Positions 1-37,061 of a DNA stretch of 37,061 nucleotides are shown here, one piece after another (the first letter of the stretch is position 1; each line of letters opens with the position of its first letter). A program made the translations under genes and the position numbers. The stretch covers positions 1 to 37,061 of the forward strand of contig VGLJ01000047.1 in NCBI GenBank assembly GCA_016866775.1. Reading direction: 5' to 3'. The notes under the pieces were generated by a model. It did not search any database and had not been told where the DNA came from. It was given only the letters and a program-made list of their open reading frames with translations. The DNA is from Candidatus Rokuibacteriota bacterium (GTDB lineage: Bacteria > Methylomirabilota > Methylomirabilia > Rokubacteriales > CSP1-6).

Positions 1-1145
1 CCGGGCTCGCCGAGGCCCCCGGCGAGCTCGCGAAACGCCGCGCGCTGCGTGTCGCGCGCGCTCGCGTCGTCGAGCAGGCGCCCCGCCTCATCCGCGAGCG
101 CCTCGGTGGTCGCGTCGTCCTGGAACAGCTCCGGCACCACCGCGCGTCCGGCGACGATGTTGACGAGGCTCATCCACGGCACGCGGACGAGGCTCCGGAT
201 CATGCATGCCGTGAGGCGGGACACCTTGTAGCAGACGACCATCGGCGTCCCGAGCAGCGCGGCCTCGAGCGTCACGGTCCCGGACGTCGCGATGACGACG
301 TCGGCCGCGCGCATCACGTCGTAGGTCGCGCGGGACATCTGAACTTTGGGGGGCTCCGGGCTCCCCCCAAGCCCCCCAGCGCCTCCGGGCGGACGTGAAG
401 TCCGCCCTCCGGCGGGTGCCGAAGCCAAGACGCACTCCACGTGCGTGCCGTCGACCGTCGGTGCCAGCGCGAGCAGCACGCGGGTGTGCCGACGCTGCGC
501 GGTGATCGCTGCGACCGCGTCCCGCATCACCGGGAGCGCGCGCTCGATCTCGCTGTGGCGGCTCCCCGGCAGGAGGCCGAGCACGACGTCGTCGGGCGCG
601 AGCCCGAGCCGTGCGCGCGCCGCGGCGCGGGTCGGCGCGTTGGCGAGCGCGTCGACCAGCGGGTGGCCGACGTACGCGACGGGCACGCCCGCGCGCCGGT
701 AGAGCGGCGGCTCGAACGGAAAGACCGCGAGCACGAGTGAGAGCAGGCGGCGCATCGCGTGCACGCGCCAGCCGCGCCACGCCCAGATCTGCGGCGGAAT
801 GAAGTAGACGACGGGGATGCGATGGCGGCGCGCGGCGCGCGCCAGGCGCAGGTTGAACTCGGGGAAGTCGATGAGCACGAGCGCGTGCGGCCGCTCGGGA
901 CCGGAAAAGCGCGCGCGCAGCCGGCGGTACGCGCGATAGAGCGGCAGCACGCCCGCGGCCGCTTCCGTGGTGCCGACACCCGCGCGCGCCGTCAGGTCTT
1001 CGAGGACTTCCATCCCGGCCGCGGCCATGCGCGCGCCGCCCATCCCGTAGAGCCGCGCGGCGGGCGCGCGCTCGCGGAGCGCCTTGCAGAGCGCGGCACC
1101 GTGCAGGTCGCCCGAGGCCTCGCCCGCGACCAACATGATGTTCAT
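1..1145 (-). CDS. lpxB: Lipid-A-disaccharide synthase (3' end outside window)
   Basis: LpxB joins UDP-2,3-diacylglucosamine and lipid X to make the lipid A disaccharide at the inner membrane face. The frame opens at ATG 1145 (MNIMLVAGEASGDLHGA) and stays open to the window edge, about 381 codons, so only the last residues are missing compared with the usual ~380-400. Family motifs are visible: VAGEASGD at the N-terminus, IDFPEFN, PQIWAW, LLPGSR and the C-terminal SGTVTLEAALLGTPMVV block. The ATG overlaps the lpxI stop (ATGA) and has no clear Shine-Dalgarno sequence, so translation is probably coupled to lpxI. Oddity: residues about 245-269 are a Gly/Pro-rich insert encoded by a copy of a hairpin repeat (341-411). 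The frame is preserved and the C-terminal motifs continue normally, so the gene looks functional rather than broken. Confidence 0.93.
   Translation of the reverse strand, partial: MNIMLVAGEASGDLHGAALCKALRERAPAARLYGMGGARMAAAGMEVLEDLTARAGVGTTEAAAGVLPLYRAYRRLRARFSGPERPHALVLIDFPEFNLRLARAARRHRIPVVYFIPPQIWAWRGWRVHAMRRLLSLVLAVFPFEPPLYRRAGVPVAYVGHPLVDALANAPTRAAARARLGLAPDDVVLGLLPGSRHSEIERALPVMRDAVAAITAQRRHTRVLLALAPTVDGTHVECVLASAPAGGRTSRPPGGAGGLGGSPEPPKVQMSRATYDVMRAADVVIATSGTVTLEAALLGTPMVVCYKVSRLTACMIRSLVRVPWMSLVNIVAGRAVVPELFQDDATTEALADEAGRLLDDASARDTQRAAFRELAGGLGEP
341..411 (-). repeat. Bipartite GC-rich hairpin repeat, copy A, inside lpxB
   Basis: Read on the minus strand this copy has a first hairpin (GGGCGGAC, loop TTCAC, GTCCGCCC), then a G-rich linker GGGGGGCTTGGGGGG, then a second hairpin (GGGGGGAGCCCGGAGCCCCCC) ending in CAAAGTTC. 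The same architecture is seen at 1991-2055, and its second half at 1150-1183. Its length keeps the lpxB frame, adding a Gly/Pro-rich segment. It resembles REP-like palindromic elements in behaviour, but I do not recognise it as a named family. Confidence 0.75.
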
Positions 1146-1987
1146 CCGGAGTTGGGGGGCTCCGGGCGCCCCCCACCCCCCCCATCCGCGTTCAGGCCGA
1201 CGAGCGCGACGCCCACGGCATCCGCCTCGTGCACGAGCACGTCGCGCTCCAGCACCACCACGCGGCCCGCTTCGACCGCGAGCACCGCGGCGCCGCCCGC
1301 GACGGCGGCGCGCAGCGTCTCCGGACCGATCATCGGGACGTCGAAGCGGTAGTCGTGGTCACGCGCGACGGCCTTCACGATCACCGCGCCCGGGCCCGCG
1401 TGCACCGTTCCCCGGCCGATCGCTTCCGTCGTGCCCTCCACCGCCTCCACCGCGGTGATCGCGCCGTGGCGGACGACCACCGTCTGGCCCACGCGCGCGT
1501 CCGCGATCGTCCGCGCGACCTCGAAGCCCCGCCGGAGGTCGCGCGTCTCCGCCTCCGTCGGCGCGCGCCGGGACCACGCGCCCGCGGGGGCGAGGCTGTC
1601 GCCGAAGAACGGCCGCTGGTCGAGCACCTCGATGCCGAAGCCCGCGAGCGTGGAGATGATCGTCCCGGCCAGCGCGGCGTCGATCCGAGAGCCCGCACGC
1701 TCGCCCACCGCGCGCGTGAACGTGTCGGCGTGCGTGGCGCGGACGATCTCCCCCATCGAGAAGCGCCCGGAGAAGAGCACGGCGCCGATCCGCTCGGCCT
1801 GCAGCGTCGCGAGCACCGGACCCAGCGTGTCGAGGCGCGCGGGGATCACGCGATCGGCGCGTGCCGTGAGCGAGGGGGCGTCGTCGAACGCGAACGCGAG
1901 CACGCGCCACCCGCGGCGTCGCGCCTCGTCGGCCATGCGCGCCGGCAGGACGCCGGCGCCGCACATCAGCCCGAGCTTCTGGGACAT
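1142..1987 (-). CDS. lpxI: UDP-2,3-diacylglucosamine diphosphatase LpxI
   Basis: LpxI hydrolyses UDP-2,3-diacylglucosamine to lipid X and UMP, the step before LpxB. It is the DUF1009-type enzyme that replaces LpxH in many alphaproteobacteria and other lineages. The 281-residue protein starts MSQKLGLMCGAGVLPARMA, the family's nucleotide-binding-like opening. It contains FSGRFSMGEI in the N-domain and, in the catalytic C-domain, the hallmark DYRFDVPMIGPETL followed by a Gly/Ala/Val-rich tail. Its stop overlaps the lpxB start (ATGA), consistent with consecutive pathway steps. The last ~14 residues (Gly run, then RPEPPNSG) are encoded by a copy of the hairpin repeat and are probably an added tail. 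No Shine-Dalgarno is visible before ATG 1987, where another repeat copy lies directly upstream. Confidence 0.93.
   Translation of the reverse strand: MSQKLGLMCGAGVLPARMADEARRRGWRVLAFAFDDAPSLTARADRVIPARLDTLGPVLATLQAERIGAVLFSGRFSMGEIVRATHADTFTRAVGERAGSRIDAALAGTIISTLAGFGIEVLDQRPFFGDSLAPAGAWSRRAPTEAETRDLRRGFEVARTIADARVGQTVVVRHGAITAVEAVEGTTEAIGRGTVHAGPGAVIVKAVARDHDYRFDVPMIGPETLRAAVAGGAAVLAVEAGRVVVLERDVLVHEADAVGVALVGLNADGGGGGRPEPPNSG
1150..1183 (-). repeat. GC-rich hairpin repeat, copy B (second half only), at the lpxI/lpxB junction
   Basis: On the minus strand it reads GGGGGGCGCCCGGAGCCCCCC followed by CAACTC, nearly identical to the second hairpin of copies A and C, and is preceded by a further G run. 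The first TTCAC-loop hairpin is absent. It encodes the C-terminal end of LpxI and stops five bases short of the lpxB ATG. Confidence 0.7.
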
Positions 1988-1990
1988 TCG

Positions 1991-2055
1991 AGTTGGGGGG
2001 CGCGAGACGCCGCCCCCAAGCCCCCCCCGCTTCGGGTCGGGAGTGAATCCCGGCC
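1991..2055 (-). repeat. Bipartite GC-rich hairpin repeat, copy C, between the Gfo/Idh gene and lpxI
   Basis: On the minus strand: first hairpin CGGGA-TTCAC-TCCCG, then GGGGGGGGCTTGGGGG, then second hairpin ending GCGCCCCCCAACTC just before the lpxI ATG. The stems differ in sequence from copy A but stay paired and keep the TTCAC loop, which suggests selection for structure. It fills most of the 82-bp gap between the two genes. Confidence 0.7.
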
Positions 2056-2069
2056 CTTCGCGACTGCCC

Positions 2070-3071
2070 TCACGACGGCACGGCCTCCTCGACGACTCCG
2101 TCGCGGATCATGCGCTCGATCTGGAGCGCCATCGCGAGCGACCGGAGGTCGTCCGCCTCGGCCAGCGGCACGGCCTCCCCGGCCCGCGTGCGCCGCATCG
2201 ACTGGATCAGGTGCTGGATCTCGAGCTTCAGCGGGTTGTCGCGGTGGACGAAGAGGTGCTCGACGAACGAGGCCTGGCGATAGCGGATCGACTCGCGGTT
2301 GAGCGTGTACTCCTGCGCCGCCCGGCGGTGGATCTGGATGTCCTGATCCGTGTAGTCGAGGACGATGTACGCGTCCGGCTGCGTGATGGCGAGCGTGCGG
2401 ATCTTCTCCTCGGTGGCGCGGCTCGCGGTGATCGTGGCGACGGTGCCGGAGGCGAAGGCGATCTGGACGGTCGCCACGTCCGTCGCCTCGGAATGCACTG
2501 TCGAGCCGAAGGCCGCGATCCGCACCGGGGGCGCGTCCACGAGCGCCAGCACGATGTCGAGGTCGTGGATCATCAGGTCCATCACGACCGTGTCCTTCTG
2601 CACGCGCGGCACGAACGGCCCGAGCCGCCGGGACTCGATGAGGATGGGCCGGTCGACGATCTTCCTGAGCTCCTGCACGGCGCCGTTGAAGCGCTCGACG
2701 TGCCCGACTTCCAGCATCGTGCCCGCGCGGCGCGCGACCGCGTAGAGCTCGCGCGCCTCGGCGAGCGTCGGCGTGATCGGCTTCTCCACGAGCACGCTCA
2801 CGCCGCCCTCGAGGAGCTCGCGCGCGACGTGGAAGTGCTGCTCCGTCGGCACGGCGACGCTCGCGACGTCGACGCGGCCGATGAGCTCGCGATGATCGCT
2901 GAAGGCCGCGGCCTCGTACTGCGCGGCGACCGCGGCCGCGCGCGCGGGATCGATGTCGACGACCCCGACGAAGTCCACGTCCCACAGCTCCGCGTAGACG
3001 CGGCCGTGGTATTGGCCCATGTGGCCCGCGCCCACGACCGCCGCACGCACGCGCCCGCCCCCGAGCGCCAT
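2070..3071 (-). CDS. Gfo/Idh/MocA-family oxidoreductase of the lipid A cluster (GnnA-like position)
   Basis: NAD(P)-dependent sugar-type dehydrogenase of 333 residues. Visible are the Rossmann motif VVGAGHMGQYH (residues ~11-21), the catalytic EKP motif in VLVEKPITPT, the VGHVERFNGA motif, and the MIHDLDIVLAL motif typical of the C-terminal domain. ATG 3071 shares one base with the lpxA stop (TGATG), so the two are co-translated. It lies between lpxA and lpxI/lpxB. In Acidithiobacillus ferrooxidans a family member, GnnA, oxidises UDP-GlcNAc at C3 in the same neighbourhood, so that a partner aminotransferase, GnnB, can make a diamino sugar for lipid A. No gnnB is present here, so the substrate is unproven; a UDP-sugar precursor of lipid A is the best guess. 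Confidence 0.88.
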   Translation of the reverse strand: MALGGGRVRAAVVGAGHMGQYHGRVYAELWDVDFVGVVDIDPARAAAVAAQYEAAAFSDHRELIGRVDVASVAVPTEQHFHVARELLEGGVSVLVEKPITPTLAEARELYAVARRAGTMLEVGHVERFNGAVQELRKIVDRPILIESRRLGPFVPRVQKDTVVMDLMIHDLDIVLALVDAPPVRIAAFGSTVHSEATDVATVQIAFASGTVATITASRATEEKIRTLAITQPDAYIVLDYTDQDIQIHRRAAQEYTLNRESIRYRQASFVEHLFVHRDNPLKLEIQHLIQSMRRTRAGEAVPLAEADDLRSLAMALQIERMIRDGVVEEAVPS

Positions 3072-3886
3072 CAGAACACGTCCCCGCTCTCGTCGTCCGA
3101 GGCCGCCGCGCCGGCAGGGCCGAGGACGCCGCGCTTCGCGGACTCGATGAACGCGATCAGCTCCTTGACCTGGGGCGTCGCGGCGCCTTCGCGGCGCAGG
3201 CGCTCGAGCGCCGCCCCGGGCGCCAGCCCGCTGCGATAGAGGAGGCGATGCGCGTCGCGCAGCGCGCGCCGCTCCGCGGGGCCGACGCCGGCCCGGCGCA
3301 GCCCGACGACGTTGACGCCGCGCACGGTGGCGAGGTTGCCGTCGACGATCATGAACGGAGGGACGTCGCGATTCACCTTCGAGCAGCCGCCGATGTACGC
3401 GAACGTCCCCACGCGCGTGAACGGCACCATGCCCACGAGGCCACCGACCGTGGCGCGGTCGCCGATCTCGCAGTGGCCCGTGATCCCGGCGTAGTTGATG
3501 ACGACCACGTCGTCGCCGATCCGGCAGTCGTGCGCGACGTGGGCGGTCGCCATCAAGATCGAGCGCTCGCCGATCTCCGTCCAGCCTTCCGGCTGGGTCG
3601 CGCGGTGGATGGTGACGTACTCGCGGATCACCGTGCCGGCGCCGACGCGGACACCGGTCGGCGTCTCGCGCTTGAACTTGAGGTCCTGCGGCTCCACGCC
3701 GAGCACCGCCCCGTGGCCGATGCGGACGCGCGGGCCGAGCACGACGCGGCCTTCGAGCACCGCGTGGCCGGCCACCTCGACGTCGTCACCGAGGATGACG
3801 TCGGGACCGACGATCGCGAACGGCCCGATGCGCACGTTGGCGCCGAGACGCGCGCCCGGGGCGACGACGGCGGTGGGATGGATCAT
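3071..3886 (-). CDS. lpxA: UDP-N-acetylglucosamine O-acyltransferase
   Basis: LpxA transfers a 3-hydroxyacyl chain from ACP to UDP-GlcNAc, the first lipid A step. The 271-residue protein opens [18 protein letters not shown] and is built of left-handed beta-helix hexapeptides, then the C-terminal helical domain ([20 protein letters not shown]) and an acidic tail ([10 protein letters not shown]). The catalytic His is in [11 protein letters not shown] (E. coli H125) and the H144 equivalent is in TGHCEIG. The E. coli VHQF segment (H160) reads MVPF here in a gapless alignment, so that His is lost. ATG 3886 overlaps the lpxD stop (ATGA). The usual fabZ between lpxD and lpxA is absent. Confidence 0.93.
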
Positions 3887-4929
3887 GCGCGCCGGTCGCG
3901 CGGCAGCCGCGCCTCGAGCTCGGCCAGCCGCTGCTCGAGCTTCTTGATCCGGATCACCATGTCGGGCAGCTCGGCCTGCGCGACCCAGATCCGGCGCGCC
4001 TGCATGATCGGGCGGCCCCACGTTCCGGTGAGCTTCGCGCCGGGCGGCACGTCCTGCGCGTACCCGCTCTGGGCCCCGAGCATGGCGCCCTCGCCGATGG
4101 TGATGTGATCCCCGATGCCAACCTGGCCGCCCACGATCGCGCCGCGGCCGACGCGCGAGGAACCCGCGATACCGGTTTGCGCCGCGATGATCGCGTCCTC
4201 GCCCACCTCGACGTTGTGCGCGACCTGCACGAGGTTGTCGATCTTCGCGCCGCGCCGGACGATCGTCGCGCCGAGGGTGCCGCGGTCGACGGTCGTGTTC
4301 GCGCCGATCTCCACGTCGTCCTCGACGATCACGCCGCCGACCTGCGGGATCTTTCGGTGCCGCGCGCCGTCGCGCGCGTAGCCGAAGCCGTCGGCGCCCA
4401 GCACGGCGCCCGCGTGCACGATCACGCGGCGTCCAAGCCGAACGCCCTGCCGGAGCACGACGTGCGGATGCACCACGGAGTCCTCGCCGATCTCGACGCC
4501 GCATCCGACGTAGGCGAGCGCGTGCACGCGGACACGCGCGCCGACGCGTGCCCCCGGATCCACGACGGCGAGCGGGCCGATCGAGGCGCTCGGATCGACG
4601 AGCGCGTCCGTGGCGACGAGCGCGCTCGGATCGACGCCCGCCGCGGGCGCGGGCTCGGGAAAGAAGAGCGTGAGGAGGTCGATCAGCGCCCGCTGCGGCG
4701 AGGCGCATTCGAGCACGGGCCCCGGCAGGCCGCGCGTGCCGATCGGCGCCACGAAGGCCCCCGCATGCGAGGCGCGCGCGGCGCTCTCGTACCGCGGGTC
4801 GGTGAGGAAGGAGATGTCGGAGGCGGAAGCGGCGTCGAGCGGCGCCAAGCCCGTCACCACGCGCGTCGCGTCGCCGTCGAGCTTGGCGTCGAGGGCCTCG
4901 GCGAGCTGCCCGAGGGTGAAGCGCGTCAC
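3883..4929 (-). CDS. lpxD: UDP-3-O-acylglucosamine N-acyltransferase
   Basis: LpxD adds the second hydroxyacyl chain, on nitrogen, to UDP-3-O-acylglucosamine. The protein is 348 residues, the normal size. The N-terminal uridine-binding domain includes [14 protein letters not shown]; hexapeptide repeats form the beta-helix; the catalytic His lies in [24 protein letters not shown] and GYAQDVPPG are family motifs; and a C-terminal helix ([17 protein letters not shown]) ends it. I chose GTG 4929 because it gives the family N-terminus [12 protein letters not shown] and overlaps the ompH stop as GTGA. It is followed directly by lpxA. Confidence 0.92.
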
Positions 4930-5498
4930 TGTTTCTTCTTCGCTCCGTTTTCCTGGTCGTAGACCCGGATGATCTCGTCGGTGAGATCGGCCTCGGCCGC
5001 GCCGTAGAGCACGGTCGCGCCGCGGCGCTCGACGATCAGCTGCAGGCCGCGCTGCTTGCCCACGCGCTCCACGACGCCCGTGACGTCCTGCAGCACCTTG
5101 GCGAGCAGGCCCTGCTCCTTCTTCTCGAGCTCCTTCTGGAAGTCGTCGGCGAGACGGGCGGCGTCGCGGCGCTTGCGGTCGAACTGGTCCTGCTTGTCCC
5201 GCCGGGCGTCGGCGGTCATGAGCGGCCCCTTCTTCTCGATCTCCTCGCGCAGCTTCTCGAGCTCGACGCGCTTGGCGTCCATCTCGCGCTGCATCGCCGC
5301 CTTCTCGCGCTCGAGCTGCTCGCGCGCGGCGACCCCGGCGGCGGAGCGCGCGAGCACGCGCTGCACGTCGACGTAGGCGACCCGCACCAAGGTCCCGGCC
5401 GACGGAGCGGCCGCGGGCGCAGGGGCCTGCGCCACCGCGGACGTCACGGCCGCGAACATGCCGGCGGCCACGAGACCCGCGCTCATCCATCCCTTCAT
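4926..5498 (-). CDS. ompH: OmpH/Skp-family periplasmic chaperone
   Basis: Skp-type holdase that carries unfolded outer-membrane proteins to BamA across the periplasm. The 190-residue precursor has a signal peptide ([24 protein letters not shown]), then [18 protein letters not shown], the typical OmpH opening. A long charged helical hairpin follows (about residues 55-145, rich in E, K, R, Q), and a C-terminal beta strand ([16 protein letters not shown]). ATG 5498 has a strong Shine-Dalgarno sequence 7 bases upstream, which rules out the longer upstream reading. It lies between bamA and lpxD, the conserved bacterial order. Confidence 0.92.
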
Positions 5499-5505
5499 AC
5501 GCTTA

Positions 5506-5514
5506 CCCCTCCTT
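5506..5514 (-). promoter_or_regulatory. Strong ribosome binding site of ompH
   Basis: The minus strand reads AAGGAGGGG, 7 bases before ATG 5498. It decides the ompH start and is one of the few strong Shine-Dalgarno sites in the window, where most genes are overlap-coupled. Confidence 0.8.
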
Positions 5515-5550
5515 GACCACGGGGCCCGCAGCTCAGGACGCCAAACCCCC

Positions 5551-7815
5551 TCAGAACGGTGAACCCACCGAGAAATGGAACGCACCGAAATCCTCACCCG
5601 TCCGCCGATCGAGGTTGACGCCATAGTCTAGCCGGATCGGCCCGAAGGGCGAGAGCCACCTGACGCCGGCCCCGGCCGCGTAGCGCAGATCCGTCGGGTC
5701 GAACTTGACCCCGAAGCCGTAGACGTTGCCGGTGTCGAAGAAGCCCGCGAGCCGGATGTTGAGCGGCAGCGGCACGATGTACTCGGCGTTGCCGAGGAGC
5801 TCGGTGTCGCCGCCGATCCTGACACCCGCGTCGTCGACCGGTGAGACCCGGCGGAACTTGAAGCCGCGGATCGTGTTCGGACCACCCAGATAGAACCGCT
5901 CGAAGATCGGCAACCGCCCGCTATCCAGGGAGAAGCCGTAGCCGGCCTCCACCCGTCCCGAGATGACGTGGCTCAGCCACAGCGGGTAGAAGGTCGACGC
6001 ACTCCCGATGGTGCGGAAGAACTTCGAGTCGCCGCCGAGACCGGCCAGCTCCGCGGAGAGGGTCACATTGCTGCCCTTGGTCGGCGCGAGCGTGTTGTCG
6101 CGGCTGTCCCGGACGAGCGTGCCCGCGACCAGCGAGGTGATCCGCGACCCCTCCTCCACGAGAAGATCCGCCGACGCCCGGGAGTCGATGTCGCTGATCT
6201 TGTCGCGCGTCACACGGTACTGGAGCAGCCAGCGCCAGAAGTCGGCGAAGGGGTGGCTCATCCTGAGCGTCAAGCCGAGCGAGTCGAGCTCGAACTCGGG
6301 GTACTGGCGGATCGTGTCGTAGAGGTCGAAGCCGACGGCGAGCGGCCGGTCGAGGAACCACGGCTCGGTGAAGCTGACGATGCCCTGCTGCGTGCGGGCG
6401 CCGGCGCGGATGCGCGCGGAGACCTCCCAGCCGCGGCCGAGGAAGTTCCGCTGCGAGATGTCGATGGTGCCGAGGAAGCTGTCGACCGAGGAGAACCCGC
6501 CGCCGATCGAGAAGAGACCGGTCGGGCGCTCCACGACGTCGACGTTCACGACGATGCGTGTCTTGTCGGAGCCGGGCGCGGTCGTCACGTTGACGGTCTC
6601 GAAGAACCCGAGGTTGATGAGCCGCTGGCGGGCGCGCTGCATCTTCTGCAGCGTGAACAGCTCGCCCTCGCTCAGCGGGATCTCGCGCCGCAGGATCTTG
6701 TCCTGGCTGCGGACGTTCCCGGAGATGTTGATGCGCTCCACGTACACCTCGGGGCCCTCGACGACCTCGAAGGTCACGTCGACGCGCGGCGGGTTCGGCA
6801 GCTGCTCGCTGCGCGGGTTCACCTCCGCCGACGCGCGCCCGATCGTGCTGTAGAGGTCGCGGATGTTCCTGAGCGCCTCCTGGACCTTCGAGCGCGCGAA
6901 CACGTCGCCGGTCTTGAACTTGATCTGCCGCATGATCTCCGTGGGCGGCAGGAGCGTGGCCCCGGTGACGTTCACCTTGCCGACGCGGTACTGCGGGCCC
7001 TCCACCACGCGGATCGTGATGGTCACGGCCGCGCGGTCGCGATCGACGGCCACGTCGGTGGCCTCGACGCGGGCCTGGACGTGGCCGTGGTCGTTGTAGA
7101 GCGCGAGGATGCGCTCGACGTCCTCGTCGAGCTTTTGCCGCTGCAGGGTGCCGCGGAGGATGAAGTACTGCCGCTCCTGGACCTGCATCACGTCCTTGAT
7201 CTTGCCGTCCGAGAGCCCGCGGTTGCCCCGGATGACGATCTTGTCGATCGTGATCCGTCGGCCCTCGACGATCGCGAAGACGACCTTCACGTCGCCGTCG
7301 GGGAACGCCTCGGTCTCGGGCGAGATCTGGACCTCGAAGTAGCCCTCCTCCTCGTAGTGGTCCTTCAGCTTCTCGCGCGCGCGCTGGACCTCGACGGGGT
7401 TGTAGACGACGCCGAGCTTGAGATCGATCTTCTCGCGCAAGGTCTCGCTGCTGATCCGGCGGTCCCCGCTGAACTCGACGTCGCGGACGAACGGCCGCTC
7501 GACGACCTGGAACGTGAGCTTGACCCCGCCCTCGAAGTCCTCCACGCGCGTGCGCACGTCGTCGAAGAACCCGAGGCCGAAGACCCCGCGCACGTCCTCG
7601 GAAAGCTGGCTGGGATTGAAGGCGCTCCCGGGCTTGCTCTGGATGCGACCGAGGATGACCGCTTCCTGAACGCGGCGGTTCCCCTCGATGACGAGATCCC
7701 GGATGACGATCGGACGCTGCGGGGCCTGGCGGGGCTGGGCGCCCACGCCTGCGGCCACGGCGAGCGCCCAGCCCAGCACGAACAGCGAGACACACACCCG
7801 CCCCCAGGTGCGCAC
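5551..7815 (-). CDS. bamA: Outer membrane protein assembly factor BamA
   Basis: Central subunit of the outer-membrane beta-barrel insertase. The 754-residue precursor has a signal peptide (residues 1-26, ending AGVGAQ), five POTRA domains (about 34-435; the first begins VIRDLVIEGNRRV and the last VYVERINISGNVRSQDKI), then a C-terminal 16-strand barrel. The conserved loop-6 motif appears as IRGF at residues 649-652, and the protein ends in Phe (FHFSVGSPF), the usual outer-membrane C-terminal signature. It sits between clpC (22 bases upstream) and ompH (52 bases downstream), followed by the lpx genes, the common bamA-ompH-lpxD arrangement. Confidence 0.96.
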   Translation of the reverse strand: MRTWGRVCVSLFVLGWALAVAAGVGAQPRQAPQRPIVIRDLVIEGNRRVQEAVILGRIQSKPGSAFNPSQLSEDVRGVFGLGFFDDVRTRVEDFEGGVKLTFQVVERPFVRDVEFSGDRRISSETLREKIDLKLGVVYNPVEVQRAREKLKDHYEEEGYFEVQISPETEAFPDGDVKVVFAIVEGRRITIDKIVIRGNRGLSDGKIKDVMQVQERQYFILRGTLQRQKLDEDVERILALYNDHGHVQARVEATDVAVDRDRAAVTITIRVVEGPQYRVGKVNVTGATLLPPTEIMRQIKFKTGDVFARSKVQEALRNIRDLYSTIGRASAEVNPRSEQLPNPPRVDVTFEVVEGPEVYVERINISGNVRSQDKILRREIPLSEGELFTLQKMQRARQRLINLGFFETVNVTTAPGSDKTRIVVNVDVVERPTGLFSIGGGFSSVDSFLGTIDISQRNFLGRGWEVSARIRAGARTQQGIVSFTEPWFLDRPLAVGFDLYDTIRQYPEFELDSLGLTLRMSHPFADFWRWLLQYRVTRDKISDIDSRASADLLVEEGSRITSLVAGTLVRDSRDNTLAPTKGSNVTLSAELAGLGGDSKFFRTIGSASTFYPLWLSHVISGRVEAGYGFSLDSGRLPIFERFYLGGPNTIRGFKFRRVSPVDDAGVRIGGDTELLGNAEYIVPLPLNIRLAGFFDTGNVYGFGVKFDPTDLRYAAGAGVRWLSPFGPIRLDYGVNLDRRTGEDFGAFHFSVGSPF

Positions 7816-7837
7816 TGGTCGTCAGGCTCGCGGGAAC

Positions 7838-10297
7838 CTAGTGCTGGGCAAGCTCGAGAGGCGCGTCCGCCGGCCGCGCCTCGCGGAAAACGAACATGTC
7901 CCCGCCGTCCGGGGAGGGGGGATGGATCTCGAAGCGGCCCGCCTCCGCAACCTGGCCGCGGACGATAGCCTCGGCGAGCGGGTCTTCGATGTAGCGCTGA
8001 ATCGTGCGCCGGAGCTGGCGCGCGCCGTATTGCTCGTCGAAGCCCTTGTCGAGCAGGGCCTGCTCGGCCGCTTCCGTGAGGATGAGCTCGATCCCCTTCT
8101 CCTCCAGCTGCTTGTTGATGCGCTTGATCATCAGCTGGATGATCTGGTGGATGTGCGGCTTGTCGAGCTTGTGGAACACGACCGCCTCGTCGATCCGGTT
8201 GAGGAACTCCGGCCGGAAGGCCCGCTTGAGCTCCTCCATCACCTTCTCTTTCATCTTCTCGTAGCCGGCATCGTCCGACTCCTGGAGGAAGCCGGGCGAG
8301 ACCCGCTTGCCGATGAGGCTCGTGCCGAGGTTCGACGTCATGATCAGGATGGTGTTCTTGAAGTCCACCACGTGGCCGAGCGAGTCACTGAGACGGCCGT
8401 CGTCGAGGACCTGCAGCAGCATGTTGAAGACGTCCGGGTGCGCCTTCTCGATCTCGTCGAACAGCACCACGGAGTAGGGGCGCCGCCGCACCTTCTCGGT
8501 GAGGTAGCCGCCCTCTTCGTAGCCCACGTACCCGGGCGGCGCGCCGAGCAGGCGCGACACCGAGAACTTCTCCATGTACTCCGACATGTCGACGCGGATC
8601 AGCGCGTTCTCGTCGCCGAAGAGGTATTCGGCGAGCGCGCGCGCGAGCTCCGTCTTTCCGACACCGGTCGGGCCGAGGAAGATGAACGAGCCGACCGGAC
8701 GCTTGGCGTCCTTCAGCCCCGCGCGCGAGCGCCGGATGGCGCGCGACACCGCGGCGACCGCGGTGTCCTGGCCGACGATGCGGCCGTGCAGGGCCTCTTC
8801 CATCCGCGCGAGCTTGGCGGATTCCTTCTCCTCGAGCTTTGCGAGCGGGATGCCGGTCCACCGGGACACGATGAACTCGATGTCCTCCTCGTTGACCGAC
8901 TGCGTGCCCTTGCCCTTGTTCTTGTCCCACTCCCGCTTCAGCTCTTCTTCGCGGGCGCGGAGGACCTTCTCCTTCTCGCGCAGCGAGGCCGCCTTCTCGA
9001 ACTCCTGGGCCTCGAGGTACATGTCCTTCTCGCGGATGACGCGCTCGAGCTCCTTCTCGATCTCCTTGATCTCGGGGGGCGGGGTGAGCGCCATCAGCCG
9101 CGTGCGGGACGAGGCCTCGTCGATGACGTCGATCGCCTTGTCGGGGAGCTGGCGGTCGGTGATGTACCGGTCCGCGAGGTTCACGGCCGCCGTGATGGCG
9201 ATGTCCGTGATCTTCACCCGGTGGTGCGCCTCGTACTTGTGGCGCAGCCCGCGGATGATCTCGATGGCCTCGGGGACGCTCGGCGCCTTCACGATCACGG
9301 GCTGGAAGCGGCGCTCGAGGGCGCCGTCCTTCTCGATGTACTTGCGGTATTCGTCGAGCGTGGTCGCGCCGATGGTCTGGATCTCGCCGCGCGAGAGGGC
9401 CGGCTTCAGCATGTTCGACGCGTCGATCGCGCCTTCGGCGGCGCCGGCCCCGATCAGCGTGTGGAGCTCGTCGAGGAACAGCACGACGTTCTCCGACTGC
9501 CGGATCTCCTTCATGACGGCCTTCAGCCGCTCCTCGAACTGGCCGCGGTACTTGGTCCCGGCCACGAGCGCGCCGAGGTCGAGCTGCAGCAGGCGCTTGT
9601 TGAGGAGGACGTCGGGGACGTCGTGGCTCACGATCTTCTGCGCGAGCCCCTCGACGATCGCGGTCTTGCCGACGCCGGGCTCGCCGATGAGCACCGGGTT
9701 GTTCTTCGTCCGGCGGGCGAGGATCTGGATGACGCGCTCGATCTCGGACTCGCGTCCGATGACGGGATCGAGCTTCGTCTCGCGCGCGAGCTGGGTCAGG
9801 TCGCGCGCGAACTCGTCGAGGACGGGGGTCTGGGAGCGCTTCTTCGGCCGGGGGTAGTACTGGTCCCCGAGCAGGGCCAGCGTTTCCTGGCGCACCTCGT
9901 CGAGCCGCGCCCCGAGCGACTCGAGGATCTTCGCGGCGATCGACTGGCCTTCCTTCATCAGCCCGAGCAGCAGATGCTCGGTGCCGATGTAGTTGTGACC
10001 GAGCTGGCGCGCCTCTTCGATGCTCAGCTCGAGCACCCGCTTTGCCTGAGGCGTGAAGGGGACTTCACCGAACGTCAGTGTCTTCGGGAACCCCGCAAGA
10101 GCCCGCTCGACCTCCGCCTTCACGGTCTCGAGACGAAGCCCGAGCCGTTGCAGCACGGCGGTGGCGATGCCTTCTCCGTCCCGGATCAAGCCGAGGAGGA
10201 CGTGCTCGGTTCCCACGAAATCGTGGCGGAACCTGCCCGCTTCCTCGCGTGCCAGGATGATGACTCGTCGCGCGCGCTCTGTGAATCGTTCAAACAC
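7838..10297 (-). CDS. clpC: ATP-dependent Clp protease ATPase subunit ClpC
   Basis: Hexameric unfoldase that feeds proteins to ClpP. The 819 residues contain two N-terminal Clp repeats (5-65 and 80-145), AAA+ domain 1 (Walker A GEPGVGKT 205-212, Walker B VVLFLDE 271-277), a middle UVR-like coiled coil (about 415-455) that marks ClpC rather than ClpA or ClpB, and AAA+ domain 2 (Walker A GPTGVGKT 542-549, Walker B VVLFDE 610-615, sensor region FLNRIDE). The ClpP-docking loop, normally [LIV]GF, reads SPGF (667-670). A TATACT hexamer and about 60 bases of leader precede it, suggesting it heads the clpC-bamA-ompH-lpx transcript. Confidence 0.95.
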
Positions 10298-10367
10298 TGG
10301 TGTCCCCCCACCCCTTCCCAGTGCAGCTTCGGTGCCGTTTTTGCTTCCCGGACGCCTAGTTGGGATC

Positions 10368-10373
10368 AGTATA
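10368..10373 (-). promoter_or_regulatory. Possible sigma-70 -10 element upstream of clpC
   Basis: TATACT on the minus strand in the 143-bp gap between lolD and clpC. It predicts a start near 10361 and a ~60-base leader. No good TTGACA box is visible at 17 bases (TGGCGG lies there), so support is moderate. It is the only AT-richer patch in this stretch. Confidence 0.4.
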
Positions 10374-10388
10374 GCCCGCGTACGGTAA

Positions 10389-10418
10389 GGCCCGCCAGTG
10401 AATTTAGGCGGTCGGGCC
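10389..10418 (-). terminator. Imperfect hairpin after lolD, possible weak terminator
   Basis: The minus strand carries GGCCCGACCGCC, a 10-base A/T-rich loop, and GGCGGGCC followed by only TT. It lies 22 bases after the lolD stop and before the putative clpC promoter. It lacks a U tract, so it may be a weak terminator, or a Rho-dependent end may be used instead. Confidence 0.35.
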
Positions 10419-10440
10419 CCAAGCGGCTGAATTCCCCTCT

Positions 10441-11133
10441 CTATTCCATCGGCCTGGCCCGGCCTTCCACGAGTCGATACCCACGCTCCGCCTTCCGGGC
10501 GAGGTCCGGGTTGTGGGTAGCGATGAGAAAGGCGATTCCGCGCTCCGCCTGCAGCCTGAGGAACAGGTCGTAAATGACCTCGCTGGTCTTGGGATCGAGA
10601 TTGCCGGTCGGCTCGTCCGCGAGAATGAGCCGCGGGCCGTTCACCAGCGCGCGGGCGATCGCCACGCGCTGCTGCTCGCCGCCCGACAGCTCGCCCGGGC
10701 GGTGACGCATGCGATCCGCGAGGCCGACTTCGACCAGCGCCTCGGTCGCGCGCGCGCGCGCCTCATTCGTGGGGCGCCGCGCGAGCAGCGACGGGATCAT
10801 CGCGTTCTCCAGCGCCGACATCTCGCCGAGCAGGTTGTAGAACTGGAAGACGAATCCGATATCGTGCCGGCGGTAGCGCACGAGCTGCGCCTCCGGGCGC
10901 TCGAAGAGACCAGCGCCGTCGAACACGACTCGTCCCCGGTCCGGTCTGTCCAGCGCGCCAAACAGATGCAGCAGCGTCGATTTCCCCACCCCGGACGCGC
11001 CCACCAGGGCCACGACCTCGCCCGCGTTGACGTGCATCGACGCGCCGCGGAGCACGTGGACGACCTCGGGGCCGCTCGCGTAGCTCTTCTCGAGATCCTC
11101 GCCGACGATGAGATGACTGGTGGCGTCACTCAT
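10441..11133 (-). CDS. lolD: Lipoprotein-releasing ABC transporter ATP-binding protein
   Basis: ATPase of the Lol complex, which extracts outer-membrane lipoproteins from the inner membrane. The 230 residues show Walker [10 protein letters not shown] (45-53), the Q-loop FVFQFYNLL, the signature [15 protein letters not shown] (from 149), Walker [13 protein letters not shown] (169-180) and the H-loop ATHNPDLA. The start overlaps the end of the lolC/E gene by 8 bases, so the two are coupled, and the pairing supports the Lol assignment over other MacB-type ATPases. It is the last gene of the long smc-to-lolD block. Confidence 0.92.
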
Positions 11134-12357
11134 AACGGAGCACGTCCACGGGAGCGAGCGCGCCCGCGCGCCGGGCCGGGATGATCGTCGCGATCAGCGA
11201 GATCGCCAGCGTCGAGCCGACGACGAGGATGAAGTCCCCCGTGCTCAGCTTCATCGGCAGGTGATCGATCTGGTACACGTCGCCCGCCAGCCGGATGAGC
11301 TTGAAGGTGTTCTGCAGCCAGATCAGCGTGAGCCCGACGATGCTGCCGGCGACCGTGCCGACGACGCCGATGATCATCCCGACCGTGAAGAACACCATGC
11401 TGATGCTCGGGTTCGAGGCGCCGATCGCCTTGAGGATCCCGATCTCCTTGCGCTTCTCCGCGACGAGGAGGACCAGGTGGCCGATGATCGCGAACGCGGC
11501 GACGAGGACGATGATCGTGACGATGACGAACAGCGCCAGCTTCTCGAGCTGGAGCGCCGCGAAGAAGTTGCGGTTCATGTCCATCCAGTCGCGCACCCAG
11601 AACGGAAAGCCGAGGCGGCCCATGACCGCGCGGCCGACGCGCTTGGCGTCGAACGCGTCGACGAGCTTCACCTCCACGCCCGTCACGCCCTGGCCGAGCC
11701 CCGCGAACTCCTGCGCCAGCGGCAGCGCGAGGTAGGCGAGCGAGGAGTCGTACTCGAACATCCCCACCTCGACCGTCCCCGCGACCGTGTACCGCCGCAT
11801 CTTCGGCACCATGCCGACCGCGGTGATCGCGCCCTGCGGCGAGATCACCGTCACGGGATCGCCGACCACCACGCCGAGCGTGCGCGCGAGCTCCGCCCCG
11901 AGCAGGATCGACGGCTCGCCCTCCGCCACCGGCGTCATGCTACCGGACCGGATCTGCGTGCGGACGTCGTTCCGGACCCCCGGCGCGGCGAGGTCGATCC
12001 CGCGCACGAGACCGCCGTGCGTCGCGCCGCTCGCCGCGGTGAAGAGCGCCTGCTGCAGCACGAACGGCGTCGCCGTCCGAACGCCGGCCACCTCGCGGAT
12101 GCGGCCCGCCACCGAGTCCGCGTCGGTGAGCGCCTTGCCGCCGGCCTGGAACACGAGCAGGTGCGGATTCGCGGCGATGATCCGGTCGCGGATGCCGTCC
12201 TGAAAGCCGGTCATCACCGCGAGGACGACGATCAACGCGGCGACCCCGAGGAAGACGCCGCCGACGCCGATCCACACGAAGAGCGACAGGGCCGCGCGCT
12301 GGCCGCGCGCGCCGAGGTAGCGCAGGCCGATGAAGAGCTCGAACGGCAGCCCGCCCC

Positions 12358-12361
<4 letters not shown>
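11126..12361 (-). CDS. lolC: Lipoprotein-releasing ABC transporter permease LolC/LolE
   Basis: Inner-membrane permease of the Lol exporter. With GTG 12361 as start the protein is 411 residues and opens [16 protein letters not shown], the standard LolC/E N-terminus. There is one transmembrane helix (27-50), a large periplasmic MacB-type domain (about 55-270), then three helices ([53 protein letters not shown]), ending [12 protein letters not shown] overlaps the lysS stop (GTGA); an upstream extension in the same frame overlaps lysS coding sequence and does not look like a permease. Only one permease gene is present, so the complex may use two copies of it, as in LolF-type systems. Confidence 0.9.
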
Positions 12362-13877
<1,516 letters not shown>

Positions 13878-13881
<4 letters not shown>

Positions 13882-14985
13882 GCGGCGCGTTCCCGCGACC
13901 AGAGCAGGTAGGCCTTGATGAACGCGTCCAGGTCGCCGTCCATCACGGCCTCGACGTTCCCCGCTTCCAGCCCGGTCCGATGATCCTTGATGAGCTGGTA
14001 GGGATGGAACGTGTAGGAGCGGATCTGGCTGCCGAACGCGATCTCCTTCTTCTGGCCGGTCAGCTCGCTCAGCTCCTCGCGCTGCTTCTTCTCGGCGATC
14101 TCGTAGAGCCGCGCCTTCAAGATCCGCATCGCGGTGTCGCGGTTGCGGAGCTGCGAGCGCTCGTTCTGACACGAGACCACGATCCCCGTCGGCAGATGCG
14201 TGATCCGGACGGCGGAGTCCGCGGTGTTCACCCCCTGCCCGCCCGGGCCCGACGAGCGAAACACGTCGATGCGCAGCTCGTCGTCCCGCACGCTCACCTC
14301 GACGTCGTCGACCTCGGGCGCGACCGCGACCGACGCGAAGCTCGTCTGGCGGCGCTTCGAGGCGTCGAAGGGCGAGATCCTGATCAGGCGATGCACGCCG
14401 GTCTCGCCGCGCAGGTAGCCGTACGCGTTGTCGCCGGTGACCTCGATCGTGACCGACTTGATCCCCGCTTCCTCGCCCGGCAGCAGGTCGACGACTTCGG
14501 CCTTGAACCCCGCGCGCTCACACCAGCGGAGATACATGCGCATGAGCATCTGTGCCCAGTCCTGCGACTCGGTGCCGCCGGCGCCCGGATGGATCGAGAG
14601 GATGGCGGGCTTCGCGTCGTGCGACCCGGAGAGCATGACCTTCAGGTCGAACTCGTCGAGCTCGCGCTTCAGCGTCGCGACGCCTTCGGTGATCTCGGCG
14701 TCGAGCGACCCGTCGTCCGCTTCGGCCGCCAGCTCGAGCAGGACTTCGAGGTCCTGGGCCTGGGTCCCGAGCTCCTGCGTGCGCGCGACGGCGCGCGCCA
14801 GCTCGGTGCGCTCGCGGATCAGCTCCTGCGCGCGCCGATTGTCGTCCCAGAAGCTCGGCGCGCCCATCTCCGTGTCGAGGGCGGCGAGGCGCGCCTCCTT
14901 GCCCGGGATGTCAAAGGTGCCTCCGGAGATCGTCGACCCGCCGGGCCAGCTCGCCGACTTCGCGCTTGAGCTCGCCCGGCATCAT
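13878..14985 (-). CDS. prfB: Peptide chain release factor 2, made by programmed +1 frameshift
   Basis: RF2 releases peptides at UGA and UAA. The first frame starts at ATG 14985 (overlapping the lnt stop as ATGA) and runs 24 codons to an in-frame TGA at 14911-14913. Skipping the T of CTT-TGA-C (so GAC 14910-14912 is read) gives [17 protein letters not shown] and the rest of RF2, 368 residues in total. The slippery CTTTGAC is preceded by CGGAGGCAC, a Shine-Dalgarno-like stimulator, as in E. coli. The SPF anticodon tripeptide is at about 204-206 and the GGQ at 248-250. This is the known autoregulatory design: low RF2 slows termination at TGA and raises frameshifting. Confidence 0.95.
14910..14921 (-). 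promoter_or_regulatory. prfB +1 recoding site
   Basis: The minus strand reads GGAGGCACCTTTGAC around these positions: an internal SD-like GGAGG, the slippery CTT, the in-frame stop TGA (14911-14913) and the following C that makes the stop weak. Codon 25 is the stop, as in classical prfB genes. Confidence 0.92.
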
Positions 14986-16490
14986 CGTGGAATCCCTCGT
15001 CGGAGCGCGCGGACGCCGAGGCCGACCGCGGTGACCGCGATGCCGGCGTACGCGACCCAGTCCCCGAGCTTCGTGTAGAGCGTGGTGCGCGCGCGCAGGG
15101 GCACGGCCGAGGTCAGCGTGCTGCGCTCGAAGAGCGACAGACGCCCGAGGATCTGCCCGGTCGGCGCGATGAACGCCGAGACACCGGTGTTCGCCGCGCG
15201 CACGACCGACGTCCGGTGCTCGACCGCGCGGAAGGGATACATGGCCAGATGCTGCAGCGGGCCGCTCGTCCGGCCGAACCAGGCGTCGTTGGTGATGTTC
15301 ACGATGAGCCGTGCCCCATTCTTCGCGAAGTCCCGTACCAGCTCGGGAAAGATTCCTTCGTAGCAGATCACGACACCGAACGGGGCTGGCGGACCCGGGA
15401 ACACGACCGTCCTGGTGCCGGGCTCCAGCTCGGAAATGAATTCGGCCCAGCCCCGGACGAACCCGATCACTCCCGACAGCGGCACGTACTCGCCGAACGG
15501 TACGAGATGCATCTTATCATAGCGGCCTTCGATGCCACGTTCTGTCAGGAGATACGCGGTGTTACGGAGCACGACCGGGGAGGCTCCCTCCACGTCGATC
15601 GACCCCACGACCAGGGGCGCCCTCAGGCTCGTCGCCAGCCCGCGCAAGAGCGAGACGAGGCCCGCGTCGCGCGCGAGCGGCGTCGGCGTCGCGGTCTCCG
15701 GCCAGACCAGGAGCGAGGGCGCGTCCTCGACCGCGCGCCGCGACAGCGCGACGTAGATGCCGAGCGTGGCCGCGGCGTGGTCGGGATCCCACTTGAGAGG
15801 CTGCTCGATCGACGGCTGCACCACGGCGACGCGCGCGGTCGCTTCCGTCATGGGCTCCCGCAGGCGCCACACGCCGAAACCGAGGGAGAGCGCGAGCAGG
15901 ACGCCGGCGAGGACGGCGCCCGCTGCCGCGTGCCGCCACGGTAACAGCACGACGCCCGCGACCGCGGCGTTGACCGCGAGGACGACGAACGACACCGCGT
16001 AGACGCCGCCCAGCTCGGCGATCTGGATCGCCGGCAGCTGCGCGTGCTGCGTGTAGCCGAGCAGGCCCCAGGGAAAGCCGCCGAAGAGATGGCCGCGTCC
16101 CCACTCCGCCGCGACCCACGCGAACGGCGCCAGCACGAGTGCCCAGCCGGTCGACCGCGTGCCCACCCACGAAGTCGCCGCCATGACGAGCGCGACCCAG
16201 AGCCCGCAGTAGGCGGCGAGCGCGAGGGTCGGGAGCCACGTGAGCGGGAACGGGATCGCGCTGAACGTCATGAACGTGAAGTTGAGCCACTGCAGGAGTC
16301 CGAGGAAGAACGTCGTCGCGCCGAGCCAGCCCCAGAAGAACGCCGCCCGTGGTCCGCGGAGGAGCGCCACGACGAGGAGGGGCGCGACGGCGATCCACGC
16401 GACGCCGTCCCAGTTCGTGCGCGGAAACGCGAGCGCGAGCACGCCGCCCGCGGCCATCACGCCGACGGCCGTGATGAGGCTCTCGCGCAA
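14982..16490 (-). CDS. lnt: Apolipoprotein N-acyltransferase
   Basis: Adds the third acyl chain to the N-terminal Cys of lipoproteins at the outer face of the inner membrane, preparing them for the Lol system encoded further along the same block. With TTG 16490 the protein is 502 residues: an N-terminal membrane domain with several helices (about 5-210), then a nitrilase domain. The catalytic triad is visible as E265 (VWPETATPTP), K326 (RYDKMHLVPFGEY) and C376 (VICYEGIFPEL). No ATG or GTG suits the start; TTG gives the expected N-terminus 23 bases after the metallophosphoesterase stop, with GAGG about 12 bases upstream. The exact start is uncertain. Confidence 0.9.
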   Translation of the reverse strand: MRESLITAVGVMAAGGVLALAFPRTNWDGVAWIAVAPLLVVALLRGPRAAFFWGWLGATTFFLGLLQWLNFTFMTFSAIPFPLTWLPTLALAAYCGLWVALVMAATSWVGTRSTGWALVLAPFAWVAAEWGRGHLFGGFPWGLLGYTQHAQLPAIQIAELGGVYAVSFVVLAVNAAVAGVVLLPWRHAAAGAVLAGVLLALSLGFGVWRLREPMTEATARVAVVQPSIEQPLKWDPDHAAATLGIYVALSRRAVEDAPSLLVWPETATPTPLARDAGLVSLLRGLATSLRAPLVVGSIDVEGASPVVLRNTAYLLTERGIEGRYDKMHLVPFGEYVPLSGVIGFVRGWAEFISELEPGTRTVVFPGPPAPFGVVICYEGIFPELVRDFAKNGARLIVNITNDAWFGRTSGPLQHLAMYPFRAVEHRTSVVRAANTGVSAFIAPTGQILGRLSLFERSTLTSAVPLRARTTLYTKLGDWVAYAGIAVTAVGLGVRALRRGIPR

Positions 16491-16513
16491 GGGCAGGCGC
16501 GTCCTCGCGCCTC

Positions 16514-17239
16514 TCAGGCGCCCGCCGCGAGGCGGTCGGCGAGGAAGCGCGGCAGCCCCGCGGCCTCGATCTTGGCGCGAGCGGTCGCGACGTCGTAGGC
16601 GACACGGCGCACCGTGACGCGCTTCGCGTCGACGTCCCAGACGGCGTACGCGGCGCGCGGGTCGCGGTCGCGCGGCTGACCCACGCTGCCCACGTTGACG
16701 ATGTAGCGCCGGCCGGCATCGAGCGTCACGCTCACCTCGCCGCGCGCGTAGTCCGGGCCCGACGAGCCGAGCGACCACGCGGCGGGCACGTGCGAGTGGC
16801 CGACGAAGCAGAGGCGCGTGTCGAACGCCGCGAACGCGGCGAGCCCGTCTTCCTCGGTGACGAGGTAGTCCCACTCCTGCGGCTGCCGCGGCGAGGCGTG
16901 GACGAGCGTGGCGTCGCCGACGACCGCGGTGAGCGGCAGCGCGCCGAGATAGCTCGCGCAGTCCCCGTCGAGCCGCTCGCGCGTCCATTCCGCGGCCGCG
17001 CGCGCGTAGCGGTTGAACCAGGAGAGATCGAGCCGTCCGACCACCGCGTGCTCGTGGTTGCCGGCGACGACGGCACGCGCTCTGGCCCCGACGAGGTCGA
17101 CGCACGGGCCGGGATCGGCGCCGTAGCCCACGACGTCGCCGAGGCAGAGCACGTCGTCGACGTGCTCCGCGGCGTCCGCGAGCACGGCGCTCAGCGCCTC
17201 GAGGTTGCCGTGGATGTCGGAGAGGACCGCGTACCGCAC
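16514..17239 (-). CDS. Metallophosphoesterase, YfcE/MJ0936-like
   Basis: Calcineurin-type phosphoesterase of 241 residues. The dinuclear-metal motifs are present in order: SDIHGN (7-12), LGDVVGYG (~33), AGNHEH (~59), a later LVHASP and GHSHVP. Substrate cannot be read from sequence; relatives act on phosphodiesters, nucleotides or protein phosphates. The start is GTG 17239, 5 bases after the nusB stop, giving RYAVLSDIHGN at the N-terminus as in the family. It lies between nusB and lnt in a continuous run, so it is co-transcribed. Confidence 0.82.
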   Translation of the reverse strand: MRYAVLSDIHGNLEALSAVLADAAEHVDDVLCLGDVVGYGADPGPCVDLVGARARAVVAGNHEHAVVGRLDLSWFNRYARAAAEWTRERLDGDCASYLGALPLTAVVGDATLVHASPRQPQEWDYLVTEEDGLAAFAAFDTRLCFVGHSHVPAAWSLGSSGPDYARGEVSVTLDAGRRYIVNVGSVGQPRDRDPRAAYAVWDVDAKRVTVRRVAYDVATARAKIEAAGLPRFLADRLAAGA

Positions 17240-17244
17240 GGCGG

Positions 17245-17661
17245 CTAGGACGCCGGCCGCAGCTCGCGATGGACGCGATCGAGGATGCCGTTGATGAACC
17301 GGCTCGACTCGCGCGTCCCGAACTTCTTGGCGATCTCGATGGCCTCGTTGATCACGACCTTCGGCGGCGTGTCCGCCCGCCAGCCGAGCTCGTACACGGC
17401 GAGGCGAAGGATGTTCCGGTCGACAACCGCCATCCGTTCGAGGTCCCAGTGCTCGGTGAAGCGCGCGATGATCGTGTCGATCTCGTCCTGCCTCGTCTTG
17501 GTCCCGCGGACGATGGCGTCGGCGAACTCGTGCACGTCCTCGTCGAGCGGGTGGCGCGCCCAGAACTCCGCGCCGTGCGGCGCGGGATCGGCTTCGCCCT
17601 GCAGGTCGAGCTGATAGAGGAACTGCAGCGCGACCTCGCGGGCCTTCCTGCGCTTCGTCAC
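17245..17661 (-). CDS. nusB: Transcription antitermination protein NusB
   Basis: NusB with NusE (S10) binds boxA RNA and promotes antitermination of rRNA operons. The 138-residue protein opens TKRRKAREVALQFLYQLDLQ and contains DRNILRLAVYEL and VVINEAIEIAKKFGTRESSRFINGILD, the family's defining helices. GTG 17661 overlaps the ribH stop (GTGA). The ribH-nusB pairing is one of the most conserved bacterial gene neighbourhoods. Confidence 0.95.
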   Translation of the reverse strand: MTKRRKAREVALQFLYQLDLQGEADPAPHGAEFWARHPLDEDVHEFADAIVRGTKTRQDEIDTIIARFTEHWDLERMAVVDRNILRLAVYELGWRADTPPKVVINEAIEIAKKFGTRESSRFINGILDRVHRELRPAS

Positions 17662-18173
17662 TTTGGACTCGCGGGCGCCCGGCGCCTCCGGCGCCGCCCG
17701 CTCGGCTGCCGAAGCACGTCGGCCATCTCGATCGCCGCCTCGGCGGCCTCCGCGCCGCGGTTGCCCACCGGGCCGCCGGCGCGCGCCCACGCCTGGTCTT
17801 CCGTCAGCGCGGTGATCACCCCGAACGTCACCGGCACGCCGGTCGACATCCCGACCTCGCGGATGCCCGCCGCGGCCTGGCCGGCGACGAAATCGAAGTG
17901 CGGCGTCTCGCCCTTGATCACGCAGCCGACGCACGCGATGCCCGCGTAGCGGCGGCTCCGCACGAGCGTCTGGGCGGCGAGCGGCAGCTCGAACGAGCCC
18001 GGCACCCACTGGAGATCCACCGATCCCTGCCCGACGCCCGCCGCGGCGAACGCCTCGAGCGCGCCGTCGACCAGCTTCTTGACGATCGGCTCGTTGAAGC
18101 GCGCGGCGACGATCGCGAAGCGCCCGCGCCCGCGGCGCGGGCGGAGCGAGCGGGCTGGCGCGCGGCCGGCCAT
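17658..18173 (-). CDS. ribH: 6,7-dimethyl-8-ribityllumazine synthase
   Basis: Condenses 5-amino-6-ribitylaminouracil with dihydroxybutanone phosphate to lumazine, the penultimate riboflavin step. The 171 residues include IVAARFNEPIVKKLVDGA, the substrate-binding VPGSFELPLAA, VIKGETPHFDFVAG with the catalytic His (~92), and GVPVTFGVIT. It carries a short Arg-rich extension at each end (RAPARSLRPRRGRGR, and GRRRRRRAPASPK at the C-terminus). The C-terminal one is unusual and could bind nucleic acid or simply be drift. ATG 18173 is 3 bases after the ribBA stop. Confidence 0.94.
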   Translation of the reverse strand: MAGRAPARSLRPRRGRGRFAIVAARFNEPIVKKLVDGALEAFAAAGVGQGSVDLQWVPGSFELPLAAQTLVRSRRYAGIACVGCVIKGETPHFDFVAGQAAAGIREVGMSTGVPVTFGVITALTEDQAWARAGGPVGNRGAEAAEAAIEMADVLRQPSGRRRRRRAPASPK

Positions 18174-18176
18174 GGA

Positions 18177-19388
18177 TCAGTCCGTCAGCGAGGAGAGCTG
18201 GTGACCGAGCTTGTCGCGCTTGGTGTGGAGGTACTTCCGGTTCGTGTCGTTCGAGGGGATCTCGATCGGAATCTGCTCGACGATCGTGAGCCCGTAGCTC
18301 TGCAGCCCGACGCGCTTGCGCGGGTTGTTCGTGAGCAACCTCAGATGTTTCACGCCGAGGTCGACGAGCACCTGCGTGCCGATGCCGTAGTCGCGCGGGT
18401 CCGGCGCGAACCCGAGCGCCACGTTCGCCTCGACCGTGTCGTGCCCCTGGTCCTGGAGCTCGTACGCGCGCACCTTGTTGATGAGACCGATGCCGCGCCC
18501 CTCCTGACGAAGGTAGACGATGATGCCCTTGCCTTCGTGGGCGATGATCTTCATCGCCTTCTCGAGCTGATCGCCGCAGTCGCAGCGCGCCGACCTGAAG
18601 ACGTCGCCGGTGAGGCACTCGGAGTGCATGCGCACGAGCACCGGCGTGTCGCCCGCGACGTCGCCCATCACGAGCGCGAGCGGCGCCCAGCTCTCGACGC
18701 TCGCCTCGTACGCGTACGCCGTGAACTCGCCGAACTCCGTGGGCAGCTTCGCGGTGGCGATGCGGCGGACCAGCTTCTCCTTCCGGACCCGGTGCTCGAT
18801 GAGCGCCTTGATGGTGATCATCTTGAGGTCGAACGTCTTCGCGACCTCGAGGAGCTGCGGCAGCCGCGCCATGCCGCCGTCCTCGTCGAGGACCTCGCAG
18901 ATGACGCCCGCGGGATAGCAGCCGGCGAGACGCGCGAGGTCGACGGCCGCTTCGGTGTGCCCCGCCCGCCGCAGCACGCCGCCGGGCATCGCGCGCAGCG
19001 GGAAGATGTGCCCGGGCGCCGTGAGGTCGCGCGCGCCCATCGTGGGATCGACCAGCGTGCGGATCGTGACCGCGCGGTCGTACGCCGACGTGCCGGTGGT
19101 CACGCCCCGCCGCGCGTCGACCGTGACCGTGAACGCGGTCTGCATCGGCGCGGTGTTGTTCGCCACCATCATGCCGACCTCGAGCTCGTCGAGGCGCTCG
19201 CCGAGCATCGGCACGCAGATGAGGCCGCGGCCGTGCTTCGCCATGAAGTTGACGGCCTCGGGCGTCGCCTTGTCCGCCGCCATCACGAGGTCGCCCTCGT
19301 TCTCGCGGTCCTCGTCGTCGACGACGAGGATGATCCGTCCCTGGCGGATCTCCTCGAGGGCTTCCTCGATCGTCGCGAACCCCGTCAT
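18177..19388 (-). CDS. ribBA: Bifunctional 3,4-dihydroxy-2-butanone-4-phosphate synthase / GTP cyclohydrolase II
   Basis: Makes both riboflavin precursors. Residues 1-205 are the RibB domain (DDEDRENEGDLVMAA at 24-38; RAGHTEAAVDLARLAG). Residues ~210-403 are the RibA domain with the zinc ligands C258, C269 and C271 (SECLTGDVFRSARCDCGD) and the catalytic LRQEGRGIGL. Both active sites look complete. The ATG overlaps the ribE stop (ATGA). Confidence 0.96.
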   Translation of the reverse strand: MTGFATIEEALEEIRQGRIILVVDDEDRENEGDLVMAADKATPEAVNFMAKHGRGLICVPMLGERLDELEVGMMVANNTAPMQTAFTVTVDARRGVTTGTSAYDRAVTIRTLVDPTMGARDLTAPGHIFPLRAMPGGVLRRAGHTEAAVDLARLAGCYPAGVICEVLDEDGGMARLPQLLEVAKTFDLKMITIKALIEHRVRKEKLVRRIATAKLPTEFGEFTAYAYEASVESWAPLALVMGDVAGDTPVLVRMHSECLTGDVFRSARCDCGDQLEKAMKIIAHEGKGIIVYLRQEGRGIGLINKVRAYELQDQGHDTVEANVALGFAPDPRDYGIGTQVLVDLGVKHLRLLTNNPRKRVGLQSYGLTIVEQIPIEIPSNDTNRKYLHTKRDKLGHQLSSLTD

Positions 19389-19987
19389 ACGGTCCCTCTC
19401 AGCGCGAGCGATCGCTGCAGGTATTTCCCGATCACGTCGGTCTCCACGTTCACCGCTTCACCACCCGCCAGGGTGCCGAACGTCGTCACCGCCAGCGTGT
19501 GCGGGATCACCATGACCTCGAACGTCGTGACCGCCAGCGCGGCGATCGTCAGGCTGACGCCGTCGATGGCGATCGAGCCCTGCGGAATCAGCAGCGGGGC
19601 CAATTCGCGATCGGGCAGCGCGATCCGCACTCTGGCCGTCGATTCTACACGCTCGACCTGCTCGACGGTGGCGATGCCGTCGACGTGGCCCAGGACGAGG
19701 TGGCCGCCCAGCGCGCCGCCGAACCGAAGCGGCCGCTCGAGGTTCACGCGACGGCCCGGCACGAGTCGTCCGAGCGCGGTGCGTTGCAACGTCTCGGGTC
19801 CGACCTCGAACACGAGGCCGTCGGAGGGGCGATCGACGACGGTGAGACAGACGCCGTTGACCGCGACGCTCGCGCCGAGGTCGCTGCCGTCCCGCGCGAG
19901 CGTGGCGCCGACGGCGAGACGCGCCGTGTCGCCCTTGCGATCGAGCGCGTGCACGGTGCCGAGCTCCTCGACGATGCCGGTGAACAT
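19385..19987 (-). CDS. ribE: Riboflavin synthase alpha chain
   Basis: Dismutates two lumazines to riboflavin. The 200 residues form the two tandem lumazine-binding domains: MFTGIVEELGTV with VNGVCLTVV in the first, and LGHVDGIATV with IDGVSLTIA in the second. ATG 19987 shares a base with the ribD stop (TGATG). It is placed between ribD and ribBA in the standard four-gene riboflavin operon. No FMN riboswitch is seen upstream, consistent with the genes being embedded in a longer housekeeping transcript. Confidence 0.95.
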   Translation of the reverse strand: MFTGIVEELGTVHALDRKGDTARLAVGATLARDGSDLGASVAVNGVCLTVVDRPSDGLVFEVGPETLQRTALGRLVPGRRVNLERPLRFGGALGGHLVLGHVDGIATVEQVERVESTARVRIALPDRELAPLLIPQGSIAIDGVSLTIAALAVTTFEVMVIPHTLAVTTFGTLAGGEAVNVETDVIGKYLQRSLALRGTV

Positions 19988-21087
19988 CAGCCGCGCCTCA
20001 CGTCACCGTCGATCAGCACGTCGTCGCCGATACGCCGGACCTCGACGCCCTCGAGCGCGACGGCGCGCTTCAGCTCGCGGCCCGCGCCGGCCACGACCGA
20101 CGGCGCCTTCACGCCGCCGAGCAGGCGGGGCGCCAGAAACATCGCCACGCGATCGACGAGCCCGGCGTCGAGGAACGAGGCGCTGACCTCGGCGCCGCCT
20201 TCGATGAGGACGCCGCGCACCTCGCGTGCGAACAGCGCCGCGAGGAGCGCCGCCGGCGAGACCCGGCCGTCGGCGCCGGGGCACCGCACCACGCGCGCGC
20301 CCGCGGCTTCGAGCGCGCGCACGCGCTCCTCGGGCGCGTCGGCGCCGACCGCGATGACCGCGTGATCCGGCGGATCGCCCTGGATCAGCTTCGCCGACGC
20401 CGGCGTGCGGGCCTTCGAATCGAGCACGACGCGCAGGGGCTGTCGCGGCCACGGCCCGTCGAGCCGCACGGTGAGCGCGGGATCGTCGGCGAGGACCGTG
20501 CCGACCCCGACCACCACGGCGTCGGCCTCGCTGCGGAGCCGCCGTCCTTCGAGGCGTGCCGCCTCGCCGGTGATCCACTGCGACGTCCCGTGGATGTCCG
20601 CGATCTTCCCGTCGAGCGTCGTCGCGGCCTTGAGCGTGACGTGCGGCCGGCCCTCGCGCATCGCGGTGAGGAACACGCGGTTGAGCTTCGACGCCTGCGG
20701 AGCGAGCACGCCCGTGGCGACCTCGAGACCGGCGTCGCGCAGCGCGGTGACGCCGCGGCCGGACACGAGCGGATTCGGATCGGTCGTCGCGACGACGACG
20801 CGGCGGACGCCGGAGGCGATCACGACGGGCGCGCACGGCGGTGTCCGGCCGTGATGCACGCAGGGCTCGAGGGTGACGTAGAGCGTCGCGCCGCGCGCGC
20901 CGCCGCCCGCCGCGGCGAGCGCCTCGATCTCCGCGTGCGGCTCGCCGGCGGCGCGATGAAAGCCTTCCGCCAGCATCGCGCCGTCGCGCACGACGACGGC
21001 GCCGACCATCGGGTTCGGCGAGGTCAGGCCGCGCGCGCGCGCGGCGATGTCGAGGGCGCGCTGCATGAACCGTTCGTCATCGGTCAT
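19987..21087 (-). CDS. ribD: Bifunctional riboflavin biosynthesis deaminase/reductase
   Basis: Deaminates the pyrimidine product of GTP cyclohydrolase II and reduces its ribose. The 366 residues have an N-terminal cytidine-deaminase-like domain with zinc ligands in EPHAEIEAL (H51, E53 as proton donor) and TLEPCVHHGRTPPC (C76, C85), and SPNPMVGAVVV near the start. The C-terminal reductase contains LKAATTLDGKIAD, ADAVVVGVGTVLADDPALTVR and GVLIEGGAEVSASFL. ATG 21087 is set by overlap with the ftsY stop (ATGA); the longer in-frame reading would overlap ftsY. Confidence 0.95.
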   Translation of the reverse strand: MTDDERFMQRALDIAARARGLTSPNPMVGAVVVRDGAMLAEGFHRAAGEPHAEIEALAAAGGGARGATLYVTLEPCVHHGRTPPCAPVVIASGVRRVVVATTDPNPLVSGRGVTALRDAGLEVATGVLAPQASKLNRVFLTAMREGRPHVTLKAATTLDGKIADIHGTSQWITGEAARLEGRRLRSEADAVVVGVGTVLADDPALTVRLDGPWPRQPLRVVLDSKARTPASAKLIQGDPPDHAVIAVGADAPEERVRALEAAGARVVRCPGADGRVSPAALLAALFAREVRGVLIEGGAEVSASFLDAGLVDRVAMFLAPRLLGGVKAPSVVAGAGRELKRAVALEGVEVRRIGDDVLIDGDVRRG

Positions 21088-22010
21088 GCTTCGGGTACCA
21101 GCGCGTCGATGAAGCGGGCCGGATCGAACGGGCCGAGATCGTCGACCTTCTCGCCCACGCCGATCAGCTTGATCGGGACGCCGAGCTCGCGAACGATCCG
21201 GACGACGATCCCGCCCTTCGCGGTGCCGTCGAGCTTCGTGAGGCAGAGGCCGCTGAGCCCGATCGCCTGGTGGAACATCGCGGCCTGCGCGAAGCCGTTC
21301 TGGCCCGTCGGCGCGTCGAGGACCATCAGCGACTCGTGCGGCGCGCCCGGAAGCTGGCGCTCCGCGACGCGCTTCAGCTTCACGAGCTCGTCCATGAGGT
21401 TCGATTTCGTGTGCAGGCGCCCCGCAGTGTCGATGATCAGCACGTCCACGCGCCGTGCGGTCGCCGCCTTCACCGCGTCGAAGACGACCGCGGCGGGATC
21501 CGAGCCGGCGGCCTGGTGGATGACGTCGACGCCGATCCGCGCGCCCCACGTCTGAAGCTGCTCGATCGCGGCCGCGCGGAACGTGTCGGCGGCGGCCAGC
21601 AGCACGCTCTTGCCGTCGTCTTTCAGCTGCGCGGCGAGCTTCGCGCACGTCGTCGTCTTCCCCGCCCCGTTGACGCCGAGCATGAGGAGCACGCTCGGCT
21701 GGTGCGCGAGGTCGAGCGTGCCGGTCGTCGCCGCGAGCGTGTCCACGAGGAAGCGCCGGAAGAGCGGGCGGAGCTGGTCGGCGCGCGTCACCGTGCCGAA
21801 CATCTGCTCCTCTTTCGCGCGATGCTTGAAATCCGCCGCGAGCGCCGCCCCGATGTCGGCCGCGATCAGGATCTCCTCGAGCTCCTCGAACAGCGCGTCG
21901 TCGATGGGACGGTCCGGCTCGAAGACGGTCTTGAGCTCCGCCGAGAGCAACTCCTGCGAGCGCCGCAGGCCGTCGGTGAGGCGCTGCTTGAGGCCGGAGA
22001 AGAAGCTCAC
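21084..22010 (-). CDS. ftsY: Signal recognition particle receptor FtsY
   Basis: SRP receptor GTPase that docks ribosome-nascent-chain complexes at the membrane. The 308 residues are essentially the NG domain, opening FFSGLKQRLTDGLRRSQELL, without the long acidic A domain of E. coli FtsY. GTPase motifs: GVNGAGKTTTCAKLA (G1), ADTFRAAAIEQL, DTAGRLHTKSNLMDEL (G3), TKLDGTAKGG (G4). GTG 22010 overlaps the stop of the gene upstream (GTGA). Smc-ftsY proximity is common in bacteria, supporting this block's order. Confidence 0.95.
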   Translation of the reverse strand: MSFFSGLKQRLTDGLRRSQELLSAELKTVFEPDRPIDDALFEELEEILIAADIGAALAADFKHRAKEEQMFGTVTRADQLRPLFRRFLVDTLAATTGTLDLAHQPSVLLMLGVNGAGKTTTCAKLAAQLKDDGKSVLLAAADTFRAAAIEQLQTWGARIGVDVIHQAAGSDPAAVVFDAVKAATARRVDVLIIDTAGRLHTKSNLMDELVKLKRVAERQLPGAPHESLMVLDAPTGQNGFAQAAMFHQAIGLSGLCLTKLDGTAKGGIVVRIVRELGVPIKLIGVGEKVDDLGPFDPARFIDALVPEA

Positions 22011-22276
22011 TGTGTTTCGGTCGGCAGGACGAGACGCGGAATCACGACCCCGCTCGCTCCGAGCGGCGGAAGCGGGCGGCCGTTCAGCTCGAGCGCGACG
22101 CCCCCGGCGTTCCCGACCGTGAGCGTGAACGGTCCGGTCGAAAACCACTCGCGCGTCTGGCCGGGCGGAATCGTCTCCTCCGTCGTCTTGCCGTCTTCCG
22201 TCCTCACGCGCATCCACGTCGGCTCGAGCGTGCGCGCGACCAGGCGATAGCCCGGAGGGCGCGGCGGCTGGGGCAC
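22007..22276 (-). CDS. C-terminal DUF4115-like domain of a split RodZ-like gene
   Basis: An 89-residue frame from GTG 22276 (PQPPRPPGYRLVARTLEPTW at the start). It contains the pattern of the RodZ C-terminal periplasmic domain: a Trp-containing strand (EPTWMRVR), PPGQTREW, TLTVGNAGGVALELNGRPLPPLGASG and a final RLVLP. The frame stays open upstream into the Pro-rich end of the neighbouring helix-turn-helix gene, which is one frame off. It lacks a signal or helix of its own and has no Shine-Dalgarno sequence, so it is most likely the C-terminal part of one gene rather than an independent small gene. Confidence 0.75.
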   Translation of the reverse strand: MPQPPRPPGYRLVARTLEPTWMRVRTEDGKTTEETIPPGQTREWFSTGPFTLTVGNAGGVALELNGRPLPPLGASGVVIPRLVLPTETQ

Positions 22277-22824
22277 GACTTCGGCGCGCCTGCGGGCGCC
22301 GGGGGCGTGCCCGGCATCGCGCGGACCGGCTCACCGGGCGCGGTCGGGGTGGCCGGCGCCTCGGCGGGAGGCGTCGAACGCGCGGCGCGCGGCGATTCCG
22401 GCGCTTCGCGGCCCGATTGCAGCGCGAGCGCCACGGCGAAGAGCGCGATACCGAGGACGACGAGCAGGATGAAGCTCACGAGGACCGGCCCGCGATTGCG
22501 TGGCGTGCCCTCGGTGGTGGTCACGGGTCGCGCGGCGGTGGCCGCGCGCGCGCTGGTCGGCGCGACGGGCGCGGCGGGGGGGGCCACGGGCGTCTCCCCG
22601 CGGCCATCGAAGAGTGCCATCGCCTGGTCGGGCGGCTCGCCGAGGGCCTGGCAATACGCGCGGATGAAGCCGCGGGTGAACACCGGGACCGGCAGCTCCG
22701 CGTAGTCGTCCGCCTCGAGGGCATGGAGGTACGAAGAATTGACGCGCGTGACGCGGGCGATCTCTTCGAGGGAGACACCTCGCGCCTCGCGAAGCTGGCG
22801 CAGATGAGCACCTACTGACGACAT
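22204..22824 (-). CDS. RodZ-like helix-turn-helix membrane protein, N-terminal part (frameshifted)
   Basis: RodZ-type proteins link the MreB cytoskeleton to the cell wall machinery through a cytoplasmic HTH, one membrane helix and a periplasmic domain. Visible here are an XRE-like HTH (GAHLRQLREARGVSLEEIAR, about 5-70, with the TRGFIRAYCQALG motif), a Pro/Ala-rich linker, a transmembrane helix (113-136) and the start of a Pro-rich periplasmic linker. After about residue 172 the frame degenerates into an Arg/Ser-rich tail ending at 22204, while the expected periplasmic domain continues in another frame. A single base missing from the C5 run (22301-22305 on the plus strand) would rejoin them. 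It starts 23 bases after smc. Confidence 0.8.
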   Translation of the reverse strand: MSSVGAHLRQLREARGVSLEEIARVTRVNSSYLHALEADDYAELPVPVFTRGFIRAYCQALGEPPDQAMALFDGRGETPVAPPAAPVAPTSARAATAARPVTTTEGTPRNRGPVLVSFILLVVLGIALFAVALALQSGREAPESPRAARSTPPAEAPATPTAPGEPVRAMPGTPPAPAGAPKSCPSRRALRAIAWSRARSSRRGCA

Positions 22825-22847
22825 AACGGGCGAGGAACGAGTCTAGC

Positions 22848-25800
22848 TCAGATCGCGTTCAGGTTCACGGACACGAGCTTCGAGAGCCCGGGCTCCTCCA
22901 TCGTCACGCCGTAGAGGATGTCGGCGGCTTCCATGGTCTCCCGGTTATGGGTGATGACCAGGAACTGCGTCTGGCTCGTGAGGTCCCGCAGCACGCGGAG
23001 GAACCGGTGGATGTTCGCGTCGTCGAGCGGCGCGTCCACCTCGTCGAGCACGCAGAACGGGCTCGGGCGGAAGTAGAAGATGGCGAAGAGCAGCGCGAGC
23101 CCCGTGAGGGCGCGCTCGCCGCCCGACATGAGGGACACGGCCTGCAGCCGCTTGCCGCGCGGCTGCGCCATCAGCTCGACGCCGGTGTCGAGCGGGTCGC
23201 CGCCCTCTTCGGCCTCGACGAGCCGGAGCTCCGCCCGACCGCCCTCGAACAGGCGCTGGAAGATCCCGCCGAAGTACCGGTTGATCTCCTCGAAGGCCTG
23301 CGTGAAGCGCTCCTGCGCCGTGCGCGTCATCCCGCGCAGCGCCTTCTCGAGATCCTTGATCGAGGCCGTCAGGTCGTCGTACTGGGTCCGGAGGAACGTC
23401 AGACGCTCGTCGAGCTCGCGGTACTCGTCGTCGGCCACGAGATTGACGGCGCCGATCGCGGTGAGCTTCTCCTCGAGCTCGGCCACGCGCGCGCGGGCGG
23501 CCTCGAGATCGCGCGCGGGGTCGTGGACGCCCCGCAGCGCGTCGGCGTCGACGCCGTACGCGCGCCACGCTTCCTGCGCCAGCTCCTCACGGCGCACGCG
23601 GCCTTCGGTCGCGCGGAGCTCGATGCCGTGCATCGTGCTCACGACGCGCGCGGCCTCGCTCTCGACGGCGCGGATCTCGCCCTCGATCGCCCGGAGCTCG
23701 GCCAGGAGCTCTTCGTGGTACTGGCCCGCCGCGCGCGCTTCTTCCTCGACCCGATCGCGCTCCCCCGCGACGTCCCGCGCGGCGGCGTCGGTGCGTTCGC
23801 GCTCGCCGGCGAGCCACGTCGCGCGCTCATCGAGCTGCGTGCGGCGCTGCCGCGTCGCTTCCTGACGCTCGACGAGATCCGCCTCGATCTGATCGAGCCG
23901 CGCCAGCTCGCGACCGAGCGCGTCGACCCGTTCCGTGGCCGACGCGAGCTCCACGCGACAGGCGGTGAGCGCCGCGACGAGCGTTTCGTCCCGCTCCTGG
24001 CCGCGGCCGATGGACTCGCGGAGCGCGACCATCGCCCGCTCGTGCATCGTCTCGGCGTCCCGGGCGGCGTGCATGCGCTGGCCGAGCACGTCGAGCGTGC
24101 GCTCGGTCTCCGCCGCTTCGAGCGCGACCTGCCGCGCCTCCGCTTGCACCGTCTCGCGGTAACGCAGGATGCGCTCCTGGTCGCGGATGGTCTGCTCGAG
24201 ATCCTTCTCGCCCGCGAGCCGCTCCGCCTCGCCGGCGTGGATCGACTGCTGGAGCAGCGGCAGCCGCGCGCGCAGCGTGCTGACCTCGGCGTCGAGCTGC
24301 GCGGTCTCGGTCTGCGCGTCGTCCATCAGCACCGCGAGCCGCGAGACTTCGGCTTCGAGCTCGCGGAGCTCGCGCCGGCGGCCGAGGAGCGAATGCTCCG
24401 CGCCGCCCGACGGCGTGGCGCCGCCGCGCAGTCGACCCGTCGGAGCGAGCACCTCGCCTTCCGGCGTCACGTACGTCGCGACCACCCCGTTGCGCCGCCA
24501 CAGCGCTTCGGCCTCGTCGAGGTTCGCCACGATCCTCACGCGGCCGAGGAGATGCCGCACGAGCGAGCCATGCGCCCCGCCGATCTGATCAGCGGCCCAC
24601 CCATCCGGACCGTGCTCGGCTTCCCCGTTCTCCAAATGATCCAGGGGGAGGAACGTCGCGGCACCCGTTCCCTCGCCGCGCAGATGTTCGACGGCGGCGC
24701 GCGCGTGCTCGAAGCTCTCGACGACGACCCACTGCAGACGCTCGCCGAGCACGGCTTCGACCGCGCGCTCGAGGCCGCGCGGCACGTCGAGGAGATCGGC
24801 GACCGTGCCGACGACGCCCGCGACCACGGGCCGCCCGCCGGCGGCGAACACCGCGCGGACGCCCGCGCCGTAGCCCTCACGGACGCGGTCGAGCTCGGAG
24901 CGCGCCTCGAAGCTGGAGCGGCGCGCCGCGAGCTGGACGCGCGCGTCGGCGAGACGCTCTTCGGCGGCGGCCAGCGCGATCTCGCGTTCCGCGAGCGCGG
25001 TCTCGAGTCGCGCGCGCTCGTCCGCCAGCGTCGTCAGCTCCGCGGTCATGCGATCGCGCGACGTCTCGAGCACCGCGCGATGCGTGACGAGCTGCGCCGC
25101 CTGGGTCTCCGCCTCCGCGAGCTCGGCGGCGAGCCGCTCACCGCGCCGCGTGAGCTGCACGTGCCGCTCGCGGAGCTCGCCGGCCTCGCGCATCAGGTCC
25201 GTACGCTCCGCAGCGAGCCGCACCTGCTCGAGGCGCAGCGCCTCCGCGCGATCACGCTCCGTCGCGAGCGCCTGGCGATGACGCTCGAGATCGCCTTCGA
25301 GACCTTCGGCCGCGCGGCCGCGCTCGCCGACGGCGGCTTCGGCCTCGGCCAGCGCGCCGCGACCGTGCTGACGCTCGCCGTGCAGCGCGACGAGGCGCTC
25401 CGCGGTCACACGAAGCTCGTCCTCGAGCCGCACCGCCTCTTCGTTCAGCTCACGGATCTGCACACCCATCTGCTCGCGGCGCTCGAGCAGCCGCTCGAGC
25501 TCTCCCTGGACTTTCTGGACGTTCTGTCGCAGATCGCCGAGCCGGTGGTCGCTCACCTGGATCGCCTCACGCTGCGTCGCCTCGCGGGACGCCAGGCCGG
25601 CGAGCCGCGTGCGCAGCGCTTGCTCGGTGTCGCCGAGGCGCGCGAGCTCGGCGGCGAGACGCTCGCCTTCGGACGTGAGCGTCGCCCAGCCGGCGGCGAG
25701 CAGCGCCAGCGAGAGCTCGCGCTTCTCGTTCTGGAGCGTCTTGTACTGCTGCGCCTTGCGCGCCTGGCGCTCGAGCGAGCCGAGCTGCCGCTTCACCTCG

Positions 25801-26384
25801 TCCATCACGTCGCGCACGCGCACGAGGTTCTGGCGGGTGGCGTCGAGCTTGCCCTGCGTCTCGTTGCGCTGCTGCTTGTAGCGCGCGATCCCCGCGGCCT
25901 CCTCGATGAAGACGCGCCGCTCGTGCGGCTTCGCGGTGAGGACGTGGTTGAGCTTGTCCTGGTCCATCACGGAGTACGCGCGCGGATTCGCGCCCGTGCC
26001 CGCGAAGAGGTCGAGGATGTCGCGCAGGCGCGTCACGCCGTTGTTGAGGAGGTACTCGCTCTCACCCGTCCGGTAGAGCCGGCGGCTGACCGCGATCTCG
26101 CTCCACGGCACCGACAGCGTGCCTTCGTTCGAGAACGTCAGGCCGACTTCGGCGAGGCCGACGGGCTTGCGCGACGACGAGCCGTGGAAGATCAGGTCTT
26201 CCATGCGAGAACCGCGGAGGGATTTGGCGCTCTGCTCGCCGAGCGCCCAGCGCACCGCCTCGGAGATGTTGCTCTTGCCGCAGCCGTTCGGACCGACGAT
26301 CCCGGTGATCCCGGGCAGGACCTTGATGACGACTTTCTCGCCGAACGACTTGAAGCCCTGGAGCGTGATCGAATCGAGACGCAT
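22848..26384 (-). CDS. smc: Chromosome segregation ATPase Smc
   Basis: Ring-forming ATPase that organises and segregates the chromosome with ScpA/ScpB. With ATG 26384 the protein is 1178 residues, the normal size. The N-terminal head has Walker A GIVGPNGCGKSNISEA. Two long coiled-coil arms (about 165-500 and 670-1010, heavy in E, R, L, A) flank a hinge (about 505-665, with GYGAGVRAVFA and PTGRLRGGA). The C-terminal head has the signature LMSGGERALTGLALLFA and Walker B FCVLDEVDAPLDDAN. An upstream GTG (26399) is possible, but ATG 26384 gives the standard opening RLDSITLQGFKSFG. A terminator lies 36 bases upstream. Confidence 0.96.
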   Translation of the reverse strand: MRLDSITLQGFKSFGEKVVIKVLPGITGIVGPNGCGKSNISEAVRWALGEQSAKSLRGSRMEDLIFHGSSSRKPVGLAEVGLTFSNEGTLSVPWSEIAVSRRLYRTGESEYLLNNGVTRLRDILDLFAGTGANPRAYSVMDQDKLNHVLTAKPHERRVFIEEAAGIARYKQQRNETQGKLDATRQNLVRVRDVMDEVKRQLGSLERQARKAQQYKTLQNEKRELSLALLAAGWATLTSEGERLAAELARLGDTEQALRTRLAGLASREATQREAIQVSDHRLGDLRQNVQKVQGELERLLERREQMGVQIRELNEEAVRLEDELRVTAERLVALHGERQHGRGALAEAEAAVGERGRAAEGLEGDLERHRQALATERDRAEALRLEQVRLAAERTDLMREAGELRERHVQLTRRGERLAAELAEAETQAAQLVTHRAVLETSRDRMTAELTTLADERARLETALAEREIALAAAEERLADARVQLAARRSSFEARSELDRVREGYGAGVRAVFAAGGRPVVAGVVGTVADLLDVPRGLERAVEAVLGERLQWVVVESFEHARAAVEHLRGEGTGAATFLPLDHLENGEAEHGPDGWAADQIGGAHGSLVRHLLGRVRIVANLDEAEALWRRNGVVATYVTPEGEVLAPTGRLRGGATPSGGAEHSLLGRRRELRELEAEVSRLAVLMDDAQTETAQLDAEVSTLRARLPLLQQSIHAGEAERLAGEKDLEQTIRDQERILRYRETVQAEARQVALEAAETERTLDVLGQRMHAARDAETMHERAMVALRESIGRGQERDETLVAALTACRVELASATERVDALGRELARLDQIEADLVERQEATRQRRTQLDERATWLAGERERTDAAARDVAGERDRVEEEARAAGQYHEELLAELRAIEGEIRAVESEAARVVSTMHGIELRATEGRVRREELAQEAWRAYGVDADALRGVHDPARDLEAARARVAELEEKLTAIGAVNLVADDEYRELDERLTFLRTQYDDLTASIKDLEKALRGMTRTAQERFTQAFEEINRYFGGIFQRLFEGGRAELRLVEAEEGGDPLDTGVELMAQPRGKRLQAVSLMSGGERALTGLALLFAIFYFRPSPFCVLDEVDAPLDDANIHRFLRVLRDLTSQTQFLVITHNRETMEAADILYGVTMEEPGLSKLVSVNLNAI

Positions 26385-26420
26385 GAGGTTATCTACCACG
26401 CCACTCCGGATAACCCCAAG

Positions 26421-26442
26421 AAAAAACTACCAGACTTGGTAG
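26421..26442 (-). terminator. Intrinsic terminator after the Cys-rich gene
   Basis: The minus strand has a perfect 6-bp stem CTACCA / TGGTAG with an AGTC loop followed by six T. It lies 19 bases after the stop of the gene ending at 26462 and 36 bases before the smc ATG. It should end the secA-side transcript. Because so little space remains before smc, it may also act as a partial terminator with read-through into smc. Confidence 0.85.
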
Positions 26443-26461
26443 GGGACGGCCCTCGGAGCCA

Positions 26462-26862
26462 CTACGTCTTGAAGAGGTTGTTGAAGCCCCGGCGGGCGTC
26501 CTCGGGGCGGACGGCGCCGCTCGAGGTCTCGCGCTCCACGGTCACACGGAGGGAGAAGGACCCGCAGTCGTTCACCTGCTGCTTGTCGGCGATGCGCGCG
26601 GCGACCGGCTCAGTGCACTCGAAGCGCTGCCCCGGATCGAGGTGCGCGCACTGGCGGCACGCGTGAAGGGCCGCGCGACAGCTCGGGCATTCGGCGAGCG
26701 ACTCGGCCGTGACGGGAAGCGTGGCGCCACAGGCGGCGCAACGCGAGACCGGGCGGTTCTTGAGGACGGCGCCCGGATTCGGAGCGTCACTCGGCCGGCG
26801 TGGCGCCTCGCGCTGCCGGCCGCTGTCCTTGTACCCTGATTGGCGGTATCGCCGGTCGTCCA

Positions 26863-26863
<1 letters not shown>
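26462..26863 (-). CDS. Small Cys-rich zinc-ribbon-like protein next to SecA, function unknown
   Basis: A 133-residue protein whose function I do not recognise. The N-terminal ~35 residues are charged and probably disordered. The centre holds eight cysteines: C42/C45 and C59/C62 (a zinc-ribbon pair of CxxC knuckles), then C69/C72, C83 and C100 in a pattern C-x2-C-x10-C-x16-C with a P-x(4)-R-x-x-D-K-x(3)-N-D-C stretch seen in other small bacterial proteins. A likely role is binding one or two zinc ions. ATG 26863 shares a base with the secA stop (TGATG), so it is co-translated with SecA. It is the last gene before the terminator. Confidence 0.75.
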
Positions 26864-29661
<2,798 letters not shown>

Positions 29662-29673
29662 GCCCGACGACCA

Positions 29674-31359
29674 TTATACCGGCCGGGTTCTTCCGCCCTT
29701 GCCACGTGAGAGCAGCTCGCGGGCGTGGCGGAGCGCTTCACTCGTCGCTTCGCCGCCCAGCATACGCGCCACTTCCGCCACCCGCTCGTCGCCGTCGAGC
29801 GCGGCGGTCGTCACCCGGGTCCGCCCGGCGCGCACCGCCTTCGCGACCCGCACGTGATGGTCCGCGCGCGCCGCGATCGGCGCCAGGTGCGTCACGCAGA
29901 GCACCTGACGGCCGCGCGCCGCCGCCGCGAGCTTGTCCGCGACGACCGCGGCGGCGCGCCCGCCGACGCCTGCGTCCACTTCGTCGAAGACCATCGTGGC
30001 GACGCCTTCGGCGGCGAGCACCGTGTGGAGCGCGAGCATCGTGCGGGAGAGCTCGCCGCCCGACGCCACGCGCGCGAGCGCACGCGGCTCGTCTCCCGGA
30101 TTGGCGGCGAGCCGCAGCTCCACGCGGTCGACGCCGCGCGCGGTGACGGCGTCGGCGGCCGCCCGCTCCACCGCGACCTCGAAGCTCGCGCGCTCCATCC
30201 CGAGTGTCCTGATCTCCCGCTCGGCCGCGGTGGCAAGCTTGCGCGCGGCCCCGGCGCGTCGGTCGGACAGGCGGCGCGCGGCCGCGCTCAGCTCCGCCCA
30301 CACCTCCGCGAGCGCGCGCTCCTGCGCGGCGAGCAGCTCTTCGTGCCGCTGCAGCCGGTCGAGCTCCGCGGCGGCCTCGTCCCGGAATCGCAGCATCACG
30401 GCTTCCGTGTCGCCATACTTCCGCTTGAGACGCGTCAGCGCATCGAGACGATCCTCGATGGCTTCGAGCCCGCCCGGCTCCGCGCCGGCGCGGTCGCGGA
30501 GCGCGCGGAGCGCGATCAGCGCGTCCTCGATGTGCGCTTCCGCGGAGTCGAGCGGTGTGGCCACCGCGCCGAACGCCGGATCGAGACGCGCGAGGTCGGC
30601 GACCACGCGCCGGGCGCGCGCGACACGCCCGGCGGCGGACGGCTCGTCTTCGGCCAGGAGCCCGGCGATCTCGGCGATCCCGTGCGCGAACCGTTCGGCG
30701 TGCTGCAGGCGCTGGCGCTCCCCTCGAAGCTCGCCTTCCTCGCCGACGCGCAGCCGCGCGGCATCGAGCTCGGACACCTGGAAGCGGAGGAGGTCCTCAC
30801 GCTGCGCGCGGTCTCGCTCCGCCATGCGCGTGCGCTCGACCGCGTCGAGCGCGGCGCGGTGCTTCGCGAAGAGCGTGGCGACGGTCTCGCGCAGCTCGTC
30901 GGTCTCGCCGAAGCGATCGAGGAGGTCGAGCTGGCGCGCGGGCTCGAGCAGGCGATGGTGCTCGTGCTGGCCGTGGACTTCGACGAGGTGATCGCCGAGG
31001 CGCTCGAGCAGGGTCACGGTCACCGGCGAGTCGTTGACGAACGCGCGGTGACGCCCGGAGCGCGCGAGCTCGCGGCGCACGAGGATCTCGCCGTCCTCGG
31101 CCGCGAGGCCGGCCTCGTCCAGCACGGCTCTCGCCGGGGAGCCCGGCGCGACTTCGAAGCGCGCCTCCACGGTGGCCGTGTCGGCGTCGGTGCGGATGAC
31201 GTCGAGCTGCGCGCGGACGCCGCGCACGAGGAGGATGGCGTCGATCAGCATCGACTTGCCGGCGCCGGTCTCGCCGGTCAGCACGTTGAGGCCGGGCGCG
31301 AGCTCGACGGTGGCGGTCTCGATGACGGCGAAGTTCTTGATCCGGAGCTCGCGCAGCAT
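29674..31359 (-). CDS. recN: DNA repair protein RecN
   Basis: SMC-like ATPase used in double-strand-break repair. The 561 residues open MLRELRIKNFAVIETATVEL with Walker A GETGAGKSMLIDAI (~30-43). The RecN-specific VHGQHEHHRLL follows, then a coiled-coil middle (about 165-370), the signature ASGGELSRTMLAL, Walker B MVFDEVDAGVGGRAA, and VLCVTHLAPIAARADHH. The order nadK-recN is widespread in bacteria. The C-terminal tail is short and basic. Confidence 0.95.
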   Translation of the reverse strand: MLRELRIKNFAVIETATVELAPGLNVLTGETGAGKSMLIDAILLVRGVRAQLDVIRTDADTATVEARFEVAPGSPARAVLDEAGLAAEDGEILVRRELARSGRHRAFVNDSPVTVTLLERLGDHLVEVHGQHEHHRLLEPARQLDLLDRFGETDELRETVATLFAKHRAALDAVERTRMAERDRAQREDLLRFQVSELDAARLRVGEEGELRGERQRLQHAERFAHGIAEIAGLLAEDEPSAAGRVARARRVVADLARLDPAFGAVATPLDSAEAHIEDALIALRALRDRAGAEPGGLEAIEDRLDALTRLKRKYGDTEAVMLRFRDEAAAELDRLQRHEELLAAQERALAEVWAELSAAARRLSDRRAGAARKLATAAEREIRTLGMERASFEVAVERAAADAVTARGVDRVELRLAANPGDEPRALARVASGGELSRTMLALHTVLAAEGVATMVFDEVDAGVGGRAAAVVADKLAAAARGRQVLCVTHLAPIAARADHHVRVAKAVRAGRTRVTTAALDGDERVAEVARMLGGEATSEALRHARELLSRGKGGRTRPV

Positions 31360-31361
31360 CG

Positions 31362-31384
31362 GGAAAGACCCTAGGTCAGGGGTC
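31362..31384 (-). terminator. Weak hairpin between nadK and recN
   Basis: The minus strand has GACCC, an 8-base loop, GGGTC, then TTTCC, inside the 48-bp nadK-recN gap. The 5-bp stem and short T run make it a poor terminator. It could attenuate recN or be incidental. Confidence 0.25.
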
Positions 31385-31407
31385 TGACAAGCTCAAGATG
31401 TATCGAT

Positions 31408-32265
31408 TTATCTCTCTCCCCACTTGAGCTTGGTGCGGAGGACCGTGAAGAAGTCCTTCTGCGGGAAGCGGATCAGCCGCGTGTGCGACGCCGCCTTCAC
31501 GATCTCGACGACGTCCCGCTCGCGCAGCCCGACGCCCACCTGCCCGTCGACCGTCAGCATGATCTCCTGGTCGGACTGGATCGTGACCTCGACCCGGTGC
31601 GACGCGGGCAGCACGATCGGCCGGTTCGTGAGGGTATGCGAGCAGATCGGCGTGAGGACGATCGCGTCGACGGTCGGCGCGACGATGGGCCCGCCGGCCG
31701 AAAGCGAGTACGCGGTGGAGCCCGTCGCGGTCGAGATGATGAGGCCGTCCGCCCGGTACGCCGTGGCGAAGTGGCCTTCCACCGATACCGCGAGGCTGAT
31801 GATCCGGCTCATCGCGGACTTCGTGATGACGATGTCGTTGAGCCCCATGTGCTCGCACATGGCCGCGCCCTTGCGGACGACGCGCGCGACGAGCATGAGC
31901 CGCTCTTCGACCACCATCCGCCCCTCGAGCGCGGCTTCCAGCGACGGCAGCATCTCGTCGAGCGTCGTCGCGGTGAGGAAGCCGAGCCCGCCGAGGTTCA
32001 CGCCCATGATCGGCACGCCGAGGTCGCCGACGGCGCGCGCCATCGACAGCAGCGTCCCGTCGCCGCCGAGGACGATGAGCAGGTCGGAGAGCCCGGGCAG
32101 CTCCGCCTTGTTCGCCGCGTTGGCGCGGACGGCCGGAACGATGCCGGCCGTTTCCTTCTCGAGGGTGACCTCGAAGCCGCGCTCGGTGAGCCAGTCGACG
32201 AGGCGCGTGACGACTTCGGGCGCCCGCGCGGCGTCGGGCTTCGCGACGATGCCGACGCGTCTCAC
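31408..32265 (-). CDS. nadK: NAD kinase
   Basis: Phosphorylates NAD to NADP. The 285 residues contain the catalytic LIVLGGDGTLL (GGDGT at 67-71), VNLGGLGFLT, the NAD-binding LNDIVITK, and DGLIISTATGSTAYSLSAGGP. The start is GTG 32265 (RRVGIVAKPDA), overlapping the tlyA stop as GTGA, so its translation is coupled to tlyA. The tlyA-nadK-recN order is common in Gram-positive and other bacteria. Confidence 0.95.
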   Translation of the reverse strand: MRRVGIVAKPDAARAPEVVTRLVDWLTERGFEVTLEKETAGIVPAVRANAANKAELPGLSDLLIVLGGDGTLLSMARAVGDLGVPIMGVNLGGLGFLTATTLDEMLPSLEAALEGRMVVEERLMLVARVVRKGAAMCEHMGLNDIVITKSAMSRIISLAVSVEGHFATAYRADGLIISTATGSTAYSLSAGGPIVAPTVDAIVLTPICSHTLTNRPIVLPASHRVEVTIQSDQEIMLTVDGQVGVGLRERDVVEIVKAASHTRLIRFPQKDFFTVLRTKLKWGER

Positions 32266-33053
32266 GCCAGCGCGGCGACCGACTGGTTGATTCTCGACTC
32301 GAGGTCCGCCGCGGTGCGCCCGCGCATCGAGAGGTGGAGGAAGAACTCGCGGTTGCCCTTCGGGCCGCGCAGGGGCGAGGCGGTCACCCCGAGCACGTGC
32401 CAGCCGCGAAGGATCGAGTAGCGCGCCAGCCGCGTGACGACGGCGCGGTGCTGTCCGGGATCGCGCACGACGCCCCCCTTGCCCACCGCTTCACGTCCGG
32501 CCTCGAACTGCGGCTTCACGAGCGCGATCGCTTCGCCGCCGCGCTCGAGGACGCCGAACACCGCGGGCAGGACCTTCTCGAGCGAGATGAACGCGACGTC
32601 GATCACCGCGAGCGACGGCTTATCGCCGAAGATCCGCGGATCGAGTCCGCGCGCGTTCGTGTGCTCCATCACGACGACGCGAGGATCGCGCCGGAGCTTG
32701 TCGTCGAGTTGCCCGGTGCCGACGTCCACCGCGTAGACGCGCGTGGCGCCACGCTGCAGAAGACAATCCGTGAAGCCGCCGGTGGACGCGCCGACGTCGA
32801 TGCAGATGCGGCCGCGAATGGACGTTCCGAACTCGTCGAGCGCATGCGCGAGCTTTTCGCCACCGCGGCTGACGTACGGCGAGCGGCCACGGATCTCGAT
32901 CTCGGACGCGGGCTCGACCAGCGCGCCGGCCTTGTCGACGCGACGGCCATCGACGAGCACCTCACCGGCCATGATGCTGCGCGTCGCCTTCTCGCGGGTG
33001 GGCAGGAGTCCTTTCTCTACCAGCAGCTTGTCGAGTCTCACCCTGGAGGCCAC
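32262..33053 (-). CDS. tlyA: TlyA-family 2'-O-methyltransferase with S4 domain
   Basis: TlyA proteins methylate ribose 2'-OH in 16S and sometimes 23S rRNA; some have been described as haemolysins. The 263 residues have an N-terminal S4 RNA-binding domain (RVRLDKLLVEKGLLPTREKA) and an FtsJ-like methyltransferase domain (the SAM motif CIDVGASTGGFTDCLLQRGA, then VYAVDVGTGQL, LAVIDVAFISL and LVKPQFEAGRE). GTG 33053 is chosen as start; an internal GTG at 33041 is the alternative. A TATAAT hexamer lies directly before it, at the end of the rhomboid gene. Confidence 0.92.
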   Translation of the reverse strand: MASRVRLDKLLVEKGLLPTREKATRSIMAGEVLVDGRRVDKAGALVEPASEIEIRGRSPYVSRGGEKLAHALDEFGTSIRGRICIDVGASTGGFTDCLLQRGATRVYAVDVGTGQLDDKLRRDPRVVVMEHTNARGLDPRIFGDKPSLAVIDVAFISLEKVLPAVFGVLERGGEAIALVKPQFEAGREAVGKGGVVRDPGQHRAVVTRLARYSILRGWHVLGVTASPLRGPKGNREFFLHLSMRGRTAADLESRINQSVAALA

Positions 33054-33059
33054 GGCCTG

Positions 33060-33065
33060 ATTATA
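33060..33065 (-). promoter_or_regulatory. TATAAT hexamer directly upstream of tlyA
   Basis: A perfect -10 consensus on the minus strand overlaps the rhomboid stop codon and ends 6 bases before GTG 33053. Normal spacing would start transcription at or beside that GTG, implying a leaderless mRNA. The -35 region (CGGCCC at 17 bases) is poor, so the match may be chance. Confidence 0.3.
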
Positions 33066-33762
33066 GGCGACGGGTCCCTCTGGGCCGGAACAGAAAGAGC
33101 AGGACGACGCCCGCGACGAAGCCTCCGATGTGCGCGAACCAGGCCACACCCCCCGTGTCGACGCTCTGGCGCGCGCTGATCACTCCGTTGAGGACCTGGA
33201 CGACGATCCAGAACCCCAGGACGATGACCGCCGGGATGTGAACGAATCGAATGAAGAATCCGAAGGTGATGAGGGTCAGGACGCTCGCGTGGGGGAAGAG
33301 GAAGAGGTAGGCCCCGAGCACGCCCGAGATGGCGCCGCTGGCGCCGACCATGGGAATCCGCGACTCCGGGTTGATGGCGGTCTGGGCGACGGCCGCCCCC
33401 ACACCGGCGAGCAGGTAGAGCGCGAGGAAACGGAAGTGGCCCAGCGTGTCCTCGACGTTGTCGCCGAAGATCCACAGGTAGAGCATGTTGCCGGCGATGT
33501 GGAAGAGCCCGCCGTGCAGGAACATCGACGTGAAGACGGTGACGATGGGCGCCGGGAACTCGTCGATGGGACAGGCGCCCGTGAGCCGGCACGGGACCGC
33601 GCCGAACTCCATGACGAACGCCGCGGCCGCCTCGCGAGTCGGCCCCGCCGGCGCCATCTGAAGCGACAGCTGATAGAGAAACGCCGCCACGTTGGCGGCG
33701 ATCAGCATCACGGTGAAGAGCGGAAAGCTACGGCTGGGGACGTCGTCCTTCAGCGGCAGCAT
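33061..33762 (-). CDS. Rhomboid-family intramembrane serine protease
   Basis: Cleaves transmembrane substrates inside the bilayer. The 233 residues open with a short cytoplasmic SRSFPLFTVMLIAANV, then six or so membrane helices. The catalytic pair is S142 in MVGASGAISGVLG and H211 in WFAHIGGFVAG, with the oxyanion-region HGGLFHIAGNMLYLWIFGDNVE (residues 83-104). The substrate is unknown. ATG 33762 shares a base with the stop of the upstream M16 gene (TGATG), so it belongs to the same envelope-proteolysis operon. Confidence 0.9.
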   Translation of the reverse strand: MLPLKDDVPSRSFPLFTVMLIAANVAAFLYQLSLQMAPAGPTREAAAAFVMEFGAVPCRLTGACPIDEFPAPIVTVFTSMFLHGGLFHIAGNMLYLWIFGDNVEDTLGHFRFLALYLLAGVGAAVAQTAINPESRIPMVGASGAISGVLGAYLFLFPHASVLTLITFGFFIRFVHIPAVIVLGFWIVVQVLNGVISARQSVDTGGVAWFAHIGGFVAGVVLLFLFRPRGTRRL

Positions 33763-35051
33763 CAGCGCGGCCGCAGCACGATGATCGTCGGGCGCTCGAG
33801 GTACCGGCGCGCCGCGGCCTGCACGTCGGCCGCGGTGACGGTGCCGAGCTGGCGCGCGTAGCGGTCGGGGAAGTCGTAGCCGGCCCCGATCAGCTCGAAG
33901 AACGCGAGGTACCACGCCTGGCGCGCGTTCGTCCGCCGGTCCATCGCCAGGGTGCCCTGGAGGTACGCCTTGGCCCGCGCGACCTCCTCGGCGTTCGGCG
34001 GCTCCCGTCGAATGCGCTCGATCTCGCGCAGCATGCCGGCCTCGGCGGGCTCGACGCTCGCGGGCGCGGTGCCCATGTAGCCGACGATGAGCGCCGGGCC
34101 GGCGCGGGTCGCGTAGATGGCGCCGAGCGAATACGCGAGCCCGAGCTTGTCGCGCAGCTCCACGAAGAACCGTCCGGACATGCCGCCGCCCAGCACCGCG
34201 CCGAGCACCTTCACCGCCGCGTAATCGGGGTCGGCGACGCTGGGTCCGGCGAAGCCCACGAGGACCTGCGCCTGCTGCGCGGGCCGTTCGAGGACTCTTC
34301 GCTTTCCCGGCGGCGTCAGCGAGGGCGCGGGATCCGCGGCCGATCCGCCGCCGCCGGCCATGCCCCCGAACAGCTTGCCGGCCGCCGCGACGACACGCGC
34401 TGGCACCACCTGCCCGCCGACCGCGAGCACCATGCGCTGAGGCTGGAAGGTCGCCCGGTAGTGCGCGAGCAGATCGTCGCGCGAGATCTTCTCGACGCCG
34501 GCGCGCAGGCCGACCCCGGGCAACGCGTACGGGTGGCCCGCGTAGAGATCGCCGAGCAGCGCGTCGAGCGCGAACTGGAACGGCTGGTCGGCACGCGTCT
34601 GGATCTGGCTCAAGATCAGGCGACGTTCGGTCTGGATCGCGTCCGCGGGAAGGCTCGGCTGCAGCGCGACCTCGGCGACGAGACCGAGCATCGCCTCCCA
34701 GTGGCGGGCGAGCGCGGTGCCGCGGATCTCCGCGTACTCGACGTCCCCGGAGGCGTCGATGCTCCCACCGAGCTCTTCGGCGGCGATCGAGAGCTCGACG
34801 TGCGAGCGTCGCGTGGTGCCGCGCGCGATCACGCGGTGCAGGAAGTTGGTGATCCCCGCGTTCTCCGGCGTCTCGAAGCGCGCGCCCGCGCGCACGAGCA
34901 GGCTGATCGCGACGACACCGGCGGCGGGATTCTCGCGCACGAGCACGCGCAGCCCGTTCGGAAGCGTCGAGCGCGTGACGCGCGTCTCGTCGGCGGCGGC
35001 CGTGGTGGCGCCCGCGAGGACGATCAACGCCAGCGCGAGGGCGATCGTCAT
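33762..35051 (-). CDS. M16-family peptidase-like protein, non-catalytic subunit
   Basis: A 429-residue insulinase/MPP-type protein with an N-terminal signal peptide (ALALALIVLAGATTAAAD), so likely periplasmic. The fold motifs are present (TLPNGLRVLVREN; QTERRLILSQIQ), but the zinc motif HxxEH is replaced: the aligned residues are N69, H72 and R73 (GITNFLHRVIARGT). The Arg/Tyr pair used for substrate binding is retained in FVELRDKLGLAYSLGAIY. This matches the inactive partner of two-subunit M16B peptidases. It overlaps the active partner upstream by ATGA, which supports a heterodimer. Confidence 0.9.
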   Translation of the reverse strand: MTIALALALIVLAGATTAAADETRVTRSTLPNGLRVLVRENPAAGVVAISLLVRAGARFETPENAGITNFLHRVIARGTTRRSHVELSIAAEELGGSIDASGDVEYAEIRGTALARHWEAMLGLVAEVALQPSLPADAIQTERRLILSQIQTRADQPFQFALDALLGDLYAGHPYALPGVGLRAGVEKISRDDLLAHYRATFQPQRMVLAVGGQVVPARVVAAAGKLFGGMAGGGGSAADPAPSLTPPGKRRVLERPAQQAQVLVGFAGPSVADPDYAAVKVLGAVLGGGMSGRFFVELRDKLGLAYSLGAIYATRAGPALIVGYMGTAPASVEPAEAGMLREIERIRREPPNAEEVARAKAYLQGTLAMDRRTNARQAWYLAFFELIGAGYDFPDRYARQLGTVTAADVQAAARRYLERPTIIVLRPR

Positions 35052-36379
35052 CGGGCCGGCACGAGCGCGATCCGCACGTAGCGCGCGGGATCGAGGTACT
35101 TCTTCGCCGCCGCCTGGATCTGTGTCCGCGTCACCGTCCGCACGCGATCGAGATACGCGAGCTCGTCGCCCAGGCGCCAGACCGTCTCGGCGCGCCCGAG
35201 CGCCTGCGCACGCCCCTCTGCCGTCTCGGTCCCGAACTCGTGCTGCGCTTCGGCCGCGGTGATCGCGCGGCGATGCTCGGCTTCGGTGACGCCCTCGTCC
35301 CGCAGACGGCCGATCTCACGCAGGATCTCGGTCTCCACGCGCTCGAGGTTCGTCGCATCGGTCTGCGCGGTGACGGTCACCGCCCCCGCCGCTTCCAACG
35401 CCGAGTAGCCGCTGCTCACCGAGCTGACGAGGCCCAGCTCGTCGCGCAGACTCCGCGTGAGTCGCGACGTGCGCGTCTGGCCGAGGATCGTGACCAGGAG
35501 GTCGACGGCCGCAAGGTCGGCGTGATCGATCTTCGGCGCGTGCCAGCCGAGTCCGAGATACGCCTGCGCGCCCGGGCGCCGCAGGTCGATCTTTCGGGGA
35601 CGCAGCGGCGGTGGCACGGGCGCGGGCAACGGCGCCGTTCCACCGCGCGGCAACCGGCCGAACGTCCGGCGCGCGCGCTCCAGGACTTCCTCCGGCGTCA
35701 CGGGGCCGACGACGACGAGCGCGAACGCCTCGGGCGCGTAGAGCCGGCGATAGAACGCGAGCAGCGTGTCCCGCGTCAGTCCGCGCACGAGCTCGGGTGT
35801 TCCGATCACCGGACGGCCGTAGGGATGTCCCTCGAACAACGTTTCGAAGAGCCGACGCCCGAGGAAGCGCCGCGGGCTGTCCTCGGTCAGCCGCATCTCC
35901 TCGAGCACGACGCGCTTCTCGGCGTCCAGCACCGAGGTCTCGAGGCTCGCGTTGACGCTGATGTCTGCGAGGAGATCGATGGCCGCGGCCACGCGGGTCG
36001 CGGGCAGGACCATGTGGTAGTAGGTGTAGTCGAGCGACGTCCCCGCGTTCATGCGGCCGCCCACCCCTTCCACATCCCGATCGATGAAGCCGGTGGGGCG
36101 TGACGTCGTTCCCTTGAAGAGCATGTGTTCGAGATAATGCGCGAGGCCCAGTTCGTTGGCCGCTTCGTCGCGGCCGCCCGCGCGAACCCAGAGTTGAAGC
36201 GCCGCCACATCGCTCGCCCGATGCTCCTGGACGATCACACGCACTCCGTTCGGAAGTACGTGGCGCTGCGGCGGAGGCAGACCGGGCGCCGAAGCTTCGC
36301 GCGCCGGCGCCAGGGTGCACCCGGCGGTCACGACGAGAGTGACGACGAGGGCCGCCAGACGCGGTGTCACGGCGGGCAT
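35048..36379 (-). CDS. M16-family zinc peptidase, catalytic subunit (predicted lipoprotein)
   Basis: A 443-residue M16B metallopeptidase. ATG 36379 gives a lipoprotein signal peptide (LAALVVTLVVTAGC, lipobox VTAGC, Cys 21), so it is probably membrane-anchored. The zinc site is complete: H81-x-x-E84-H85 in LAHYLEHMLFKGT, with the distal Glu in EKRVVLEEMRLTEDSP. The C-terminal half has SRLTRSLRDELGLVSSVSSGY, where the Tyr of the usual R/Y pair is missing, complementing the downstream partner, which keeps it. A longer upstream reading (to 36628) is not supported. It heads the operon running to secA. Confidence 0.92.
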   Translation of the reverse strand: MPAVTPRLAALVVTLVVTAGCTLAPAREASAPGLPPPQRHVLPNGVRVIVQEHRASDVAALQLWVRAGGRDEAANELGLAHYLEHMLFKGTTSRPTGFIDRDVEGVGGRMNAGTSLDYTYYHMVLPATRVAAAIDLLADISVNASLETSVLDAEKRVVLEEMRLTEDSPRRFLGRRLFETLFEGHPYGRPVIGTPELVRGLTRDTLLAFYRRLYAPEAFALVVVGPVTPEEVLERARRTFGRLPRGGTAPLPAPVPPPLRPRKIDLRRPGAQAYLGLGWHAPKIDHADLAAVDLLVTILGQTRTSRLTRSLRDELGLVSSVSSGYSALEAAGAVTVTAQTDATNLERVETEILREIGRLRDEGVTEAEHRRAITAAEAQHEFGTETAEGRAQALGRAETVWRLGDELAYLDRVRTVTRTQIQAAAKKYLDPARYVRIALVPAR

Positions 36380-36532
36380 GGGATTGCCAGCGTACCACAC
36401 GGTCCGCCCCCTCCCCCGCCGGGCAGAATGCCGGTCCCCAACCCGCAAGACCGCCGGGCACCTCGCCACGTCCGGTGAGGCCCCCCACACGTAACACCCG
36501 AGAATCGTTGGCCAACAGGAGGGGGGCTTCCC

Positions 36533-36547
36533 TGGCACGAGGCTTGA
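36533..36547 (+). promoter_or_regulatory. Sigma-54-like -24/-12 promoter
   Basis: TGGCACGAGGCTTGA matches the sigma-54 consensus TGGCACG-N4-TTGC except for the last base (A for C). It would start transcription near 36559, giving a ~130-base leader to ATG 36688. A 10-bp palindrome lies about 17 bases upstream. One mismatch at the -12 C keeps confidence moderate. Confidence 0.4.
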
Positions 36548-36578
36548 GATATCCCCGCCTCGAGATGGAAGCACACGG

Positions 36579-36596
36579 TTCGATACGGGAATCGAA
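36579..36596 (+). other. Inverted repeat in the leader of the repeat-protein gene
   Basis: TTCGAT, loop ACGGGA, ATCGAA, directly followed by AAGGAGGG. In RNA this is a small hairpin next to a strong ribosome-binding-like sequence lacking a start codon at the usual distance. It could influence leader stability or ribosome loading. Confidence 0.35.
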
Positions 36597-36687
36597 AGGA
36601 GGGTGGAGCGCGAACACCGGGAGTTCACCCATCACACGATCGAGGACCGAGATAACCATCATTCAATCGAGGGGAAGGATAGAGGCG

Positions 36688-37061
36688 ATGAAAAAGTTCC
36701 TTGCAGTCGTGATGAGCGCGGCCATGGTTGCCGCGTTCAGCCCGCTCGCCGAGGCGCAGTCGAGCTGCCCTGCTGAAGTCGCTCAGGCGAAGGAGCTTCT
36801 GAGCAAGAAGTCCGGCCCTGCGGCTCCGCGCTCGCTCGCCGGTTCGCGCATGGATACGCAGGCCCCGCGTGGCCAGAACATCCAGGCCCCGCGTGGTCAG
36901 GAGACGCAGGCGCCGCGTGGTCAGGACGTGCAGGCTCCGCGTGGTCAGGACGTGCAGGCTCCGCGTGGTCAGGACACCCAGGCTCCGCGCGGTCAGAACA
37001 TCCAGGCTCCGCGTGGTCAGGACACCCAGGCTCCGCGCGGCCAGGACACCCAGACTCCGCG
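36688..37061 (+). CDS. Secreted octapeptide-repeat protein, partial (runs off window)
   Basis: I do not recognise a family. The frame starts at ATG 36688 with AGAGGCG just upstream. It encodes a signal peptide (KKFLAVVMSAAMVAAFSPLAEA, cleavage probably after AEA), a short mature segment with one Cys and a likely helix (SSCPAEVAQAKELLSKKSG), a linker (PAAPRSLAGSRMD), then the repeat [TVI]QAPRGQ[DNE]: eight full copies and a partial one before the window ends. The repeat balances Arg against Asp and is rich in Gln, Pro and Gly, so it is probably disordered. The codons GCT, CGT and GGT dominate the repeats whereas neighbouring genes prefer GCG, CGC and GGC, suggesting high expression or recent array growth. 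It is the only plus-strand gene here. Confidence 0.85.
   Translation, partial: MKKFLAVVMSAAMVAAFSPLAEAQSSCPAEVAQAKELLSKKSGPAAPRSLAGSRMDTQAPRGQNIQAPRGQETQAPRGQDVQAPRGQDVQAPRGQDTQAPRGQNIQAPRGQDTQAPRGQDTQTP
36856..37061 (+). repeat. 24-bp in-frame tandem repeat array
   Basis: Eight complete 24-bp units plus 14 bases of a ninth, each encoding [TVI]QAPRGQ[DNE]. The core CAGGCTCCGCGTGGTCAG is nearly invariant; variation is in third positions (GCC/GCG/GCT, CGT/CGC, GGC/GGT) and in the two codons at the unit junction (GACACC, GACGTG, AACATC, GAGACG). Units have no spacers, and the array continues beyond the window. Confidence 0.95.

Follow-up and report, generated by a model that had tools for sequence, protein, structure and literature searches.

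A palindromic repeat of a REP-like family lies in frame within the lipid A gene lpxB of a Rokubacteria-like genome

Palindromes that lie in frame within protein genes have been described before, in Rickettsia under the name of RPEs and in a number of further bacteria as intragenic REPs. In the available parts of three papers (PMC10969869, PMC6649704, PMC3733652), RPEs are described as short palindromic repeats that occur in frame in many unrelated protein genes; their length is given as ~150 bp in the portion at hand of the first of these (PMC10969869), which also describes MITEs as small palindromic repeats, not autonomous, that lie within genes or close to them. REPs, according to the accessible part of PMC3733652, have a high copy number, form hairpins, lie <20 bp from gene 3′ ends between neighbours that are mostly codirectional or convergent, and in some cases are in frame within ORFs. 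As far as this REP survey (PMC3733652) is covered here, it has no Rokubacteria entry. A literature search for a palindromic element or interspersed repeat in Rokubacteria likewise found none, and neither did a broader search, among the matches listed. Here, we describe such a repeat in a Rokubacteria-like genome, where one copy lies within lpxB, which is an essential gene of the outer membrane, and compare it with these systems.

The genome is a metagenome-type assembly of 5.13 Mb in 159 contigs, and the window (the whole stretch of 37,061 nt that was analysed) is its contig C47. An earlier note on this DNA had placed a ~71-bp two-hairpin element at 341-411, inside lpxB and with the frame kept. 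The element is present and the gene is LpxB by both PF02684 and TIGR00215, while the extent given there stops ~9 nt short, at the base of the 5′ hairpin (Table 1). RNA folding of 343-418 (minus strand) gives −56.3 kcal/mol vs −39.5 ± 3.45 in shuffles (z −4.87), and 0/200 dinucleotide shuffles were as stable. The lpxB frame does stay open across the element, where the translated stretch reads ASAPAGGRTSRPPGGAGGLGGSPEPPKVQM.

Table 1. Coordinates of lpxB and of the repeat copies within the window.
Feature	Position	Strand	Basis or remark
lpxB (lipid-A-disaccharide synthase), open at contig edge	3..1145	−	TIGR00215, E 4.1e-79; PF02684, E 3.8e-86
Two-hairpin palindromic repeat	341..421	−	in frame in lpxB; conserved core from 420 to 348, with a short tail reaching ~341
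5′ hairpin: outer stem, GGA/GGA internal loop, inner stem, loop TTCAC	380..414	−	RNA fold; family covariation
3′ G-rich/C-rich hairpin with GGGGGGCTTGGGGGG motif	347..379	−	RNA fold; motif exact at 363-377
Truncated copy with the 3′ hairpin alone, spanning the lpxI stop codon	1148..1184 (also given as 1142-1184)	−	sequence; GGGGGGCTTGGGGGG motif search
Second full copy, between Gfo/Idh-type gene and lpxI	1990..2068	−	model match 2012-2067, E 3.1e-10

The window holds further copies of the repeat. The truncated copy encodes the C-terminal tail of LpxI, GGGGGRPEPPNSG, with the LpxI_C domain ending at residue 263 of 281, so that two consecutive lipid A proteins (LpxB and LpxI) carry repeat-derived residues. 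The Gfo/Idh-type gene at 2070-3071, a neighbour of lpxA/lpxI, has a sub-cut-off match (E 1.1e-63) to the UDP-GlcNAc 3-dehydrogenase model NF040723, a function associated with GnnA-like enzymes of 2,3-diamino lipid A. At the far end of the window, a 24-bp tandem repeat (36834-37061) continues up to the contig end.

Copies of the repeat are dispersed over the whole genome. A blastn search with an 86-nt query from the lpxB site finds 42 places in the own genome, the best other copy being 95% identical over 73 nt, which points to recent spread. The motif CTGGGGGGCTTGGGGGG (≤2 mismatches) has 128 matches vs 6 for its reversed control. A covariance model built on 38 copies, the window copy not among them, gives 149 matches among 150 candidates scored, 148 of them with E ≤ 6.9e-6 and one at 0.036; this count is to be read as at least 148 strong copies, and the true number may be higher. 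Together with the excess of GGGGGGCTTGGGGGG in the window (8 occurrences with ≤3 mismatches vs 1.58 expected), it makes the lpxB segment more than a chance resemblance. The copies follow one plan, in which GCA[CG][TC]CGC is followed by GGA, a variable stem, a TTCA[CT] loop, the returning stem, GGA and GCG, and then by GGGGGGCTTGGGGGG, a variable stem-loop, CCCCCC and AT[GC]T. Beyond the GCA...ATGT ends conservation fades, and a weak ATCAATC-like tail alone is seen outside. Each sense frame is free of stops in 118-126 of 131 copies and each antisense frame in 78-107, and the mostly stop-free sense frames make the repeat suited to survival within genes. Four copies (C20:24764, C5:52235, C3:112122 and C52:20781) have a longer 3′ module in common and apparently form a composite subfamily; two of them sit inside Mfd and HAMP-kinase ORFs.

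Most copies (126/149) lie outside called genes. Genes were called by a simple codon-score script rather than a published tool, and genes that it missed probably account for neighbours that lie several hundred nt away. Of the extragenic copies, 116 are flanked by a called gene on either side: 82 lie between codirectional, 29 between convergent and 5 between divergent neighbours. Where codirectional neighbours both lie within 200 nt (56 copies), 46 copies lie closer to the stop and 9 closer to the start, and the median distance over the set is 5.5 nt to the stop vs 21 nt to the start. This placement is the pattern given for REPs in the available part of PMC3733652.

Alignment with relatives supports an insertion into LpxB. 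The earlier note had named the same segment in all related LpxB proteins, on unrelated DNA, as the mark of an ordinary loop; instead, the segment is missing from 32/32 aligned relatives, these being 29 of 57 relatives with a match plus 3 named Rokubacteria. In alignment A3, the other 29 sequences also lack it, and two Rhodocyclaceae LpxB proteins (L110 and L111) have unrelated extra residues, a longer loop of their own, at the same site. By LpxB, the closest named relatives are Candidatus Rokubacteria genomes, at 60-66% identity. Among 25 relatives re-aligned for counting, the net gain is 8-23 residues, most often 21 (13/25); since 21 residues (63 nt) are fewer than the 72-nt core would add, some native residues have been replaced or lost. 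An AlphaFold model of LpxB (33 sequences, mean pLDDT 90.4) puts the insert in a low-confidence coil between the helix at 233-241 and the strand at 268-271, with pLDDT < 50 at 253-260, a result in favour of the note, which had asked whether it falls in a surface loop; the insert is predicted to be a disordered loop. The best PDB matches to the model are the LpxB entries 5w8s, 5w8n and 5w8x. Their rmsd is high, which we presume reflects a domain-swapped crystal dimer.

LpxB is one of several proteins that contain a copy. A search of the genome for intragenic copies, as the note had proposed, finds 23/149 that overlap called ORFs (16 sense, 7 antisense), and by position, read by eye, 12 of these are internal, 3 lie at the N terminus and 8 at the C terminus; the terminal overlaps may be annotation effects. 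In-frame insertion is less rare than had been stated, both in this genome and in the REP literature, going by the available part of PMC3733652. Five of the 12 internal copies are net insertions relative to relatives, namely those in LpxB, HtpG, LarC, a GcvT-like protein and LigD. The repeat is missing from 14/14 LarC relatives (net 22-27 aa), from 13/13 relatives of the GcvT-like protein (net 19-23 aa) and from 2/2 HtpG relatives, with a net 19 residues against the full-length one, the other ending at a contig edge past the site. For LigD, the site is covered in 9/13 loci, and the net gain is 17-19 aa in 7/9, 14 in one and 1 in one, this last relative carrying a longer segment of its own at the site. 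With outlying relatives left out, the net insertions span ~51-81 nt across the five genes and match no single element length, so either insertion did not proceed cleanly with a fixed length or indels followed later. Two further internal copies were rejected as net insertions: a degenerate copy in a PBP-PASTA protein (C102:4745; net −9 to +6 vs 12 relatives, the 13th ending at a contig edge) and one in an AMP ligase (C11:10965), whose loop is about equally long in PDB 5u2a. The Mfd copy (C20:24764) falls in a protein of which residues 211-372 are unaligned in an alignment to a solved structure. Copies in an amidohydrolase, an FAD oxidoreductase, a ceramidase-like protein and a HAMP kinase were judged by frame, codon score and Pfam only.

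Related repeats occur in 17/59 relatives (E ≤ 0.01, stricter filters, own genome not counted) and are limited to the same family, with 17/35 relatives inside it vs 0/24 outside. Their copies show the same plan with different stems. Among the relatives' loci read, one copy, in locus L222 of G030, sits deep within a called ORF in antisense, and internal copies may thus recur in other genera of the family. This cognate repeat, at ~1300-1560 of its locus, is in frame within a hydantoinase-like ORF, named by eye.

Several other explanations of the lpxB segment can be weighed against these data. Loop length does vary in other LpxB proteins (L038, L039, L110 and L111) and the genome is GC-rich, so that this lineage might simply have an LpxB with a long Gly/Pro loop, its palindrome a by-product of GC-rich codons. 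This is very improbable: a repeat dispersed over the genome has copies up to 95% identical to this DNA over 73 nt, and we reject the reading on the grounds that the lpxB copy matches, at 363-419 and with E 9.3e-11, a covariance model built without it. Nor do we give much credence to an assembly artefact in which two loci were joined at a repeat. The assembly is of metagenome type with 159 contigs, some of which end near copies (C59 and C115 have a common copy with the same flank), but both flanks of the insert belong to one LpxB in the order seen in relatives, and HtpG, LarC, the GcvT-like protein and LigD are likewise continuous across their inserts, again in the relatives' order, which makes such a join extremely improbable.

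Two readings concern the RNA. Ribosomes could skip the hairpins, as in yeast mitochondria, leaving LpxB without the loop; stable hairpins do lie within several housekeeping genes, and the available text of PMC6649704 reports palindromic elements that are bypassed in Magnusiomyces mitochondria. The internal copies examined keep their frame open, however, so skipping is not needed, and we regard it as highly unlikely here. Alternatively, the copies could be functional structured RNAs, selected as 3′-end hairpins for termination, mRNA stability or attenuation, in which case the lpxB copy may influence lpxB expression. Covariation in the 5′ hairpin is strong (95.9% of cells paired, two-sided changes in 9/12 pairs, a score of 0.471 vs a shuffle mean of 0.106 and ≤0.103 when slid), the 3′ hairpin exchanges pairs too (TGCG/CGCA, CCCG/CGGG, CGCG/CGCG), and copies lie close to stop codons. 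Yet copies can face either way with respect to the neighbouring gene, no T run follows the hairpins in the copies read, and Rfam yields no match in the window at gathering score and nothing above threshold, only weaker matches, in 8 copy-bearing loci. Stem symmetry could also be maintained by processes at the DNA level, and a role inside lpxB is not required as an explanation, so we consider selected RNA function rather unlikely.

We therefore favour, with considerable confidence, the reading that the lpxB segment is a copy of a non-autonomous, REP-like repeat that has spread in the genome and persists where it does least harm. In this scheme, the repeat would spread through the Rokubacteria-like genome and its copies would survive directly behind stop codons and seldom in promoter regions, while copies within genes would be kept only where frame and fold survive, in insertion-tolerant surface loops and at protein ends. 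The LpxB copy would be translated without skipping into a flexible Gly/Pro-rich loop of ~20 extra residues, tolerated and presumably neutral rather than selected for. We infer that purifying selection accounts for the map of copies; an insertion preference for stop codons would account for it as well.

The mover of the repeat does not appear to be the usual one. PF01797 (Y1/RAYT transposase) has no match in the own genome (97.5% complete), while 5/14 control genomes are positive, and it is absent from 16/17 relatives with the repeat, G009 alone having one; a RAYT-driven REP is thus not supported. Neither a transposition event nor an empty site at the DNA level nor a target-site duplication was observed; the nearest relatives have ≤67% protein identity. 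The repeat is presumably mobile. A broader proposal is possible, if doubtful: a clade-specific Rokubacteria repeat that spreads without RAYT, is targeted to stop codons or survives nowhere else, preserves its stems through compensatory change despite sequence turnover, and repeatedly supplies housekeeping proteins with ready-made in-frame loops. That the usual transposase is missing raises the question of what moves these repeats. The copies also amount to a series of insertion experiments made by nature in the conserved enzymes LpxB, HtpG, LarC and LigD, and Gly/Pro segments of this type in the lineage's proteins come from the repeat and are not necessarily functional motifs.

Compared with the known systems, the Rokubacteria repeat is a new REP-like family. 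Like MITEs, it is small, palindromic and found near or in genes; neither terminal inverted repeats nor a duplicated target could be made out clearly at its ends, where conservation is weak. With GTAG/CGTC REPs, it has in common a high copy number and a location by gene 3′ ends; it differs in its two hairpins, which are unequal and have an almost constant G6-CTT-G6 linker, in the lack of an end tag (near the 149 copies, GTAG occurs in 5 on the 5′ and 3 on the 3′ side, and CGTC in 12 and 16) and in a host genome without a Y1 transposase. Lacking both the defining tags and the transposase, it is not filed as a GTAG/CGTC REP, though it works alike. Set against RPEs by description only, it is shorter (~75 bp), mostly extragenic and hosted by a GC-rich, Rokubacteria-like genome, and it resembles them in being in frame in several unrelated genes (LpxB, HtpG, LarC, GcvT-like and LigD). 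In-frame palindrome insertion, best known in the intracellular Rickettsia, is thereby extended to a GC-rich environmental lineage, in which one genome holds many copies.

Follow-up and report, generated by a model that had tools for sequence, protein, structure and literature searches.

What does the 24-bp tandem repeat at the very end of this contig encode, and is its product a genuine protein? The window, i.e. the whole stretch analysed here (positions 1–37,061), is the entire contig C47 of a 5.13-Mb MAG in 159 contigs from the Rokubacteria, which are uncultured bacteria of soil and groundwater. Because the window is the whole contig, the assembly cuts the octapeptide-repeat gene, and only its 5′ part (36688..37061, + strand), recognized by sequence and open reading frame, is available before the frame runs off the end. 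Judged from sequence, the octapeptide proteins are a real, undescribed and lineage-specific secreted family, for which we infer a function in the cell envelope or matrix.

The repeat gene at the contig end

The frame begins with the ATG at 36688, its translation starts MKKFLAVVMSAAMVAAFSPLAEAQSSCPAEVAQAKELLSKKSGPAAPRSLAGSRMDTQAPRGQN..., and it stays open up to the contig end at 37061. The first-pass annotation had read it as a signal peptide and a Cys-containing segment leading into at least eight octapeptide copies of perfect length, and this description is accurate. Specifically, the gene starts with a Sec signal peptide (MKKFLAVVMSAAMVAAFSPLAEA, 36688..36756, +), read from the sequence, which contains no lipobox and is probably cleaved before Q24; all relatives carry a signal peptide of the same type by the same reading. 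The CPAE segment that follows belongs to an N-terminal CPxEVxxAKxML helix with the first conserved cysteine, C27 (36766..36810, +), as assigned from invariant columns and the model of relative L004. An APRSLAGSR module (36823..36849, +), a second motif that recurs inside the arrays of relatives, lies ahead of the array of 24-bp units coding for QAPRGQ[DNE][TVI] (36859..37061, +). The array comprises eight full units, the first at 36859, without indels, and a ninth (QTP) that is cut by the contig end.

Tandem Repeats Finder places the repeat at 36852–37061 (period 24, 8.8 copies, 86% matches, 0% indels) with a score of 266, far above every other tandem repeat in the window. The QAPRGQ DNA pattern occurs 8 times in the window array and 2 times in the rest of the 5.1-Mb genome, both as single matches, and the reversed pattern, used as a control, occurs 0 times in the genome. 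The missing 3′ half was not recovered in the same MAG via the C-terminal motif, the repeat pattern or the downstream protease, whose match on contig C112 is a different paralogue.

Distribution of the family

When 95 genomes of the phylum were searched with a profile, the octapeptide family was detected in 51 of the 57 genomes of its own bacterial family and in 0 of the 38 genomes outside it. Relatives from 50 other genomes carry the array. A protein search matched 35 of 60 relatives, almost all of them belonging to the same bacterial family, and showed at least two paralogues on different contigs in several genomes; all named matches among GTDB genomes are Candidatus Rokubacteria or Rokuibacteriota. 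No relatives were found among the plasmids and viral contigs searched. The gene is near-universal in one bacterial family, where paralogues are frequent, and was found nowhere else in the phylum, which makes it a candidate lineage hallmark.

The first-pass annotation knew of no described family with this repeat, and our comparisons agree: no match in Pfam or NCBIfam passed a curated family threshold, and PHROGs matches involved no more than 4 of the 28 members, several being to tail fibre families.

A second family type, with short arrays often built of QEVQAPRG units, is present at loci L016, L026, L028, L048 and L074, where no protease was located downstream. In three of these loci the sigma-54 site is as close as about 77 nt to the start, and in L048 and L074 none was found.

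Protein anatomy and predicted structure

Complete relatives show what the contig end removes from the window copy: 4 to 41 repeat motifs are followed by a conserved C-terminal helical hairpin with the consensus KAxxLVxEAEAACKAGDMxxAKxKAxAAxxxLK. We extracted 31 proteins, of which 30 are intact; L035 was excluded as its frame changes inside the array. Exactly two cysteines occur in the mature part of 30/30 intact members, one in the N-terminal CPxEV segment and the other in the C-terminal A-C-x-x-G segment. Across the same 30 proteins Trp and Tyr are absent, and His and Phe almost absent. In 28 relatives the C, P, E and A columns of the N end and the A/C/G/K/A columns of the C end are invariant, including C28, P29, E31, C136, G139 and K147 in L004 numbering. 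The hairpin and the two-cysteine rule, as well as the promoter, terminator and gene neighbourhood described below, go beyond the features of the first-pass annotation.

The AlphaFold model of L004 (156 aa) contains three confident helices, at residues 30–45, 120–137 and 141–155, with pLDDT 84–92 in the helix blocks (about 86 for helix 30–45) and about 40 in the repeat region. The ends are therefore predicted to be ordered and the repeat middle disordered, in line with the disordered repeats suggested earlier for a protein whose secretion is read from its signal peptide. The pTM is only 0.40, and the packing of the two ends is not defined by the model. Repeat spacing is 8 residues in 277 cases and 9 in 111 cases, rising to 13/14 at inserted SLAGAR modules; such spacing speaks against a fold of strict periodicity. 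Comparison with the PDB gave a best E of 0.002, to Atg38 over the hairpin, and Foldseek with the L004 model gave a best E of 0.99, returning generic helical hairpins without significance.

The composition bears on whether the protein could be a surface adhesin whose regularly spaced Arg residues bind a specific polymer or surface, such as a polysaccharide, a nucleic acid or a mineral. The mature proteins have more basic than acidic residues (22 K+R versus 15 D+E in L004, for example) and Arg occurs in nearly every unit, but each unit is near neutral, pairing R with D or E, the repeats offer no His or Cys for metal, and neither an anchor nor a known binding domain is present; we consider such an adhesin quite unlikely.

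Selection on the repeat peptide and codon use

The 'tandem identity' proposed earlier does not hold at the DNA level: the eight window units comprise seven different DNA sequences that diverge synonymously. Their per-site differences at codon positions 1/2/3 are 0.107/0.071/0.281, compared with 0.022/0.044/0.383 for the units of L014 and 0/0/0.39–0.48 for those of L016 and L048. Most arrays combine many distinct DNA units with few peptides, as in L014, where 22 units have 18 DNA forms and encode 3 peptides. Since the units differ mainly at the third codon position, the peptide is kept by purifying selection. Array length varies between relatives over the range given above, and may vary between strains as the first-pass annotation expected. 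Slippage as the main process is not supported, given a peptide under such selection; it may add to length change but does not explain the array.

These data also settle whether the array could be an assembly artefact or a non-coding minisatellite. Its place at a contig end and the frame change inside the array of L035 (L035:2732-3385, either an assembly error or a truly broken copy) could be taken that way, but many independent MAGs have full arrays with proper ends in the interior of long contigs, and purifying selection acts on the peptide; together these refute this explanation and leave it next to no probability. The early stop or frameshift without homologous repeats that the first-pass annotation had named as evidence against the protein does not apply either, as relatives have arrays, many of them with a proper end.

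Codon use in the gene is unlike that of its neighbours, as had been noticed before. CGT makes up 60% of its Arg codons, versus 10% in the remaining genes of the window and 7% in those of the ribosomal-protein cluster; the corresponding values are 70%, 9% and 7% for GGT, and 38%, 4% and 3% for GCT. The same three codons are often over-used in the octapeptide genes of relatives. High expression of the ribosomal kind is not supported by this bias, because the ribosomal genes of this genome do not share it; avoidance of very GC-rich hairpins is a possible alternative.

Promoter, leader and terminator

Upstream of the gene lies a sigma-54 type −24/−12 promoter (TGGCACGAGGCTTGAGA, 36533..36549, +), which agrees with TGGCAC-N5-TTGC at 9/10 positions; at −12 the window copy reads TTGAG where the consensus is TTGCN, and may be weaker for this reason. 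Within 200 bases upstream, the element scores at least 8/10 in 34 of 36 family genes, 12 of them perfect, and it is positioned 75–181 nt before the start. By comparison, 5.9% of random 200-bp stretches reach at least 8/10 and 0.64% at least 9, and about 6% of Markov shuffles reach at least 8/10. The conserved −24 GG and −12 GC at a fixed mutual distance, the membership feature of sigma-54 promoters, are present in those 34 genes, and RpoN is found in the same genome at 204 bits. Part of the relatives additionally carry an IHF-like element (YAANNNNTTGATW) about 41 bases before the −24 box, scoring at least 8/9 in 10 of 34 versus 1.7% of shuffles and degenerate in the others; the window copy shows none upstream of its −24 box. 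Homologues of enhancer-binding proteins are many in the genome, none of them above the TIGR02915 cut-off, and no regulator was assignable.

The promoter is followed by a long 5′ leader (36550..36687, +), similar in length in most relatives, which contains a purine-rich SD-like stretch (AAAGGAGGG, 36595–36603, +) and ends in a probable ribosome-binding site (GGGGAAGGA, +), identified by sequence directly before the ATG at 36688. The SD-like element scores at least 7/9 in 19 of 31 relatives versus about 20% of shuffles, and is possibly a ribosome standby site or leader element. The sequence AAAGGAGGT is perfect in L012, L044 and L051, and lies mostly 74–107 nt before the start codon. An Rfam scan of the leader gave no family above its gathering score; a riboswitch was rejected, the glycine match being sub-threshold at 19 of 32 bits.

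At the other end of the gene, a GC-rich hairpin with a T-rich tail comes right after the stop in 17/17 intact syntenic relatives with a located downstream protease, and a TATA-like box (GGTATAAGAT in many) lies ahead of the next gene in those relatives. With its own enhancer-dependent promoter and, in relatives, a strong intrinsic terminator after the stop, the gene makes up a transcription unit by itself. We rejected joint transcription with the downstream protease as the main mode, given the strong terminator between the two and the TATA-like box of the next gene.

Gene neighbourhood

On the other strand, the gene adjoins a pair of M16 (insulinase-type) peptidases. The divergent first one (35048..36379, −; Peptidase_M16 3e-30, M16_C 2e-38, computed on the frame 35048–36628) has a lipoprotein-like start, MPAVTPRLAALVVTLVVTAGC..., whereas the longest frame would begin at 36628 and span the sigma-54 site. 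The second (33762..35051, −) was assigned by family match, and TlyA, NAD kinase, a RecN/SMC-type protein and SecA come after the pair. The M16 neighbour is conserved in about 30 loci.

Downstream, about 20 loci of relatives encode a secreted HtrA-type trypsin-like protease that continues into a hydrophobic segment and then a rhodanese domain. A TGA interrupts this frame in 17 distinct loci (18 rows, two from one contig; including L033:8706-10202 and L079:10384-11904), in the context YC[TS]-TGA-PDE[AVLM]TSA, where the rhodanese active-site loop reads C-T-(TGA)-P-D-E, and L051 has Glu at the TGA place (YCTEPDEATSA). Read through as Sec, the rhodanese domain matches NF041203 (rhodanese_LYCAU) at 75–76 bits, below the cut-off of 115. 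A tRNA-Sec is encoded in the genome under study (G000:C43:34974-35067, 70 bits). The downstream gene is probably a selenoprotein fusion in which the in-frame UGA is read as selenocysteine; predicted selenoproteins already include CxU-type Sec rhodaneses and a trypsin-like protease (PMC13188914, PMC9312934). For the window copy, the corresponding ortholog is located past the end of the contig. The C112 paralogue in the same genome (G000:C112:5235-6635, L098) is without the TGA (YDTTPGEMTS) and has an extra C-terminal part that by eye resembles a cyclic-nucleotide-binding domain.

Two further explanations involve this neighbourhood. First, the octapeptide protein could serve in envelope stress, as a disordered chaperone or shield in the periplasm that is induced through sigma-54 beside quality-control proteases, like Psp or the acid-shock protein Asr. 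Consistent with this are the sigma-54 promoter, with the IHF-like element in part of the relatives, the adjoining HtrA-like protease-rhodanese and M16 peptidases, a weak formal match to Asr (15.6 bits), and the precedent of E. coli PspE, a periplasmic rhodanese (PMC2593051). The Asr score is, however, far under its cut-off of 50, a terminator separates the neighbouring protease from the octapeptide gene, and no Psp protein was recognized nearby. We consider a stress role rather unlikely.

Second, the protein could be a modular precursor that the adjoining peptidases cut after the Arg of each unit, giving many short peptides for signalling, antimicrobial action or storage. Such processing would fit the one conserved Arg per unit, the trypsin/HtrA-type protease gene after and the M16 pair before the gene in many syntenic loci, and a weak likeness to the thiovarsolin precursor with its APR core (NF033878, 15.3 bits in a relative, cut-off 35). 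Yet HtrA-type proteases are not known to be Arg-specific, the protease gene sits behind the terminator, the residues that follow Arg vary, as does the 8/9 spacing, no modifying gene was recognized nearby, and a disposable precursor needs no conserved folded ends with a two-cysteine rule. We give the precursor a low probability.

Proposed function

On the basis of the family, its anatomy, the two-cysteine rule, the selection on the peptide and the conservation of promoter and terminator, all established at the sequence level, we propose that the protein is an inducible, exported, disordered polymer of the cell envelope or matrix, a reading to which we assign a probability of roughly 0.45. The gene would be switched on from its own sigma-54 promoter under a particular condition, with transcription stopping at its own terminator. 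The product, predicted to be exported by its signal peptide, would consist of a short N-terminal one-Cys helix, the repeat chain and a C-terminal hairpin of two helices that carries the other Cys. The repeat chain, made of QAPRGQDV and variants nine residues long, in which Q, P, G, R and D abound and aromatics are absent, would be long and hydrated, making the protein a soluble and flexible polymer. Its ends might clamp via the two cysteines into a closed loop or form links between molecules, and in the periplasm or at the cell surface the polymer would then act as spacer, filler or part of the matrix.

Export beyond the periplasm, the disulfide, abundance and the matrix function are inferred. 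The matrix, adhesive or surface-coat role offered in the first-pass annotation is plausible. Speaking against the polymer proposal, domain scans of the protein and its neighbours recognized no anchor, adhesive domain or adjacent exopolysaccharide gene. A condensate-forming (UCST) polymer was also considered, and is weakened by the missing aromatics: in model polypeptides, phase behaviour at physiological pH is absent when zwitterionic repeats lack aromatics (PMC7794388), which makes a soluble spacer or bristle likelier than a condensate.

A bolder extension, which we regard as a long shot, is a new class of bacterial structural biopolymer gated by redox: a sigma-54-switched disordered chain of tunable length with folded one-Cys caps, in which redox would choose between a closed loop, an open chain and a mesh cross-linked in the envelope, the redox state perhaps being set together with the neighbouring selenocysteine rhodanese-protease.

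If the protein is an inducible envelope polymer, it would represent a new sigma-54-controlled, exosortase-free class of exported bacterial low-complexity proteins, and would provide a new repeat for protein materials. With its two cysteines, folded caps and selected repeat, the strict anatomy lends itself to direct testing by means of synthetic genes in laboratory E. coli.

Comparison with known systems

The closest functional precedent comes from PEP-CTERM proteins, for example PepA of Aquincola tertiaricarbonis, an RpoN-dependent secreted protein with the promoter TGGCAC...CTGCTT that keeps exopolysaccharide cell-bound in flocs (PMC9850573). The octapeptide family shares with them a signal peptide, export and an own sigma-54 promoter, but has octapeptide repeats and two conserved cysteines instead. 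The C-terminus of relatives (EAEAACKAGDM...AAxxxLK; the window copy is without it) contains neither a PEP-CTERM tail nor a hydrophobic TM stretch, and no match to exosortase (EpsH, TIGR02602) was found in the genome under study, which is 97.5% complete. We therefore rejected the protein as a PEP-CTERM/exosortase substrate, a sigma-54 promoter alone not making it a member, and since this genome is without exosortase the precedent serves as an analogy only.

Asr (NF033636) is also a small, exported, repetitive and basic protein, and matches as weakly as stated above; the octapeptide family differs from it in its repeat, its C-terminal hairpin and its sigma-54 promoter. The Psp (phage-shock) regulon has in common the sigma-54 promoter and the rhodanese/protease theme nearby, but the genes here form separate transcription units, with no Psp protein recognized among the neighbours. 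Thiovarsolin-type RiPP precursors share the repeated APR motif, at the sub-threshold score given above, whereas the octapeptide proteins have a Sec signal peptide and folded ends; no YcaO/TfuA was recognized among the part of the conserved neighbours that was scanned. Finally, resilin-like and other zwitterionic Pro/Gly-rich disordered polypeptides (PMC7794388) resemble the repeat in their P-X-G motif, balanced Arg/Asp and disorder, from which the octapeptide family is set apart as bacterial, without aromatics, and with defined ends that carry one cysteine each.
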